Part shown: piece after piece, positions 1 through 64,000 of the stretch | Position numbering within the stretch: position 1 is the first letter of the stretch | Layout of the letters: each line of letters opens with the position of its first letter | NCBI GenBank assembly: GCA_029309925.1 | Contig: JARKND010000001.1 | Location: forward strand, 2,418,001-2,482,000 | Length of the DNA stretch: 64,000 bases | Direction: 5' to 3' | From: Fulvivirgaceae bacterium JP3-4 | GTDB taxonomy: Bacteria; Bacteroidota; Bacteroidia; Cytophagales; Cyclobacteriaceae | Position numbers and translations under genes: made by a program | Notes under the pieces: model-generated | Database searches by the model: none | Told to the model about the DNA's origin: nothing | Seen by the model: the letters and a program-made list of their open reading frames with translations, nothing else

Positions 1-2423
1 AGTTTTCATTCAAGGCAGATGTGCAGAACGGACTCATCACACTGAAACTAATTCTCCTGCTTGATGGCAAAGAGTCTGACGTGAATCTGCGAGCTGGTTT
101 TCTTCTCGAAAAAGACGGGGCACTATTTCTCCCGCCTGACCATCATGCGCTCGCGGTATTCGAACAGTTTAAAAACGGTCCGCTGTCTTTCCCGTTAACA
201 ATCAAGAAAGAAGTAGTGAATCAATTCATTCTGCCATGGCTGCAGCAATATGAAGTAACTATCGGTTCAGCACTTAAGATCGATCTCTTCTCCCCGGAAT
301 TGCAGCCGCGTATTCTGCTCAGTGAACTGAACGCCAGCAACCTGATGATCCGGCCTCAATTTCGTTACAACGATACAGTCATCGACTATAGTGACGCAAC
401 GCATTTTGTCGAAGAGGCCGGAGACAAGATCAAAATCATCAAACGCGACAAGGAACGCGAACGCAGCCTGTACGAATACCTTCGCACGCTTCACACCACT
501 TTCGCAAACCAACGCAACAACCAATATTATTATCTGCCCTTTGACCAGGTGATGAAGAAGGGCTGGTTCATCAGCATGCTTCGGAAAGTTCAGGATCACG
601 GCTATACCATTCATGGTTGGGAAGACCTTCAGAAATTCCGGTACACGACACATGATCCGAAATTCACGATCGAAGCGAAGTCAACGCAAGAAGGTTTCGA
701 CCTCAAGGTTGAGATTCACTGGGGAGATCAGGCGGTAAGCCTCAGGGAAGTTCGCCATGCGATCCTTCATGGCCAGGATACGATCATGCTTGAGGATGGA
801 ACGCTGGGTCATATTCCCGAGGAGTGGCTCAGTCAATACAGCTTGCTGCTGCGAACGGCCACTGAGGAGAATGGAATCCTGAAGATCAGCAAGATTCATT
901 ATATGCTGCTGGAAGATATTCTCGACAAGATCGAGGATAAAACAGTTCGTCAGGATATCGAGGCGAGAAAGAACAAGCTCCTGCAGTTTGACGCAATTGC
1001 GAAGAAACCTTTATCAACAGAAATTAAAGCCTCGCTCCGACCCTACCAGGAATCCGGATTCAACTGGCTTCAGTCGCTTGATGATCTGGGTTGGGGCGGC
1101 TGCCTTGCTGATGACATGGGTCTTGGAAAAACACTTCAGACAATTTCGTTTCTTCAGTTTCTGAAAGAAAAATATCCCGGCAGCACACAGCTTGTGATCT
1201 GCCCTACTTCACTGATCTTCAACTGGGAAAATGAAATAAAGAAATTTTGCCCGGGTATGAAGTTTCATATTTACTACGGGACGCAACGTGAATTCAATGA
1301 GACGCATTTCAATGAGTATGATGTTGTTCTCACGAGCTACGGTGTCGTGCGCAATGACATCGAACAGCTGAGCGGATTTCTCTGGCAGTATATTATTCTT
1401 GACGAGAGTCAGGCGATCAAGAACCCGGATGCCCGCGTAACGAAAGCGCTGCAGCAATTGCGGGCCGTCAACCGGATTATCCTCAGCGGGACACCTGTTC
1501 AGAACAACACCTCAGACCTGTATTCTCAATTCAATTTTGTGAATCCGGGATTGCTTGGTTCACGCGAATACTTTAACCGCGAGTTTGCAACACCGATAGA
1601 CAAGCTGAACAGCAAGGAAAAAACACTGCAGCTTAAAAAACTCATCCACCCTTTCACGCTCAGGCGCACCAAGGAGCAGGTAGCGAAAGATCTTCCTGAC
1701 AAGACGATCACCGTGCTGTGGTGCACAATGGAGCCGGAGCAACGCAAGCTGTACAACCAGTACCGCGATGGCTATCGGAAAAAGCTTTTGAAAAAGATCG
1801 ATGAGGAAGGTATCACCAAATCCGGAATGGACGTGCTTGAAGGCCTCTTGCGTCTACGCCAGATTTGCGATCACCCAAGACTGGTAGATAAACGCGAAGA
1901 TGCCGATTTGTCGTCTGTGAAAGTGGACGAATTGATTCGCGAAGTGCAGGAAAATGCCGGCAGCCATAAGTTGCTGATCTTCTCACAATTCACCGAGATG
2001 CTCGGACTGATCCGTGACGAATTTGAAAAGACAGGAATCACTTACTGTTACCTCGATGGCAGCACCTCGCTCAACAATCGGAAGGAGCAAGTGACGAAGT
2101 TCCAGGAGGATGAGTCAGTAAAAGCGTTTCTTATTTCGCTGAAGGCTGGCGGTGTCGGCTTGAACCTGACCGTTGCGGACTATGTTTACATTGTCGATCC
2201 ATGGTGGAATCCATCTGCGGAAATGCAAGCTATTGACCGTGCGCATCGGATTGGTCAGACGCGAAAGGTCTTCGCTTACAAGATGATCTGTAAAGATTCA
2301 GTCGAAGAACGGATTCTACAGATGCAGGAGCGTAAAAAAATGCTGGCGGATGATCTGATCCAGGAAGATGCAGGCTTTGTTAAAAATCTGACAAGAGACG
2401 ATATCGAATTCCTGTTCGGCTAA
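1..2423 (+). CDS. SNF2-family DEAD/DEAH helicase, 5'-truncated by window edge
   Basis: ATP-dependent DNA translocase of the bacterial SNF2 (RapA/HepA-like) class. The frame is open to the first bases of the window, so the GTG at 21 is only the first usable start codon and the true start probably lies upstream. Counting from 21, Walker A (DDMGLGKT) lies near residues 363-370, the DEAH-like box reads DESQ near residue 461, and the motif III equivalent is SGTPVQN. The C-terminal helicase lobe shows LIFSQFTEML, a YLDGSTS block, the GGVGLNL motif and the IDRAHRIGQ arginine-finger motif. The first 330 residues are a lineage-specific N-terminal region without a motif I can name. All catalytic motifs are intact. 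The stop codon is only 8 bases from the end of the convergent PepSY gene, leaving no room for a separate terminator. Confidence 0.93.
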   Translation, partial: FSFKADVQNGLITLKLILLLDGKESDVNLRAGFLLEKDGALFLPPDHHALAVFEQFKNGPLSFPLTIKKEVVNQFILPWLQQYEVTIGSALKIDLFSPELQPRILLSELNASNLMIRPQFRYNDTVIDYSDATHFVEEAGDKIKIIKRDKERERSLYEYLRTLHTTFANQRNNQYYYLPFDQVMKKGWFISMLRKVQDHGYTIHGWEDLQKFRYTTHDPKFTIEAKSTQEGFDLKVEIHWGDQAVSLREVRHAILHGQDTIMLEDGTLGHIPEEWLSQYSLLLRTATEENGILKISKIHYMLLEDILDKIEDKTVRQDIEARKNKLLQFDAIAKKPLSTEIKASLRPYQESGFNWLQSLDDLGWGGCLADDMGLGKTLQTISFLQFLKEKYPGSTQLVICPTSLIFNWENEIKKFCPGMKFHIYYGTQREFNETHFNEYDVVLTSYGVVRNDIEQLSGFLWQYIILDESQAIKNPDARVTKALQQLRAVNRIILSGTPVQNNTSDLYSQFNFVNPGLLGSREYFNREFATPIDKLNSKEKTLQLKKLIHPFTLRRTKEQVAKDLPDKTITVLWCTMEPEQRKLYNQYRDGYRKKLLKKIDEEGITKSGMDVLEGLLRLRQICDHPRLVDKREDADLSSVKVDELIREVQENAGSHKLLIFSQFTEMLGLIRDEFEKTGITYCYLDGSTSLNNRKEQVTKFQEDESVKAFLISLKAGGVGLNLTVADYVYIVDPWWNPSAEMQAIDRAHRIGQTRKVFAYKMICKDSVEERILQMQERKKMLADDLIQEDAGFVKNLTRDDIEFLFG

Positions 2424-2431
2424 CGTGCGTG

Positions 2432-3676
2432 CTACGCTGCTGCGCTGTGCTCGTTTTCAAGCGCGGCCCTTCCTTTTTTCTTAGACTTCTTGCGCAGCTT
2501 GTTGAGCCAGATGAAAACTCCTGTTCCAGGAAGGCTTGTTCCAATCAGACAGGCGATAAAGTAAATGATCTTCGAAAATGTTCCGGCAAAACTTCCGATG
2601 TGGAGCGCCTTCATCGAAGCCAGGATCTGTTCGTTCACAGGTTTGTCGGCAAACTTTTCCGTATTGAGCACGGCAGCTGAATACTGGTCAAGTGTTACAC
2701 GATCCGCTACGGATGTAGCAAAGAACGTTGTCTTCGTTTTTGACACATTCACCACTCCTGCCGAATCCGCAGGCAATGTAAAACGGTAGTCGCCAGCATA
2801 GGGAAGTGCATTATTGGCTGCCGCGATGTATGATTCAATCGTTGCCTTTGAACTTATCGAGGAAGCATCAGACTGAAACTGCTTTTGCTCGCCCCTGTTG
2901 CCCGCTCCGAAAGCATTGTTCACGCCTTTCTTATACCATTCAAAAGACCAGGTCAATCCCGTTAAGGCCATCACGAGCAGGAACATTGATGCATAAAGAC
3001 CAAGCGAATTGTGAAGGTCGTGGTTGATGCGCTTCCAGTTGGCAGTCGTTTTCACCGTCAGCCCCTGGCGCCAGTTTTTGACCTTCTTTGGGAACCAAAT
3101 TACAAGACCGCTGATAATGATCACCACGAAGATGAGTGTTGCAATGCCTACGATCGGTCTGCCAACAGACATATCGAGCAGCAGCCATCGGTGAAGACGG
3201 AACATGAACATGAAAAACGCTGACGATGTCGTTTCCGTTGTGCCCAACACTTTAGCTGTATACGGATCTATAAAGTAAGTTGTACCTCGCGCGCGGGCTG
3301 CAGCCGGAGGTCCTTTCTTTTCTCCTTCCTTTTTTTCGCTTGCATTGTCTTTTTTCGGCTCGACTTTTCCCAATGTGATCTGGTAACTCGCGTTGGCAGC
3401 CTCCGGAATAACAATGGACTGCACGCTATTTCCTTCCACCGAATCGAGTAGTTGGTTTATCAGTTTTTCAGCAGGCAAACGCTTGCCGTCAATGGGCACA
3501 GCCACCGTGTACAGTTCGGCATCCGTGACTTTTTGTATTTCAGTGCTGAAAGTATAGATCGTACCACTCAGGCACACAAGAAAGAGAATCAGGGCACTTC
3601 CCACACCGAGCCACAGGTGCACTGTGTTAAATAAACTTCTTACTTTTTGCCAGCGCGAATTTTGTCCCTTTTTCAT
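2432..3676 (-). CDS. PepSY-associated transmembrane protein
   Basis: Inner-membrane protein of 414 residues of the PepSY_TM family, which is often linked to siderophore or iron uptake and may act as a periplasmic ferric reductase-like subunit. Hydrophobic segments lie near residues 20-43, 170-194, 222-246 and 365-392, the usual four-helix arrangement with large periplasmic loops. A lysine/glutamate-rich insertion near residues 108-128 interrupts the first periplasmic domain. The N-terminus is basic and the first helix contains the family pattern HLWLG. No TonB receptor lies next to it, so the iron link rests on family knowledge only. The ATG at 3674-3676 is a natural start directly ahead of the first helix. 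Confidence 0.85.
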   Translation of the reverse strand: MKKGQNSRWQKVRSLFNTVHLWLGVGSALILFLVCLSGTIYTFSTEIQKVTDAELYTVAVPIDGKRLPAEKLINQLLDSVEGNSVQSIVIPEAANASYQITLGKVEPKKDNASEKKEGEKKGPPAAARARGTTYFIDPYTAKVLGTTETTSSAFFMFMFRLHRWLLLDMSVGRPIVGIATLIFVVIIISGLVIWFPKKVKNWRQGLTVKTTANWKRINHDLHNSLGLYASMFLLVMALTGLTWSFEWYKKGVNNAFGAGNRGEQKQFQSDASSISSKATIESYIAAANNALPYAGDYRFTLPADSAGVVNVSKTKTTFFATSVADRVTLDQYSAAVLNTEKFADKPVNEQILASMKALHIGSFAGTFSKIIYFIACLIGTSLPGTGVFIWLNKLRKKSKKKGRAALENEHSAAA

Positions 3677-4257
3677 GCGATGATAAGCCTGAGATTCTTC
3701 TTATTATTTACTACACCCCGGTCGTTACAATTGCCTTGGAGCGATCGGTTTATATCAAAACGCAGTGCGAATAACCGGACTGTTTAGAATGATTCCAAAC
3801 AACTTTGCGAGAAAGTTTGCAAAAGCGATGCTGGAGATTCAGTGGGCAATGAAGTTTTAAAGGCGATCACCTTAGGTTTCTGCGCATAGGCCGGCACGTT
3901 AACAAGGGATAGTAGCGATAAAATAAAGATTCTCGCACCAGTTCATATCCCATCCCAATGTGCTTACAACTGGTAATCGAAATTACACTGATTGTTGAGA
4001 AGTTTTACACTCAATCACGAGTGCATTTTGGCTGGGAAAACCAGAGGTCAGCACGTCATAACTGCATACTTCTTCCTGAAAACTTCGCTGGTTTGTGCTG
4101 TTTTGAATAAGTTGCTGCTGATCAGTTTTATAACTGTATGCTGTTCGCAACATTCTTGATGCATTATTTTACGTTTGGAGGGTCGTACGGCAGGAAAGCT
4201 ATTCCCCACTCTGGGAAAGCTTCGCGGAGGTGGCATGACATTTTATTCGATTGGGTC
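3677..4257. other. Intergenic stretch with weak promoter and hairpin
   Basis: About 580 bases without a convincing gene between the PepSY gene and the small gene at 4258. A perfect match to the Bacteroidota -7 box (TACGTTTG) lies at 4170-4177, but I see no good TTTG at the -33 distance. The transcript would carry a leader of roughly 75 bases with an imperfect hairpin at 4197-4221 (arms AGCTATTCCC and GGGAAAGCT, one bulge). A 62-codon open frame on the minus strand here has no family features and was not called. The rest shows nothing I recognise. Confidence 0.35.
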
Positions 4258-4551
4258 ATGGCACAGTTACTCAATGCAATGAAGTCGATAGGCTCGGAGA
4301 TTCTCGAGGTAACGAATCCTGTAGCCATCCGCAAAGAGCTAGTGAAAGCGAAAAACTACGGACGGAAAATCGGTTTGTTCTGCATGAGCATTCATAATTC
4401 TCTGTTGTACGGCACCGTAGATTCTATCGAGCTCTCCGATTCAGAGCAGGTGGTGATCTTCAACTGGTACAATGAGTCCAGCCATGAACGTTGCAAGTCT
4501 CACATCTTCCTCACCGAAATCGATGCCATCCGCGTTTCAAAGGGAAAGTAA
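4258..4551 (+). CDS. Small hypothetical protein, 97 aa
   Basis: I do not recognise this protein. The start chosen is the ATG at 4258 (MAQLLNAMKS); the frame is open upstream to 4138, but those 40 residues are low quality and lie over a possible promoter and leader hairpin. A second candidate start is the ATG at 4279. The protein is soluble, of mixed charge, with no signal peptide or membrane helix. Its C-terminal half (segments such as VVIFNWYNESSHE) looks like a beta-rich fold. It lies upstream of the 56-residue gene at 4679 but is separated by its own stop and a promoter, so the two are probably independent. Confidence 0.55.
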   Translation: MAQLLNAMKSIGSEILEVTNPVAIRKELVKAKNYGRKIGLFCMSIHNSLLYGTVDSIELSDSEQVVIFNWYNESSHERCKSHIFLTEIDAIRVSKGK

Positions 4552-4648
4552 TCGTTGTCGCGACACCGCTTATCATTTAATGTAAGAATTGCCGGCAGAT
4601 TGTTCTAAAAATAAATTGTTTTATTTAAGTCGAAATAAAAACTTCCGT

Positions 4649-4656
4649 TACTTTTG
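4649..4656 (+). promoter_or_regulatory. Bacteroidota -7 promoter box
   Basis: TACTTTTG matches the Bacteroidota -7 consensus TAnnTTTG exactly. The -33 position holds only a partial TTT. The box is 22 bases ahead of the ATG at 4679, giving a short leader of about 18 bases. A single perfect -7 box can arise by chance; the position ahead of a small open frame in an A/T-rich stretch supports it. Confidence 0.5.
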
Positions 4657-4678
4657 CTCGCATCTATTTAAACCGTAA

Positions 4679-4849
4679 ATGATCAATATCGAAGAAGGGC
4701 AACAATACCTGTTGGATAACAAAATTGTCGTAACTGTAATCAAAGCCCTCACCCGTTCCCGTAACACTTTCAGCGTAGCTCTTCCTGACAAAAGCATCAA
4801 CACAGTTGACAAAGAAAGGTTGAAAGTGATTCCTGCGCCCGTAGCTTAA
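4679..4849 (+). CDS. 56-residue microprotein, unknown function
   Basis: An open frame of 56 codons plus TAA starting MINIEEGQQYLL and ending IPAPVA. It was found by reading the space downstream of a clean -7 box. It is not hydrophobic. It alternates short beta-like stretches (QQYLLDNKIVVTVI, NTFSVAL) with charged turns, a pattern typical of small SH3-like or KOW-like barrels, but I cannot assign a family. Codon use looks like its neighbours (many GAA, ATC, CTG and CGT). It stands alone, with a possible hairpin terminator at 4873-4893. Confidence that it is a real gene is moderate. Confidence 0.5.
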   Translation: MINIEEGQQYLLDNKIVVTVIKALTRSRNTFSVALPDKSINTVDKERLKVIPAPVA

Positions 4850-4872
4850 TCAAGTTACAATTCACACGCAAG

Positions 4873-4893
4873 CACTCCTCGAAAACGAGGGTG
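4873..4893 (+). terminator. Possible hairpin terminator after the microprotein
   Basis: Arms CACTCCTCG and CGAGGGTG around an AAAA loop form a stem with one bulge, followed within a few bases by GGTTTGATTTTG. It is 23 bases after the stop of the 56-residue gene. The U-tract is poor, so this is tentative. Confidence 0.35.
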
Positions 4894-4955
4894 GAGGTTT
4901 GATTTTGTAATGATTTGATTCGGTGGCTTCGGAAAAATTCAGTTTCTTTCCAGTG

Positions 4956-6050
4956 ATGAAGCTGTTTAAGACAATTTTTGGAAGCAAGGAAGCACCTATC
5001 CATTCGTATTCAGATTTCTGGAACTGGTTCGTCCGCCACGAAAAGAAATTTTACAATGTGATTCAATCGGGCAGGAATATTGAGTCCGATTTTTTCGATG
5101 TTCTTGCACCCAGGCTCAATGAACTGCGCGAAGGGTATTTCTACCTTACCGGCATGGCAGACGAAAACACGGCTGAGCTCATCATCACGGCTGACGGTGC
5201 AGTGAAGAATTTCGTATTTGTCGAAGAGCTCATCGCGCAGGCACCTGCTCTGCCCGGATGGAAGTTCACCGCTCACAAGCCTGCGCTCGAAATTGAAAAC
5301 GTAAACATCTCCATGGGAGGTTATGAGTTCGGTGCGAACAATCTTGCGTTCATCCCGAATACAATTGAAAAATATCCTGATGAAATTGAGCTCACGGTGA
5401 CTCATCCCGAGTTCCGAGAGTCAAACAGTAAAGAGATCACGAACGGGGTTTTCATTTTTCTCGACAACTACCTTGGCGAACTGAATGCAGTGACGCTCGT
5501 AGACAATCTCAGCGTAAAAGGTAAGGCTGACAAGGTTGAAGAACCTGTGCCGATGATCAAACTGAAAGATTATCTCGCCTGGCGCGAAAAGGAGTTTATT
5601 GAAAAATATCAGGAAACGCGGTATACGAGCGACAACGATCAGCACGCTATTCTTGAAGCTGAACTTGAAAACGGAGGCAAACTGATCGCGACTGTGAATA
5701 CCGATCTGCTGCAATGGGATGGCAAGGCATCTCATCCGTGGATTCTGACAGTTGCAGTAAACTTCGCGGGTAAACGCGAGACAGGCATGCCTGATGACGA
5801 TACTTATCAGCAGTTGAATGGACTTGAAGATGAGCTTGTCAATGTGTTGCCGGAAACAGGAGGCAACCTTCATGTTGGCCGCCAGACTACACTGAATGCC
5901 CGTGAGATCTATTTCGCCTGTCGCGATTTCCGGGCAGCATCAAAGGCTGCAGATGCGATTGCAAAAAAGTTTGGCGATGTATTCGAAGTCAGCTACGAAA
6001 TTTATAAAGACAAATACTGGCGCAGCTTCAGCCGGTTTGATACACGGTAA
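4956..6050 (+). CDS. DUF695-like protein
   Basis: Cytoplasmic protein of 364 residues. The C-terminal part (from about residue 225) resembles DUF695: a tryptophan-containing strand (HPWILTVAVNF), a loop with GMPDDDTYQQLN, a helix ending in LEDELV, and a strand-rich end with YFACRDF. The N-terminal half has a similar alternation (FYNVIQSGRN, LREGYFYLTG) and may be a related module. The function of the family is unknown. I chose the ATG at 4956 (MKLFKTIFGS) over a GTG at 4923, because the upstream 11 codons add nothing recognisable. The stop codon directly abuts the stop of the convergent gene at 6051 with no spacer. Confidence 0.65.
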   Translation: MKLFKTIFGSKEAPIHSYSDFWNWFVRHEKKFYNVIQSGRNIESDFFDVLAPRLNELREGYFYLTGMADENTAELIITADGAVKNFVFVEELIAQAPALPGWKFTAHKPALEIENVNISMGGYEFGANNLAFIPNTIEKYPDEIELTVTHPEFRESNSKEITNGVFIFLDNYLGELNAVTLVDNLSVKGKADKVEEPVPMIKLKDYLAWREKEFIEKYQETRYTSDNDQHAILEAELENGGKLIATVNTDLLQWDGKASHPWILTVAVNFAGKRETGMPDDDTYQQLNGLEDELVNVLPETGGNLHVGRQTTLNAREIYFACRDFRAASKAADAIAKKFGDVFEVSYEIYKDKYWRSFSRFDTR

Positions 6051-6716
6051 CTATAAGACTGTAGATGCCCTGTAAATTCCCCGCCTGTCGATCATAAAGA
6101 TCTTCGACAGCATTCCCTTAAAATTGAAGAACGATTCAAATTGAATCGACTTGATCAGGAACAGCGGTATCTCGTTTCGCTGCCCATGCTCGATGCCACA
6201 AGAAACTTCAACCATGTTTTTCTTCGGATGAAAGTCCTTCACATAGCATTTTTCGTAGATCAGGTCGTCATAAACGCGGATGTCTAGACGGTGACCGGAG
6301 TCGATGTTGCGGATGATAATGACTTCAAGATCTTCAAAGGGAATTACAGTCTCGCGTTTTCTGATCTTGATGGGATATTCTTTTTCGATGTCGTACGCCA
6401 GACGTTTTACTGTTGCCGGAAGCCTGTCATCATATAGCGCATTGAACTTTCTCACTTTATTGATTTCATCGAGGGCTATATGATTTTGGTGGAGGAACAG
6501 GCCTTGCAGGTCGAGGCGTTTCAATACTATAATGTGTTTTCCAGACTCCAGCCTGATAATATCTTCAACCGCAGTAAGGTACAACACATGGTTCTGTTGT
6601 CCTGTAAAAATTCCAACTACGTTACCCTTGAGCATGCTGTGCTGAAGATCTTTCAGCATCGATTCTTTTTCGCTAACAGTATTGGTAATTAAAAACTGCC
6701 CCGTCTCTCCCTCCAT
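6051..6716 (-). CDS. Hypothetical protein, 221 aa
   Basis: I do not recognise a family. The protein has no signal peptide or membrane helix. The N-terminal third (LKGNVVGIFTGQQNHVLYLTAVEDI) looks like a small beta-barrel that could sit on RNA or act as a WYL/LSM-like fold. The C-terminal part is rich in beta strands with charged turns (LDIRVYDDLIYEKCYVKDF). The ATG at 6714-6716 is used. The 12-base word AAAAGCTGCGCT occurs 14 bases upstream of this start (6730-6741) and again upstream of the response regulator at 28470. The gene is convergent with the DUF695-like gene with zero spacing. Confidence 0.6.
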   Translation of the reverse strand: MEGETGQFLITNTVSEKESMLKDLQHSMLKGNVVGIFTGQQNHVLYLTAVEDIIRLESGKHIIVLKRLDLQGLFLHQNHIALDEINKVRKFNALYDDRLPATVKRLAYDIEKEYPIKIRKRETVIPFEDLEVIIIRNIDSGHRLDIRVYDDLIYEKCYVKDFHPKKNMVEVSCGIEHGQRNEIPLFLIKSIQFESFFNFKGMLSKIFMIDRRGIYRASTVL

Positions 6717-6888
6717 TATCTTTAAGGTTAAAAGCTGCGCTAAGATAGGCCACTGGCAAGTTGTGCGAGATTCAAAGACCGACTCTAATGGTCAGCTGTC
6801 GCTGATCCTGCGGCCGCCTGCGTGCCAAAGCAGTTAAATAGCATGTAATAGCCGGTTCAACGGTAAGAAAACCGGGCATTTTCTTCTG

Positions 6889-6912
6889 AAGTACTGGTGA
6901 CCGCCAGTACTT
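6889..6912. repeat. Perfect 9-bp inverted repeat in a 325-base gene-free stretch
   Basis: The stretch 6717-7041 holds no gene. Inside it, AAGTACTGG (6889-6897) and CCAGTACTT (6904-6912) form a perfect 9-bp inverted repeat around a 6-base spacer. A second, shorter pair lies just before it (CCGGTT at 6852-6857, AACCGG at 6870-6875). A third, longer-range pair is TGCCAAAG (near 6817) and CTTTGGCA (near 6940). The nested arrangement suggests a structured element (remnant mobile palindrome, operator or 3' structure after the permease operon). It is not followed by a T-tract, so it is not a standard terminator. Confidence 0.5.
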
Positions 6913-7041
6913 AACCCATCCGCAACCATACAGCCGACTTTGGCATGCGCGTCAACACGATTATAATCAAAGTGCAAGCTATGCGGCCCGAGGAGACGGT
7001 CAGTTGTCTCTTGCTCGAAAATTTCATGAAGATCCTTACGC

Positions 7042-9675
7042 CTATTCAGACCTCAGACTTCTGACGGGATTGAGCATTGCGGCCTTCACCGCCTGGAAGC
7101 TAACGGTAAGCAACGTAATGGCTACCGCTCCAGCCGCAGCTCCTGCAAATGCCCACCAGCTCAGTTCCGTGTGATATTCATAATTTTTCAGCCAGGTAGT
7201 CAATATGTAATAGGCAAGCGGAACTGCTATGCAACAAGAAATTATCACAAGGATTATGAACTGTTGTGAGAGCATACGCCACAGGTTGCTGACAGACGCG
7301 CCAAGCACTTTTCTTATACCGATCTCCTTCGTGCGCTGCTCGGCCACGTAGGAAGCCAGTCCAAACAGCCCGAGACAACTAATCAGGATAGCAAGTGATG
7401 CGAACACTGCAGCGAGTTTTCCAATGCGTTCTTCATTGGCAAACTTGGCCGCAAATTCCTGGTCTGCAAATTTATAGTCGAACGGAATATCCGGTATCAC
7501 CTTCATAAATACTTCTTCAATTTTTGGAAGGGCGTCCGCTGCTGCGACACCGGGAGCGATTCGCAATAATAAAACCCGTTCGTACCCGTACGTCAGATAG
7601 ATTGCTGGCTTGACAGGTTCGAAAGGTGAATTCATCACCATGTCATTGATCACGCCAACCACGTGGAAATCCTGATCGACATTCCATGCCCTGTTCGTCC
7701 AGCGGATCGTTTTTCCTACAGGCTTATCGATGTTCATGTAATCAACTGCAGCCTTGTTCAGAATAACGGCTGCACTATCACTCGCAATCTCGTCTGAAAA
7801 ATCTCGTCCCTCAATAAACTGCCATCCGACTGTGTGACCGAAATCAGCAGACACATTCAGTGTCGCGAAGCTTGCTTCAAATGAAGGATCTTTTCCCTCC
7901 CAATTGAAACCTCCATTATGTGACCACGTTCCCGTCAGGCTTCCACCCGACTCGCTGATGTGTGTCACAGCTCCGGTCTTCTTTAGCTCTGCACGAATAA
8001 CATCAGCCTTGGCATCAAACTCTCCTGATCTTTTTCTTATCACAATGAGTCCTTCCCTGTCATAGCCCACCGGTCTGTCTTTAACGAATTCTAATTGCTG
8101 ATAAATGACCGTGGTACAAATGATCAGGATGACGGAAACGGAAAACTGAATAACAACAAGCACCTGCCGCGGCAGCGATGACAACCTGCCGGCACGAAAA
8201 GTGCCTTTCAAAACGCTGACTGGCTTAAATGACGAGAGGTACAAAGCGGGATAACTTCCCGCGAGAAATCCGGTGATGAAAATAAACGCGGCAGCAGCTA
8301 TCCAGAAGAGAGGTTGAGCCAGTGGTAACGCAATTTCTTTTCCCGAAAGGTGGTTGAATGAGGGTAAAGCGATGTACACCACGAGCAGACTGCATATGAA
8401 CGCCAGTATCACTACTAAAAATGACTCACTGAAGAACTGTGTGATCAGTTGTCTCCGGACAGAACCAATGGTTTTACGGATTCCAACTTCCTTCGCTCGC
8501 TTTTCTGATCGTGCCGTGCTGAGGTTCATAAAATTGATACACGCAAGGATCAGCACAAATACACCAATCGCACCGATGAACCACACCAGTTGTACCGGAC
8601 CTGTCATCAGCTGCCCTTCCTTGTAATTTGAATATAAGTGCCAGTCCTTCATGGGCTGGAGCAGGATGTCATAATCGTATTGAAGCTCATCTTTCATGTA
8701 GTCGAGGTTGGCGATGGCCTTCATCTGTGCTTTCCGGATCGCTGCGCCTGCTTCCTCCATTGTTTTCTTTTCTGCGATTTGCACATATAAGAAGAGGAAG
8801 TGATTGTCCCAGCCTTGCCTGGTGATATAACTTGCATCCTTTTCGTAAAACGTCCACGATTGAAAGAACTGAAGACCGTACAGCGCAGTGTTTTTCGGAA
8901 AATCCTCAAACACGCCTGTCACAATGAGCTCAGTTGAATTATTGATTTTCATTGGCTTGCCGAGCGGATCAGTATCTCCAAAGAAAGCTTTCGCTGTAGA
9001 TGCGGAAAGCATCACACCGTTCAGCTCATTGAGCGCTGACCAGTTTCCATAAACCATGCTGAACGAAAACATCTCAGGTCCACCCTCCCCGATGTACATG
9101 CCGGTTTTGTTCAGCTTCTTCTCTTCCGTTGACAGGATTGCATCAAATCCACCCGGACCAGAGATCGGCACTACGTGTTTGAAATTCTCACGATACGTAG
9201 TCTGCATCTCAACGATCAGCGGATATTGGATGTACTTTTGGCCCTGGTAGTATTTATCCTGGTAGTGAAACCCCTTCGAGACTTGCGCAATGTCATTGTA
9301 GTTTCTAAAATACCTGTTGAATGACAACTCATCGTAGACCCAGAGGCCAACAAGAATTGCAACCGCCATGCCGGATGCGAGTCCTGCGATGTTGATAAAG
9401 GAATATCCGTAATTTTTCACGAGGTTGCGGAAGGCGATGATAAAGTAACTTTTGAGCATAGGCAGTGAGTTGGATGAACCGTAGTTGCGAAATGATTTAA
9501 TGAACTCGGGACGAAAGTAGCGGAGCACCGTGAGCGCGAATATCCAGTTTGCTTTCCTTAGAGATGTCAACGAGTTCTTCCGGAAGACCTCTGTCAGGTC
9601 GCCTTCGATCTCTTCCAGGTAATCTTCACGGCAGAACCAGCGAAGAAAAGCAAGTGGTCGTCTCGGTGGCTGCAT
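7042..9675 (-). CDS. MacB/FtsX-type ABC transporter permease with N-terminal prefix domain
   Basis: Inner-membrane permease of 877 residues of the MacB/LolC-like class common in Bacteroidota. The first 75 residues (RWFCREDYLEEIEGDLTEVF and on) form the permease prefix domain seen in a subset of this family. They are followed by the classic start of the core (MLKSYFIIAFRNLVKNYGYS), a MacB-type periplasmic domain, an FtsX helix bundle (EKRAKEVGIRKTIGS), a second periplasmic domain and a second FtsX bundle (EQRTKEIGIRKVLGA). No ATPase gene lies beside it; the partner must be encoded elsewhere. Its start overlaps the stop of the upstream PadR gene by one base (TGATG), which indicates translational coupling. 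Substrate unknown; roles in efflux or lipoprotein or peptide export are possible. Confidence 0.9.
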   Translation of the reverse strand: MQPPRRPLAFLRWFCREDYLEEIEGDLTEVFRKNSLTSLRKANWIFALTVLRYFRPEFIKSFRNYGSSNSLPMLKSYFIIAFRNLVKNYGYSFINIAGLASGMAVAILVGLWVYDELSFNRYFRNYNDIAQVSKGFHYQDKYYQGQKYIQYPLIVEMQTTYRENFKHVVPISGPGGFDAILSTEEKKLNKTGMYIGEGGPEMFSFSMVYGNWSALNELNGVMLSASTAKAFFGDTDPLGKPMKINNSTELIVTGVFEDFPKNTALYGLQFFQSWTFYEKDASYITRQGWDNHFLFLYVQIAEKKTMEEAGAAIRKAQMKAIANLDYMKDELQYDYDILLQPMKDWHLYSNYKEGQLMTGPVQLVWFIGAIGVFVLILACINFMNLSTARSEKRAKEVGIRKTIGSVRRQLITQFFSESFLVVILAFICSLLVVYIALPSFNHLSGKEIALPLAQPLFWIAAAAFIFITGFLAGSYPALYLSSFKPVSVLKGTFRAGRLSSLPRQVLVVIQFSVSVILIICTTVIYQQLEFVKDRPVGYDREGLIVIRKRSGEFDAKADVIRAELKKTGAVTHISESGGSLTGTWSHNGGFNWEGKDPSFEASFATLNVSADFGHTVGWQFIEGRDFSDEIASDSAAVILNKAAVDYMNIDKPVGKTIRWTNRAWNVDQDFHVVGVINDMVMNSPFEPVKPAIYLTYGYERVLLLRIAPGVAAADALPKIEEVFMKVIPDIPFDYKFADQEFAAKFANEERIGKLAAVFASLAILISCLGLFGLASYVAEQRTKEIGIRKVLGASVSNLWRMLSQQFIILVIISCCIAVPLAYYILTTWLKNYEYHTELSWWAFAGAAAGAVAITLLTVSFQAVKAAMLNPVRSLRSE

Positions 9676-10001
9676 CAGGTGAAGGAAATTTTTGGTATTT
9701 GCCTATAGAGGCTTGTTCTCAGATCATACTGACTGTCAAGCATCCGCTTGCCCAATGCAGTGATCACGTAGAATTTTTTACGTCTTCCACCACGGTCCTC
9801 TGTTATGCCTCCAAATCGCGACTTTACGAATCCTTTGTCTTCAAGTCGTTTAAGGGCAACATGCACAGCGCTTATGTTTATCTTCTTACCCTGTTTGTCT
9901 TCCAGATTTTCGAGGATGGACACGCCATAGGCTTCATCATGCAGCGCAGCAACCATGAGCAGCACGAGTTCTTCAAATTCGCCAAGGGATTGGGCTTTCA
10001 T
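9675..10001 (-). CDS. PadR-family transcriptional regulator
   Basis: A 108-residue PadR winged-helix regulator. The signature is clear: LGEFEELVLLMVAALHDEAY, then SAVHVALKRLEDKGFV in the recognition helix region, and the wing with EDRGGRRKKFYVITALGK. It lacks the long C-terminal coiled-coil extension of larger PadR proteins, so it is the short (s2-like) form. It is the first gene of a two-gene unit with the permease downstream, a pairing seen repeatedly in Bacteroidota, in which PadR represses its own operon. The divergent upstream region (10002-10193) is A/T rich and shared with the Lgt-like gene, so PadR could influence both directions. Confidence 0.93.
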   Translation of the reverse strand: MKAQSLGEFEELVLLMVAALHDEAYGVSILENLEDKQGKKINISAVHVALKRLEDKGFVKSRFGGITEDRGGRRKKFYVITALGKRMLDSQYDLRTSLYRQIPKISFT

Positions 10002-10193
10002 TCTATTATTTACTTAACAAACGTGAATATAATTAATATGTTTCACTTTTGTTATATAAATCAGCATGAATGTTGCATACCAGCCAGAAAATATAAGCGT
10101 TCACCCTTGCCGTACACCTATTAAAACTCAGTGAAATATAATTTGGCGAATCATCGCGAAATGCTGTTTATATTGTAACAAACCTTCTATTAC

Positions 10194-10964
10194 TTGATAC
10201 CTCTCGAGCCGAAAATTGGAAGTCTGGAGATTAATGTTCATCTCATTGTTGAGTATGCGGCCTTCTTCGCTGCTTACCGTTATTACGTATACCTGCGGAA
10301 ACGGAGCGTTGATTCAATTTCATCTTCAAATCGAATTTCGATAATTCTTGGTGCGGCCATTGGAGCGCTTGTTGGCTCGCGCCTGATTGGGCTCCTGGAG
10401 AATCCGCTTGCTGATTTTTCAGACATCGGTCCGCTTCAACTCTATAATGTGAAAACGATCACGGGAGGTCTCTTTGGCGGACTGCTTGGCGTAGAACTGG
10501 CAAAGCGTAGAATCGGAGAAAAAAATTCTTCAGGCGACTTGTTTACGTTCCCTTTGATCCTTGGCATATTCATCGGCCGGATCGGATGTTTTCTTTCTGG
10601 CACGAAGGAATTCACGTATGGAACACCGACTGATTTTATTTTGGGAATGAACCTGGGCGATGGCGTTCTCCGCCACCCTCTTGCGCTGTATGAATTGCTT
10701 TTCCTTATCACACTCTTTCTGTTCTTGCGAAACATACGTGCGAAAGACCGCCTCGAAAATGGAATGATCTTTAAAATTTTTATGATTTCATATTTCGGCT
10801 TCCGGTTTCTTATCGAGTTTATGAAGCCAAATTCATTTCTACTTTTCGGATTGAGCACGATTCAGTGGCTGTGTATCATCGTTTTCCTATATTACTGGAA
10901 AACAGTGCTGAAACTTGCAGGTTTTGATGCGAGGTCGCGAATACTTTCCCGATCAAATTCCTGA
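10194..10964 (+). CDS. Divergent Lgt-like (prolipoprotein diacylglyceryl transferase family) membrane protein
   Basis: A polytopic membrane protein of 256 residues (TTG start) with the outline of Lgt: GSRL at 61-64, TGGLFGGLLG near 90-99, GRIG at 128-131, RHPLALYE at 160-167 and FRFLIEF at 203-209, the last matching the Lgt RFIVEF motif with arginine 204 and glutamate 208. Compared by eye with E. coli Lgt, the conserved NFING after GRLG is here CFLSG, and the SFHGG histidine block is TITGG. Residues that matter in true Lgt are therefore replaced. I infer a paralogue acting on a related lipid or phosphatidylglycerol-type headgroup rather than the housekeeping enzyme. The next gene starts 13 bases after its stop, so the two are probably co-transcribed. 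The TTG start is uncertain. Confidence 0.75.
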   Translation: MIPLEPKIGSLEINVHLIVEYAAFFAAYRYYVYLRKRSVDSISSSNRISIILGAAIGALVGSRLIGLLENPLADFSDIGPLQLYNVKTITGGLFGGLLGVELAKRRIGEKNSSGDLFTFPLILGIFIGRIGCFLSGTKEFTYGTPTDFILGMNLGDGVLRHPLALYELLFLITLFLFLRNIRAKDRLENGMIFKIFMISYFGFRFLIEFMKPNSFLLFGLSTIQWLCIIVFLYYWKTVLKLAGFDARSRILSRSNS

Positions 10965-10977
10965 TAAAGATCTGACC

Positions 10978-12378
10978 ATGCCCACACGAAAATATACCTA
11001 CTACGACTTCACGTTGAGCCTCTGCCCGGAATGCCTGAAGCGCATCGATGCAAAAATTGTATTCGAGGATGACAAAGTTTATATGCTCAAGCGCTGCAAT
11101 GAACATGGGGCATCGAAGGTGCTGATTGCCGATGACGTGGCTTACTATAAGAACATCAGGAATTACAACAAGCCTTCCGAGACACCGTATACGTTTAACA
11201 CTAAAACACACTACGGATGTCCTTATGATTGCGGGTTATGCCCCGACCATGAACAGCATTCTTGTCTTACAGTTGTTGAGATCACTGACCGGTGTAACCT
11301 CACCTGCCCTACCTGCTATGCGGGATCGTCACCAACCTACGGAAGGCATAGGACGCTCGAAGAGGTGAAGAAAATGCTCGATGCCGTTGTGCGAAATGAA
11401 CGTGAACCTGACGTGGTGCAGATCAGCGGTGGAGAGCCAACCTTGCACCCACAGCTATTCGAGATCCTCGATTATGCGAAGACACTTCCGATCAAGCACC
11501 TGATGCTGAACACCAACGGAATCACTATTGCCCGAGATTTTGAATTTGCGAAACGACTTGCAGACTACATGCCGGACTTTGAAATCTACCTGCAATTCGA
11601 CTCATTCAGCAACGATGTGCTGCAGGTGATGCGCGGAGCAGACCTCGCTGCAATACGTGAGCAGGCACTGGCTCATCTCAACGAACTGAATTTGTCGACA
11701 ACGCTCGTGGTCACTATACAAAAAAATCTGAATGACCATGAGATAGGAACGATTATCGATTTTGCTTTGAAGCAACGCTGCGTCCGCGGGGTTACGCTTC
11801 AGCCTACCCAGATCGCGGGTCGCCTTGAAAATTTCGACACGGACGCAGACCGGATCACGCTTACTGAGGTACGCAGAAAGATCCTTGAACAATCCAGCGT
11901 GTTCAACAGTGACGACCTGATTCCTGTGCCATGCAACCCCGATGCATTGATGATGGGTTATGCACTCAAGCTTGCCGGAGAAGTTTTTCCACTCACGCGT
12001 TATGTCAATCCTGCCGACCTGCTGGATAACAGCCGGAATACAATTGTGTATGAACAGGATGCCCATCTCCACGGAAAAATGATCGAGTTGTTCAGCACGG
12101 GCAATTCTCTGGATGGGGCTGCCGAAAAAATGCACTCGCTTCTCTGCTGCCTTCCACAGATACACGCGCCATCGCTCACTTACAATAATTTGTTCAGGGT
12201 GATCATTATGCAGTTTATTGATGCGCATAATTTTGATGTGCGATCGGTGAAGAAGTCATGTGTGCATATCGTAGACAAAGATTACAACATTATTCCCTTT
12301 GAAACGATGAATCTCTTTTACCGCGATCATCGGAAAGAGGCCCTGCAAAAACTTCAACAACATGAACTCCAGAAATAA
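10978..12378 (+). CDS. Radical SAM enzyme of the MJ0619 / tetraether synthase (Tes) type
   Basis: A 466-residue radical SAM protein. The SAM-cluster motif is CNLTCPTC (cysteines 106, 110, 113). Before it lie two features typical of the MJ0619/Tes family: an N-terminal cysteine site (C16, C19, C40, with H43 in the CNEHG motif), probably rubredoxin- or zinc-like, and CPYDCGLCPDHEQHSC (C81, C85, C88, H91, H94, C96), which can hold an additional cluster. ISGGEPTLHP is the SAM-binding GGE motif. The C-terminus has the family ending SCVHIVDKDYNIIPFETMN. Characterised relatives join lipid alkyl chains (Tes) or methylate pterin precursors. The start at 10978 was preferred to an overlapping ATG at 10927, because the family N-terminus fits it. 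It lies between an Lgt-like gene and a small membrane protein. Confidence 0.8.
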   Translation: MPTRKYTYYDFTLSLCPECLKRIDAKIVFEDDKVYMLKRCNEHGASKVLIADDVAYYKNIRNYNKPSETPYTFNTKTHYGCPYDCGLCPDHEQHSCLTVVEITDRCNLTCPTCYAGSSPTYGRHRTLEEVKKMLDAVVRNEREPDVVQISGGEPTLHPQLFEILDYAKTLPIKHLMLNTNGITIARDFEFAKRLADYMPDFEIYLQFDSFSNDVLQVMRGADLAAIREQALAHLNELNLSTTLVVTIQKNLNDHEIGTIIDFALKQRCVRGVTLQPTQIAGRLENFDTDADRITLTEVRRKILEQSSVFNSDDLIPVPCNPDALMMGYALKLAGEVFPLTRYVNPADLLDNSRNTIVYEQDAHLHGKMIELFSTGNSLDGAAEKMHSLLCCLPQIHAPSLTYNNLFRVIIMQFIDAHNFDVRSVKKSCVHIVDKDYNIIPFETMNLFYRDHRKEALQKLQQHELQK

Positions 12379-12389
12379 ATAAAACCTAT

Positions 12390-12575
12390 ATGGACGGAAT
12401 CGGATCACTGATTGCATTACTTCTCAGCATCATGCTTGGGCCACCCATCATTTTCCTGATCATCGCGTTGGGCAAACGGAAAACAGACCGAAAGTTTGCC
12501 AATGTGTTTTTTATCCTTGCTGTTGCATGGCTGATCATCGGGGGTGGAATCTGCGCTACACTTCTAGGTTATTGA
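12390..12575 (+). CDS. Two-helix membrane microprotein
   Basis: 61 residues with two hydrophobic segments (about residues 5-27 and 39-58) joined by a basic turn (GKRKTDRKF), giving a hairpin with both ends outside by the positive-inside rule. There is no recognisable family. It starts 11 bases after the radical SAM stop and is followed 15 bases later by the next gene, so it belongs to the same transcript. A role as a small membrane anchor or subunit for the lipid-related enzymes upstream is inference from position only. Confidence 0.6.
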   Translation: MDGIGSLIALLLSIMLGPPIIFLIIALGKRKTDRKFANVFFILAVAWLIIGGGICATLLGY

Positions 12576-12590
12576 TTTAATTTCCCGTAT

Positions 12591-13040
12591 ATGAAAAATT
12601 CGATGGTTAACACGTTTTTGTTTGTGGTCTTCTCGACCTCGCTGTATGCACAGCAGCCTTTAACTGAGAGCCAACGCATGGAAATCTCTGCGCTGATTGA
12701 TAAATATTCGCAGGCAAGAGAGAAACAGGATACAGTTCTTTTGAAATCAATACTGACATTCGACATTGACCAGCTCGTCTCAACCGGGGAATGGCGCGAA
12801 GGCGTCAACGCGGCAGTGAAAGGAATGCTTCGAAGCTCAGCTACCAATAGCGGTACAAGAAGGCTTTCCATTCATAAGATCCGCATGATCGATCCTCAAA
12901 GCGCCATTATCGACTGCCGGTATGAAATCTCAGGCACTGAGGGCGCTCTGGCAAGAAACATGTGGAGCACATTTGTCGTGATCAATCAAAAGAAGACCTG
13001 GAAGATTACCGCTATCCGGAACATGCTTCCCTCGCAATAA
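12591..13040 (+). CDS. Exported NTF2-like (DUF4440/SnoaL-type) protein
   Basis: 149 residues with a signal peptide (hydrophobic stretch to about residue 20, cleavage likely after YAQ). The mature part has the NTF2-like cone layout: a first helix with AREKQDTVLLKSIL, a strand-turn with TFDIDQLVSTGEW, and three final strands including DPQSAIIDCRYEI and WSTFVVINQKKTWKITAIRNM. This matches the DUF4440/SgcJ group, whose members bind small molecules or act as accessory folds. No catalytic residues can be named. It is the fourth gene of the Lgt-like operon and is convergent, five bases apart, with the M20 peptidase gene. Confidence 0.7.
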   Translation: MKNSMVNTFLFVVFSTSLYAQQPLTESQRMEISALIDKYSQAREKQDTVLLKSILTFDIDQLVSTGEWREGVNAAVKGMLRSSATNSGTRRLSIHKIRMIDPQSAIIDCRYEISGTEGALARNMWSTFVVINQKKTWKITAIRNMLPSQ

Positions 13041-13045
13041 AAATT

Positions 13046-14368
13046 CTATTTGCCGAAAAGTTCCAGTGCACCAACCGTCATGGCCATCACTCCTGCTGCG
13101 ATCGTAGGTTTCGGCAAGGGTTGAAATGTTGAAGAATGCAAAGATGGCAATGGTGTACCGTTAGCGATGAACTTCTTAAACGTGTCCGGCTCAACGGTGC
13201 CAAGCCAAAACATCACGTATGGAATCGGCTTTTGCGCGCGGGCAAATCTGCTGAAATCCTCTCCGATCATGGACGGGTGCATCTCCAATACGTTTTCCGC
13301 TTTGAAGATGCTTTTGTATACATCAACAAGTCTCATGGTTAACGCTTTGTCATTGACGGTGGCTGGAGCAGAGTCATTCCACGTAATGTCGGGAAGTTTA
13401 TCCTCCGGAAGACCGGCCTGCAGCGCAAGATATTTGCTTTTGTTTTGAATGGCTGCAATTACCTGTTGCCGCACTTCATCGGAATACGAACGCAATGTCA
13501 GCTGCAACTTCACCTGATCAGGAATGATATTGTATACCGTGCCTCCGTGAACCGATCCAACGGTGATCACTGCCGACTGCAATGGATCTATTTCCCTGCT
13601 GACAATAGTTTGAAAGGCCAGAATCATCTGCGCAGATAAGACGATCGGATCTACTGTCTGATGCGGGGCGGCACCGTGTCCACCTTTTCCATACACGGTA
13701 ATATCCATCATATCCACACTGGCCATGAACGGCCCGGCACTGTAGCCTATCGTTCCCGCTGGCATGCCCGCATGATTGTGAACCGCAAGTGCATAATCCG
13801 GATAAGGCACACGCTCATACAATTTATCATTCAGCATTGCTCTCGCGCCAATTCCATTTTCTTCAGATGGCTGCGCGATAAGCACCAGTGTGCCCTTCCA
13901 TGATTTTTTGTTTTCCGCCAGAGCGCGTGCTGTTCCTACAAAGACAGTCATGTGGATATCATGACCACAGGCATGCATCACACTCACTTCGGCACCGGAA
14001 GCATTGATTGCTTTCACTTTGCTTGCATACGGAAGATTTGTTTTCTCTTCTACAGGCAAAGCATCCATATCAGTGCGGATGAGTACAGTCGGACCACTTC
14101 CGTTCCGGAGCACAGCTGCGACACCGTATCCTCCTATTTTTTCAAAGACTTCGAATCCAAGAGCCTTGAGTTCTTGTGACATGACAGCAGAAGTTTTTTC
14201 TTCCTGCTGCGAAAGCTCCGGATGCGCGTGGAGCTGCCTGTAAAGTTGTTCCAGCGATCGATAGTTTCTGTTGATGCTCAGCTGAATATCCTTTTGAAAA
14301 CGATTGCTTTGTCCAAAACTATGGACAGCAAGAAGCAACAACAGCATTGATAACAGTATACGTGGCAT
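13046..14368 (-). CDS. Exported M20 family amidohydrolase/peptidase
   Basis: 440 residues with a signal peptide (cleavage near SFG-Q20). It belongs to the M20D (HipO-like, N-acyl-amino-acid hydrolase) group: MHACGHDIHM at 131-140 supplies cysteine 134 and histidine 136 as metal ligands, QPSEENGIGARAML holds the catalytic and metal-binding glutamates at about 169-170, and VHNHAG and the late HPSMIGEDFSRF block complete the metal site. A dimerisation lid domain lies around residues 210-330. All metal ligands appear present. The enzyme should release amino acids from N-acylated or short peptide substrates in the periplasm. It is 65 bases downstream of the GH2 gene on the same strand and may be co-transcribed with it. 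Confidence 0.9.
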   Translation of the reverse strand: MPRILLSMLLLLLAVHSFGQSNRFQKDIQLSINRNYRSLEQLYRQLHAHPELSQQEEKTSAVMSQELKALGFEVFEKIGGYGVAAVLRNGSGPTVLIRTDMDALPVEEKTNLPYASKVKAINASGAEVSVMHACGHDIHMTVFVGTARALAENKKSWKGTLVLIAQPSEENGIGARAMLNDKLYERVPYPDYALAVHNHAGMPAGTIGYSAGPFMASVDMMDITVYGKGGHGAAPHQTVDPIVLSAQMILAFQTIVSREIDPLQSAVITVGSVHGGTVYNIIPDQVKLQLTLRSYSDEVRQQVIAAIQNKSKYLALQAGLPEDKLPDITWNDSAPATVNDKALTMRLVDVYKSIFKAENVLEMHPSMIGEDFSRFARAQKPIPYVMFWLGTVEPDTFKKFIANGTPLPSLHSSTFQPLPKPTIAAGVMAMTVGALELFGK

Positions 14369-14433
14369 TCCTGGAAATTTCTGCCGAATCTAAAGACAAA
14401 ATTGCTCGCCACAAAGTGTGCACGGTCCATCAA

Positions 14434-16248
14434 TCAGGATTCAAGGATCCGATCCGGCACGAAGAGTTCTCCCGTTTGGTCATCCATCAGTCCGTTTCGC
14501 TCATCTTCGATGTTTGTCGCCTGGGTGTACACATCGCCTGCGATGGGCAATTTTCTCAGTTCCTTCTTAAACGCAACAATGCTTTTACTTCTCTCATCGA
14601 GATTTTCAGGGCCGCCATAATCCTTAAAGCCAAACCCGCCCCACTCACTTATAACAATTGGAACCTGACCGCGGTAAAAGAATGGATCGCCAATGACCAG
14701 CGGATTCGCGGCAACGCCATTTGTTTCGCCTTGCGTAATCTTCGTCAGTATCTCGCGCCAGCGGTTAACATCCGTCACATAGACGTGGGCCGTAAGCAGA
14801 TCTGATTTCAGTTTCCCCTCCCATGAAATATGATTCCACCCATCGTTCTCAACCACGAGGAACTGCGGATGATAGATCTTCATGTAATGATAGGTGTCGA
14901 TGAGATACTGACGCACGTCCTTGTTAGTTGCCACGTCCTGAATGCCCCAGTCTTCGTTGTATAAGCTCCATAAGACAATCGATGGATTTGTTTCGGTCAT
15001 AGCAAGCATTCGCTGTAATTCATCAAAATGATTTTTCCTGCTCAGCGCTGTTGATGAATGAGGGCTCGGTACTTCTATCCATACCAGCAGACCAATCTCA
15101 TCGGCAAGGTTAAAAATTCTCGGATCAATTCCGGCAATGTGTACCCGTACCAGATTACATCCCAGCTTCTTGATGGCGATCATGTGATTCTTCATTTGCT
15201 CGTATGTGGCAGTGCCTGGCTGGTACAAAATACCGTTGAGGTAAATCACTTCATTATTGAGATAGATGAATCGCCCGCGGGCTTCGATCTTGCGCAAACC
15301 GAAATGCGTTCGTATCTCTGCGAAATGACCATCGCTGCCTGCGAGTTGCGCGGTGAGCCTGTAGAGATGAGGTGTCGCTGGTGACCAAAGCTTCGCATCG
15401 GGGATCTCAATGACAAGGCGTTGATTCTTTTGCCCCGCTTCGAGTTGAAGCTCATAGTCCGATGATGCAATAGGCTCATCATCCAATTGATCCACAGCAG
15501 ACACCCGCAACCGGATCACATATTTTCCTGCATCGTGAATCCGCGTTGTCAATGTGAAGCGCACCAGTTTGTCTTCAACGATACTCAATACACTTACCCG
15601 CGACCGCAACCGGTTGCGTTCAACCGTCTCGAGCCACAGGCTCCTCACGGCTCCGGTGTACGTCTGGTACCAAATCCCACCGCGTTTGTACACATGGCTC
15701 TCCTGCTTTCCACGCGGAATTTCGGCATCCATCGTGTCTGCAATGCGCACGGTCAGTCGATTTACAGGCTGAAGGATCTCATCATTCAATTCATAACTGA
15801 ATGAACTGTACTCGCCATAGTGTACCTCTTCGTCTTCAATCGTTCGCAACGGATAACCATTTAACCAAACACGGGTTTCATAACCGCACGCTCCGAAGGT
15901 CAGCTGAAAGATCTGATGCTGGTTATCTTCACGCTTTGGAAGCGGGAATGTCCGCTCATACCATACTACCACTTTATCTTCCCACGCCCGGCCCTGAGAC
16001 TGTCCCTTCGCTGCCGCAAGATGCTGCTCCACGGATCCCGGCCAGTTTGCCTTATGTTGATAGTTGTGACCGAGATGCCATCCTTTGCTTAATCCTTCGT
16101 TGTTGGAATCGTGCTCAAAATTCCATTCGCCATCTAGCAGAACATGGGCATTGGGCCTCAATACCGTTCTCGGCAACAAACTAACCGGCTTCTTATTGAC
16201 TTCTTTTTCTTCTTTGATTTCTGTTGCAGAAAGGTTCGGGAAAATCAT
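14434..16248 (-). CDS. Glycoside hydrolase family 2 (beta-galactosidase/glucuronidase-like)
   Basis: 604 residues with the GH2 architecture: an N-terminal sugar-binding jelly roll (about 30-185, with the DGEWNFEHD entry), an immunoglobulin-like domain (190-290) and a TIM barrel to the end. The acid/base glutamate is in SLYNED (about residue 431) and the nucleophile in VISEWGGFG (about 534). Both are intact. No signal peptide is visible, so the enzyme may be cytoplasmic or exported by other means. Specificity (galactoside or glucuronide) cannot be read from the sequence. The GH43 lipoprotein nearby suggests plant or microbial polysaccharide use. Confidence 0.92.
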   Translation of the reverse strand: MIFPNLSATEIKEEKEVNKKPVSLLPRTVLRPNAHVLLDGEWNFEHDSNNEGLSKGWHLGHNYQHKANWPGSVEQHLAAAKGQSQGRAWEDKVVVWYERTFPLPKREDNQHQIFQLTFGACGYETRVWLNGYPLRTIEDEEVHYGEYSSFSYELNDEILQPVNRLTVRIADTMDAEIPRGKQESHVYKRGGIWYQTYTGAVRSLWLETVERNRLRSRVSVLSIVEDKLVRFTLTTRIHDAGKYVIRLRVSAVDQLDDEPIASSDYELQLEAGQKNQRLVIEIPDAKLWSPATPHLYRLTAQLAGSDGHFAEIRTHFGLRKIEARGRFIYLNNEVIYLNGILYQPGTATYEQMKNHMIAIKKLGCNLVRVHIAGIDPRIFNLADEIGLLVWIEVPSPHSSTALSRKNHFDELQRMLAMTETNPSIVLWSLYNEDWGIQDVATNKDVRQYLIDTYHYMKIYHPQFLVVENDGWNHISWEGKLKSDLLTAHVYVTDVNRWREILTKITQGETNGVAANPLVIGDPFFYRGQVPIVISEWGGFGFKDYGGPENLDERSKSIVAFKKELRKLPIAGDVYTQATNIEDERNGLMDDQTGELFVPDRILES

Positions 16249-16365
16249 AACACGCGTTTACTTTGAGTTCTAAAGTGCGGTAAAGATCGTGCCGCCCGGA
16301 TCAGCGTATTGTCGGTTCTGACTGAGAAATGCTCCTCGTGACTTTTTCTTTTTATAACTTTATGC

Positions 16366-17004
16366 ATGATCACAACAGACCTTCTGTTCTCTGCAAATTT
16401 TTCTGAACTGCAACGCCTACTTCAAAAGAACCCGGCTGTTGCAAATGAGCTGATTCCGCTGCCAGATAATTCCGGGAAGGCACCTCCTCTGCACCGTGTA
16501 TGCGATGGCGTGTTCAATAAAACTTATTCTGAAGACACAGGGATTGCTCTTGCAAAGTTACTTCTAAAGTATGGTGCAAGGTTGAATGACGAAAAGGAAC
16601 CTGGAAAGGACTCCCCGCTCACGACCGCGTGCAGCCTTCACTGCGATAAGATCGCCCTACTTTATATCGAGCATGGCGCCAATATTCATCATCCGGGTTG
16701 TCATGGCGGCACAGCACTGCATTGGGCTTCATGGACCGGTCGGAATATGATTGTCGAAAAGCTGGTGGCTTTGAAACCTGATATCAACCAACTTTGCATT
16801 GACTTCAAATCAACACCGCTGTTCTGGGCGTTGCACGGTTATAAGTTCGGAGGTAAAACAAATCGCCACAATCAGGTAAGGTGCGCGGAGATCCTCCTGC
16901 AGCATGGCGCTGATCCAACGATCCCGAATTTTGAAGGTTATGTGCCTAAGCAACTCATCGAACCCGGAGATACCGGGCTCGCTGAATTGTTTAAAGATCG
17001 TTAA
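16366..17004 (+). CDS. Ankyrin repeat protein
   Basis: 212 residues, cytoplasmic (no signal peptide). At least four ankyrin-like units are visible, with hallmark segments such as APPLHRVC, ALAKLLLKYGARLN, ALLYIEHGANIHHPGCHGG, TALHWASWTG and AEILLQHGADPTIPNFEG. Such proteins act by protein-protein contact; no partner is evident. The gene ends one base from the end of the convergent GH43 gene. The leader TAACTTTA just ahead of the ATG resembles a -7 box with one mismatch. Confidence 0.88.
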   Translation: MITTDLLFSANFSELQRLLQKNPAVANELIPLPDNSGKAPPLHRVCDGVFNKTYSEDTGIALAKLLLKYGARLNDEKEPGKDSPLTTACSLHCDKIALLYIEHGANIHHPGCHGGTALHWASWTGRNMIVEKLVALKPDINQLCIDFKSTPLFWALHGYKFGGKTNRHNQVRCAEILLQHGADPTIPNFEGYVPKQLIEPGDTGLAELFKDR

Positions 17005-17005
17005 A

Positions 17006-17992
17006 CTAGAGTTTGTTCGCATTCACGCCTTCGAACGTGATCTTCACAGGCTTGATCTTTCCCGCCTGGTCAAATTCCATTACATCAATACAGGTGTGTC
17101 GTGAGTTTGCATGCGTCTCTGTCAGCGGCCTGCGGTGGTACACGACATACCAGTTGTCTTTCTTTGGATGCTTCAGCACGGAATGGTGTCCTGCGCCTGT
17201 CGCTACCGTTGTATCCTGCTGCAACACAGTACCTATTCTCTCGAAAGGCCCAAATGGCGAATCACTGATCGCATACGCAACGCGGTAGTCCGGCCCGGTC
17301 CATCCGCCTTCCGACCACATAAAATAATACTTCGAATCCTTCAGGAACATAATCGGCCCTTCAACGTAACCCTCGGGTGTGATTTCCCGGTATAGCTTGC
17401 CATCCTCAAACGGAACGAGTCCTGTGAAATCATCTTTGAGCTTCACGATGTTACAATGCCCCCAGCCCCCGTAGATCATATAATACGATCCATCCGTGTG
17501 CTGAAACACATACTGATCGATAGGCTGCGCACCATTAGCGATCTCGTTGATCAGCGGCTTGCCTAAGTGATCCCTGAAAGGTCCTTCAGGTTTGGCCGAA
17601 ACACCCACACCGATACCACCTACCTGTCCTGGTCGCACATCGTTAGCGGAGAAGAACAGAAAATACTGATTGTCTTTCTTTACAATTGCAGGTGCCCACA
17701 TAGCACGTTTTGCCCATTTCACACTTGCCGTGTCTATGATGCGCTCGTGCTTTGTCCAGTTCACCAAATCAGGTGACGAAAACGCATCCATAAAAACTTG
17801 TTTGTCAAAATCTGCCGAATACGTTGGATAAATCCAGTAGGTGCTATCGAAAATTGTTGCCTCCGGATCGGCATACCATCCATCGAATACCGGATTGCCA
17901 GCCTTAGCCGTCTCGGCAGGCACTTGTTGCACATCACGGGTTGCACATCCTGCTATCATCAAAGCAGAAATGAAAATTACATTTTTCTTCAT
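17006..17992 (-). CDS. Glycoside hydrolase family 43 lipoprotein
   Basis: 328-residue five-bladed beta-propeller of GH43 type (arabinofuranosidase/xylosidase/arabinanase). A lipobox (LMIAGC, cysteine 16) predicts a lipoprotein on the periplasmic or cell-surface side. The three acidic residues are in place: general base aspartate 42 in ADPE, pKa modulator aspartate 159 in IDQYVF, and acid glutamate 211 in VEGPIMF. Other propeller marks are MWAPAI, GPDYRVAYA and a late GAGHHSVLKHP with the conserved histidine. The length fits a single-domain enzyme without a C-terminal carbohydrate module. The exact substrate is unknown. Confidence 0.92.
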   Translation of the reverse strand: MKKNVIFISALMIAGCATRDVQQVPAETAKAGNPVFDGWYADPEATIFDSTYWIYPTYSADFDKQVFMDAFSSPDLVNWTKHERIIDTASVKWAKRAMWAPAIVKKDNQYFLFFSANDVRPGQVGGIGVGVSAKPEGPFRDHLGKPLINEIANGAQPIDQYVFQHTDGSYYMIYGGWGHCNIVKLKDDFTGLVPFEDGKLYREITPEGYVEGPIMFLKDSKYYFMWSEGGWTGPDYRVAYAISDSPFGPFERIGTVLQQDTTVATGAGHHSVLKHPKKDNWYVVYHRRPLTETHANSRHTCIDVMEFDQAGKIKPVKITFEGVNANKL

Positions 17993-18222
17993 TAGTTATT
18001 TCGTTGAGTACTTTCAGCGGGAGCTCTTGCCACCCGGTTTTCAATGCCTGAATTTATGCGGTTTTAAATAGTATAAAAATAAAATATTGATAACAGCTCA
18101 ACCTTTATTGTCAGGTGTTCAATTTATTGTGACCCTTTTCCCTTTCTCAGATATTGCAAAAGCCACAACCATACCTTCCTGGATACAGCCCCTGATTTAT
18201 AAAATACTGCGGAGCGTAAATC

Positions 18223-21114
18223 GTGGCGATATGGTTGAAGATTAAAGCAATACAACTGAAAACTGTTACATTCTGGTGTGCAATATTGTTGCTGCTGATC
18301 GGATATCACCACAATACGTCAGCTCAAATTCTTATTGACAACAATAACTTCCAGTATACTCAAAATTTCAATTCTCTCGGTATTGCCGAGGACAATCCCT
18401 GGACTAACAACGTTACCCTTACCGGCTGGTACGCTGCCAGCTCGGAAGAAGGCTATTACACCAGTTACCGCAGCAGCAATGCTGTTACCAACTCTGGCAT
18501 CTATAGCTATGGCGTTGATGCAGATCGGGCTCTCGGAAGTATTACGAATCAGGTTTCCATGGCCATTGTCTTCGGGGCACTGTTTCAGAACAACAGTGGC
18601 GTTACGCTGAATTCCGTTCAACTGACATTTGATGCTGAACACTGGCACCGCTCTGAAACGAATCTACTTGGGCACCAGCGCACGAAAGTTTCTTATGTGG
18701 TTGGTTCTCCCGTCAGTATTGCGGCATCTGATCTGTTCACAAACAATGCCTTTATCGACTTACCTGAAGCTTACCTCATCTCTGTCGACACACTCAGAAC
18801 TGATGCGCAACTCAATGGAAATGATAATGCAGTTACCATCTCTGTTTCGTTCCCGGTGTCCATCGATCCGGGAGAGCAATTCTTTATTCGGTTCTTTGAT
18901 GAGGATACAAACTTTAAAGACCTGGGCTTAGCCGTTGATAACCTTTCAATCACTTTTTCATCTGCTGTGGTTCCGAGAATTGTTGCAAACTCCGGCTACA
19001 CCATCTTTTCTTACCTGGACATGGGCATCGTGCAGGATATACCCGATCAGACCTTCGGATATATCATCCCCGATGAAGACGTTGACGTACCTGCCTGGCA
19101 GCAAATCCTTGATAACTTTTTCAGTAACAACCTTGACAATGTCAATGTCACTGCGTATGGATATGAAGCCGTTGAATTCACCGATGAGTCCGGGCGGGAG
19201 TTTGTCGTCTTAAGAAAGCAAAATCACTCTTTATATTTCTGGGGCACCTACGTCAAAGCGCTCAATCCCACTAATACAGTGCTGTGCATCCAGTCTCCTC
19301 ATGCGGTTGATGACGCCAACACAGGGCGACAGGGAGCTGCAGTTTTCCACCACACGGATGCTTCCGCTTTCATGTTGTCAGGTATTAGCAGATGTGCTAC
19401 CAATACACCTTCTGATTGTGACGGCCAAACCACAGCATGCTCTCCAAGCAATCAACCTTTCAAACTTTCTGATGTTCCACACGCAGACAACTCAATTTAT
19501 CACATTGCCACCGTTACACTGGCCACGCAAATTCCATCTCTGGTATTTGTACAGCTTCACGGATTTTCACCTTCTGGCAGCGAACCTGATTTTATAATTT
19601 CTTGTGGTGTCGCTTCTGCTATGCTCAAATCAGTTCCTGATTATCCTGTACTCGTCCGCGAGAACCTCCTTACCACAAACCCAACGTTTGATGTTCAGCT
19701 CGTACATGTCGATAGCTATCCGGACCTTCGCGCACTAGACAACGTTCAGGGACGCTACCTCAATCTTTATCCAGGCGACATTTGCTCCGGCCAGGCGGAC
19801 CCACTAAGTGCTACAAACCGCTTTCTTCACATTGAGCAATTCAGCGACTACCGGAAATATGCAAGCTACTATCTCGACCTCGCCAACGCCATCGGGCTGG
19901 CAATAAACCCAAATCCATATGTCAGTGCTGTAGCGATTGAAAATACTTCTGATACCTACACACAAAACTTCGATGGTCTTCATACTCCCGGAACAACGCA
20001 CACCTGGGGAAATAACCTTCATTTGCCTGGCTGGTATGCCGTGCGCAGTGTTGGAGGACTGTTAAGCTCCTACAGGATCAATCATGGTTCACTCTCAACA
20101 GGAGGTTTATATTCCGCAGGGTCAACAAATTCCAGTGACCGTGCCCTCGGGTCACTAAGCACTACATCATCCGTTGGAAATACCGCCTATGGCATGTTGT
20201 TCAGGAATGAAACAGGAGTTACAATTTACAGCGTGACACTGAATTATCGTGCAGAGCAGTGGAGAGCTACCAACGAACCCACTCATCGCGTGCAGTTAGG
20301 TTATCGCATTGATGACAAGATAAACCTTCATCCTACCGGTATTCTGACAAATAATTTCACGAATGTTCCTGCAGGTGATCTCGTGAGCATTGATAATGGA
20401 CAAAGCACGGGCGCGCTTGACGGAAATTCAAATGCCGTCTGGATCAGCAATCTCACCATTCCAATCGTTCTCAACCCTGATCAGGAACTTTTCCTCAGAT
20501 TTTACGACCCGAATGACCCGGGGTTCGATAAGTTAATGGCGGTAGATGATTTCAGCGCCTCGTTCTCTTCCGTTATGTTATTGGTTGACTGGAAATATTT
20601 CAATATCATAAAGAAAAATGGAAGACCTGTCTTACAATGGGGAGCTGAAAAAGAAAACTCCTGCAACCGATATGAAATCCTCAGATCAGAAGACGGAAAA
20701 TATTTTGAAAGCATCGGTGTGCTTCCATGCAAGCAAAAAGGTCTGGTCAATAGTTATGAATTTACCGATTACAGCCAACTCTGGAATAACGTGTATTACA
20801 AGATTGCCCAATTCGACCACAATGGTGAAGTAACGTTCTCACCTATAAGATCCTTCAGTCCCGAAAAAGTAGCGGAACCCTCCGTTACTTTTGTCAATGG
20901 CGAAATAGTAATCCAATGGGAAAACGAAGCGAGTCTTCTCGATGTATCTGTGCTTGACTATATGGGAAGGGAATTTTGTCATGGAACTCCTTCGCGGGAC
21001 TCAAAAGGGAATTATTCTTTGAGCTGTATCATCGACCGTAATCAGCTTGTTATTGTCAGACTGACATTCGACTCCTTCAGCTACGTTACACACATGCGTG
21101 TTGCGGAGAGGTAG
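18223..21114 (+). CDS. Large secreted protein with duplicated beta modules and T9SS-style C-terminus
   Basis: 963 residues from a GTG start (a TTG at 18235 is an alternative), with a signal peptide ending near TSA-Q35. Two homologous modules of about 210 residues lie near 38-250 and 575-785; both contain a W..N.....GWYA strand, an SYG/SAG turn followed by DRALGS, and end in VD(N/D)....FSS, so this is an internal duplication. Between them lies a 300-residue domain with many histidines, aspartates and cysteines (SPHAVDDANTGRQGAAVFHH, VQLHGF, RFLHIEQF) that looks enzymatic and resembles hydrolase folds, but I cannot name it. The C-terminus (ENSCNRYEILRSEDGKYFES and later strands) matches the Fn3-like plus sorting-domain ending of type IX secretion substrates. 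It stands alone, followed by tandem repeats. Confidence 0.75.
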   Translation: MAIWLKIKAIQLKTVTFWCAILLLLIGYHHNTSAQILIDNNNFQYTQNFNSLGIAEDNPWTNNVTLTGWYAASSEEGYYTSYRSSNAVTNSGIYSYGVDADRALGSITNQVSMAIVFGALFQNNSGVTLNSVQLTFDAEHWHRSETNLLGHQRTKVSYVVGSPVSIAASDLFTNNAFIDLPEAYLISVDTLRTDAQLNGNDNAVTISVSFPVSIDPGEQFFIRFFDEDTNFKDLGLAVDNLSITFSSAVVPRIVANSGYTIFSYLDMGIVQDIPDQTFGYIIPDEDVDVPAWQQILDNFFSNNLDNVNVTAYGYEAVEFTDESGREFVVLRKQNHSLYFWGTYVKALNPTNTVLCIQSPHAVDDANTGRQGAAVFHHTDASAFMLSGISRCATNTPSDCDGQTTACSPSNQPFKLSDVPHADNSIYHIATVTLATQIPSLVFVQLHGFSPSGSEPDFIISCGVASAMLKSVPDYPVLVRENLLTTNPTFDVQLVHVDSYPDLRALDNVQGRYLNLYPGDICSGQADPLSATNRFLHIEQFSDYRKYASYYLDLANAIGLAINPNPYVSAVAIENTSDTYTQNFDGLHTPGTTHTWGNNLHLPGWYAVRSVGGLLSSYRINHGSLSTGGLYSAGSTNSSDRALGSLSTTSSVGNTAYGMLFRNETGVTIYSVTLNYRAEQWRATNEPTHRVQLGYRIDDKINLHPTGILTNNFTNVPAGDLVSIDNGQSTGALDGNSNAVWISNLTIPIVLNPDQELFLRFYDPNDPGFDKLMAVDDFSASFSSVMLLVDWKYFNIIKKNGRPVLQWGAEKENSCNRYEILRSEDGKYFESIGVLPCKQKGLVNSYEFTDYSQLWNNVYYKIAQFDHNGEVTFSPIRSFSPEKVAEPSVTFVNGEIVIQWENEASLLDVSVLDYMGREFCHGTPSRDSKGNYSLSCIIDRNQLVIVRLTFDSFSYVTHMRVAER

Positions 21115-21127
21115 AGTTAAATTCCAG

Positions 21128-21413
21128 TAACCAATGATCAAATCACAAATAGATTCTCTAAGTAGGAATATAGTTCTAACAAGCGGCACTGTTTGGAATT
21201 TGATTATTGATCATTGATGATTTAAAGTTCAATAACCAATGACCAAATCACAAATAGATTCTCTAAATAGGAATATAGTTATAACAAGCGGCACTGTTTG
21301 GAATTTGATTATTGATCATTGATGATTTAAAATTCCAAGTAACCAATGGTCAAATCACAAATAGATTCTCTAAGTAGGAATATAGTTCTAACAAGCTGCA
21401 CTGTTTGGAATTT
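21128..21413. repeat. Tandem direct repeat, about 106 bp x 2.7
   Basis: Three consecutive copies start at 21128, 21233 and 21340 (units of 105 and 107 bases, third copy cut off at about 21413). Each carries CACAAATAGATTCTCTAA, a TAGGAATATAGTT core and GCACTGTTTGGAATTT, and the copies differ by only a few bases. Copy 1 holds a 10-bp inverted pair CAATGATCAA / TTGATCATTG; the matching left arm is degraded in copies 2 and 3. The array fills the gap between two convergent genes, and the last copy ends on the dnaE2 stop codon. The structure could act as a 3' end for both genes. Confidence 0.9.
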
Positions 21414-24400
21414 ATCTGAAGTTTCTTCCCTCCGGAAAAATTTTTCCCTGAACAAGAATTTTCGTTTCGGGATCTCTTGGATCTAAAGGTGGGGCAGATG
21501 TTTCATCCGGGCGAAGCTGAGGAAAGGAAATCTCTCCATCATTGAAAGGAACAAGCCGATGCAACAGCCGCGACAGGTTGAAACATTTTGACACAATTAC
21601 GTGAATGACCTCACCCTCGATCTGAAGTTTCCCTTCCACCATTAACAATCGCGATTGAATTATTTCCTTTCGGTATTTGTCGAATAGTTTGTGAAACACC
21701 ACGAGGTTTGTTGTACCGGTTTCATCCTCAAGCGTAATGAAACAAACACCTTTAGCAGTTCCAGGCCGCTGTCTTACAAGAATGAGTCCTGCAACCTTAA
21801 CTGTATCTCCATCTTTACCGTTGGCTAGGGAAGTTGCTGACCTGATATGAAGCTTATCAAGCTGCTCTCGCACAAAACTTACAGGATGCGCTTTAATTGA
21901 CAAAGAGGTAGATGCATAATCGTGGATAACATGTTCGGATAATGTCATTTCCGGCAGGCTGATGTTTTCCTCCTGGTTTTCCTTGGATGCATCAGTCTGG
22001 AAAAGCGATTGCCGCTGATGACGGCTTGAAACTTCCCACAACGCTTTCCTACGATCCTGATCCAGTGATCGGAAGGCATCAGCATCGGCAAGTTTTTCCA
22101 GGGCAGCTTCCGAGAGTCCAGCTTCGCGAAGTTCAAGTATTGACTGGTAGCCTTCATTCCGCCCCTTCACCAAAAGCTGGATATCTTCTTCACGGATACC
22201 TTTGATCTGGCGGAAGCCGAGACGAAGTGCGCAATATTTTCCAGAGATCTCTTCCAGTGTGTTGTCCCATTGTGAATGATTGATATCTATCGGCCGAACT
22301 TCAACACCATGTTTCTGTGCATCGATGATGATCTGCGCGGGCTGGTAAAAACCCATCGGCATGCTGTTGAGCAATGCGCAGGCAAAAACATCCGGATAGT
22401 AACATTTCATCCACGATGATACATAAACCAGAAGGGCAAAACTCACGGCATGGCTTTCCGGGAAACCGTAGCTGCCAAAACCTTCAAGCTGGCGAAAGAC
22501 ACGGTGTGCATACTCTTCGGTATAACCGTTTTTCATCATGCCTGAAATCAATTTCTTTTCGAAATGCGATACGAGGCCTTTCACTTTGAACGTAGCCATG
22601 CTTCTGCGCAATTCGTCAGCTTCTGTAGGTGTGAATCCTGCAGCAACGATTGCGATTTTCATCGCCTGTTCCTGAAACAACGGGACACCTAGTGTACGTG
22701 CTAATATTTCTTCCAGTGCTTTTGAAGGGTACTCCACGGCCTCTTCTCCGTTTCGTCTTCGCAGGTATGGATGAACCATATCTCCCTGGATAGGCCCAGG
22801 TCGCACAATGGCAACCTCGATCACCAGGTCGTAGAAGCATTTTGGTTTTAATCGCTGAAGCATGGATTGTTGCGCGCGGCTTTCAATCTGAAAGACACCT
22901 ATTGTATCCGCATGCGTCACCATGTCGTATACCGCAGGGTCGTCCTGGGGAATGTTGGCGAGTGTATAATCCTTCTCATAATGTTTCTTTGCCAGGTCAA
23001 ATCCTTTCCTGATACAGGTGAGCATTCCCAGCGCAAGCACATCAATCTTTAAAAATCCCAATGCTTCAATGTCATCTTTGTTCCACTCAATGTTCGTGCG
23101 GTCTTCCATCCTTGCATTGAGGATGGGGCACAGATCTGACAACTTACCTTCCGTAATTACGAAACCGCCTGTATGCTGCCCAAGTTGTCTCGGAAAACCA
23201 ATGAACTCATTGGTAAGCTGAAGAACTTTCCGAATGGTAGGGTCGTCCGGATTGAGACCTTGAGATAAGATCCTGTCCTTGTCGAATCCTTCTTCTTCAA
23301 AATCCCAGATCAATCCGGAAAGGCGCGTGATCGTATCAACAGAAAGGCCCATCGCTTTACCCACATCCCTTATCGCGCCTTTGTGATGCTGTTGTGTTAC
23401 GGTCGCAACAATAGCAGCGCGATGACGCCCGTATTTATCATAGATATACTGAATCACTTCTTCTCTCCTTTCGTGTTCGAAATCCACATCTATATCCGGT
23501 GGCTCATTTCGCGCAGAAGAGATAAATCGCTCAAACAAAAGATCGAACTTCGAAGGGTCGACTGAAGTAATCCCCAGGCAATAGCAGACTGTTGAATTCG
23601 CTGCTGAACCTCTTCCCTGGCAAAGTATTTTTTTACTACGCGCGTACTGAACAATGTCGTATACCGTAAGAAAATACTGAGCATAGTTCATTTCAGCAAT
23701 AAACTTCAATTCATAGTCGATAGTCGATGCTACTTTTTCCGGAATGTTTCCATTAAAAATCTCGTTTGCTCCTTTCCATGTCAGGTATATCAATTCTTCC
23801 TGCGGTGAACGGCCTTCACTGGTAATTTCTTTCGGGTAATTGTATTTGAGCTCACCCAGTGAAAATTTGCATGCATCAGCGATCAGCTGCGATTGCCGGA
23901 GTGCTTCAGGATAATGTCGAAACAGTCGGGCCATCTCTTCGGGTGGCTTGAGATAACGTTCGGCATTCGAATGCAACTTGAATCCTGCAGTATGGATGGT
24001 ACACTTCTCCCTTACGCAAGTCACAATATCCTGAAGTTGTCTTCGGGTTGGATGATGATAATGAATGTCGTTGGTGGCAACCATCGGAATGCGATAGTCA
24101 GAAGCGAGTTTTGCAATTCGGTGAAGATATTTCGCATCATCACCATTATACAGCCTTGACGCAGCTATAAAAAGATCCAATCCCAGATGCTGACGATATT
24201 CTTTCAGGTCGTTTTTAAACTGATCATCAAAATCAAAAGCCTGGTTGAGTGAGGATGGTGGAACTACAATGAATTTCGAACCAGCGCCATACCTGAAAAC
24301 ATCAGCCTTGAATAAATCGCATTTGCCCTTTTCCGTTCTGCGGTTTCCATCGGTCAGTAAATTAGAAAGCCTTGCATAGGCATCTTTATCCGTTGGGAAA

Positions 24401-24627
24401 GCAAGAAGGCTCGGTCCGTCAATCAGGTCAAGGCGGCAAGCGGGGATTAAACGGATGCCGGCTTTTTTTGCAGCGACATGCGCGCGGACAATCCCAGCTA
24501 AAGTATTTCTGTCTGTAATGGCAATGGCATCATATCCGTAAGCCGCTGCCTGCTGAACAAGTTCCTCCGGATGAGAAGCACCCCGGAGAAAGCTGAAATT
24601 GGAAGTGACCTGCAACTCGGTGTACAT
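21412..24627 (-). CDS. dnaE2: Error-prone DNA polymerase III alpha-type subunit DnaE2
   Basis: 1071 residues, the typical length for DnaE2/ImuC and shorter than the replicative DnaE. The N-terminal PHP domain begins ELQVTSNFSFLRGASHPEEL, and ITDRNTLAGIVRAHVAAK follows. The polymerase core contains GRGSAANSTVCYCLGIT (about 335) and the catalytic acidic block PPDIDVDFEHERREEV (about 375). The OB fold near the end (VKVAGLILVRQRPGTAKGVCF) is the DnaE2 signature. It is the translesion polymerase of the inducible mutasome. It follows imuB by 14 bases on the same strand, so it is the last gene of the cassette. Its stop lies at the edge of the tandem repeat array. Confidence 0.95.
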   Translation of the reverse strand: MYTELQVTSNFSFLRGASHPEELVQQAAAYGYDAIAITDRNTLAGIVRAHVAAKKAGIRLIPACRLDLIDGPSLLAFPTDKDAYARLSNLLTDGNRRTEKGKCDLFKADVFRYGAGSKFIVVPPSSLNQAFDFDDQFKNDLKEYRQHLGLDLFIAASRLYNGDDAKYLHRIAKLASDYRIPMVATNDIHYHHPTRRQLQDIVTCVREKCTIHTAGFKLHSNAERYLKPPEEMARLFRHYPEALRQSQLIADACKFSLGELKYNYPKEITSEGRSPQEELIYLTWKGANEIFNGNIPEKVASTIDYELKFIAEMNYAQYFLTVYDIVQYARSKKILCQGRGSAANSTVCYCLGITSVDPSKFDLLFERFISSARNEPPDIDVDFEHERREEVIQYIYDKYGRHRAAIVATVTQQHHKGAIRDVGKAMGLSVDTITRLSGLIWDFEEEGFDKDRILSQGLNPDDPTIRKVLQLTNEFIGFPRQLGQHTGGFVITEGKLSDLCPILNARMEDRTNIEWNKDDIEALGFLKIDVLALGMLTCIRKGFDLAKKHYEKDYTLANIPQDDPAVYDMVTHADTIGVFQIESRAQQSMLQRLKPKCFYDLVIEVAIVRPGPIQGDMVHPYLRRRNGEEAVEYPSKALEEILARTLGVPLFQEQAMKIAIVAAGFTPTEADELRRSMATFKVKGLVSHFEKKLISGMMKNGYTEEYAHRVFRQLEGFGSYGFPESHAVSFALLVYVSSWMKCYYPDVFACALLNSMPMGFYQPAQIIIDAQKHGVEVRPIDINHSQWDNTLEEISGKYCALRLGFRQIKGIREEDIQLLVKGRNEGYQSILELREAGLSEAALEKLADADAFRSLDQDRRKALWEVSSRHQRQSLFQTDASKENQEENISLPEMTLSEHVIHDYASTSLSIKAHPVSFVREQLDKLHIRSATSLANGKDGDTVKVAGLILVRQRPGTAKGVCFITLEDETGTTNLVVFHKLFDKYRKEIIQSRLLMVEGKLQIEGEVIHVIVSKCFNLSRLLHRLVPFNDGEISFPQLRPDETSAPPLDPRDPETKILVQGKIFPEGRNFR

Positions 24628-24641
24628 AGCGTCTTAGTCAT

Positions 24642-26138
24642 TTATGCGAAAAATCCGTGGAGAAACCACTGATAGGTTTTATCGTGATAATGGCCGAGTC
24701 TGAATAACCAATACCTCTTCCCTTCTTCATCTTCAACCTGGTAATAATCGCGGTGCTGACCGTTCTGAATCCACCACTCCTGCTCTATGCGCTCGGGACC
24801 ATCCGCTTTTACAATTTTGTGAAGCTTTCCCTTATGAATAAAAAGCATTGGCGGATAATCGGGAATGGGTGCAGTAACTTCGATCTTTTCAGGAGCTGCA
24901 AGTATCTGCAAGGGTCTTGCGCGATCGGTACGCCACGGAGTTGATGGTTTTTCATTGAGACTGACCACACGTTTAAAAGAGCGTTCAGGCCAGTAATGCT
25001 CATCAGGAACATAGCGATTGATTGCCTGCATTCCGACACGGCTTGCAATTCGGTCAATCAATTCAGCCAGTCGAATATCTTCTAACCCACCAGCATCATC
25101 CCACATTTTCTCTTGCTTAGGAGTATAGTCTTCTACTTTCGGAGCTTCGAGAATAAACAATTCAATTCCGAGTGCAGGTTCAATGCCTGAAAGCTTCAAT
25201 CCAAAAAGCTTGTAGAGATGCGCAACATGAAATGATGGCTGGTTCGTTTCAATTCTCACTTCTTCAATTTTGCCATCCACGCGATAACATTTTAACACAG
25301 CGGAGCGGAGGCCTTTTTGTTCTTGCTGAAGTCGCAGACATAATTTCGTGAGCAGCTCATCGAGTGCTATCTCAATTCCTTTTGCGGTGACAATAGGTTC
25401 CATGCAGGGAAGTCTCTCGTGAAAAGGTTCAGGTGCGATGACAGGAGAAAGCATTTCCAGTTGCTGACCTAATGCCTTATCGATCTGGGAAAGAAAGTGC
25501 TGACCGAAACGCCTGCGCAATGCAGGACGCGGCATCCTGATAAACTGACTTATTTTATGAAGGCCAAGCTTGTGTAATCTCCAGATCGTTTCGGGCTCAA
25601 GTCTTAAAGCTTCAGGAGGTAATGAAAGAAGGGCTTCAATATTTTTTCCAGGATCAACAATGTGTTGCTTTCCAAAACGTGCAACCGCCCAGGCAACGCC
25701 CTGGGTATCTGCCATTGCCGCACGAACATCATACCCGCGACCGGAAAGTTTTCTGATGATATCTTTAATATAAGACTCTTCCCCTCCCCATAGGTGCGAA
25801 CACCCGGATGCATCAAACAACAGGCCATCAGGAAGGTCTGTTGATACTACAGGCGTGAACCGTATACACCACTCAGCAAGACGTGTCAGTAGTTTTTCAG
25901 CAAGGTCTGGTTTGTCATCCAGTACTTCCAGTTTAGGAAAGATTGCACGTGCATCGGCAAGCACCATTCCAGTACTTATGCCTCGTGCTTCGGCCACCTG
26001 ATTGGCAGCGGTGATCATCATTCTTCCGTGCACAGGGGTCCTTAGTACAAAAGGTAACCCTTTCAGATGAGGCTGACGAAGTGCAAACCAGTCTGTTGCC
26101 AGGTGGCGGAACCATATTGACACAAAACGTTTCTCCAT
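24642..26138 (-). CDS. imuB: ImuB, Y-family polymerase-like mutasome protein
   Basis: 498 residues of the Y-family polymerase fold in its ImuB form. The N-terminus FVSIWFRHLATDWF replaces the metal-binding D.D.F of active Y polymerases, and the block LLFDASGCSHLWGG replaces the catalytic SIDE motif, so it should lack polymerase activity and serve as a bridge between DnaE2, ImuA and the beta clamp. The helix-hairpin-helix part is visible around LEPETIWRLHKLGLHKISQF. The C-terminal 150 residues are the ImuB-specific tail. It begins immediately after the imuA stop (no spacer), which indicates translational coupling. Confidence 0.93.
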   Translation of the reverse strand: MEKRFVSIWFRHLATDWFALRQPHLKGLPFVLRTPVHGRMMITAANQVAEARGISTGMVLADARAIFPKLEVLDDKPDLAEKLLTRLAEWCIRFTPVVSTDLPDGLLFDASGCSHLWGGEESYIKDIIRKLSGRGYDVRAAMADTQGVAWAVARFGKQHIVDPGKNIEALLSLPPEALRLEPETIWRLHKLGLHKISQFIRMPRPALRRRFGQHFLSQIDKALGQQLEMLSPVIAPEPFHERLPCMEPIVTAKGIEIALDELLTKLCLRLQQEQKGLRSAVLKCYRVDGKIEEVRIETNQPSFHVAHLYKLFGLKLSGIEPALGIELFILEAPKVEDYTPKQEKMWDDAGGLEDIRLAELIDRIASRVGMQAINRYVPDEHYWPERSFKRVVSLNEKPSTPWRTDRARPLQILAAPEKIEVTAPIPDYPPMLFIHKGKLHKIVKADGPERIEQEWWIQNGQHRDYYQVEDEEGKRYWLFRLGHYHDKTYQWFLHGFFA

Positions 26139-26909
26139 TCATCCTGCCTTCTTATTGTGAAAAAACATGTCAACACCGGAATCCGAAATTTTAAGGAGAT
26201 TGAATGCATCTTCTGCAGGTTGATTCACTACCTGGAAGTTTCCATTTACCCATTGAAATTCCCAGGCTCCGGGACGTCCATTCCTGATTCGCAGCAACTC
26301 CACCTTCCAGCGCGGATATCCGAGACCCGGAAGATCATCGATACTTTCACTGAGGACTGAAGTAATTTTCCATCGCGATAAGCAGGCTGTTGTCTTGACT
26401 TTTTTAACAGAATTGCGAAGGATAAAACCAGTAACCTGACTTTCTTCAACCGCGAGCTGGAATCGTCTCGAGGTTGTGAAACTAAGATCGCGCATCTCAC
26501 CAACTACAGTTGAAACAGCTCCGCATTTTAGCGCCTCTTCAAGGGCCCAGAGAATATCGATATCTTTTTTGACATCCACGAAAATGAACTGGTCGGGATA
26601 AATACCGAACGCTCTGAGGCCGGGTGGAAAAACCGTTCTTGAAGCGCTGACCCAGATTGAAATTCCAGACTTTCCCATCAGTGATGCGATCAACCCGCTG
26701 ATAAACGCTTTGCTGGCAGCAGCATCTTCAGTTTTCTCCCATAGAAATTCATGGACGCAGGCTACCGGGAATGATGCATTGGGAAAATGAGAGAGGATTG
26801 GGCCCAGACCGGGGTTAACGGCAAGGCTACTGGCAGGTTTAAATCCCTGCATGCGAAGGATATCCGTTTGTAGTCCTGCAATAATATGTGATTTTTCACC
26901 GGCCGTCAT
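26139..26909 (-). CDS. imuA: ImuA, RecA-like mutasome protein
   Basis: 256 residues, first gene of the imuA-imuB-dnaE2 cassette. It is the Bacteroidota form of ImuA, a distant RecA relative: FPVACVHEFLWEKTEDAAAS, ISIWVSASRTVFPPGLRAFG and FIFVDVKKDIDILWALEEAL mark the RecA-like core. I do not see a canonical Walker A, as is usual for this branch. It is required with ImuB and DnaE2 for damage-induced mutagenesis in other bacteria. AGGAG lies about 11 bases before its ATG, and a twin palindromic operator lies 33-70 bases upstream. No lexA gene is in the cassette. Confidence 0.88.
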   Translation of the reverse strand: MTAGEKSHIIAGLQTDILRMQGFKPASSLAVNPGLGPILSHFPNASFPVACVHEFLWEKTEDAAASKAFISGLIASLMGKSGISIWVSASRTVFPPGLRAFGIYPDQFIFVDVKKDIDILWALEEALKCGAVSTVVGEMRDLSFTTSRRFQLAVEESQVTGFILRNSVKKVKTTACLSRWKITSVLSESIDDLPGLGYPRWKVELLRIRNGRPGAWEFQWVNGNFQVVNQPAEDAFNLLKISDSGVDMFFHNKKAG

Positions 26910-26941
26910 ACATTTCGCACCCTGCTCCTATAGTTTGTAAA

Positions 26942-26979
26942 ACTAATATTATTAGTGTTAACATACTAATAAAATTAGT
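26942..26979 (-). promoter_or_regulatory. Twin palindromic operator ahead of imuA
   Basis: Two 15-base palindromes, ACTAATATTATTAGT (26942-26956) and ACTAATAAAATTAGT (26965-26979), lie in tandem with centres 23 bases apart. Both fit ACTAATAWWATTAGT. On the minus strand, the imuA-proximal one overlaps TAGTTTTA, a near match to the -7 box, so a bound repressor would block transcription. This is the pattern expected for an SOS-type repressor of the mutagenesis cassette. The identity of the repressor is inference. Confidence 0.7.
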
Positions 26980-27090
26980 GTTTTCTTGTATGATCCGCTG
27001 TCTATCTATTTGTCACTCAACAAATTAATATTCAGTAATCGAGTTGTTGATCGCCATTACTCATATTGCCGCATCATTTATGAACATTAT

Positions 27091-27136
27091 AAATGGTAGA
27101 ATTCTACTATTGGATTATGGTACTTAACTACCATTT
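27091..27136. promoter_or_regulatory. Nested inverted repeats upstream of the small gene/response-regulator pair
   Basis: AAATGGTAG (27091-27099) and CTACCATTT (27128-27136) are perfect 9-bp arms. Overlapping the left arm is the perfect 12-base palindrome GTAGAATTCTAC (27096-27107). The two structures cannot form together. They lie 46 bases ahead of the ATG at 27182 and 112 bases beyond the second imuA operator. They could be an operator or a leader switch. Confidence 0.5.
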
Positions 27137-27181
27137 TTCCACTCCCAGGGACGTGCTACCTTACTGGTCAAATTTCCTAAG

Positions 27182-27436
27182 ATGCTCTTACGTTTAACAG
27201 AACGACTTCTTTTATTCTTTCACATCACATTCACTCCAAGATGCAAATTCAAGGTTGGCGAAATGGTGGTGCATGATGACATCCGTTACCCGATGGTGAT
27301 TAAACAAGTAGTTCGTTCGTTACGGAACTCCGATCCCTTGTTGTGCTGTCAGTGGTTTGACAAATCGACACACGAAACACGAGAACGATTGCTTCATCAA
27401 AGTTCACTTCGGCCATTCGATTGGAAAAAAGGATAA
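27182..27436 (+). CDS. Small protein resembling DUF2158
   Basis: 84 residues. From residue 22 the pattern KFKVGEMVVHDDIRYPMVI followed by LLCCQWFDKSTHETRERLL and SLRPFDW matches the short SH3-like DUF2158 family (a G(D/E).V strand, a PM.V strand and a C.WFD strand). The first 20 residues are hydrophobic and basic and may be a poor start choice; the next in-frame ATG is internal to the domain. Function unknown. It is followed after 11 bases by a response regulator and probably forms an operon with it. Confidence 0.6.
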   Translation: MLLRLTERLLLFFHITFTPRCKFKVGEMVVHDDIRYPMVIKQVVRSLRNSDPLLCCQWFDKSTHETRERLLHQSSLRPFDWKKG

Positions 27437-27447
27437 ATCATACAAGA

Positions 27448-27834
27448 ATGAAAAATGTGTTGCTGGTAGACGATGATGTAGTATTTACATTTCTTAACAA
27501 AAAGATAATTGCATCGCTGGACTTCATTAACGCTATCGATACCGCACAAAATGGCTTGCAGGCGATTGAACATCTTGAAGCGTCTATCAGGGATTCAAGG
27601 CCATTGCCTGATATCATTCTGCTCGACCTGAGTATGCCGATTATGGATGGATTTGGATTTCTGCAGGCATTTAATGACATGGATTTGCCAGAGCGAAAGA
27701 AAGTCAAGATCATCATTGTCACATCTTCCATCCACCCGGAAGACATGCAGCGGGCAAGAGATTTTGGTGTTAACAGCTACCTTACGAAACCGTTAAAAGA
27801 GGAAGGGTTGCTTGCGGAGATTGCACGAATTTGA
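27448..27834 (+). CDS. Stand-alone response regulator (receiver domain only)
   Basis: 128 residues forming one CheY-like receiver with no output domain. The acidic pocket VDDD, phospho-acceptor aspartate in LLDLSMP, the switch residue in VTSS and the lysine in LTKP are all present. It resembles the Rcp1-like regulators that often act with hybrid or bacteriophytochrome-type kinases in Bacteroidota. The ATG at 27448 was chosen over an upstream TTG at 27421 because it begins directly with the MKNVLLVDDD strand. No kinase lies beside it; the nearest is the 7TM-DISM kinase at 31663. Confidence 0.9.
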   Translation: MKNVLLVDDDVVFTFLNKKIIASLDFINAIDTAQNGLQAIEHLEASIRDSRPLPDIILLDLSMPIMDGFGFLQAFNDMDLPERKKVKIIIVTSSIHPEDMQRARDFGVNSYLTKPLKEEGLLAEIARI

Positions 27835-28002
27835 CCACGCCACATCTGCGCCCAAGGGTCCTTTTGCTGCAACGATCATATGAATTTGTTTTTTTACGTT
27901 CCCACATTTTTCGTTTAGAATAAGACGTGACCTTTACGCCTTAGTCCATTGCACGAACAAGTAATCTAGTACTATGTACGTCACGCATGCGTTCAATGAT
28001 AC

Positions 28003-28180
28003 GACCCCTTCGGGGTCAAAATCAACTCCAATGTTTCTCTATAAACATTTGACCTCTTCAAGGTCAGACTAGGCGTGCCGACAACACAGGCTAACAAACA
28101 AATTGTGACCGCCCGATCCCGAAGGGATGGTATGTTTATAGCATATGCGCACAAGTACAACTCCGACCCCGAAGGGGTCG
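28003..28180. repeat. Inverted pair of REP-like palindromic modules
   Basis: This lies within the 635-base gene-free stretch 27835-28469. Module 1 holds hairpin GACCCC-TTC-GGGGTC (28003-28017), core CTATAAACAT (28039-28048) and hairpin GACCT/AGGTC (28051-28065). Module 2 is the same order inverted: hairpin ATCCC-GAA-GGGAT (28116-28128), core ATGTTTATAG (28132-28141) and hairpin CGACCCC-GAA-GGGGTCG (28164-28180). The cores are exact reverse complements, and the spacings agree to within one or two bases. Such GACCCC hairpins are typical dispersed repeats of Bacteroidota genomes. A 63-codon frame through this array is not a gene. The remaining bases to 28469 show nothing else except the AAAAGCTGCGCT word at 28389. 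Confidence 0.85.
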
Positions 28181-28469
28181 AATCGACTCAAGGCCAAAGC
28201 CTCTTCCATGGAATCGTCCACTTCAGGAATGTGCAAGCAGAAAGGTTAGCGAAGAGTCTGAATTAGGATAAACCGTAAGAGCAAAGTTCATGATTATCCT
28301 GATCAGGTTAAACTGATAGGTATTCCGCGCAATAGCAGCTTGTCGGCATTTAATCCAAATCCATCGACCCATTAGATTATTAATGACTAAAAGCTGCGCT
28401 GAAATTCATTATTTGGTTATCATTGATATGCAATTATTTACCTGATCTAACAAAAGTTGCGCTTAATCT

Positions 28470-28844
28470 ATGGTTCTCCTAATTATTGACGATGACGAAG
28501 ACGATATCCAATCCTTTAAAGATGCTGTTGACCGTATCGATTCTGACATCAAAGTTTATTCAGCCGAAGGAGGAGAAAAAGGTATCGAGTTGCTGAAGTC
28601 CGGCATTCATCCTGACTATGTGTTCCTCGACATCAATATGCCCGGCATGAACGGCAAGGATGTTCTCACAAAAATTAAGGCAAACCCCGCCTGGAACAAT
28701 ATCCAGATCTTCATGAATTCAACGACATTCAATCCGAAGGAGATCCAGGAATACCGGAAGATCGGTTGTAATGGTTTTGTAGTAAAGGCCGGAGGGCCCA
28801 AGCAGTTGGAAAAGGACATCCGATTGATCATCAATAGCAGGTAA
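28470..28844 (+). CDS. Stand-alone response regulator (receiver domain only)
   Basis: 124 residues, a single receiver domain. The acidic pair and pocket are in LLIIDDDEDDIQSF, the phospho-acceptor in VFLDINMPGMNG, the hydroxyl switch in MNSTT, and the lysine in FVVKAGG. It is of the same Rcp1-like class as the one at 27448 but clearly divergent, so not a recent copy. AAAAGTTGCGCT lies 6 bases ahead of the ATG and AAAAGCTGCGCT 70 bases ahead. It is monocistronic, with a hairpin terminator 28 bases after the stop. Confidence 0.9.
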   Translation: MVLLIIDDDEDDIQSFKDAVDRIDSDIKVYSAEGGEKGIELLKSGIHPDYVFLDINMPGMNGKDVLTKIKANPAWNNIQIFMNSTTFNPKEIQEYRKIGCNGFVVKAGGPKQLEKDIRLIINSR

Positions 28845-28872
28845 CACCGGAATTTTGTCCGACCTTCATCAT

Positions 28873-28898
28873 GGAAAGTCATACGGCTTTCCTTTTTT
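28873..28898 (+). terminator. Intrinsic terminator of the response regulator
   Basis: GGAAAG (28873-28878) pairs with CTTTCC (28887-28892) around an 8-base loop and is followed by TTTTTT (28893-28898). It sits 28 bases after the stop of the regulator at 28844. The remaining gene-free bases to 29195 hold an A-tract run at 28920-28940 and no gene. Confidence 0.7.
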
Positions 28899-29195
28899 GT
28901 TGGATCAAAGCTTCTGCATGCAAAAAAAAAGAAAAAATTTTTTGATGATGAGGCTGGATTGAATTTCATCCTTGCACAGTCGAAATAGTATCATTTGAAA
29001 AAGGTGGTGGCTCCGGCAAAATCTGTGATGCAGTAGAAACTGCGATGAAATAATTCAGATGCCTTGAATATTGGGCTATCAATGAAATTTAAGCTTGAAT
29101 TGCTGCCTGTCCCGCAATTCTCAAAACAGGTATATTCGGTAAACTAAGTGCAGGCAGGTACGTTCTTTTAGGAGGTACGTTTAAACGAAGAAGAA

Positions 29196-29456
29196 ATGAA
29201 TGTTAAGGCGTTTGATAGTTTGAGAACCAGCGATAAGATTCTTTTAATCGAAGACATGGGCCAACTGGTGTTGTCAATGGAGTTTTACGAATACCGCATA
29301 TTTCTGTTTTCGTTCAACTCCATGTATGTTGAGGTTTATCGCAATCTTGAGACGGACGAGATCGAAACGATCAGGACCGCATCGGTAGCTGACCTTGACA
29401 AATACCTGTCGCGCATCACGCTCGGGAACCTCGTGCGTGAGACGTACATTTTGTAG
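29196..29456 (+). CDS. Hypothetical protein, 86 aa
   Basis: I do not recognise a family. The protein is soluble, with an acidic pattern (IETIRTASVADLDKYLSRI) and beta-like strands (YRIFLFSFNSMYVEVYRN) that suggest a small alpha/beta fold. No signal peptide. AGGAGG occurs at 29170-29175, 20 bases ahead of the ATG, too far for a normal ribosome site. It ends 11 bases from the convergent lipoprotein gene. Confidence 0.6.
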   Translation: MNVKAFDSLRTSDKILLIEDMGQLVLSMEFYEYRIFLFSFNSMYVEVYRNLETDEIETIRTASVADLDKYLSRITLGNLVRETYIL

Positions 29457-29467
29457 TGCCAGCCGGT

Positions 29468-29905
29468 CTATCGATCTGTAGCAATATCCCTCCTTTTGAA
29501 ACTCCAATGACATCCCTCGATGCATCCCAGGTGACGCAAGGTTAGATTACCACCAGCGAATTCCATTTCAAATACCTGCATCGTGTTGTTCGCGTTCAGG
29601 TCATCCGGTGATTTGAATAACCGAAGCGTCACATTGTTTCTGACGGTGTCTTCTGTAACCGTGTAAAATCGGTAATCCTGCTGACCATTGAGATTACTGG
29701 AGAAGTTCTGACCTCCGGAGAATGAAATGATTTGTGGCGGCTCTTCGGGTACCGGGTTGGTAACATAGCCCGCTCCGGGCGAATAGCCCTGCTCATACAG
29801 CAACCAGGTGCCTTGCAATTGAAGCGAGAGTGAAGGCGACTCTTCTGAAGACTGCTGACATGACACAGCGAGTATGATCAGCAATATCAAAACGGAAAAT
29901 CTCAT
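29468..29905 (-). CDS. Small putative lipoprotein
   Basis: 145 residues from the ATG at 29903-29905 (an upstream start at 29959 would put 18 residues before the signal sequence). The start MRFSVLILLIILAVSC gives a lipobox with cysteine 16. The mature protein is beta rich with paired cysteines (CIEGCHW) near the end and TWLLYEQGYSPGAG near the beginning, a layout seen in lipocalin-like Bacteroidota lipoproteins. No function can be assigned. It is divergent from the CehA-type hydrolase gene, with about 84 bases between the two starts. Confidence 0.65.
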   Translation of the reverse strand: MRFSVLILLIILAVSCQQSSEESPSLSLQLQGTWLLYEQGYSPGAGYVTNPVPEEPPQIISFSGGQNFSSNLNGQQDYRFYTVTEDTVRNNVTLRLFKSPDDLNANNTMQVFEMEFAGGNLTLRHLGCIEGCHWSFKRRDIATDR

Positions 29906-29989
29906 ACAAGTTGTTTTGCTTATTGACACCGCAATTGGGAAATTGGTTGGATTGTTCAATGAACGATCTCATCAATCTTTTTAAACTTA

Positions 29990-31591
29990 ATGGATCATTT
30001 GAAGCATATATTGGTTACCACCATCTGTTTTATCATGGTTTTTTCGGAAGCGCGGGGACAGTTGCAACCCTCTCTAAATGCTGTTCAGTTCATAATTATC
30101 GATTCATCAACGGGAGAAAAAACCGCTGCGCGCATTCGAGTCACAAGGAATGGCAGTAGTGTTAAAACGTCTCCTCCTCAAAGTAGTAAAGTGATGTATG
30201 GCATGTGGGACCATTCGGATGGTTATCAGTTTCAGCCCGACAGCTCTTTCTATGTTGACGGAAATTTCTCTCTTGAGCTTGAGACCGGTGATTATGAAAT
30301 AATGATCTCGAAGGGTTTTGAATATGTGGATATAAGACAAACATTTTCCGTCAGCGAACAAGATCGTGCTCCAAAAACATTCAGCATAGGTCGGTGGATC
30401 AATATGTCTCAGGATGGATGGTACAGTGCCGATGATCACATTCACATCAGGAGATCGCCCGCTGAAGATTCCTTGTTGAAGGTCTGGGCTAAGGCGGAGA
30501 ATCTGAATGTAGGTGTATTTTTAAAGATGGGTGATTTCTGGGCTACTTATTATGATCAATACGCATTTGGCAAGCCCGGAGTATACGGAGATGGAAATCT
30601 CTTACTTATTCCCGGGCAGGAGGATCCGCGCACGCCTGAACTTGGCCACGCACTAGGCTTCGGTGCAAAGTCATTCGCAAGACAACCGCAAGCCTACTAC
30701 CTATATGATGAGATTTTCGACAGGATCCATAAGGAGGGCGGTCTGAGAGGGTATGCACATCAGGCCCAGACATTTCATGGTTATCGGGGTCTGACGCTGG
30801 ACGGACTGCGCGGCAATGTCGATATGCTTGAGATTATTCAATACTGCGCTGATGATGACGAACCGCTTTACATCGGGCATTATTACCGTCTTCTTGACCT
30901 TGGGTTCCCGGTTACCGCTGTCGCGGGATCGGATTTCCCCTGGTGTGGAAACGATCACGACAATGGTGGTTTTGCGCGGACAGCGAGAATAGGAAACGTG
31001 CGGTTTTACACAAAAGTTAATGGCAATTTCACTTTTGACAACTGGCTAAGCAGTGTGCGGCAGGGAAAGACATTCGCCACTACTGGGCCGATGCTGGAAT
31101 TCACGGTCAACGACAGCCTGCCAGGAAGCAGAATCTTGTTGACGAAGGGTTCAAAATTAAAGATACATGCGACTGCAACGGGCGATGGGAAGCAGGTAGC
31201 ACTTACTCGTTTGGACATCGTTTCGCATGGAAAGGTGATTGCAACCTCACAGGCCTCGATGTCCGGGCAGTCTGCCTCGCGTGTGGCTGTCGATACTGTT
31301 CTTCCAGCAACAAAAGGTCAATGGATCGCGGCTGTAGCTTATGGGGAAGGACAACATCGTGCGCACACCACCCCGGTGTATATTTCCGTGGACGGATCGG
31401 GGTTTCACAACCCGGAAACGATACAGAATTACCTGGTTGAAAGCGAAAGGTATCTGGACGAAATTGAGGCAGAACTCCAGGAGCGAAACGAAAATCCTGA
31501 AATGAATGCATGGCGCTACAAAAAGCCGTTGGAACTCCGAATAGCCCGGGTAAAAGCAATTATTGAAAACTTAAAGCAAACATTACATTGA
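29990..31591 (+). CDS. Exported CehA/McbA-type PHP metallohydrolase
   Basis: 533 residues with an N-terminal hydrophobic signal segment. After a beta-sandwich of about 130 residues comes GWYSADDHIHIRRSP (about 144-158), whose HxH begins the PHP-type metal site; further ligand candidates are the histidines in RGYAHQAQTFHG and the AGSDFPWCGND block. This matches the CehA/McbA family of esterase- or phosphoesterase-like metallohydrolases. A final charged helical tail (about 485-530) is predicted to be coiled. The natural substrate is unknown. It is divergent from a lipoprotein gene and followed by a histidine kinase gene 71 bases later. Confidence 0.82.
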   Translation: MDHLKHILVTTICFIMVFSEARGQLQPSLNAVQFIIIDSSTGEKTAARIRVTRNGSSVKTSPPQSSKVMYGMWDHSDGYQFQPDSSFYVDGNFSLELETGDYEIMISKGFEYVDIRQTFSVSEQDRAPKTFSIGRWINMSQDGWYSADDHIHIRRSPAEDSLLKVWAKAENLNVGVFLKMGDFWATYYDQYAFGKPGVYGDGNLLLIPGQEDPRTPELGHALGFGAKSFARQPQAYYLYDEIFDRIHKEGGLRGYAHQAQTFHGYRGLTLDGLRGNVDMLEIIQYCADDDEPLYIGHYYRLLDLGFPVTAVAGSDFPWCGNDHDNGGFARTARIGNVRFYTKVNGNFTFDNWLSSVRQGKTFATTGPMLEFTVNDSLPGSRILLTKGSKLKIHATATGDGKQVALTRLDIVSHGKVIATSQASMSGQSASRVAVDTVLPATKGQWIAAVAYGEGQHRAHTTPVYISVDGSGFHNPETIQNYLVESERYLDEIEAELQERNENPEMNAWRYKKPLELRIARVKAIIENLKQTLH

Positions 31592-31662
31592 GTTGGATTG
31601 AAACCGCCTGAGTGTTACGGGGCAGCAAATTCTGTATAATATTGCGGACTAGATAGTCAAAA

Positions 31663-33816
31663 GTGTTTACCCCCACCAGGTTCGCATTTGTTTTCATTTT
31701 CTGTTGTTGCTCTGTCAGCGCATGGTGTCAGCCGTTCCGCATCGGTACGGAAGAGCAGCGTCCACTGGGTGCAGTCAGTGAGTATTACATTGACGGGACC
31801 GCAGCACTTACGTTGAAGAGCTTCCTTGATGATTCATCTGCTTACCGTTTCAAAAAATCTGAAGAGGGTACGTTGAATTTCGGACCCACGTCAAAACCCT
31901 GCTGGGTCAGATTTACTTATACGTCTGGTGACACGCTTCGGTATTATCTCGCCATTGGAAATACGAACCTCAACGAAGTTGACGTATATGTGCTTCAAGA
32001 GAATAAGATTCTCAGCATGCAGCAGGGTGGATTGTCGAGAGATGGTAAAAACTCAGGCTCCAACCTTAACCTCAATGCATGGCTGTTTGAATTGCCGCAG
32101 CGTCTGGGCGAAACATTCACGGTATACATCCGCGTAACCGACCAACGCAGGGTGATCCTTCCGCTGGAAATTACGACCCTCAATGAAGTGATCGCTTCCT
32201 CCCATCATGAAGATTTTCTGTTCGGACTCTACTTTGGCTGCCTGGCAATTATTGCTATACTGAACATCTACTTCTTTTTCTATTTCAGGGAAAATATCTA
32301 TTTGTTTTATGGCGGTCATATTCTTTGTCAGATCCTGATCAACGGCATTCTGCAGGGATACCTTTTGTCGCTTTTCGGAAACTCATTTTATTTTTTGAGC
32401 CCCTATGTTCCTGCGATTGCAGGGATATCCAATTTGTTTTCCATCCTTTTTGCGCTGGCGTTTCTCGATGTGAAAAGCTATTTAAGTCAGTGGTACAAAC
32501 CTACACTGCTTTTAATTGTGCTGCCTGTCTTTAATATCATTCTCAGCGTGCTTGGATTTTACATACTGACTGCCAAGACTGGTTCCTACATTGGCATTGG
32601 TGTGTCTGTCTGGCTCTTTGCTCTTGGCCTCGCAGCGTATAGCCGAAAGGTAACACAGGCGAGATTTTATGTCATCGGGTGGGGTGCATTTTTTATTGGA
32701 ATTCTCATTCTCAATTCAGCCCTGAATCAGTGGCTTCCGGTAAACACTTTCACGTTCCAGGCAGCAGTCTACGGGACATTGTTTGAAGTAGTGATGATCT
32801 CATTTGCACTGGCAGATCGAATCAACCTCGTGCGGAAGGAACAGCAACAGGAGCGTCAGCAACGACTGGCGCTGATCGAAAAGCAAAAATCCTGGCTGGA
32901 AGAGAATGTTAAGTTGCGCACGATTGAACTTTTGCAGAAGAATAAAGAGATCGAAGTTCAGAACGAGGAGCTAAGGCATCAGCATGAAGAGCTTACGTCA
33001 ACGCATGAGCTGCTGGAACGCCAAAAGCAACTGGTTGAAGAAAAAAACAGGGACATCGGCCTGATTAACCAGACCCTGGAGCAGAAGGTAAAACAACGCA
33101 CCGTAGAACTGGAAGAAACAGTTCGGAATCTTGTCAATCAGAACAATGATTTGGAACAATTCTCTTATATCGTGTCACACAACATGCGTGCACCGGTTGC
33201 GAGAATCCTCGGGTTAATCAACCTGCTCGGAACAGACAACGACCCGGAAGAGCGCATCCAGCTGATGGAGTATCTCAAAGAGTCAACGATCGGGCTGGAT
33301 GAAATCATTCACGACCTTAGTCAGATCATTGATTTGCGAAGAGGTTCGGAGATGGTGCTGGAAAAGGTAGACCTTGAAAAAATAGTGCAGCACAATTTGT
33401 CGGACCTGACAGACGAACTCAAAAAATCCAGAGCGCAGGTCAATCTGTCGATCAAAGCGAGAGAGATCGTGGCAGTCAAGGGCTACATGCAAAGCATCTT
33501 TTATAACCTGATCTCCAATGCCATCAAGTATCGCGATTCCGATCGGCAACTCGCACTCGATATCTGCACTTCAGAAACGGCATCGGAAGTGATCATCGAA
33601 GTCCATGATAATGGTCTTGGTGTGAATATGCCTGCAGACAGACTTCATGAGATCTTTCATCTTTACAAGCGAACGCACACTCATGTGCAGGGTAAGGGAC
33701 TCGGTCTTTACCTCGTGAAGACACAGGTGGAAGCACTGCACGGCAATATTGAAGTAAAAAGCGAAGTTGGAAAAGGAAGCTGTTTCAGAATAACCTTCCC
33801 AAAGGCAGTCTCCTAG
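31663..33816 (+). CDS. 7TM-DISM sensor histidine kinase
   Basis: 717 residues from a GTG start. Signal peptide (1-22), extracytoplasmic 7TMR-DISMED2 beta domain (about 40-170), seven hydrophobic helices (about 180-385), a long glutamate/glutamine-rich coiled coil (390-490), then a HisKA domain with FSYIVSHNMRAPVARIL (phospho-histidine about 506) and a HATPase domain with NLISNAIKYRD, HDNGLGV and GKGLGLYLVK. All catalytic boxes are present. Sensors of this layout detect external small molecules such as carbohydrates. No response regulator is adjacent; the single-domain regulators at 27448 and 28470 are possible partners, by inference only. Confidence 0.93.
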   Translation: MFTPTRFAFVFIFCCCSVSAWCQPFRIGTEEQRPLGAVSEYYIDGTAALTLKSFLDDSSAYRFKKSEEGTLNFGPTSKPCWVRFTYTSGDTLRYYLAIGNTNLNEVDVYVLQENKILSMQQGGLSRDGKNSGSNLNLNAWLFELPQRLGETFTVYIRVTDQRRVILPLEITTLNEVIASSHHEDFLFGLYFGCLAIIAILNIYFFFYFRENIYLFYGGHILCQILINGILQGYLLSLFGNSFYFLSPYVPAIAGISNLFSILFALAFLDVKSYLSQWYKPTLLLIVLPVFNIILSVLGFYILTAKTGSYIGIGVSVWLFALGLAAYSRKVTQARFYVIGWGAFFIGILILNSALNQWLPVNTFTFQAAVYGTLFEVVMISFALADRINLVRKEQQQERQQRLALIEKQKSWLEENVKLRTIELLQKNKEIEVQNEELRHQHEELTSTHELLERQKQLVEEKNRDIGLINQTLEQKVKQRTVELEETVRNLVNQNNDLEQFSYIVSHNMRAPVARILGLINLLGTDNDPEERIQLMEYLKESTIGLDEIIHDLSQIIDLRRGSEMVLEKVDLEKIVQHNLSDLTDELKKSRAQVNLSIKAREIVAVKGYMQSIFYNLISNAIKYRDSDRQLALDICTSETASEVIIEVHDNGLGVNMPADRLHEIFHLYKRTHTHVQGKGLGLYLVKTQVEALHGNIEVKSEVGKGSCFRITFPKAVS

Positions 33817-33952
33817 GCTGGCGTTTTGATCCATTGAAATTCACTCGGTCACGCATGAATGAATTAAAGTGATGACTTGTTAGTGAAATGTCATGAGATT
33901 AGCATGCATTGACAAAGAGGGAAGACTGATAAGCGTTCTGGGGGTACATCAC

Positions 33953-33983
33953 TTTGCTGTTGCCGATATTGTAATTATCTTTC
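33953..33983 (+). promoter_or_regulatory. Bacteroidota promoter overlapping the start of the M28 peptidase gene
   Basis: TTTG (33953-33956), 19 bases, then TATCTTTC (33976-33983) fits the Bacteroidota -33/-7 pattern TTTG-N19-TAnnTTTG with one mismatch. The -7 box ends three bases before the ATG at 33987, so transcription would begin at or next to the start codon, giving a leaderless message. Confidence 0.6.
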
Positions 33984-33986
33984 GCC

Positions 33987-35291
33987 ATGCGTAGATCCAT
34001 TCTTTTAGTGCTTGCTGCCCTTGCACTTCTCACTCCCACTCATCCGACATTTGCTCAAAAAAAATTCATCACGCGCGAGAACGTCAGCCGTATCCTGAAA
34101 GCGCTGTCAGCGGATGACAAAATGGGACGGCCTTCGATGGAACCTGCGGTCATGGAAAAGTCGATTGTATTTATCGAAGGAGAATTTAAACGCATCGGGC
34201 TTGCGCCACTCGATGGCTTGAAATCATTCCGGCAGGAATTTACACAGGATGCAATCGCTGGCAGCACGATCGCGATCACCGCCAACAACAAAATGATAGA
34301 AAAATCTGATGTGATTGTCTATTCATCAAAGGACAACTTCCGGTGGAATTCGGCAGCGAACGTTTACCGGATCAAAAAATCAGATAATCCTGCGCAGCTC
34401 TTCAGAAGATACTCGCAGGACACAACAGATGCTATTGTGCTTATCGATACTACACACGCAAAAGCATTTAAAGCATTTCAGTCGCGGTTTGCAAAAAAAC
34501 GAATCCTCAATGCTTCAAGTAAATCTGGGACAAAAGTTTTTGTATTGTCAACCGACACACTGATCGCGGCACTGGACGTTGCCGTATCGCAGCGAAAAGA
34601 AAAACTAGTGCTGACGAACGTAGTCGGTCAGCTTAAGGCAAATGTCGCTACAAACGAATCTGTAATATTCTCGGGGCACTATGACCATCTTGGCATTTTA
34701 CCACCAACGGAAGGGGACTCAATTGCGAATGGCGCAGATGACGATGCGTCCGGTGTGACCGCAGTGATTATGCTTGCCGAACATTTTAAAAAGCAGAAAG
34801 AGCGGAGGCGCAACCTGATCTTCGTTGCTTTCACTGCCGAGGAAATCGGAGGATTTGGTGCACGCTACTTTTCATCGAATCTGAATCCGAACGACATGGT
34901 GGCTATGTTCAACATTGAAATGATCGGCAAGGTTTCGAAGTGGGGGCCCAACGCTGCGTTCATTACCGGTTTCGAACGCTCGGATTTTGGTACAATACTC
35001 CAGCAAAACCTGCAGGGGTCAGCATTTACTTTCCACCCTGATCCTTACATCGCGCAAAACCTGTTCTATCGCTCAGACAACGCGACACTGGCACGCCTGG
35101 GTGTTCCAGCGCATACCATCTCCACTGACCAGATTGACACAGACAAACTCTATCACACGGTCAACGATGAGTTCGAAAGCATAGACATCAGCAACATGAC
35201 TGAGATCATCCGGGCGATTGCACAGAGCGCATCTACAATCGTAAATGGGAATGCAAAACCAACGAGGATCGACACGTCAAAAGTAGATTGA
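33987..35291 (+). CDS. Exported M28 family metallopeptidase
   Basis: 434 residues with a signal peptide (MRRSILLVLAALALL, cleavage near TFA-Q24). The zinc ligands are visible: histidine in SGHYDHLG (about 230), aspartate in GADDDASGV, the glutamate pair in FTAEEIGGFGARY, and late ligands in the NIEMIG and HTVNDEF blocks. The layout is the aminopeptidase Y/Q type: a protease-associated-like insertion between about residues 90 and 215, then the M28 core. It should remove N-terminal amino acids in the periplasm. Monocistronic, with a promoter that abuts the start codon. Confidence 0.92.
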   Translation: MRRSILLVLAALALLTPTHPTFAQKKFITRENVSRILKALSADDKMGRPSMEPAVMEKSIVFIEGEFKRIGLAPLDGLKSFRQEFTQDAIAGSTIAITANNKMIEKSDVIVYSSKDNFRWNSAANVYRIKKSDNPAQLFRRYSQDTTDAIVLIDTTHAKAFKAFQSRFAKKRILNASSKSGTKVFVLSTDTLIAALDVAVSQRKEKLVLTNVVGQLKANVATNESVIFSGHYDHLGILPPTEGDSIANGADDDASGVTAVIMLAEHFKKQKERRRNLIFVAFTAEEIGGFGARYFSSNLNPNDMVAMFNIEMIGKVSKWGPNAAFITGFERSDFGTILQQNLQGSAFTFHPDPYIAQNLFYRSDNATLARLGVPAHTISTDQIDTDKLYHTVNDEFESIDISNMTEIIRAIAQSASTIVNGNAKPTRIDTSKVD

Positions 35292-35475
35292 CACTACTAG
35301 TTTCCGTTAATAGTGGGCGTCACTTGGATGTTCCGGCTTCTCCCCCAAGTGAAGTTATGTTTTACATTTCGTTAACAAAACAGAGTCAACTCATACCTGC
35401 AACGATCCGCTGGTGTAGTAAATAATTCCTGCAGCCAAAGCTCACGTTTAACAAATCAGTTAAACCCGGAACCTC

Positions 35476-37884
35476 ATGCTGCGCAACTACTTCATCGTTG
35501 CTCTCCGCAACATTCTTAAAGACAAGTTCTATTCGCTGATTAATGTGTTCGGCCTCATGCTAGGGATCGCCAGCTGTGTCTTCATTGCGATTTATGTAAA
35601 TGATGAATTGAGCTATGACCGGTTTAATTCAAAAGCGGATCGCACCTATCGGGTAATCGAATTTATTGAAACAGAAGGATCAGGAGAGCGTTCGTCCAGT
35701 GCGCCCTTCCCTACCGGGCCGACACTGGCTGAAGACTATCCTGCGCTTATTGAAACACAGGTGAGGTTTTTCGATTTTCAGTCACCCACACTTCTGATCA
35801 CGGAAAAAGAAAGCAAGAAGGAGTTCAACGAGCCGGGAATCCTCTTCGTTGATTCAACTTTTTTTGACGTGTTCGATTACGTGTTATTAAAAGGCAACAA
35901 GAAAACGGCATTGCATCAGCCTAACTCGGTGTTGCTGACTGAGTCTGCAGCCAAGCGTTATTTCGGAGAGCAGGATCCCATCGGCAAATTCCTGCAGATC
36001 GAAGGACAGCTGGAACTGGCCGTTACTGGTGTAATGGCAGACCCTCCAGGAAATGCGCACTTCACGTTTGACTTCCTGATTTCATTTTCAACATTGCGTA
36101 ACTTCTTTAATGGCCAGTATCCTGACACATGGTACTGGAATCCATGCTGGACTTATCTCGTCCTCAAAGAAGGAGTAACTCCGGAGGACCTCGAGCAGAA
36201 CTTCAAACCTTTCGTTCAGAAATACTTCCCCGAGTTTATCCGGAACGAGGCAAGGATTGCGTTGCAGCCACTTACGGATATCCATCTGAAGTCGGATCTT
36301 CAGTTTGAGCTCGAGGCCAACAGCAGCGAAGAAAACGTGTACGTGTTTACAATCATCGGCATTGTCATCCTCTTCATTGCGAGCATGAACTTCATGAACC
36401 TCTCCACTGCACGTTCGGCAAAACGCGCAAAGGAAGTCGGACTTCGGAAGACACTGGGAAGCGAAAGAACCCAGCTTGTCACGCAGTTTCTGATGGAATC
36501 CCTGATCATCGTGCTGGTCGCGATCTTGCTGGCAGTCGTTGTAGTGTTGTCTGCGCTTCCATTCTTCAACTCACTTGCGGAGAAAACAATCGGTTATGAC
36601 GTATTAACAAACCCGGGCATCCTGTTCACCCTTGCCGGCATTTTTGTAGTGGTTGGAATAGGATCAGGTCTTTACCCTGCGCTGGTACTCAGTTCGTACA
36701 TTCCTGTGAAAGTGTTGAAAGACGCAACTGCGAAAGGTGGTCGTGGTGCAATGTTGCGAAAGTCGCTGGTCGTGGTGCAGTTTGCCTTGTCGATAACGAT
36801 GATCATCAGCACGGTTGTAGCCATCAATCAACTCGATTACCTCAGGCAAAGCGATACCGGATTCGACCAGAACCAATTACTTTACATCTCAGCGCTGCGA
36901 ACGCCAATTACGCGCACCTACCCTGCCTTCAAAAAAGAAATGGAAGAACGTCCTGACGTGGTGAGCGTCACTGGCGTGTTCGATGTGCTCGGCTCGAAAC
37001 ACCAGGGCGACAATTTCCGATTCGAAGGAATGGATAAATCGAAATTGTTTTCCGTGATGTGGGTGAACCTGGACTTCTTCAAAACATTTGACCTTGAGAT
37101 CAAAGCCGGCCGGGAATTCAAAGAGAACATAACCACGGATGATTCACTTGCCCTTGTGGTAAACGAGTCGATGGCACGCCAGTTTGGATGGACGCCTGAG
37201 CAGGCTGTGGGCAAACCATTCCAGTATCAGCAATTCAACGGGGAGATTGTTGGGGTTGTAGAGGATTTTAATTTTGTCTCCAAACACAAGCGAATCGAGC
37301 CACTTGTTCTGCAGCTGCGCTCAAGCCCGAATCACTTTAATTTCTCACTGAAGTATGTTGCTGTCAAGCTGAAGACCTCCGACCTTCCTGCTACAGTTGC
37401 GGCAGTTGAGGAAAAATGGAAGGCACTGGCACCGGGCAGACCTTTCGATTACTTCTTCCTCGACCAGGAGCTGGATAAACTTTACAAGGATGAAGAAAAG
37501 CTTGGCAAGGTAGCCGGTATCTTCTCTGCGCTGGCCGTGATTGTTGCGTGTCTCGGCTTGTTTGCGCTCGCTTCGTTCATGACGGAAGAACGAAGAAAAG
37601 AGATTGGTATCCGAAAAGTTATGGGCGGCTCGGTAAGTGAAATTGTGCTGCTACTCTCGCGTGACTTCTCGCTGCTGGTAGGAGTTGCGTTCCTGATAGC
37701 ATGTCCCATCGCATGGTACGGGTTGCGCACATGGCTGAATAACTTTGCCTTTCATGTTCAGATCAGCTGGATCGTTTTTGTGCTGGTGGGAATGATCACC
37801 CTGATCCTTGCGCTGGTAACGATCAGCTACCGCGCACTGCAGGCTGCGTATACAAATCCGGTAAAGACTTTACGTCACGAATAA
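35476..37884 (+). CDS. MacB/FtsX-type ABC transporter permease without prefix domain
   Basis: 802 residues, same family as the permease at 7042 but starting directly at the core (MLRNYFIVALRNILKDKFYS). Two MacB-type periplasmic domains alternate with two FtsX helix bundles, marked by KRAKEVGLRKTLGSERTQL and ERRKEIGIRKVMGGSVSEI. All four usual helices per half are present. There is no ATPase or regulator gene next to it. Function unknown; such permeases are numerous in Bacteroidota genomes. It shares a strong 10-bp hairpin with the convergent TPR lipoprotein gene. Confidence 0.9.
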   Translation: MLRNYFIVALRNILKDKFYSLINVFGLMLGIASCVFIAIYVNDELSYDRFNSKADRTYRVIEFIETEGSGERSSSAPFPTGPTLAEDYPALIETQVRFFDFQSPTLLITEKESKKEFNEPGILFVDSTFFDVFDYVLLKGNKKTALHQPNSVLLTESAAKRYFGEQDPIGKFLQIEGQLELAVTGVMADPPGNAHFTFDFLISFSTLRNFFNGQYPDTWYWNPCWTYLVLKEGVTPEDLEQNFKPFVQKYFPEFIRNEARIALQPLTDIHLKSDLQFELEANSSEENVYVFTIIGIVILFIASMNFMNLSTARSAKRAKEVGLRKTLGSERTQLVTQFLMESLIIVLVAILLAVVVVLSALPFFNSLAEKTIGYDVLTNPGILFTLAGIFVVVGIGSGLYPALVLSSYIPVKVLKDATAKGGRGAMLRKSLVVVQFALSITMIISTVVAINQLDYLRQSDTGFDQNQLLYISALRTPITRTYPAFKKEMEERPDVVSVTGVFDVLGSKHQGDNFRFEGMDKSKLFSVMWVNLDFFKTFDLEIKAGREFKENITTDDSLALVVNESMARQFGWTPEQAVGKPFQYQQFNGEIVGVVEDFNFVSKHKRIEPLVLQLRSSPNHFNFSLKYVAVKLKTSDLPATVAAVEEKWKALAPGRPFDYFFLDQELDKLYKDEEKLGKVAGIFSALAVIVACLGLFALASFMTEERRKEIGIRKVMGGSVSEIVLLLSRDFSLLVGVAFLIACPIAWYGLRTWLNNFAFHVQISWIVFVLVGMITLILALVTISYRALQAAYTNPVKTLRHE

Positions 37885-37892
37885 AAATAATA

Positions 37893-37919
37893 AGCCGGAA
37901 AGTTTTGCGCTTTCCGGCT
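37893..37919. terminator. Hairpin between convergent permease and TPR genes
   Basis: AGCCGGAAAG (37893-37902) and CTTTCCGGCT (37910-37919) form a perfect 10-bp stem with a 7-base loop. On the minus strand it is followed by TTATTATTTTTAT, so it is a good terminator for the TPR gene; on the plus strand it lies 9 bases after the permease stop without a T-tract and may still stabilise the 3' end. Confidence 0.85.
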
Positions 37920-37926
37920 AAAGATC

Positions 37927-39612
37927 CTAGTGCAGCTGAGCGTGCAGGTTAAGCGCGTCTCTTAATTCGGGGCGCGACTTGTCACTTGACTTCGTCAACT
38001 CGGCAAGCTGATTGAAATAATCTTTTGCCATCGCATTGTCACCATCCTTGCGGAATGCCGTGGCTGCACCATAGATGGAGTGAAATCTGCCCGGCCGGAT
38101 TTTCAGATTTGCTGCATAAGTTTCTGCAGCTTTTTCGTAGTCACCAGTTTTCATGTACATGTCCGCAAGCAGCTCAAGGGTTGGAACAACTTCGCCCGGT
38201 GTAACAGGATGCTTTTCTGTTGCGCCTTCCATCTGCACAGCTGTCTTCATTTTTTCGATTGCCTCCTTCTTTTTTCCACTGGCAAAAAGTATCGATGCTT
38301 CTGCGGCCGTCACCTGGATCTTTGTCTGGTTTGCTTCGTAGTCTTTCTTTGCCTGTTTGAGTTTGTTTTCGCATAGCTTCAGCTGCTCAAGTTCTGCGTT
38401 GGCGGCTTTCATATCGTTAAGATTAACCGCGCCCAGAAGACGACCGAAGTGATGGATGCCTTTCTGCCACTGAAACTGCTCCCATGGAAAACTTGCAGGG
38501 CGCAGTTCGAGATTTGCTGCCTGTTTCCAGTCTTTGCGTTCGAGCGCGTATCGCACCGGAGAAGCCGCGAAGGTATAGGCGTTCACGAAAGTATTTTGCA
38601 GGAGTGAGTCGATTGTAGTCAGATAGTCCACATAAAATTTCGCTTCATTGTCCCGCGATTGCTGCAAGTAAGCATAGACGACATAATCAAGACCGTGAAG
38701 TTCCTGATCCCAGTGACCCTGCATGCCAAGCTTTTCGGTGTAGCACTTTGCAGCATCCATTGAATTCAGGTTCGACTGGATTGCTTCATCCCACAACCCG
38801 AGACGCGTGAAAATATGTGAAGGCATATGTTGCGCGTGAGCGGAGTTGGCCGCGATCGAAGCATACTTTCTCGCGGCATCGAGGGCGCGATCTGCGAGTT
38901 CGGGATAGTCGTAATTGTGAATGATGTAATGTGCAACACCAGGGTGATTGGGTTCACTTGGGAAAAGTCCGTCAAGGATCTTTCCAGCCATCATCTGGTT
39001 GGCAAAGGTCTTGTCGGCAGGATCGGCAGCGGAACGCAACGCCAGCGCATAGAAGATACTCGCTTCTTTGTCTTCAGGATATGTGTTGTAAATAACTTCA
39101 GCAGCCTTCACGAATTTGTCAACCCGCGTTTTGTGATCGAGGTTTTCCCAGTCGTCAAAGATCGCTCCCACCGCCTCAATGTATTGCGACTCACGTGTTG
39201 ACTTTGCTTCAAGTGTTCTCGCCAGTTTGATGGTCTTCGATCCTTTCGTCAGTTCTTCGGTTGTGGGTGGCGCCCAGAGCGGATGATAGTTGCTCATCGC
39301 AACACCCCAGTATGCCATCAGGCAGTTTGGGTCGCCATCAATGACTTTTGCAAACACTTTTTCAGCCTCGGCATATTCGAATGAGTGTAGCAGCGCTGTC
39401 GCGAGATTAAAGTCTGCGCGCACTTTTTCCTCACACGACAGGCCGAACTCAACCTGACCAAACTGATTGGAGCCGCAAAGCGCGATTTCGCCTCTCCTGA
39501 TGTTGATGGCTTCGAGTTCCTGCTTAATGAGACTGGCCTCTTTATTACTCTGACAGCCGAGTGCCACGATCAGTACCAGTAGCCATAGGGATTTCTGCTT
39601 GATCACTTTCAT
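37927..39612 (-). CDS. TPR lipoprotein with conserved histidines
   Basis: 561 residues. The start MKVIKQKSLWLLVLIVALGC gives a lipobox with cysteine 20. Several TPR units are visible (LATALLHSFEYAEAEKVFAK, DEAIQSNLNSMDAAK, LADMYMKTGDYEKAAETYAA). Between them lie unusual segments with histidines close together (HPGVAHYIIHNYDYPE and HAQHMPSHIFTRLGLWDE, about 223-280) that are not part of a plain TPR and could bind a metal. I do not know a characterised member. Two early cysteines (near 46 and 59) may form a disulphide. Probably monocistronic, exported to the envelope. Confidence 0.75.
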   Translation of the reverse strand: MKVIKQKSLWLLVLIVALGCQSNKEASLIKQELEAINIRRGEIALCGSNQFGQVEFGLSCEEKVRADFNLATALLHSFEYAEAEKVFAKVIDGDPNCLMAYWGVAMSNYHPLWAPPTTEELTKGSKTIKLARTLEAKSTRESQYIEAVGAIFDDWENLDHKTRVDKFVKAAEVIYNTYPEDKEASIFYALALRSAADPADKTFANQMMAGKILDGLFPSEPNHPGVAHYIIHNYDYPELADRALDAARKYASIAANSAHAQHMPSHIFTRLGLWDEAIQSNLNSMDAAKCYTEKLGMQGHWDQELHGLDYVVYAYLQQSRDNEAKFYVDYLTTIDSLLQNTFVNAYTFAASPVRYALERKDWKQAANLELRPASFPWEQFQWQKGIHHFGRLLGAVNLNDMKAANAELEQLKLCENKLKQAKKDYEANQTKIQVTAAEASILFASGKKKEAIEKMKTAVQMEGATEKHPVTPGEVVPTLELLADMYMKTGDYEKAAETYAANLKIRPGRFHSIYGAATAFRKDGDNAMAKDYFNQLAELTKSSDKSRPELRDALNLHAQLH

Positions 39613-39809
39613 GGATTTGGTGGTTTAGGGAAGGAAAGAATACAGCGTTAAAGCCGATATCAGACAGTAAGGGGAAGTTAGGGAAATTATGGATTAAATG
39701 TCAAGTCACGGCACTGAAAACGCGTGCTATCGTGGTGATTTTCAATCAGTGCGAGGCATTCTGGCATTTCAATTGCTCGATTTTTCAAGACTAACATGCA
39801 ACTCTCCCT

Positions 39810-40139
39810 ATGAAAACCTTCTACACCGTTTTGATCTGCTTCGTGCTGCTCTCATGCCAGGAAGATCTCGATCCCTCCGACTATGAATTTCGCGGGAGCT
39901 GGGATTCTCCAAAGTATGCCATTCAGATTTTCATGAACGGCTCAGCAACGCTCGATATCCGCAATCGCGGGACACTGCGTGGGTTTGTAAAAATCAGGAA
40001 TGAAAAAATGATCTTTACGAGCGAGCACGAGGATGACGCGATCGGTTACAAACGGCTCGACATCGATCAGCGCCCGACTACTGATACGAACGGAGTCACC
40101 TACATGATCCTTGAAGGACACCGCCTGGAGAAACACTAA
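39810..40139 (+). CDS. Small putative lipoprotein
   Basis: 109 residues. MKTFYTVLICFVLLSC supplies a lipobox (cysteine 16). The mature part is short and beta rich (YEFRGSWDSPKYAIQIFMNG, FVKIRNEKMIFTS). No family recognised. It ends two bases from the convergent DUF1080 gene. No clear promoter. Confidence 0.6.
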   Translation: MKTFYTVLICFVLLSCQEDLDPSDYEFRGSWDSPKYAIQIFMNGSATLDIRNRGTLRGFVKIRNEKMIFTSEHEDDAIGYKRLDIDQRPTTDTNGVTYMILEGHRLEKH

Positions 40140-40141
40140 TG

Positions 40142-40927
40142 CTATTTCGGGATGTACTTCAGTTTGATGTTGCGGAAGTCGATGGGCTGACCCTCGCTCT
40201 GCAACGCAATAAAGCCTGACTTCAGTGGCTTGCCGGGCTGCCACAGTGTTGAGTCGTATCCAATGACAACACCGCCACCCATCGTTGGATGCGTGTATTG
40301 CAATACGGTATCACCGTTGATAACATGCGTGATCAGCGAATCTTCCAGAACGATCAGTTCCGCCTTCACCCATTCATCAGCGCTATAGGTCTTTGAGCTT
40401 GAGCTCAGGCAATGTCCGTCATAAAGTTTCCCCTGGTATTCGATGTCGGTCCCCGGAGAACACATATTGCCAGTAGGCCTGGGGTTGCCATCGCCAAGTC
40501 CTGCGAGGAACTGCATCTCTACTGAAATGGGCCAGTTTTGTTCTTTCGGCATTGTGCGCGGATCCTGCGAATGAAACATCACGCCACTGTTGAGCAGCGT
40601 GTAGTCAGGTGCACCTGGCTGAAGCTTACCTGTAAACCGATATTCCAGGCTTAGGTGGAATCGTGAGAAAGGAACTTTGTAATAAAGATGTCCGAAGCGG
40701 TCATTGAAATCTCCGTAGTTGTCGTAGCGGACCTGGATGGTGTTGTCCTTCACCCGGAAAGTGTTGTCAAAGTTGTCACCGGCTTCGTAGTGGTGGATCT
40801 TTACAACCCAGTCGTTAATATCCTTGCCATTGAAAAGGTTGATCCATTCATCGCCACCTTTTTGAACGTCTTTGCAGCTTTGAAAAATAAAAATCAGAAT
40901 CAAAAAAACGGACAACTTTTGTTTCAT
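40142..40927 (-). CDS. DUF1080 (3-keto-disaccharide hydrolase-like) lipoprotein
   Basis: 261 residues with a lipobox (FIFQSC, cysteine 18). The core is the DUF1080 jelly roll: EWINLFNGKDINDWVVKI, YYKVPFSRFHLSLEYRF, a SGVMFHSQD block, PISVEMQFL and FRNIKLKYI at the end. Members of this family cleave 3-keto-glycosides or bind sugars. It is the last gene of the haloperoxidase SusCD locus. Its ATG overlaps the stop of the upstream FG-GAP gene (ATGA), so the two are translationally coupled. Confidence 0.88.
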   Translation of the reverse strand: MKQKLSVFLILIFIFQSCKDVQKGGDEWINLFNGKDINDWVVKIHHYEAGDNFDNTFRVKDNTIQVRYDNYGDFNDRFGHLYYKVPFSRFHLSLEYRFTGKLQPGAPDYTLLNSGVMFHSQDPRTMPKEQNWPISVEMQFLAGLGDGNPRPTGNMCSPGTDIEYQGKLYDGHCLSSSSKTYSADEWVKAELIVLEDSLITHVINGDTVLQYTHPTMGGGVVIGYDSTLWQPGKPLKSGFIALQSEGQPIDFRNIKLKYIPK

Positions 40928-42645
40928 TTGAGGATTGCGTTAACGTTCTGTTTTTTCCTGATGGTCTTGTTCCTGCGAATGAAGACGAATGCCACCATTA
41001 ACGCAATGATACAAATTACAACGATCAGTATTGTATTGCCTGCAGTCTGCTGCGATGGGATTTCCTGTATTACGAGAAGCTGATTCGCCTGCTGACGTTC
41101 CAGCATCTGAACCTTTCCACCCGGCCAGATCACTTTGACCGAGTTGATCATGGTAGCTGCACCGATGCCGAAGTGAGCGATCAGTGAATTTTGGGAAAGG
41201 TGGCTCGAGCCTCCGTCAATCTCACGGATCATTTTTGTGTCGCCAACTGTGACTTCGACCATTGCTCCTATGCCATTGCGGTCTGATTCGTTGCCTTCCA
41301 ATTTGATACGGATCCAGTTCCCCTGTGTTGAGTCATTGCGAAACAGATTCGTAAACGTACTAACCGGATAATCGAGAACCGCTTTCTGGTTTACGACAAG
41401 CAAATCCAGGTCGCCATCATTGTCCATATCGAACACCACAGATCCACGGCCGATGCCATAATCGTTCAGGCCCATCCGCGGAGCGATTTCTTTAAAGGTT
41501 CCCCCATTATTTTTGAAATATTGATCTGCGAGCGGCACATCGTTGGGGTTCAGATCTCCGTTGGCCACGAACAAATCGACATCCATGTCATGATCGAAAT
41601 CTGCGAAGTTGGCGCCCCAGCTGATCGACACATAATCCATGCCTTTTGCTTTCGCTTCATCAGTGAATTTCCCGTCACCGTGGTTGACCATGAAGCGATT
41701 GAAGCGGATATTGGTCACGTAGTAATCCATGAGGCCATTGTTATCATAGTCACCAATGGCGGTGCCCATCGCGTTGATCGGAAGGTCAAGACCAAGTTGC
41801 TTTGCGCGATCAACCATTTGTTCATCCGGGTATTCATTTTCCAGAAGTACATTCGGCATCGCCTTGTATCCAAAATCATTGTTGATGAACAGATCCAGGT
41901 CGTTGTCGCGATCATAATCTGTGAATGATCCGCCAAAGCCGAAGCCCTTGAACTTTATTCCATACTCCTTCGAAACTTCTTCGAAGCGCTTGCCTTCCAC
42001 GTTGCGAAGCAAATATGGAGCAGCGGTCTGGCTTGACTTTACGATATCTGAATCGTTGATATAGGTAAGCGATCCTTCATACCCCAGGAAGTAATTTCCA
42101 ACCCATGCGTCCGTGAACCCATCGAGGTCAAAATCGCCAAATGAAACTCCGGTGCTGAACGACTGAAGCGCTCGCAGCCCAAACTCGTCAGTGGCATTTC
42201 TGAAAGTGAGATTCCCGTTATTAAGGAACACAAGGTTTTCAGCGCGCGGGATCTGACGCGCACTATCACGCTCAGTGATCGTAGTTACGAAAAGGTCGAG
42301 CCAGCCGTCTTTGTTGATGTCGGCAGTAGCAACCCCTTGTGTCACAAACTTCTTCGTCTCGGTCATTCCGCTCGACTCGAAGATATTCTTGAATGTGCCG
42401 TCCTTGTTGTTCAGGTAAAGCGCATCGTCCGCCATTCCTCCTGTAAGGTAAAGATCTTCCCATCCATCATTGTTCACATCGATGACACATGCCCCGCCAC
42501 CGAACATTCCTTCATACACAACGAACTGATGCCTGATTCCCGCTGACTCTGTAACTTTAACGAATGGTGTCTGAGCATGAGAGTACCACGCACTGCATAA
42601 TGCTGTGGCTGCAAACACCAGCATGTACATGTTATTTTTTTGCAT
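40924..42645 (-). CDS. FG-GAP/VCBS repeat protein with ASPIC/UnbV domain and C-terminal membrane helix
   Basis: 573 residues from the ATG at 42643-42645, chosen because it gives a normal signal peptide (cleavage after SHA-Q). FG-GAP-like repeats with calcium-type loops recur (DVNNDGWEDLYLTGG, DINKDGWLDLFVT, DYDRDNDLDLFINNDFG and others), followed by an ASPIC/UnbV domain (NWIRIKLEGNESDRNGIGA to QLLVIQEIP). Unlike most relatives it ends with a clear membrane helix (about 540-562) and a basic tail, so it is probably membrane anchored with the propeller outside. Its start overlaps the haloperoxidase gene by 14 bases. CRTAC1-like; molecular role unknown. Confidence 0.88.
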   Translation of the reverse strand: MQKNNMYMLVFAATALCSAWYSHAQTPFVKVTESAGIRHQFVVYEGMFGGGACVIDVNNDGWEDLYLTGGMADDALYLNNKDGTFKNIFESSGMTETKKFVTQGVATADINKDGWLDLFVTTITERDSARQIPRAENLVFLNNGNLTFRNATDEFGLRALQSFSTGVSFGDFDLDGFTDAWVGNYFLGYEGSLTYINDSDIVKSSQTAAPYLLRNVEGKRFEEVSKEYGIKFKGFGFGGSFTDYDRDNDLDLFINNDFGYKAMPNVLLENEYPDEQMVDRAKQLGLDLPINAMGTAIGDYDNNGLMDYYVTNIRFNRFMVNHGDGKFTDEAKAKGMDYVSISWGANFADFDHDMDVDLFVANGDLNPNDVPLADQYFKNNGGTFKEIAPRMGLNDYGIGRGSVVFDMDNDGDLDLLVVNQKAVLDYPVSTFTNLFRNDSTQGNWIRIKLEGNESDRNGIGAMVEVTVGDTKMIREIDGGSSHLSQNSLIAHFGIGAATMINSVKVIWPGGKVQMLERQQANQLLVIQEIPSQQTAGNTILIVVICIIALMVAFVFIRRNKTIRKKQNVNAILK

Positions 42646-43987
42646 CTGCATACATTGGTTTTTTGCGCCAGCGCAGGCTGTTAACGTTATTTCCGATCTT
42701 TGCACCCTCTTCGAGGCCTACGCGGTTGTCTTGCGGAAAGTGAATTCCTCCGTAAAAGCGCGAGTTGGCCGTTTCCTCTGCAACGCTCCAGAATGTCTTG
42801 AATGAACGAGGTTTGAAGTCAACATTTCTGAATCTGTCTCTGGGACGATTTGCATGAGCGTCATCCGTAAATTCAAATTCTTTTCCGTACAGATCCTCAA
42901 AAACTTTTGCAACGGCAGCGGCCTGGGTGGCGTGGCCTGAAGGAAATGCAGGAAAAGGCGGATCGGGCCAGAATGACTCCCAGCGCTCATCGATATTTTT
43001 AGCAATGAAGCTCGATGGACGCTCGGAATAAAAGTGATATTTCCACTTCCAGCAGTTGATGAAGGCATCACCTACCGCCAGCCCTACACGCGCGTATGTT
43101 TCGGCACACCGGATGAGTTCGGGATTAGCTTTCTTTATTACGAGCGTTGCAAGATAATACGAGTGGCCCGGAGGTGTAAACGTCTCACCTGGATCATCTC
43201 CCCACCAGAGCGCAGCTTCCTTTTCATCCTGCGTCAGAACCTTATTCTTTTCGTACACCGCATGACTTTCCTTGTAATAGTCGGATAGCTTGTCCTCATT
43301 GTACTTGATCATCAATGGTAGTTGCAAATCCCGGTTAGCGCTTAGAAAGTTTCGGTTCTCTCCCCACTTAGGATGAAGTGGAAGGTGACTGATTGCCTGA
43401 CCGTACAATGGCGGCTCCCAGCATCCTGGCGTTTTTTCATGATGATAGTTCTTGTCAAAATTCGCGAGGTAACCACGATGACCGCCATCTGACTTCGACC
43501 ATTCGAAAATTGCTTCTGCAACGGCTTGGCCATACGCAATTGATCTTTTTGCAACTTCGGGTTCATCCTCTAATCCCTGAAGGAAATGTTTTTCAACCGA
43601 ATCGATCTTTGCCTTGTTTTCATCGGACGTCTGATTATAGATTCTCTTCAGGATACGCGCCTGCCCTGCATTGAGCGAGATCAGCCAATTGTGTTTTCCG
43701 ACTGATGGCACAGGCAGTGAGTCTAGTCCGTTCAGTTGTCCTTTGAGTGATGTATGTGACGGGAAGCCGTGCACAACTGATTCATACATCGTGAGGCCAA
43801 TGTAGGCCAGCGCACGTGACGCATAAGTGGGTGAATTTGCTGGTGTGTTTTTCGTGACAAACAATGTCATGTCGGCCCATGATGTTGCCACAGACTGCGG
43901 AGTAGGAACAGTCTTCTCCTGAAGCGGTGAACAGTTCACTGCCGCGACAAGGATGAAAAAAAACGCAATCTGTCGTGTGCGTCTCAT
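42632..43987 (-). CDS. Vanadium-type haloperoxidase (PAP2 superfamily) lipoprotein
   Basis: 451 residues with a lipobox-like signal (LVAAVNC, cysteine 19). The vanadate/phosphate site is complete: lysine and arginine in KWKYHFYSERPS (about 318-329), FPSGHAT with the catalytic histidine (about 350-356), and arginine and histidine in SRFYGGIHFPQDN (about 408-420). The long helical N-terminal half is usual for this class. Members oxidise halides, and some are acid phosphatases, so the halide role is a family expectation. It is flanked by two FG-GAP/ASPIC proteins in one operon, gaps of 11 bases upstream and an overlap downstream. Confidence 0.88.
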   Translation of the reverse strand: MRRTRQIAFFFILVAAVNCSPLQEKTVPTPQSVATSWADMTLFVTKNTPANSPTYASRALAYIGLTMYESVVHGFPSHTSLKGQLNGLDSLPVPSVGKHNWLISLNAGQARILKRIYNQTSDENKAKIDSVEKHFLQGLEDEPEVAKRSIAYGQAVAEAIFEWSKSDGGHRGYLANFDKNYHHEKTPGCWEPPLYGQAISHLPLHPKWGENRNFLSANRDLQLPLMIKYNEDKLSDYYKESHAVYEKNKVLTQDEKEAALWWGDDPGETFTPPGHSYYLATLVIKKANPELIRCAETYARVGLAVGDAFINCWKWKYHFYSERPSSFIAKNIDERWESFWPDPPFPAFPSGHATQAAAVAKVFEDLYGKEFEFTDDAHANRPRDRFRNVDFKPRSFKTFWSVAEETANSRFYGGIHFPQDNRVGLEEGAKIGNNVNSLRWRKKPMYADAKK

Positions 43988-43998
43988 TTCGAATGGGG

Positions 43999-46900
43999 TT
44001 AATGATTTATTGCAAGCACACCAGCCTTACCGCCACGCGAATTCACTCTGTATACGGCCAGTGGTGCTTCATTTATTCCAAACCAGATATTGTGATCGAT
44101 TCGTACGATGCTTCGGACATCACCTTTTACCTGCAGGCCGGATTCGCGCTGACGCACGTATGTAAATCCGCCCTTGCCATCACCCCTCAGCAGCGCTCCG
44201 TAGTTTGCATCATACTTGCCGATCTTGATCTTCATCCTGCTGTTGTTCCCGGCAAGGATTACATCTGCGTTTCCGTCACTGTCATAGTCAAGAACGTGTG
44301 TTGCATAAACTGGTGAATACTGCGCTTCGAGCGGCAGGGTGACAGGTGTAAATTTTCCTGATGCTGATCCGAGGAAAATCCTCGTTTGAAAATCATTTGC
44401 AGTGAGATGACCGGCTTCAGCGAGGTCTTCCTTTTTTATGAGGTCGCTGATGGTAACGTCCGCGTAACTTTTGTAATCGGTGTAACGCGAGCGCATCGCG
44501 CCAATCTGTTCGAGCAATTCGTCTCTTGTAACGTAAGGATAACTTTTGCCCTGTATATAAAAACAGAAGAGCGGGTCAACAGATCCGTTATTGTCGAAAT
44601 CCCTGAAGTACATTTCTGCAGGCTGCCGGTCCGATGCCTTGCATTGGCTATTCAAACCCATGTTACCGGCAACGAGGTCGACACAGCCATCATTGTTGAA
44701 GTCTGCAGTATCGAGTGAATTCCACCAGCCTGCGTGTGTATTGTCAAAATAGTTTGTTGTGCGATCGATGAGCTTGCCCTGCTCGTTGAGAAGCACTGTA
44801 ATCCTCATCCACTCCCCTGCAATGATCAGGTCCAGTTTGCCATCCCTGTTGACGTCAACAGAAACTGCATCTGTTACCATACCAATTTTTCTCAATTGTG
44901 GCGCATATCTATTCGTCTGGTCCGTGAACCGATTGCCTTCATTCAAAAGAATGTAACTCTCCGGTGTTTCCGGGTAACGGCCTGGCACCACTCTTCCACC
45001 TACAAAAATGTCTATACGGCCATCACCATTAAAATCCGCGGAAGCGACACAGCCCTTTGATGATCTTATTGCCGGCAACCATTGCGCTGCCGAAGTAAAA
45101 TTTCCTTTCCCGTCATTCAGGTAAAGCCGATCCTGAAGCGCTTCATCCCCTGATGACAAATTGTGATAACCACCGCTGGCAACGTAAAGGTCCTGTGAAC
45201 CGTCTCCATTCACATCTGCAAAGATTGCGTCTGCATCGGCATATCCTTTGTGTTTGTCAAAATCACTCGTTGGTTTATAGACAAATGATTTGTCAGGTCG
45301 CTGCAGGAACAGCCTTCCGGGTTCTGCCGGAGTTCCACTGACGTACACATCCTCCAGGCCATCGTTGTTGACATCGGCCTTCACGAGTTTCGGTCCGAGA
45401 TAAGATAGCTGAGTCAGCAACAGCGGTTGCCTCTTGAAATCGTTTATGGTTGTCTTTTCCTGGCTGAGTGCAATCGGTGATTTCGACTCCGTAAAAATGG
45501 TTTCCTGAAAAGTTTTCCTCTGCCTGGTGAGTGAAGCCTTTGCTTCGTTGAAAACCAGCGGCTCTGCACCGGAAACTTTTCTGATTCTTTGAGATTTTCC
45601 ACTCAGCCACTGCACCTCTGCCGAATCCGCGCGTGCCTTACCAAGCCCAAAGTGAAGTACGGGTGAAACTGCAGATAAATATCCGCGGGTTGGCATCTGC
45701 TCCACAACCTGTTTTTTTCCGCCTGACCAGACAGTGACTCTCGCGCCCAGCCCAAGCGTGTTTTTGCCTTCTCCTTCCAGCCTGACTGAAAGCGAAGTGT
45801 TTCCCGTCTTTTCAGCGTTGTTGCGATACAAGTAGGCGTTCTGGTTGATATTATTGACGATCAGATCAAGGTCGCCATCGTTATCAAAGTCAGCATACGC
45901 AGCACCGTTGCTGTTGGAAGGCCGGTCCATGCCCCACGCCTTTGTCATCGGTTTGAAGCGGTTTCCATCTTCATTGGCAAAAATGTAATTGACCACGTTG
46001 GAGGCAGGCATGTGCTCAATGATTCCCAGTACGTCTTCACGCATCAGCCTGCCTTTCGACTTCACATAACTTTCCATGTACTTGATAAAGTCGAGGTTGG
46101 TATAATCGCGCACATATCCGTTGGTCACAAACAGATCCTTAAGACCATCGTTATCGTAGTCGGCAAGCAATGCGGCCCAACTCCAATCGGTATTGGAAAT
46201 ACCTGCGAACTGGCCGGTCTCGCTGAAGGTGCCGTTGCCGTTGTTGACATGAAGCATGTTCCGCATGTACTGATAGTAAAATCCATTGCGGAGGTTTAGA
46301 TCAAATTTGGCGTAGTTGTCTGGCGCCATCAGTAACTTCTGGCGGTGATTGTCTTCCGGCAACATGTCGAGGGTAAAAATTTCCGGATGGCCATCGTTGT
46401 TGATATCAGCAACATCGTTGCCCATAGAGAACTGGCTCGTATGGCCGAGTGATTGTTGAAGTGTATTGGTAAAAGTTCCGTTTTTATTGTTGATGTAAAG
46501 GTAGTCGGGAACAGCGTAGTCGTTGGAAATGTACAGGTCCGGCCATGAGTCGTCATTGAGATCTGCGATGCCAGCGCCCAGCCCATACGTGAGGCCTGAC
46601 CCGTTGATTCCTGATTTGATGGTGATGTCGGTGAATTTTCCGTTGTCCTGTCTTAACAATCTGATGCCCCTTTCTGGATCATCCTTTTGCAGCATGGAAG
46701 CCGTACTCACTTCGTTCAGAATGGGGAGGTTGACAGGATTATGATTCAGCAGGAGCAGATCGAGATCGCTGTCCTTATCGAAATCAAAAAAGTAAGCCTG
46801 ATTTGTAAATGCGGGACTGGTAAGGCCGTATTCTTCGCTGCTTTCTTTAAATACGGGAACACCCTGCCCGTTATTCCCCTCGTTGATGAAAAGCTGATTG

Positions 46901-47367
46901 ATGCGGTTCTCAGGTCTGACCATTCCGGAGTAGCATACAAAAATATCGAGGCGGTTGTCACCATTTACGTCCGCGACACTGACACCAGTTTTCCACGGGC
47001 CGCTCCTGCCGCCCGCCCTGCTGACTTCGGTGATATCATCGAACTTCAGGTTGCCCCTGTTGAGGAACAACTTGTTCTGCTGCATGTTTGAAGTGAAGTA
47101 GATATCGATAAGGCCATCAGCATTGAAATCTGCAGTTGCAACGCCACCGCCATTGTAGAAATATTCATACATCAGGATGTTGGTGTTTGGCGCTTCGGTA
47201 AGTTCGTTATTGAACGAGAGACCGCTTTGGCCGGGATTGACCAGTGAGAACAGCGGTGTCTGCTCTGCAGGCGCTTCAGGTGCTTCCACGACCTCTTCCT
47301 TGATACGATCACACGCAGCAAGGGAAAGAAATGCTACCAGGGGAAATATACGTTTGAAAAAGTTCAT
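43999..47367 (-). CDS. Large FG-GAP/VCBS lipoprotein with ASPIC/UnbV domain
   Basis: 1122 residues from the ATG at 47365-47367 (MNFFKRIFPLVAFLSLAAC, lipobox cysteine 19). Two blocks of FG-GAP/VCBS repeats surround a central ASPIC/UnbV domain (SLSVRLEGEGKNTLGLGARV to about AEPLVFNE). Calcium-loop patterns recur (DFNADGLIDIYFTSN, DVNGDNRLDIFVCYSG, DFNNDGCVDLVAG, DYDSDGNADVILAG). Such proteins are found beside SusC/SusD in many Bacteroidota and probably form surface propellers that bind ligand or partner proteins. It lies 146 bases after susD, behind a strong terminator, and 11 bases before the haloperoxidase gene. Confidence 0.9.
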   Translation of the reverse strand: MNFFKRIFPLVAFLSLAACDRIKEEVVEAPEAPAEQTPLFSLVNPGQSGLSFNNELTEAPNTNILMYEYFYNGGGVATADFNADGLIDIYFTSNMQQNKLFLNRGNLKFDDITEVSRAGGRSGPWKTGVSVADVNGDNRLDIFVCYSGMVRPENRINQLFINEGNNGQGVPVFKESSEEYGLTSPAFTNQAYFFDFDKDSDLDLLLLNHNPVNLPILNEVSTASMLQKDDPERGIRLLRQDNGKFTDITIKSGINGSGLTYGLGAGIADLNDDSWPDLYISNDYAVPDYLYINNKNGTFTNTLQQSLGHTSQFSMGNDVADINNDGHPEIFTLDMLPEDNHRQKLLMAPDNYAKFDLNLRNGFYYQYMRNMLHVNNGNGTFSETGQFAGISNTDWSWAALLADYDNDGLKDLFVTNGYVRDYTNLDFIKYMESYVKSKGRLMREDVLGIIEHMPASNVVNYIFANEDGNRFKPMTKAWGMDRPSNSNGAAYADFDNDGDLDLIVNNINQNAYLYRNNAEKTGNTSLSVRLEGEGKNTLGLGARVTVWSGGKKQVVEQMPTRGYLSAVSPVLHFGLGKARADSAEVQWLSGKSQRIRKVSGAEPLVFNEAKASLTRQRKTFQETIFTESKSPIALSQEKTTINDFKRQPLLLTQLSYLGPKLVKADVNNDGLEDVYVSGTPAEPGRLFLQRPDKSFVYKPTSDFDKHKGYADADAIFADVNGDGSQDLYVASGGYHNLSSGDEALQDRLYLNDGKGNFTSAAQWLPAIRSSKGCVASADFNGDGRIDIFVGGRVVPGRYPETPESYILLNEGNRFTDQTNRYAPQLRKIGMVTDAVSVDVNRDGKLDLIIAGEWMRITVLLNEQGKLIDRTTNYFDNTHAGWWNSLDTADFNNDGCVDLVAGNMGLNSQCKASDRQPAEMYFRDFDNNGSVDPLFCFYIQGKSYPYVTRDELLEQIGAMRSRYTDYKSYADVTISDLIKKEDLAEAGHLTANDFQTRIFLGSASGKFTPVTLPLEAQYSPVYATHVLDYDSDGNADVILAGNNSRMKIKIGKYDANYGALLRGDGKGGFTYVRQRESGLQVKGDVRSIVRIDHNIWFGINEAPLAVYRVNSRGGKAGVLAINH

Positions 47368-47456
47368 CTCTCGCAAAACACAGGACGCCAGCACCACAAA
47401 TCAGCACACTACTCGCTTCTGCAAGTGCTTCACTCCTTCTGGATTAATTAATTATA

Positions 47457-47497
47457 TAAAAAAGGAATCTATCCCGAACCCAAGACGGGATAGATTC
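47457..47497 (-). terminator. Strong intrinsic terminator after susD
   Basis: GAATCTATCCCG (47465-47476) and CGGGATAGATTC (47486-47497) form a perfect 12-bp stem with a 9-base loop. On the minus strand the stem is followed by CCTTTTTTT, the T-tract lying at 47457-47463. It sits 16 bases after the susD stop and before the FG-GAP gene, so transcription into the rest of the locus must be by read-through or a separate promoter. Confidence 0.9.
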
Positions 47498-47513
47498 ACA
47501 AACAAGGAAACTG

Positions 47514-49391
47514 TCAGTACCCGGGGTTCTGCACGAGTTTCGCATTTCTGCTTACCTCGTTCCGGGTCAGTGGCCGATAATACATTTTATCGTCCCACTT
47601 TCTTGACTCGTTCTCAGTGTTCAGCTGAGGAGTATAAGAATATGTATAAACCGTCTTATCGTGCCGGTAAGGTGACAACGGACTCTTGCCAGGTTTTAGG
47701 CTTGCTTCGATATAAATTTCCTGGATCGGTCTTCCCAGTGTGGTTGGCGCAATCATCCAACGTCTCGCATCGTGGTAGCGATGTTCTTCATAGGCGAGCT
47801 CGATACGCCTCTCGTTCCGGTATCGGTTCATCAAGGCCGCGCCAGACTCCGTGATGGCAGGCATACCTGCGCGGAACCTGATCTTATTCAGCCATGCTTT
47901 AGCTTCTGCTTCTTCGCCTAGTTCAAGGCAGGCTTCAGCATAATTCAGGACTGCTTCCGTGTATCGGAGGAATGGCCATGGTACAACCTGGTAGCCGGAC
48001 TGATTTTCCACTACCGAAGGATCCGGATCGATAAACTTACGTACATAATAGTGCGTGCGGCTTCCGTTCCAGTTTTCCACTGAAGATTCGCGTGTATCGA
48101 CACCGTTGACGAGGCCACCGCTTCCGTTCGCGTAGTAGCCAGTCTGGATCTCGTTTGCAGGGTCGAGTGTGGCGACATCCGAAGGACGCGGCTTCCAGTC
48201 TGCACCATCGAACAGAATGGTTCCGTAGAAACGAGGGTCTCTGTTTGCGTAAGGGTCCGCTTTGTGTATTGGATTGTTCCAGTCAAAGCGCGAACCATCC
48301 ATCATTTCATAGTCATCGACAAGCTGTTGAATCGGGGTATTACCCGCCCAGTTGTGATAGCCGTTCGGGCCATTGTTGATCCCGAAGTGAATTCCGCCAA
48401 GAGGCCAGTTGTTCTCTACGGTGTAGAGCGGTGTATGGGTGCGTTCGAAGAGAAGGTCCGCAGATGCACCTGCATCGGCCACTTTACTTCCCCCACCCAT
48501 CGACAAGGAAATGTAATTTGCTTTGGCTTCGTCAAATGGTGCCGGTGCTACGTAATTCATTTTGTAACCCGTTCCGGCATCGAGCACCGCCTTTGCTGCG
48601 GCTTTCGCAGCCTGCCAACGGGTGGTCTGGCTGCCGCTGGTGTAACCGATCAGGTCCTTGGCTGAAAACGCGGACAGCATACTTGAATTGGCTGACGCTG
48701 TTGGCATATCGTGAAGGTCACTGGCAGCATAAAGCAGCACACGGGCTTTCAGCGCCATGGCAGCGATTTTGTTTGCGCGTCCACGTTCGAGTTCTTTTCC
48801 ATCAAGCAGCGATGCGGCCTCATCAAGATCAGCAACTATAAAATCAACCACCTCACCAAACGATGAGCGTTCGATGCTATAGTCTTCATTCAATCCGTAA
48901 GGCTTATCAATGATGGGGACACCACCATAGAACCGCAGAAGCTGGTGATAATAGTAAGCACGCATGAAGAGCGCCTCACCCAGGAGCTGATCTTTCTTGT
49001 CCTGATTGGTGAAGGTTGCCTCTGGAAGTTCCTTGATGGCAATGTTTGCTTCCCGGATAGCGAGATACATATTGTTCCACTCGTAAGTTCCGCTCATCCA
49101 TCCCACGTTCGAAGGACTTTCAGCTCCTTCTGTAACGGTGTTGATGTTACGGCCTGCGTGTGTGAACATGGCTTCGTCTGTGATCGCTGCCAGCATCTGT
49201 TCTTCAAATCCACCATACCCAAGGAAGGAATAGATATTGAAGACGAAAGCCTGCGACAGCGCTTCGTCAGCCCAGGTCGCGTCACTCGAAATCTTATCTA
49301 ATGGCTTCGTGTTAAGGAAGTCGTCATTACAAGACATTGGTACCAGGAAGGAAACCAAAGACAGCGTTAAGATTAATCTTATCTTTCTCAT
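47514..49391 (-). CDS. SusD/RagB-family outer-membrane lipoprotein
   Basis: 625 residues, lipobox VPMSC (cysteine 21). The typical SusD layout is present: DDFLNTKPLDKISSDATW at the mature start, TPR-like helices (LFMRAYYYHQLLRFYGGVPI), a variable ligand face, and the late SusD pattern (PWPFLRYTEAVLNYAEACLE, NKIRFRAGMP, NERRIELAYEEHRYHDARRW). It forms a lid on the SusC channel upstream, 12 bases apart. The ligand is unknown. Confidence 0.95.
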   Translation of the reverse strand: MRKIRLILTLSLVSFLVPMSCNDDFLNTKPLDKISSDATWADEALSQAFVFNIYSFLGYGGFEEQMLAAITDEAMFTHAGRNINTVTEGAESPSNVGWMSGTYEWNNMYLAIREANIAIKELPEATFTNQDKKDQLLGEALFMRAYYYHQLLRFYGGVPIIDKPYGLNEDYSIERSSFGEVVDFIVADLDEAASLLDGKELERGRANKIAAMALKARVLLYAASDLHDMPTASANSSMLSAFSAKDLIGYTSGSQTTRWQAAKAAAKAVLDAGTGYKMNYVAPAPFDEAKANYISLSMGGGSKVADAGASADLLFERTHTPLYTVENNWPLGGIHFGINNGPNGYHNWAGNTPIQQLVDDYEMMDGSRFDWNNPIHKADPYANRDPRFYGTILFDGADWKPRPSDVATLDPANEIQTGYYANGSGGLVNGVDTRESSVENWNGSRTHYYVRKFIDPDPSVVENQSGYQVVPWPFLRYTEAVLNYAEACLELGEEAEAKAWLNKIRFRAGMPAITESGAALMNRYRNERRIELAYEEHRYHDARRWMIAPTTLGRPIQEIYIEASLKPGKSPLSPYRHDKTVYTYSYTPQLNTENESRKWDDKMYYRPLTRNEVSRNAKLVQNPGY

Positions 49392-49403
49392 AATTTTTCC
49401 TGA

Positions 49404-52400
49404 TTAAAATGTTAAACGGACACCAGTGTTGATGATACGCGCCTGCGGATAATACTGGCCACTGCCACTCACGGCTTCCGGATCCCAGATTTCAAACTTG
49501 TCCCATGTGATCAGGTTGAGCGCGTTGACGTACAAGCGAAGTCCGCTGATGGATATCCTGTCGGTAACACCAGAAGGAACGTTGTAGCCCAGTTCGATAT
49601 TTTTCAAACGCAGGTAGTTCGTGTTGAACAGGTTGTATGTATTCATTCCGAAGTTTCCGCCAGTGTAGTACGTATCCCCGCGTGTAGCGAGGCGAGGGTG
49701 TGTACCACTTGGATTGTCTACACTCCAGCGGTTATCGAAGCTGTACTTCAGGTAGTTTCCGATATCACCGGATTCGGTGCCGAAGCGAAGCAGACCACCA
49801 GTCGCGCCCTGGAACAAAATTGCGAGGTCGAAGTTGCGATACGAAGCGTTGAGTGTGAATCCGTAGTTGAAAGTTGGTGTGATGGTTTTGTCAAGGCGAA
49901 CCTGGTCGTCAGCGGTAATCTTGCCATCGTTGTTCACGTCTTTGAACTTCATATCACCAGGACGAAGGTTTGAAGTTACACCACTGTAGTCTACGGTGTT
50001 GCCAGCAATCTCTTCCTGTGTTCTGAAGATGCCAGCGTACTCATAGGCAAGGTAAGCTCCGAACGGCTTTCCTTCCTGACGCTGATAAGCTGGCGCTCCG
50101 GGAATTTCATCCATGAACACCACCTCGTTGCGTGCATAGCCACCGTTGAATCCTACGCCAAGCTGTACACCACTCACTTCAGTGTTGTAACCTAGCTTAA
50201 ACTCAAAACCTTTGTTCTCCACTTTGCCTTCGTTTACCGGAGGCAGCAGGTTGCTGATACCGGATGAGCCAGGCGTTGAACCTGTCTTTTGAATCAAAAT
50301 GTCGTTGCGTTTATTGATGAAGTAGTCAAAGGCGATATCGATTTTTCCACGGAAGGTCGTTGCATCAAGTCCAACGTTGAAGTTGTTTGCTTTCTCCCAG
50401 GTGAAGTTCGGATTGGCAACACGTGTTTCGTTCACAGTTGTGACAACCTGCCCTCCGATCGGATACTGACCAAAACCGTAAGTGCTGAGGAATGCATACT
50501 CCTGTAACGCTCCCTGATAGAAGACCTGATCGTTACCCATCTGGCCGTAAGAAGCACGAATCTTTAAAAACTCGACTGCGTTGCCAAGACTGTTCTTCCA
50601 GAATTCTTCGTTGGAAATGTTGTATCCAGCGAGGATACCAGGGAAGAATCCGAATCGTCCGCTTTCAGGGAAAATGTAAGAACCATCATAACGCCAGATG
50701 AATTCGAGCAGGTAAGTTTCTTTGAAGTTGTAGGCGAGACGTCCGTAGTTACCCAGTCTTGCGCGGTTGTATCCGCTACCATCGGTGTTTTGCTGGAGGC
50801 TACCACCGGCAAACAACTGATCGATGGCAGGAGAAATAAAGTTCCTGCGATACGCCAGGAAGAAGTCACCTTCAAATGTTTCGCGTGTGATACCGGCCAT
50901 CACATTGATCGTGTGGCTTCCGATAGTTTTATCATAGCTCAGCATACCCGTGAGGTTTGTGTTGAGCACATTCGACTCCGATTGACTGAGTCGTGGATCG
51001 GAAAATGTGGAGCGCAGCGAGCGTGTAAGGACTGGCGTTGTGCCATCCGCCTCGAACGTTGTTCGGTCCCAGGTATAAAGATACCATGGTGTTTCCCAGC
51101 GCTTCGTACGATTGATGGTTTTGTCAACCGCACCCATCAATGTCAGCTTCAAGCCTGCGATCCAGGGATTGGTAATCGTCAAAGTTCCATTCGTCTGCAG
51201 GTAGTCCGTTGGATTCTTATGGTATCCGGTTGCACTGGTTGTTACTACAATCGGGTTCTCACCGTTTTCAATATCAGGGCCTGGCAAACCGTTTGGCCAT
51301 ACCTCAGGTTCAGTCGGACGACCTCTCATGAGCATCCTGAAGATTGCGCCTGCCCCAACCGTTGGGAAGTTGCGGACTTCTTCTCGTGCCATGATACCAA
51401 GACTTGTGCTGATGTACTTGTTGACGTTTGCATCGAGGTTGATGCGGAAATTGTATTGCTTGAAGTTGGTTGCTGAATTCTTGTAATATGCATCCTGGAA
51501 AACATAACCTAAAGAAGCGAGGTAGCGCATCTTTTCGGTACCGCCTGACAACTGCAGTGCATGACGTGATTGCGGAGCCCAGCTTTTGAATGCCGTGCCG
51601 AACCAGTCTTCATCAGGATGCGTCCATCGATTTGATCCATCACGATATTTTTGGACATCAGTAGGACTAAACACAGCGTTGATAGTCTGTCCTCCTGCTG
51701 ACGTGTATGTTCCGTTTGCCTGGATGCCCGCCCAGGCTGCAGTCCATTCGTTGGCAGGAAGTGTATACACCGGGAATTCATTCATAATCCTGGCGTATTC
51801 AGATGCATTTGCCATGTCGGGAATGCGCGTTGGCTGTGCCCATCCCTGATTAAAGTCATAAGAGATTTTTGGCTCGCCTGTTTTTCCGCGTTTGGTTGTG
51901 ATAAGGATAACACCGTTGGCAGCGCGTGCGCCATAAATTGCGGCCGATGCATCTTTCAGCACTGACATGGATTCTATGTCTTGTGGGCTCAATCTTCCAA
52001 AACCACCATCGCGATCAGGAATACCATCGATAACGATCAGTGCACTGCTGTTCCCAAGTGTGTTGATACCGCGGATGCGAATTGTCGAGCCATCGTAACC
52101 TGGTTCACCACTCTGCTGGATAGCAAGCACACCTGGAAGGCGACCTGCCAGAGAGTTAGAGAGATCTACGGCAGGCGACTTCTGTAGTTCAGTACCCTGA
52201 ACGGCAACAACAGATCCTGTAACCGTCACTTTCTTTTGTTCGCCATAACCGACAACAACAACTTCCTCGAGGGCCGTGACATCTGATGCCAGCTGTACAT
52301 CAAAGTTCGAACGGCCTTTCACCGCCACTTCCTGTGTCACATAGCCAATGAAAGAAAAGATGAGTGTTGCGTTTTCATCAACAGACAACGTGAATTTTCC

Positions 52401-52904
52401 ATCTGTGTCAGTAGTGATACCGTTAGTAGTTCCTTTCTCCACTACGTTAACACCGGGCAGTGGCAAGCCGGCTTCGTCCATCACTTTTCCGGACACCGTG
52501 ATCGGTGCTTTTCCGGAACGGACGATCTCTGGTTCTTCGGCTTCCACTTCGTGCAACACGATTTGTTTTCCGACAACCTCGAAAGAAACTTTGTTTGCAA
52601 AAATCTGATTGAGCACATCGCCAAGACGGGCGCCTGTTGCATCGAGGCTGACGCGCTTAAGGCTTTTGAGTACCTCGGGGCGGTAAGTAAAGTTTACCTC
52701 TGCTTTGCCTTCCAGGTGCTCGAGCACTTCTTTCACCTTGATGTTGGCAAATCTCAGGCTCACCTTCTTCTCCAGAACGCTCTGGCCCCTGGTATCCACC
52801 GCATGGGCAAACACAAACGTCAGAGACATCAGCAGCACGTTGAGCAGCGTAATTTTCATAAGAAATAGCAAGAATTTGCTATTAGGTTTAGGGTTAATCT
52901 TCAT
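49404..52904 (-). CDS. SusC/RagA-family TonB-dependent receptor with STN domain
   Basis: 1166 residues. Signal peptide to about residue 40, STN domain (about 48-105, KVSLRFANIKVKEVLEHLEG), carboxypeptidase-like domain (135-215, ITVSGKVMDEAGLPLPGVNV), plug (220-345, LEEVVVVGYGEQ, GNSSALIVIDGIPD, the DASAAIYGARAANGVI block), then the barrel ending in NTGVRLTF. The STN domain is the part that contacts FecR, so this receptor both imports and signals. The SusC-specific motif is intact. It is the first structural gene after fecR, 178 bases downstream. Confidence 0.95.
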   Translation of the reverse strand: MKINPKPNSKFLLFLMKITLLNVLLMSLTFVFAHAVDTRGQSVLEKKVSLRFANIKVKEVLEHLEGKAEVNFTYRPEVLKSLKRVSLDATGARLGDVLNQIFANKVSFEVVGKQIVLHEVEAEEPEIVRSGKAPITVSGKVMDEAGLPLPGVNVVEKGTTNGITTDTDGKFTLSVDENATLIFSFIGYVTQEVAVKGRSNFDVQLASDVTALEEVVVVGYGEQKKVTVTGSVVAVQGTELQKSPAVDLSNSLAGRLPGVLAIQQSGEPGYDGSTIRIRGINTLGNSSALIVIDGIPDRDGGFGRLSPQDIESMSVLKDASAAIYGARAANGVILITTKRGKTGEPKISYDFNQGWAQPTRIPDMANASEYARIMNEFPVYTLPANEWTAAWAGIQANGTYTSAGGQTINAVFSPTDVQKYRDGSNRWTHPDEDWFGTAFKSWAPQSRHALQLSGGTEKMRYLASLGYVFQDAYYKNSATNFKQYNFRINLDANVNKYISTSLGIMAREEVRNFPTVGAGAIFRMLMRGRPTEPEVWPNGLPGPDIENGENPIVVTTSATGYHKNPTDYLQTNGTLTITNPWIAGLKLTLMGAVDKTINRTKRWETPWYLYTWDRTTFEADGTTPVLTRSLRSTFSDPRLSQSESNVLNTNLTGMLSYDKTIGSHTINVMAGITRETFEGDFFLAYRRNFISPAIDQLFAGGSLQQNTDGSGYNRARLGNYGRLAYNFKETYLLEFIWRYDGSYIFPESGRFGFFPGILAGYNISNEEFWKNSLGNAVEFLKIRASYGQMGNDQVFYQGALQEYAFLSTYGFGQYPIGGQVVTTVNETRVANPNFTWEKANNFNVGLDATTFRGKIDIAFDYFINKRNDILIQKTGSTPGSSGISNLLPPVNEGKVENKGFEFKLGYNTEVSGVQLGVGFNGGYARNEVVFMDEIPGAPAYQRQEGKPFGAYLAYEYAGIFRTQEEIAGNTVDYSGVTSNLRPGDMKFKDVNNDGKITADDQVRLDKTITPTFNYGFTLNASYRNFDLAILFQGATGGLLRFGTESGDIGNYLKYSFDNRWSVDNPSGTHPRLATRGDTYYTGGNFGMNTYNLFNTNYLRLKNIELGYNVPSGVTDRISISGLRLYVNALNLITWDKFEIWDPEAVSGSGQYYPQARIINTGVRLTF

Positions 52905-53082
52905 AAATTGAGAATGTTTTTGTTTGACTTTTAAGGGACAAAAACTCGGTGCAGAAAGCGTTTCCAGCGCTGCTGCATGACGGGCTAATGGTGTTCCAGC
53001 ATCATTAGCCTTTTTCTTTACTCGGATTGCGTATTGGTGTTATCTCATAGGCAGTTATTGGGTTAATGATTGATTGGGTATC

Positions 53083-54081
53083 TTAATTGCATCCACTGCC
53101 GGTAATCACCACTGCACCATCGGTTACAGTGTAGCCGGCATTGATTGCTTTGCAAATCACATCAATGCGTTCAAGGAATCCTTCCTCAGTCATCTTCGAG
53201 GTCAGCACACAGGCTTGCAGCACTTCTTCGTCATACTGAATATCGATTCCATAATTCTTCTCGAGCACAGTAAATATTTCTGTCACAGGCATTCCATCAA
53301 ATTGCATCTGGAGGAAGGCGGCCGAGTCAACTGCGACAACCGCTGGCGCAGGTACGATCTGTTTTACAATGACGTCTTCCGAACGCCTGAACACCATCTG
53401 TTGGTTAGGTGTGAGAATTACATCCTCCATTTTGTCTGATTGCTCAGACTGCGGTTTTTGATATACAGACACTTTTCCGGTTTTCACCGCAACAACAATT
53501 TCTTCCCTATCGTCAAAGGCGGTGATCCGAAAGCTCGTTCCCAATACTTTTGTGACGATCTCGTCCGAATAGACAATGAATGGTTTTGAAGGGTCTTTCC
53601 TTACGTTGAAAAATGCTTCTCCGGAAAGTTCAACTACACGCTGGTGGGCAGCGAAAACCTGGGGATATCGGATAGATGAATTGGGTTCAAGCGTCACCGT
53701 GCTGCCGTCTGAAAGCGCTACCTGGTATGATCGTTCTGTATTATTCCGGGTTTCGACAACCTCGCTGTCGACCTGCGTAACGGTAACGCTGGCAACTTGT
53801 AAGCTTTCTTCCGGCTGGAAAAGACTAATCACGAGCGTACCGGCAACTGCAGCGAGCAACATCACTGCAGCTGCAATTTTGAGATACAACGGTGTGGATA
53901 GCTTGCGGGCAGGTTTTACAATCGCCCATGCACGGGCCGCTGCCTCATCGGCATCGCGCTCAGTGAGCGGTTTACTTCCATTGATGTTCTCATACCATTT
54001 TTCTACGAATGCAACTTCCTGGGGTGTGCATTCGCCATGAAAATACCGGTCGAGCAATTTCTTGAATTCAGCGGGACTCAT
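53083..54081 (-). CDS. FecR-family anti-sigma factor
   Basis: 332 residues. N-terminal cytoplasmic domain with YFHGECTPQEVAFVEKWYEN, one membrane helix (about 66-88), FecR domain (SYQVALSDGSTVTLEPNSSI, LSGEAFFNVRKDPSKPFIV, VLGTSFRITAFDD) and the C-terminal DUF4974-like domain (FDGMPVTEIFTVLEKNYGIDI) that faces the STN domain of SusC. It controls the ECF sigma factor upstream in response to ligand transport. 62 bases separate it from the sigma gene. Confidence 0.95.
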   Translation of the reverse strand: MSPAEFKKLLDRYFHGECTPQEVAFVEKWYENINGSKPLTERDADEAAARAWAIVKPARKLSTPLYLKIAAAVMLLAAVAGTLVISLFQPEESLQVASVTVTQVDSEVVETRNNTERSYQVALSDGSTVTLEPNSSIRYPQVFAAHQRVVELSGEAFFNVRKDPSKPFIVYSDEIVTKVLGTSFRITAFDDREEIVVAVKTGKVSVYQKPQSEQSDKMEDVILTPNQQMVFRRSEDVIVKQIVPAPAVVAVDSAAFLQMQFDGMPVTEIFTVLEKNYGIDIQYDEEVLQACVLTSKMTEEGFLERIDVICKAINAGYTVTDGAVVITGSGCN

Positions 54082-54143
54082 AATGAAATGACACGCAAGT
54101 ACCCTGCGATCCCTAAACCAATTCGAAAAAATTTCTGATTTTT

Positions 54144-54728
54144 TTAGAAAAGCATGAAAATCGCGAGGATGGTGATGTAATCCTTCATGTATATCCGGAT
54201 CTCGCGAAGCGATTTAGTAAGGTGGTATTCAATAGATTTTTCTGATATTTTGAGGAGCTTCGCAATTTCGTGGTTGGTCCTTCCTTCAAAGCGACTTAAT
54301 TGAAATACCTTTCTGGATTTTTCAGGAAGATGATTGACTGCGGCCTGCAATCCCTCCTGCAGATCATCAAAGACCACTGCATTCTCTGTACTGTTCTGAA
54401 CTTTCGGAATGAAATTATGATAGTAATCCCAGTATTTCTGTTCGGTAATCTTTGCGCGAATTGAATTTAAAACTCTGTTCTTAACTGCCCTGTGCAGATA
54501 AGCGCTAAGATTCTCAATTTCAAGTTTTTCACGCTGCTCCCATAGTGCAGAAAAGATGCTTTGCACTATCTCTTCTGCCTCCGCCCTGTCCTGAACTTTA
54601 CTATGCGCAAGTCGATAAAGGGGCTTCCAGAACTGATTGAATATCTCTTCAAACGCATTGACATCACCTTTCGACAATCCATGGAGGAGTCTTTCTTCAT
54701 TTGTCTGGAAAGGGTTCAGGAACGGCAT
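54144..54728 (-). CDS. ECF sigma factor, FecI-type
   Basis: 194 residues: region 2 (DVNAFEEIFNQFWKPLYRLA, AEEIVQSIFSALWEQRE) and region 4 (LPEKSRKVFQLSRFEGRTNHEI, SEKSIEYHLTKSLREIRIYM) are clear. It is the Bacteroidota type that pairs with FecR/SusC. It probably directs transcription of the susCD locus downstream. The end is unusually hydrophobic (ILAIFMLF), common in this subgroup. Confidence 0.95.
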   Translation of the reverse strand: MPFLNPFQTNEERLLHGLSKGDVNAFEEIFNQFWKPLYRLAHSKVQDRAEAEEIVQSIFSALWEQREKLEIENLSAYLHRAVKNRVLNSIRAKITEQKYWDYYHNFIPKVQNSTENAVVFDDLQEGLQAAVNHLPEKSRKVFQLSRFEGRTNHEIAKLLKISEKSIEYHLTKSLREIRIYMKDYITILAIFMLF

Positions 54729-54952
54729 GCTTTAACAACAATGTCAAAAAAAATCACCTAAATCGTTTTCTGAAGTTAGCTGAAAGAAATTATAAAATCA
54801 CAAAGACACGTTCAAATATTTTTTTTGCCGGCCTGTGAGATAGTTAAATTGACTATTAGTTAAGTGGTTAACACAAAATCTATAAAGCTCAAAGATTGAT
54901 TTGCCATTTCATGGAAATATGTTGTAGCCTTATCGTTGGTTGCTTCTCAACG

Positions 54953-54984
54953 AAAAAAAAGCTTCGCAACTTGCGAAGCTTTTT
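54953..54984. terminator. Bidirectional intrinsic terminator
   Basis: A run of A (54953-54960), GCTTCGC (54961-54967), loop AACTT, GCGAAGC (54973-54979) and TTTTT (54980-54984) form a stem of 12 pairs including the A/T ends. It works in both directions. On the minus strand it ends transcription from the amidohydrolase operon (stop at 55070) before the sigma factor gene. The remaining bases in the gap 54729-55069 show no gene. Confidence 0.9.
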
Positions 54985-55069
54985 CTGGATCCACGTTCAA
55001 ACACTGTTGAACCAATTTTACATATCAATAAAGACTACGAGTTCCTGGTTACACAAAAATGGTTAGCGA

Positions 55070-56371
55070 TCATTTGTGTCCGTACTTTCTTGAATAGCGT
55101 TCATACAATTCTTCCTGCTTGGTAGGGAGATTTACCAGTTTACCAGCGATGAATGCTTGCGACACGATGCAGGTTTTCATATCAAGCACGTCACCCTCCG
55201 AGACGAACAGGGTTGCATCCTTCCCTACTTCAAGCGTTCCGACACGATTATCGACACCCATCGCCTTTGCGGGATTTGCGCAGATCATCTTTAACGCTTC
55301 TTCACGATCCATTCCATACGCCACAGCGGTGCCTGCATAGAACGCAAGGTTCCGCGCACGCGCTGGCATACCATCATGTGAAAGTGTAACCGATATTCCT
55401 GCTTGCGTCAGAAGGTATGGCAGTTTATAGGGAAGGTCAATGTCATCATCCGGCCTGTCGGGAAGACTGTGAGTTTGTTGAAGGATGACAGGAATAGCAT
55501 TCTCTTTCAGGAACTCTGCCACATGATATGAACCCGTACCACCTACCAGCGCAATTTTTTTAACACCATACTTCCTGGCAAAATTGATTGCGCTGACAAT
55601 TTCCTTAGGCTTGTTGCAATACACCATCAATACTTTCTTTCCATCAAACAGACCCTGCATAGCTTCCATTTTCAAGTTGGTTTCTCTTGCAGCCAGCTTT
55701 CCATATGCAGATGCTTCTGTAAAAAACTGTGTCAGCGCACTCACTTCTTTATCGTATTCCTTGTTTGGAACCTCAGTAGACGTGAAGGTTGTGAAGTCGA
55801 ACTGGCTCGTCATCAGCGCAGGCCAGTACAGATGTACAGCAATGTCAGCTGTGTGCGTTGCGTCTTCCCAATCCCAGCCTTCGAGTTCCATGAACGAAGA
55901 TGTCCCGGAAATTCTACCACCCGTTGGCGTTGCCTGCGCTAAAAGAATTCCGCTCAGCCTCATCGTTGTGATCATCTCAGAGTCTGTGTTATAGGCGGCC
56001 TGTGCCCGTACGTTCGGATTGAGCTCACCGCGCTCTGTCACATCGTTCATCGCGCGTATGGAACTTACCTCCACGAGGCCTAGTGGCGAATCAGGTAGAA
56101 TGAAGCCAGGGTAAACGTGCTTCCCACTTACGTTGATGACCTCGTAGCCGGCCAGGTCAGGATTTGATGAGGCTTCCGCTACGATGGTCAGTTTCCCCTT
56201 GTCGAAACCAAGAACCGCATTATTGATTACGCGCCCATTACCAAGATGCGCTGTCGCGCCTGTCAATGCAATTGGTTTTGATTGCGGCTTGACTGGAACC
56301 GGAACCTGTGCATGCAGAGTGGTGGTGAACAGCCCGAGCACAACAAAAGTATATCGAATTAAAAATTTCAT
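55070..56371 (-). CDS. Exported amidohydrolase-fold protein lacking the N-terminal HxH
   Basis: 433 residues from the ATG at 56369-56371 (MKFLIRYTFVVLGLF), with a signal peptide ending near LHA-Q. It has the amidohydrolase beta domain (AVLGFDKGKLTIVAEAS, GTLEVGKDATLFVSEGDVL) and TIM-barrel segments (GVKKIALVGGTGSYHVAEFL, VTLSHDGMPARARN). Where active members have PGFIDxHxH, this one reads YPGFILPDSPLGLVE, so the two metal-binding histidines are absent. It may be inactive or use another mechanism. It follows the 1003-residue amidohydrolase gene by 19 bases and is likely its partner subunit. Confidence 0.82.
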   Translation of the reverse strand: MKFLIRYTFVVLGLFTTTLHAQVPVPVKPQSKPIALTGATAHLGNGRVINNAVLGFDKGKLTIVAEASSNPDLAGYEVINVSGKHVYPGFILPDSPLGLVEVSSIRAMNDVTERGELNPNVRAQAAYNTDSEMITTMRLSGILLAQATPTGGRISGTSSFMELEGWDWEDATHTADIAVHLYWPALMTSQFDFTTFTSTEVPNKEYDKEVSALTQFFTEASAYGKLAARETNLKMEAMQGLFDGKKVLMVYCNKPKEIVSAINFARKYGVKKIALVGGTGSYHVAEFLKENAIPVILQQTHSLPDRPDDDIDLPYKLPYLLTQAGISVTLSHDGMPARARNLAFYAGTAVAYGMDREEALKMICANPAKAMGVDNRVGTLEVGKDATLFVSEGDVLDMKTCIVSQAFIAGKLVNLPTKQEELYERYSRKYGHK

Positions 56372-56390
56372 GACGTTCAAATTTTGAAGG

Positions 56391-59300
56391 TTAATACTCG
56401 GACTCGTTGAACAGAACATCTTCGCAGTGGAACTGGTGTCGGATCGATGACGCTGTGCGCTGTGTTGTGCTTCCCCCCTTCTTTGCATTTTTCATTTTCT
56501 GAATGATTCGCATGCGTTCCAGTTCTATTTCTTTGTTCAGGAGTTTATCCGTCTCAATGTCGAAATAAATCTTTCCATCAATGATTGTTTTTTCTGCCTT
56601 CGCATAAATCGACAGTGGATTAACAGACCAGAGAACTACATCAGCCGACTTGCCCACCTTGATGCTTCCCATTTGATTTTCGAGGTGAAGCATCTTTGCA
56701 GGATTGAGTGTAATCATCTTGAGTGCATCTTCTTCCGACAGTCCTCCGTACTTAATGGTCTTAGCCGCTTCCTGGTTCAGTCGTCTTCCCATCTCTGCGT
56801 CATCCGAGTTGATAGACGTGACCACGCCTTCCCTATGCATGATCGCAGCGTTGTATGGAATGGCATAACGCACTTCCCACTTGTAATTCCACCAGTCGGA
56901 GAAAGTTGATGCAGCTACCCCGTGTGCTTTCATCTTGTCAGCCACTTTGTATCCTTCAAGAATGTGCGTGAACGTGTTTACCCGGAAATTAAACTGCTCT
57001 GCAACGTTCATCAGCATGTTGATTTCCGATTGAACGTAAGAATGACAAGTGATGTAGCGCTTTTTGTTGAGGATCTCGAGCATTGTTTCAGTAGCCAGGT
57101 CTCTTCGCGGTCTGATCGCGAGCTTTTTCTGCTCTGCGGATAAGTCGTTGTAAAAATTCCACTTCTTCTCATACTCACGCGCATTGGTAAATGCATCAAC
57201 ATAAATCTGTTCTACGCCCATACGCGTTTGTGGATAGCGCACAGAACTGGCGTTACTTGTGCGTTTAACGTTTTCTCCCAATGCGAACTTGATGAACTGA
57301 TCGGCACCCGCTATTTTCATTTTCTCCGGAGACTCTCCCCACCGAAGCTTGATCAGTGCGGACTGGCCACCGATCGGATTGGCCGAGCCATGCAAAACCT
57401 GGACGGCTGTAACACCACCGGCAAGCGCGCGATAGATGTTAATGTCTTCGGTGTCGATATTGTCACCGATCCTTACCATTCCTGAATTGGATGCAACATC
57501 ATTGATTGATGCGGCAGCAATGTGAGAGTGTTCGTCAATTATACCAGGTGTCAGGTGTTTCCCCGTTCCATCGATGGTCTTTGCCGATGGGTCAGAAAGG
57601 TTTTTTCCGATCTTGAGAATTTTTCCGTCCTTCAACAAAACATCCGTGTTCTCAAGGACGCCATCCGCTTCATTCGTCCACACGGTGGCATTTTTTATCA
57701 ATAGAGTTTGCTGAGGTGGCAATGCAGCAGAGCCATGGGCGACAAACGGATACAAGACTTTGCCGAGGTCAACGGTCAAATCAGTTGCAGGCTTGTCGTC
57801 TTTTTTCGGAATGTCTCCCGAACGCACTGCTGTCCAGGTCACCCATGTGCCGTCTGGCAATTGTCCCTTGCCGCGGAATCCGGTTCCTTCTTTCCATCCT
57901 GAAAGTCTGACGCGATCGGTTTTTGCCTTTATTGGCTGATAGCTCAGCGTGATCATGTCATTTGCAAAGCGAATGGATGCGTCCACGGAAGTGGTATCGA
58001 ACGTCACTTTACCTTTTGGGCTGCCTGAATCTCCGCTGATTTCCAGTTTCCCCGCCTGACCATTAACGGTAAGGCTATAGGCAGCATTCGCGTCCTGAAC
58101 ATCGAGCGCTTTAATTACAAATTGTTGCCCCTGCACCCAGTTCTGATGCAGAATTGTCTTTTCATCGAACAGTTTTCCTGATGTGATAATGAAATTGGCA
58201 AGCATGCCTTTTTTCAAGGCGCCAACCTGGTCATCTACCTTCAGCAGCCGGGCGGGCGTAGTTGTCAGCGCCTGCAGTGCGGCAGATTCACTCAAACCAT
58301 AACTGATAGCTTTGCGAACGTTGGCCAGGAATTCATTTGGACTTTTCAACCCGTTCGCAGTAATAGAGAATGTGATCCCGCCTTTCTCCAATCGCGCAAG
58401 ATTTGCAGGTGCAAGCTCCCAGTGCTTCATGTCTGCGAGCGAAACAGACATTGCGTCCAACGGATCCTCCACTTCAAATGGCTCAGGGTAATTAACTGGC
58501 ACGATCAGCGGGGCATTCGTTGCCTTGATTTCATCAATACGCTTGTACTCATCACCACCGCCTTTGATAATGTATTGAACACCGAACTCATCTCCTACTT
58601 TATCCGCGCGAAGAACATTGTGCCATTCGTTGGCTTCAAATATCTGGGGAAGCTTTTGTGTTTGTATCCACGCTTCCAATGACTGGTCAGAGAAAGGCCT
58701 TGGCGTCTGTGATCCATACCAGTCTGCATCCAGGTAAGTCTGGCGAAGCAAGGCGATGTAACCCATCATGGAGCGCGGATAGTTCTGCGTTGAAGTACCA
58801 CGGTTGAACGAGTAGTGTGCCGCAGCCTGTGATTTCAGCAAAGATTTGTTATCGCGATTTTCACCAAGCGAGACAAAAGCGGAAGTTCCGCGTGCGATCC
58901 CATCTGCCCTGAACGTGAGCACCGATCCGAAGCCCGCATTTCTGAATTCCTCTGCGGCTTTGGTATTGAGATTAAATTCCGCAGATGCCTGGTAGTGCGA
59001 GCGTATTGCATCGTTGGCGTTGTATGCTCCTTTTGTCTTTGGTTCTATTTGCTCAGCTGATCCGAACGGGTTTCCGCCTCTCCCGCTTTCAACAGCAGGA
59101 AGCCCATAGCTCGTATAGATGTCGATCAGCGATGGATAAATATATTTTCCCTTGAGATCAATTTCCGCATAGCCTGCAGGAACCTTGATACCAGCGCCAA
59201 CCTGTTCGATCTTTCCGGATTTAACAAGCAGCGTTGCGTTTTGAATGGTTGTCTGATGATCCACAACAATTGTGGCGTTCGTAAATGCGTGCGCTCCTGC

Positions 59301-59402
59301 TCTCGTGTCTTTCACATCATTCACCGGGAATGTTTCCTGGGCTTTCGAGTTCCAGGTGAGAAAGATTAAAGAGAGAGCTACAACTAGAGTAGTCTTCTTC
59401 AT
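56391..59402 (-). CDS. Exported tandem amidohydrolase, degenerate plus intact domain
   Basis: 1003 residues with a signal peptide (cleavage near SKA-Q). Two amidohydrolase domains follow each other. The first (about 30-430) reads YPSLIDIYTSYGLPAVES where metal-binding histidines would be, so it is degenerate. The second (about 560-980) keeps them (SPGIIDEHSHIAAA) and further ligand candidates (RYITCHSYVQSE, FTHILEGYKV, SINSDDAEMGRR). It ends in IKVGKSADVVLWSVNP plus a short tail. The pair with the smaller gene downstream suggests a complex in which one active barrel works with inactive relatives. Imidazolonepropionase-like or dipeptidase-like activity is possible. Confidence 0.85.
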   Translation of the reverse strand: MKKTTLVVALSLIFLTWNSKAQETFPVNDVKDTRAGAHAFTNATIVVDHQTTIQNATLLVKSGKIEQVGAGIKVPAGYAEIDLKGKYIYPSLIDIYTSYGLPAVESGRGGNPFGSAEQIEPKTKGAYNANDAIRSHYQASAEFNLNTKAAEEFRNAGFGSVLTFRADGIARGTSAFVSLGENRDNKSLLKSQAAAHYSFNRGTSTQNYPRSMMGYIALLRQTYLDADWYGSQTPRPFSDQSLEAWIQTQKLPQIFEANEWHNVLRADKVGDEFGVQYIIKGGGDEYKRIDEIKATNAPLIVPVNYPEPFEVEDPLDAMSVSLADMKHWELAPANLARLEKGGITFSITANGLKSPNEFLANVRKAISYGLSESAALQALTTTPARLLKVDDQVGALKKGMLANFIITSGKLFDEKTILHQNWVQGQQFVIKALDVQDANAAYSLTVNGQAGKLEISGDSGSPKGKVTFDTTSVDASIRFANDMITLSYQPIKAKTDRVRLSGWKEGTGFRGKGQLPDGTWVTWTAVRSGDIPKKDDKPATDLTVDLGKVLYPFVAHGSAALPPQQTLLIKNATVWTNEADGVLENTDVLLKDGKILKIGKNLSDPSAKTIDGTGKHLTPGIIDEHSHIAAASINDVASNSGMVRIGDNIDTEDINIYRALAGGVTAVQVLHGSANPIGGQSALIKLRWGESPEKMKIAGADQFIKFALGENVKRTSNASSVRYPQTRMGVEQIYVDAFTNAREYEKKWNFYNDLSAEQKKLAIRPRRDLATETMLEILNKKRYITCHSYVQSEINMLMNVAEQFNFRVNTFTHILEGYKVADKMKAHGVAASTFSDWWNYKWEVRYAIPYNAAIMHREGVVTSINSDDAEMGRRLNQEAAKTIKYGGLSEEDALKMITLNPAKMLHLENQMGSIKVGKSADVVLWSVNPLSIYAKAEKTIIDGKIYFDIETDKLLNKEIELERMRIIQKMKNAKKGGSTTQRTASSIRHQFHCEDVLFNESEY

Positions 59403-59520
59403 AGGATTAGGTTTTCGGTCGAAAATTATGATGAGTGGTTGTTGCGATCAGTGACTCAGAATCACGAAACGCTACCTGCTAAAGATACAATTTCCATGAT
59501 GGAAAACAACCCCGAATGAA

Positions 59521-59640
59521 GATCCAGGTTCCAAATACCAAGTTCCAAGATCCAAATGCCAAATTCCAAAAACCAAAAATCAAATTGATAGAATTGGTTT
59601 CGCAAAGGGGTTTCTTTGGTCTTTGGATCTTGGTCCTTGG
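59521..59640. repeat. CCAA-rich inverted repeat element
   Basis: A low-complexity series of CCAA-type words (GTTCCAA, GATCCAAATGCC, ATTCCAAAAACC) on the left and TTTGG-type words on the right. The core arms are CCAAGATCCAAA (59545-59556) and TTTGGATCTTGG (59622-59633), perfect 12-bp complements. The element lies just beyond the 3' end of the nucleoside hydrolase gene. Such fragments of near-identical words are dispersed in related genomes and may act as 3' ends. It fills most of the gap 59403-59647. Confidence 0.8.
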
Positions 59641-59647
59641 ATCCGCG

Positions 59648-60613
59648 CTAGCGCGCGGGCTCGTGCATCATCAGGTCGTTGATGATTTTCTCTACCTGTG
59701 GGAAAGGAACTTTTTCGGTTGCATAGAAATGACCACCCGGCTTGCCATCCCACGTGTTCGTGCCGGCCTCATGGCAGACGATCTTTCCTGGAATGAGTGA
59801 AAAATACTTATCAACACCTCTTACCGCCATGAGCACCGCAGTCTGATCCCAACTTTTTCTTCCGTTCACATCTTCCTTCGCTTTCGGAATACTGATGGCG
59901 AAAGCATCTTTTACAGGTGAGTCCTGGGTTGTCGATTTAATTAGCGGAAGCCCCGAAAATATTTTCGCCCCAACTTCCCAGCCGGTGAAGTACACCGCTG
60001 TGGGCCAATGTTCAAAAGCATATTTGGAAGATGCCGCATCTCGTTCAACGTTAAATTCTTTCCCGGAAGGAAATGCCCCTGCCATCGACACGAGCATGCT
60101 CACTTTCTTTTTCACCAGCGATTCCCCATCGAGCGATGAATATTTGTCGGGTTTTGACTGCAGCAGGTTTGCCATGTTGGTAATAAATCCAACAGTTACG
60201 ATGGTAACACTGCGGTCGGGCTGAGCAGCCAGAATTTTTCGATACAGGGTAACAGCGTCCTCAGCTTCATTATTTGAACGCAGGGTGTGCGGATACTTTG
60301 CTACGAGTACAGAATCCCATTTTTGCCAAGCCGGAAGCTGCAGACTTTTTCCACGAACTATTCCGACAGGAAGGTCCGGTCGCCCGAAGTATGTGTTGAT
60401 CACATCAAGTACAGGAACAATATTCGGGTAGTTGTTGCTGGCGATGGTGGCCAGGATTTCGCACTCCTTCTGGTCCGCCAATGCGTGGAGTATTGCAAGC
60501 GCTCCGACATCATCATAGTCGGGTCCGATGTCTGTGTCGAAAATAATTTTAGGCGCCTGGGCAAAAGCACCTGCGGAGCAAACGAGTAAACCGAGAATGA
60601 ATAATCGTGACAT
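59648..60613 (-). CDS. Exported nucleoside hydrolase (IU-type)
   Basis: 321 residues with a signal peptide (cleavage after AFA-Q19). The calcium-binding motif DTDIGPDYDDVGAL (26-39) is intact, followed by ILATIASNNYPNIVPVLDV and VTIVTVGFITNMANLL. Late residues (FNVERDAASSKYAFEHW) give further calcium and nucleoside contacts. It should cleave the N-glycosidic bond of nucleosides in the periplasm. It lies 5 bases after the beta-lactamase-fold gene, so both are in one operon. Confidence 0.92.
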   Translation of the reverse strand: MSRLFILGLLVCSAGAFAQAPKIIFDTDIGPDYDDVGALAILHALADQKECEILATIASNNYPNIVPVLDVINTYFGRPDLPVGIVRGKSLQLPAWQKWDSVLVAKYPHTLRSNNEAEDAVTLYRKILAAQPDRSVTIVTVGFITNMANLLQSKPDKYSSLDGESLVKKKVSMLVSMAGAFPSGKEFNVERDAASSKYAFEHWPTAVYFTGWEVGAKIFSGLPLIKSTTQDSPVKDAFAISIPKAKEDVNGRKSWDQTAVLMAVRGVDKYFSLIPGKIVCHEAGTNTWDGKPGGHFYATEKVPFPQVEKIINDLMMHEPAR

Positions 60614-60618
60614 AAGAT

Positions 60619-61731
60619 CTAATCTCTGTCAAAATAATTATTCTCCTTCAGAATCGAAAACAGTTTGTCGGTAAACCCTGGCACGTCTCTCCGCGTGTTG
60701 CACAGGATGACGAAGAATATCTTCTTTTCAGGAATGGTAACATAGTTGCAAAGAAATCCCCCCTGGTCGCCTGTGTGACCGACAGTGACCAGACCATCTG
60801 CATTTTTTTCAATGAACCAGGACCAGCCAACGAATGGCTTTCTTGTGTCAACCCAAAACGGAAAGGTTTTGATAGTACGTGAATCACGTATTGTGCTGTC
60901 ACGAAGAAAAACACTGTCGCGGAGGGCAAGCTCGTACTTTGCCAGCTCTTCAACCGAACTCCACACACCACCATTCCCCGCTGCAGCGAACGTTGGCTCC
61001 TCCCCGTAGTCATCTTCGATCCATCGATCCTTGCTGCGCTGATAGGCATGAGCAACGGAGTCTGTAGGGTACGGACCATCGGTAACTCGGCTTAACATCA
61101 TTCCTGCCGGACGCATGATAGAGTCACCTACATACGTTTGCCATTTCTGACCACTCACTTTCTCAACGATCAGCGCGAGTGCATTGAAAGCCGGATTCGA
61201 GTATTCATAACGCTGACCAGGTTCGAAAATCAGATACTTCGCCTGCGTAACCGGGTACCAATTCTCTTCGTCTTTTGCAGTCAGATAAAAAGCAGTATCA
61301 CGTTCCACGTTGCGATTGTCAGGCAGTCCGGATGTGTGCGTCAGCAAATGCTTGATCTGGACTTTCCTTGCAATTTTCGGATCTGCAAAGTTTGGAAAAT
61401 ACTCTTCGAGAGAATCCTCTACAGAAAGTTTCCCGGCTTCCTGCAATTTCAGAATCGCATTGGCAACAAAAGTTTTGGAGATCGAGCCGAGGTTAAAAAG
61501 TGTTTTTGTCGTTATAGCTTCCTTCGTATTGAGGTCAGCAACCCCGTATCCCCTGGCAAACAAGATGCTGTCATCCTTCATAATCAGAATAGCACCCCCG
61601 GGTTCATTCGCGGGCAGTTGCGTATGAAAGTATTCATCGAGTGCGTCCACCCACTCTTCCTTTCGGGAATCTTCGGTGCACGAAACCAACAGAAGAGCAA
61701 GAGACAGCAAAAGAGGCAATAAGTAACGCAT
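60619..61731 (-). CDS. Beta-lactamase-fold serine hydrolase lipoprotein
   Basis: 370 residues with a lipobox (LLVSC, cysteine 18). Motifs of the class C/esterase VIII type: catalytic SxxK in LGSISKTF, the YSN box in YEYSNPAFN, and a late HTGDQGG in place of the KTG box. The length and the HTG version favour a D-aminopeptidase or esterase rather than a true beta-lactamase. It is anchored to the envelope, and is transcribed with the nucleoside hydrolase gene. Confidence 0.9.
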   Translation of the reverse strand: MRYLLPLLLSLALLLVSCTEDSRKEEWVDALDEYFHTQLPANEPGGAILIMKDDSILFARGYGVADLNTKEAITTKTLFNLGSISKTFVANAILKLQEAGKLSVEDSLEEYFPNFADPKIARKVQIKHLLTHTSGLPDNRNVERDTAFYLTAKDEENWYPVTQAKYLIFEPGQRYEYSNPAFNALALIVEKVSGQKWQTYVGDSIMRPAGMMLSRVTDGPYPTDSVAHAYQRSKDRWIEDDYGEEPTFAAAGNGGVWSSVEELAKYELALRDSVFLRDSTIRDSRTIKTFPFWVDTRKPFVGWSWFIEKNADGLVTVGHTGDQGGFLCNYVTIPEKKIFFVILCNTRRDVPGFTDKLFSILKENNYFDRD

Positions 61732-61836
61732 TAAACAGAATGATTAACCGGCAAAGATATAAAAAACGCGATCGCGAAAGCATAAAGTTGCCTGACTGTT
61801 TATGAGTCAAAAAAGATAAAACTTGCAACCCAATTG

Positions 61837-61859
61837 CACATATGTGACCACTACATTTG
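61837..61859 (+). promoter_or_regulatory. Palindrome and -7 box ahead of the CDF gene
   Basis: The perfect palindrome CACATATGTG (61837-61846) is followed after five bases by TACATTTG (61852-61859), an exact -7 box. The ATG is only four bases after the box, so the message would be leaderless or nearly so. The palindrome is in the spacer, where a metal-responsive repressor could bind. No good -33 box was seen. Confidence 0.5.
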
Positions 61860-61863
61860 AAGC

Positions 61864-62787
61864 ATGGGGCATGACCACTCACATCACCATCACCACCATT
61901 TTGATCCGGACGAAAAGCCATCCGGAATTGTTACCGCCTTCTGGTTGAATACGGCTTTCGCAATTATTGAGATCATTGGCGGGTTGTATACGAACAGTGT
62001 CGCGATCCTTTCGGATGCTGTACATGATCTTGGCGACAGTCTTTCCCTCGGCCTCGCCTACTATTTTCACGGCAAATCCCGACAGGCAAGAGATCAGAAT
62101 TTCAACTACGGGTATCGCAGGTTTTCGCTCCTCGGTGCGTTCATTAACTCGGTTGTGTTGATTGTCAGCAGTGTCTTTATCATCAGGGAGGCTGGCTTGC
62201 GATTGTTTTCCCCCGAGCAACCCGACACAAAAGGAATGGTGGTGCTCGCAGTCCTTGGAATACTAGTGAATGGGGCCGCTCTTCTGCGCCTGCGGAAAGG
62301 GAAAAGCATCAATGAGAAAGTTATCTCTCTTCATTTTGTGGAAGACGTGCTGGGCTGGACTGCAGTACTCGCAGGAAGTATTGTTATGATGTTTGCCGAT
62401 GTGCCGATTCTCGACCCCATCCTCTCGATTCTCATTTGCGTGTACATACTTTACAACGTGTATAAAAATCTAAGAACTACTTTCCGCATTCTTCTTCAGG
62501 GAACACCCGAGTCATTTCAACAGGAGGATATTAAACGAAAAGTACTTTCTGTGCCAGGCGTGCTTGACCTCCACGATATGCATTTCTGGACGATGGATGG
62601 CCAGTACAATGTGATGACGCTGCATGTAGTTGTGGGCGCTGACAAAACGCTTGATGAAATCGAAAAAATAAAAAACGAGGTGAAACATTGCCTGATTCAC
62701 CTCGATGTGCAGCATACCACTGTTGAAATTGAATCTCAAGACAACAATTGCTACGCTGAGCTAAAAAAAAACCAACTAACTATCTAA
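61864..62787 (+). CDS. Cation diffusion facilitator (CDF) metal exporter
   Basis: 307 residues. A histidine-rich start (MGHDHSHHHHHHFDPDE) and six membrane helices between about 22 and 215. Zinc-site residues lie in AILSDAVHDLGDSLSLG (helix 2) and HFVEDVLGWTAVLAG (helix 5), the second being HxxxD. The cytoplasmic C-terminal domain (VPGVLDLHDMHFWTMDGQYNV) is typical. The substrate is probably zinc, cobalt or cadmium. A palindrome in its promoter suggests metal-responsive control. Confidence 0.93.
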   Translation: MGHDHSHHHHHHFDPDEKPSGIVTAFWLNTAFAIIEIIGGLYTNSVAILSDAVHDLGDSLSLGLAYYFHGKSRQARDQNFNYGYRRFSLLGAFINSVVLIVSSVFIIREAGLRLFSPEQPDTKGMVVLAVLGILVNGAALLRLRKGKSINEKVISLHFVEDVLGWTAVLAGSIVMMFADVPILDPILSILICVYILYNVYKNLRTTFRILLQGTPESFQQEDIKRKVLSVPGVLDLHDMHFWTMDGQYNVMTLHVVVGADKTLDEIEKIKNEVKHCLIHLDVQHTTVEIESQDNNCYAELKKNQLTI

Positions 62788-62801
62788 CTAACAACTAACG
62801 T

Positions 62802-63191
62802 TCAATGTGCATGCGCAAGATGAAGCGTCTCCTGCTGTACTGATGAAAGCTCCTCTTCTTCTTCATGTGCATCATAGATTTGATTGAAAGGACAAATACT
62901 GGTGATCTCATTCAATGGCAGAAGTATCGCTTTTGAGTCATCGTCATCGCCTTCGATCGGCCGTAGGGTTATGACGTCATGATAAATGCTTGTAATTGTT
63001 CCGAGAAACATCCCGCGGCCAAGTCGTGTTGCGTATATGCCGATAATGCCTTTCGATTTTTTGCACATCCGCAGATGATGCAGGATCGCCTTTCTGTCTT
63101 TGACGAACTGAACTTTCAGTTCCCGTAATTCCAGAGCTCTTTGGTGTTGCGTCAAAAGCAGCTCGCCTATCCGTTCGATGAACTTCAGCAT
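62802..63191 (-). CDS. Hypothetical protein, 129 aa
   Basis: I do not recognise a family. A helical start (LELRELKVQFVKDRKAILHH), a beta-like middle (IYATRLGRGMFLGTITSIYHDVITLRPI) that could form a small barrel, and an acidic end with a DDDD run and EEEEE. No signal peptide. It is convergent with the CDF gene, 14 bases apart. The acidic and histidine-containing tail (HLAHAH) may bind metal, which would fit its neighbour, but this is only suggestive. Confidence 0.55.
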   Translation of the reverse strand: MLKFIERIGELLLTQHQRALELRELKVQFVKDRKAILHHLRMCKKSKGIIGIYATRLGRGMFLGTITSIYHDVITLRPIEGDDDDSKAILLPLNEITSICPFNQIYDAHEEEEELSSVQQETLHLAHAH

Positions 63192-63405
63192 GACTGGTTT
63201 GGTTTAATGGCTAACTGGGTAACCAGCTGTAAAAAAGCTTGCCAATCGGGCGTCCGTTCGAGTGGATTTGGCGACAGGCGTCATAATACCGGGGGAAGTG
63301 AGCAGCAATAAGCGGCAGGTGGCAACCTACTTTATATGACCGTTGACCGTTAATTCCGCACTTTTCCGCACTCGTGCCACAGATATTTCTACAAGCAAAG
63401 ATGAA

Positions 63406-64000
63406 CTATCCGGTAACTGACAGCTCATTCTTACCAGGCACCTGGCCTTTATCTTTCTCTTTGTCTTCCACGATCGCAGGGATAGTATCCGTAAAGATCA
63501 GTTTAATGTCAGCGGCATGTTTGGCAGCCTCTACTGTATTGTCAACCACAACCATTTCCACCCTGTCATCCACAAGCTGTTTTGAAATATCAAGCGCGAT
63601 TTTCTCACGCTCCGCGAGTTGCACGTCACGAATATAAATTGCGAGAATCCGACCTGGAAAACGTTTCACTACTTCCCTGTAAATTTTCGGATCCTCCTGC
63701 CCACTGTCGCCAATCAGTACGAAATTCAAATGCGGATAAGTTGTTAAGATGTTCTGGATTTCATGGAACTTGTGACCCATATGATCCGAAAACCCGGTCT
63801 TCTTGTGATCAAATCCATAGTCCCGCAGCAACAATGGTCCTTCAGGAATCTTGTTGAGGTCCATAAAGTCAACAAGCAGGTCGTAGAGGTTCCAGGGACT
63901 GCTTGACACATAGAAAAAAGGGTTGTTGCGCTTTCCATTTCTGCCAAGCTGAAGCGATTTGTAGAACTCGGCAACGCCTGCAAAGGGAAGACGTGTATAG
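63406..64000 (-). CDS. APP1-type phosphatidate phosphatase, 5'-truncated by window edge
   Basis: The visible 197 residues are the C-terminal part of a DUF2183/APP1 catalytic domain (HAD-like). A GTG near 63909 could be mistaken for a start, but the frame continues to the window edge with LPFAGVAEFYKSLQ and NNPFFYVSSSPWNLYDLL, the family signature. Further marks are GPLLLRDYGF, NFVLIGDSGQEDPKIYREV and RILAIYIRDV, the aspartate of the first being typical for HAD folds. The DxDGT start of the domain lies beyond the window. It should act on phosphatidate or a related lipid phosphate. Confidence 0.85.
   Translation of the reverse strand, partial: YTRLPFAGVAEFYKSLQLGRNGKRNNPFFYVSSSPWNLYDLLVDFMDLNKIPEGPLLLRDYGFDHKKTGFSDHMGHKFHEIQNILTTYPHLNFVLIGDSGQEDPKIYREVVKRFPGRILAIYIRDVQLAEREKIALDISKQLVDDRVEMVVVDNTVEAAKHAADIKLIFTDTIPAIVEDKEKDKGQVPGKNELSVTG

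Follow-up and report, generated by a model that had tools for sequence, protein, structure and literature searches.

The locus and its three genes

The window analysed here, the whole 64,000-nucleotide stretch of DNA from Fulvivirgaceae bacterium JP3-4, contains three plus-strand genes separated by intergenic gaps of 13 and 11 bases (Table 1), an arrangement that our locus comparison found to be kept across many genera. The initial annotation had given the first product the outline of Lgt, the second the features of the MJ0619/Tes family and the third the form of a membrane hairpin, and these descriptions held throughout: the genes and their spacing are present as described, P0001 matches the Pfam LGT family and the fold of Escherichia coli Lgt, the cysteine sites and motifs of P0002 are in place, and P0003 passes a test for two hydrophobic segments. 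The start of P0002 was taken as the ATG at 10978, as in most relatives, the longest frame opening at 10915.

Table 1. Genes of the Lgt-like/radical SAM locus, in window coordinates
Gene	Product	Position	Strand	Remarks
P0001	Lgt-like integral membrane protein, 256 aa	10194..10964	+	TTG start; Pfam LGT 1.8e-27
P0002	Tes/TrsS-superfamily radical SAM enzyme, 466 aa	10978..12378	+	Pfam Radical_SAM and HMPTM zinc ribbon
P0003	Two-helix membrane protein, 61 aa, C-terminal GGGICA (Gly-x-Cys)	12390..12575	+	Two hydrophobic segments

The next gene downstream, P0004 (DUF4440-like), was considered as a member of the unit and rejected, as a search of 168 loci recovered it from the window's own locus alone. 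Other neighbours recur at 41-46 of the 80 named loci (the best matches of P0002, hence near relatives), with a mostly constant strand and median distances of about 0.9 to 3.2 kb; recognised by eye, they are what we take to be LepA, DusB, a LolE-like permease and RbfA. We read their presence as synteny of related genomes rather than as a wider gene cluster.

Co-occurrence and linkage in Bacteroidota

At thresholds of E <= 1e-40 for the radical enzyme and E <= 1e-15 for the Lgt-like protein, both genes were present in an identical set of 47 genomes of the order sample (390 genomes), and in the phylum sample (395 genomes) the radical enzyme was found in 34, the Lgt-like protein in 33 and both in 31. 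About one in ten of the sampled Bacteroidota genomes carries the pair. Fisher tests of co-occurrence gave 7.7e-62 and 2.7e-40, values that the relatedness of the genomes makes too small. The 77 genomes with both genes hold them on one contig in 73 cases and on different contigs in four; every one of the 73 one-contig pairs is encoded on the same strand, the two genes being no more than 100 bases apart in 30 of them, 1 kb in 55 and 5 kb in 72. Chance linkage is ruled out by these co-occurrence and same-strand counts. The 80 named loci include those of cultivable strains, among them Zobellia uliginosa DSM 2061, Maribacter stanieri DSM 19891 and Chryseolinea serpens DSM 24574, which are not known to be harmful and come from the environment. 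All but two of these loci (78) contain the Lgt-like gene, the exceptions (L110 and L151) starting at a contig edge. In four relatives at 35-40% identity (L182 to L185) the gene lies within about 1.2 kb of the radical enzyme, downstream rather than upstream in three of the four.

Five genomes of the phylum sample met one threshold alone. Two of the three with the radical enzyme only encode Tes or near-Tes proteins (G481, 493.8 bits; G707, 441.9 of 450), with no Lgt-like gene in the 17-18 kb examined around them, while the third (G509) does have an adjacent Lgt-like gene, too diverged for the threshold. Of the two with the Lgt-like protein only, that of G578 falls outside the paired clade; that of G433 falls inside it, in a genome with no radical enzyme of the family, and differs at 11 sites that are at least 97% conserved across 127 paired proteins, with no variation at all in six, as would be expected of a remnant. 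Weak radical SAM matches on viral contigs (best E 6e-14, among the best 80 of 147 loci) were set aside.

Actinobacterial records, methyltransferase-linked relatives and phylogeny

The pair is also present in three actinobacterial records, on plasmids in Mycobacterium branderi and M. avium and, in Nonomuraea gerenzanensis, in an 11.85 Mb record labelled plasmid. In M. vanbaalenii and two haloarchaeal relatives of the radical enzyme (L175, L176 and L180) a methyltransferase adjoins instead; the two of these methyltransferases that were scanned matched the DVU_1556 family at 136 and 130 bits, under the cut-off of 155. The recurrent neighbours of the Lgt-linked clade at the 80 named loci include no methyltransferase. 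At L182 a methyltransferase-like frame (unscanned) lies about 2.7 kb from the radical enzyme on the other strand.

In a tree of 29 radical enzymes, the 23 Lgt-linked rows formed one clade (support 94/80, not starred, and recovered in 92% of 200 bootstrap trees) outside a separate Tes clade of MJ0619, L186 and L187 (100/98), in a tree that has long branches and rows of unlike composition, actinobacterial ones among them, and in which MJ0619 is the only characterised enzyme. In a tree of 32 Lgt proteins the paired proteins likewise formed one clade, together with the G433 remnant (93/90, not starred). Both trees count L191, L192 and L179 among the paired rows, although for L191 and L192 the Lgt-like gene is on another contig. 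Both trees separate the actinobacterial rows and G509 at the first split and L182 to L184 at the second, leave the order of the rest open, and join G545 with G678. The two deepest splits are common to both trees, which we take to mean that the two genes have been inherited together. A separate clade in which the Lgt-like neighbour is conserved had been proposed as a check on the original reading; it is present in the samples searched, and neither placement in a clade of known non-lipid function nor a want of linkage to the Lgt-like gene, the outcomes named as contrary to it, was found.

The radical SAM enzyme

The best NCBIfam match of P0002 was the radical SAM (seleno)protein TrsS (NF045646; 326.1 bits over residues 12-450), followed by Tes (NF045702; 288.3 bits), neither match reaching its cut-off (490 and 450, respectively); L186, from another Bacteroidota genome, scored 493.8 bits on the Tes family and so lies above 450. 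By sequence, the best solved relative is 7TOL (archaeal MJ0619/Tes), at E 1.1e-66. An AF2 model of P0002 built on 32 sequences, of modest confidence (pLDDT 67, pTM 0.74), returned 7TOL/7TOM first in Foldseek, with a TM score of 0.78 over 478-500 columns and a match that runs the full length of the protein; the other entries reached at most 0.37 normalised by query, among the 50 matches listed.

The likeness to Tes extends to the spacing of the metal sites, which is the same in the rubredoxin-type site (C16-x2-C19-x20-C40-x2-H43), in the N-terminal cluster (C81-x3-C85-x2-C88, within CPYDCGLCPDH at 81-91) and in the SAM cluster (C106, C110 and C113, within CNLTCPTC at 106-113). The ligands of each are found in at least 139 of 140 Bacteroidota rows; mycobacterial radical enzymes are without the N-terminal cluster cysteines. 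Further cysteines lie towards the C-terminus (C319, C390, C391 and C428), the Cys390-Cys391 pair being present in 138 of the 140 rows. By hand count on the 7TOL alignment, M411 corresponds to the labile Met439 of Tes (Met in 122 rows, Leu in 16 and Thr in 2). Unlike Tes, P0002 has Ile431 in place of Tyr459 (also by hand count; Ile in 137 rows), Glu442 in place of the Cys of 'PFC' (134 rows), and H94 and C96 (140 of 140), which are without counterpart in the MJ0619 sequence and are common to the methyltransferase-linked relatives too (12 of 12 sequences compared). Lgt-linked enzymes also differ from Tes in that an Lgt-like gene accompanies them in nearly all genomes examined, and from the TrsS-like relatives examined, which adjoin a methyltransferase.

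In the available portions of the structural study of Tes, the enzyme GDGT-MAS is MJ0619, bacterial phosphatidic acid was found in its pockets, Y459 variants stay active, and the authors could not corroborate the earlier assignment of MJ0619 as a pterin methylase (PMC9433317). Pterin methylation, which the initial annotation had listed as the activity of MJ0619, was on that ground not adopted as an established role for these enzymes. The bacterial membrane-spanning lipid synthase Mss, compared here by its description only, is reported to condense bacterial acyl tails, and its predicted models to have the catalytic architecture of Tes; the available excerpt mentions no Lgt partner (PMC13274423), whereas P0002 has one. 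Bacterial homologues of Tes were proposed as a source of branched tetraethers by Zeng et al., who counted homologues in the FCB group by BLASTP (PMC8941075, in excerpt), and members of the Lgt-linked clade may be included in that count. A Black Sea study names no Bacteroidota among Tes-bearing groups in its accessible sections (PMC11868695). In the open-licence literature, so far as its excerpts extend, we found no published description of the Lgt-like/radical SAM pair.

The Lgt-like protein

Against the Lgt family model TIGR00544, P0001 scored 46.1 bits, far under the cut-off of 118.9, and its structure model (pLDDT 87) had E. coli Lgt (5AZB; TM 0.64) as its sole Foldseek match with E < 0.001. 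Alignment with 5AZB, and a MAFFT alignment that included L172, the genome's own Lgt, showed that R129, R204 and E208 correspond to E. coli R143, R239 and E243 and are retained, as are the equivalents of G154 and Y235. H16, F94 and C132 replace Y26, H103 and N146 (Y26H, H103F, N146C), the match of H16 to Y26 running via a Tyr of L172.

Published work, as excerpted, lists Y26, H103, R143, N146, G154 and R239 as required in E. coli Lgt. P0001 has three of these six (the equivalents of R143, G154 and R239), and because the other three are replaced its transferase activity may be lost. According to the same kind of partial record, H103 and N146 vary, one or the other being missing from some other Lgt proteins, and MSMEG_5408, the second Lgt homologue of M. 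smegmatis, has the same two exchanges as P0001 when compared by description only. The retained R143 and R239 are reported to line the donor-lipid site of Lgt (PMC4728403, in excerpt). Two further Lgt genes are present in the same genome, one with a GRFGNF motif, and the clade of P0001 stands apart from both; since they are there, P0001 is probably dispensable for ordinary lipoproteins.

Small membrane proteins with a C-terminal cysteine

Small genes were sought on strict terms (a same-strand small frame within 2.5 kb with at least two hydrophobic segments and, in its last 26 residues, a Cys with Gly within two residues before it) and on looser terms (one hydrophobic segment, Gly within four residues of the Cys). 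The set comprised the 139 of 168 loci whose radical enzyme passed E < 1e-40, plus ten more, giving 149 loci in which some places were fetched twice. A small membrane frame with the Gly/Cys motif lies near the pair at 142 of them: 127 on strict terms, 14 more on looser terms, and the M. avium locus (L181) by two annotated proteins. Among the seven loci without one, two (L071 and L161) are cut by contig ends, two are short-flanked and have longer versions (L182 and L183) that do show a small Cys protein, two are fetches of a single place in G450, and one is that of Nonomuraea; the search turned up no small Cys protein around either of the two genes in G450 or next to the Nonomuraea pair.

The motif is concentrated beside the radical gene. 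Among small two-helix frames lying no more than 150 bases from that gene, 112 of 131 carry the motif on strict terms (139 loci), compared with 15 of 142 control frames of the same kind at distances above 3.5 kb (taken from both strands of loci longer than 12 kb). In many loci the small gene is directly 3' of the radical gene or overlaps it, and there are usually one to four such genes per locus, with four at L201. Even in G678 and G144, whose Lgt-like gene lies on a different contig, the small genes adjoin the radical gene. The third gene is not a bystander, given that its Gly/Cys motif recurs in most loci. This recurrence among third-gene proteins was absent from the initial annotation.

An ordinary lipobox reads Leu-Ala/Ser-Gly/Ala-Cys. 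The small proteins depart from this standard form: relative to the Cys, Gly usually occupies position -2 and is followed by Ile, Val or Thr at -1. In 151 of 161 motif frames the residues leading into the last helix carry a net positive charge, and by the positive-inside rule the Cys should therefore face the periplasm, at the predicted periplasmic end of that helix. With its positive loop, hydrophobic helix and often a Leu-Gly-x-Cys sequence, this end of the protein resembles an uncleavable lipoprotein signal, and cleavage by signal peptidase II would not be expected.

Proposed function and alternatives

Based on these observations, we suggest that the pair may carry out an undescribed modification of lipids or lipoproteins. 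Because both families act on glycerolipids, our leading interpretation, held tentatively and at a little short of even chances, is a two-enzyme lipid-modifying system that is usually accompanied by one to four small membrane proteins. From the predicted folds and the conserved residues we infer the following chemistry, acceptor and order of steps. The Lgt-like protein would bind a diacylglyceryl phospholipid in the inner membrane via its retained arginines, and would pass the diacylglyceryl moiety to an acceptor site that is not an ordinary lipobox. The conserved Cys at the predicted periplasmic end of the microprotein's last helix would be the most likely such site, a candidate put forward because the lipid-binding residues are retained and the cysteine is conserved. 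The radical SAM enzyme would act from the cytosolic side, like Tes, and would generate a carbon radical in a lipid tail before joining or otherwise modifying that tail. Lipid tails are proposed as its substrate because of the fold alone, and joining is one option among several, since some other change at the tail, or at the peptide, could be made instead. The Cys is predicted to be periplasmic and the radical enzyme should lie in the cytosol, so that a substrate common to both enzymes calls for an explanation.

We counted several findings against this two-enzyme interpretation, namely the higher score of TrsS than of Tes on P0002 with both under their cut-offs, the replacement in P0001 of three residues that E. 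coli Lgt requires, the non-standard lipobox, the loci of G450 and Nonomuraea in which no small Cys protein was seen, the missing N-terminal cluster cysteines of the mycobacterial enzymes, and the modest confidence of the P0002 model. The undescribed lipid pathway proposed from the sequence at the outset stands in part: a co-inherited unit of two lipid-handling families is what we observe, and the partly available open-licence literature yielded no account of one; the cross-linking of lipid tails fares less well, the enzyme lying outside the Tes clade and under the Tes and TrsS cut-offs. A more specific version, to which we give little credence, is a dedicated proteolipid system in which the Lgt-like protein would place diacylglycerol on the uncleaved microprotein Cys and the radical enzyme would weld the tails together or onto an adjacent phospholipid. 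Were it true, the product would be a membrane-spanning or macrocyclic lipid covalently held by protein, and we know of no such lipid.

Among the alternatives, Tes-like coupling alone survives best, and we consider it somewhat unlikely. Here the radical enzyme would join phospholipid tails into membrane-spanning or macrocyclic lipids, with the Lgt-like protein as a non-catalytic lipid presenter and the small proteins as anchors. The full-length fold match to Tes, the shared ligand spacings, the Met439 equivalent in most rows, the loss from P0001 of three residues required in E. coli Lgt and the proposal that bacterial Tes homologues make branched tetraethers are all consistent with such a role. 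Against this, P0002 groups outside the Tes clade and scores under its cut-off, Met411 gives way to Leu or Thr in the remaining rows, Ile stands almost throughout at the position of Tyr459 (though Tes variants at that residue are active), the equivalents of R143 and R239 would be unneeded in a mere scaffold, and a search of the open-licence literature, in excerpts and among the matches listed, found no membrane-spanning lipid for these Bacteroidota.

We think it unlikely that the system matures a lipo-peptide, with the microprotein as substrate of both enzymes, altered in its peptide by the radical enzyme (e.g., at the Cys) and lipidated by the Lgt-like protein. The position of the small genes next to or overlapping the radical gene, in up to four copies and even where the Lgt-like gene is on another contig, would suit this explanation, as would the C-terminal Cys motif in most small proteins. 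It is opposed by the fold, which is closest to Tes, by the predicted periplasmic location of the Cys, by the lack of any small Cys protein seen for G450 or Nonomuraea, and by the family searches, in which no peptide-maturase family exceeded its cut-off on P0002 among the best 25 of 64 NCBIfam families and Pfam listed no SPASM domain. Non-lipid chemistry, as the TrsS-like, methyltransferase-linked relatives may carry out, with the Lgt-like protein as a re-used membrane carrier, seems improbable: TrsS as best NCBIfam match, the neighbouring tree position and the shared H94 and C96 speak for it, but the clade pairs with an Lgt fold instead and a methyltransferase is not among its recurrent neighbours at the 80 named loci, the single frame near the L182 enzyme apart.

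Implications for bacterial Tes homologues

Two studies of Tes from 2022, as excerpted, left the role of the bacterial homologues open (PMC8941075, PMC9433317). The two-enzyme lipid-modifying system that we tentatively favour bears on this question, as the Lgt-linked clade brings with it a partner whose family has an established lipid chemistry, through a link that is near-obligate in the Bacteroidota samples. The same pairing recurs in three actinobacterial records, and the conserved Cys of the small proteins names a candidate acceptor. If tail coupling is true, these operons would be a further bacterial source of unusual membrane lipids, and if there is no tail coupling they would point to another function within the superfamily; in either case the role of bacterial Tes homologues becomes a question that can be tested in cultivable Bacteroidota.

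Neighbouring genes and unpaired Lgt-like genes

Two genes lie divergent from the operon, and by eye their products resemble a permease (877 aa) and a regulator (108 aa). Elsewhere in the same genome, an additional, unpaired Lgt gene (locus L173) encodes the motif GRVGCF, as against GRFGNF in the Lgt gene of locus L172. In two loci of a single genus (L049 and L046; group code f13/g47), an extra open frame intervenes between the paired genes. Genome G433 carries an Lgt-like gene of the paired clade (L291) and no radical SAM enzyme of this family; the Lgt-like protein is changed at residues that are otherwise conserved, and its gene is likely a remnant in decay.

Coordinates of the features discussed
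Feature	Locus	Position	Remark
877-aa and 108-aa proteins	window	7042-10001	divergent from operon
Open frame, 182 aa	L049	939-1487	between Lgt-like and radical genes
Open frame, 153 aa	L046	1033-1494	between Lgt-like and radical genes
Lgt-like gene, paired clade	L291 (G433)	7653-8498	unpaired
Tes protein	L186 (G481, Bacteroidota)	7864-9321	score above curated Tes cut-off

Related radical SAM enzymes

Plasmid-borne TrsS/Tes-like relatives occur in M. vanbaalenii and haloarchaea (L175, L176, L180), each adjoined by methyltransferase genes and, in M. vanbaalenii, also by genes for CcdA and a disulfide oxidoreductase. The Tes gene of G481 has no Lgt-like gene in the surrounding 17 kb. Its product scores 493.8 bits against the curated Tes cut-off of 450. 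This protein is a candidate for a tetraether synthase in bacteria, separate from the radical SAM enzyme encoded in the window.
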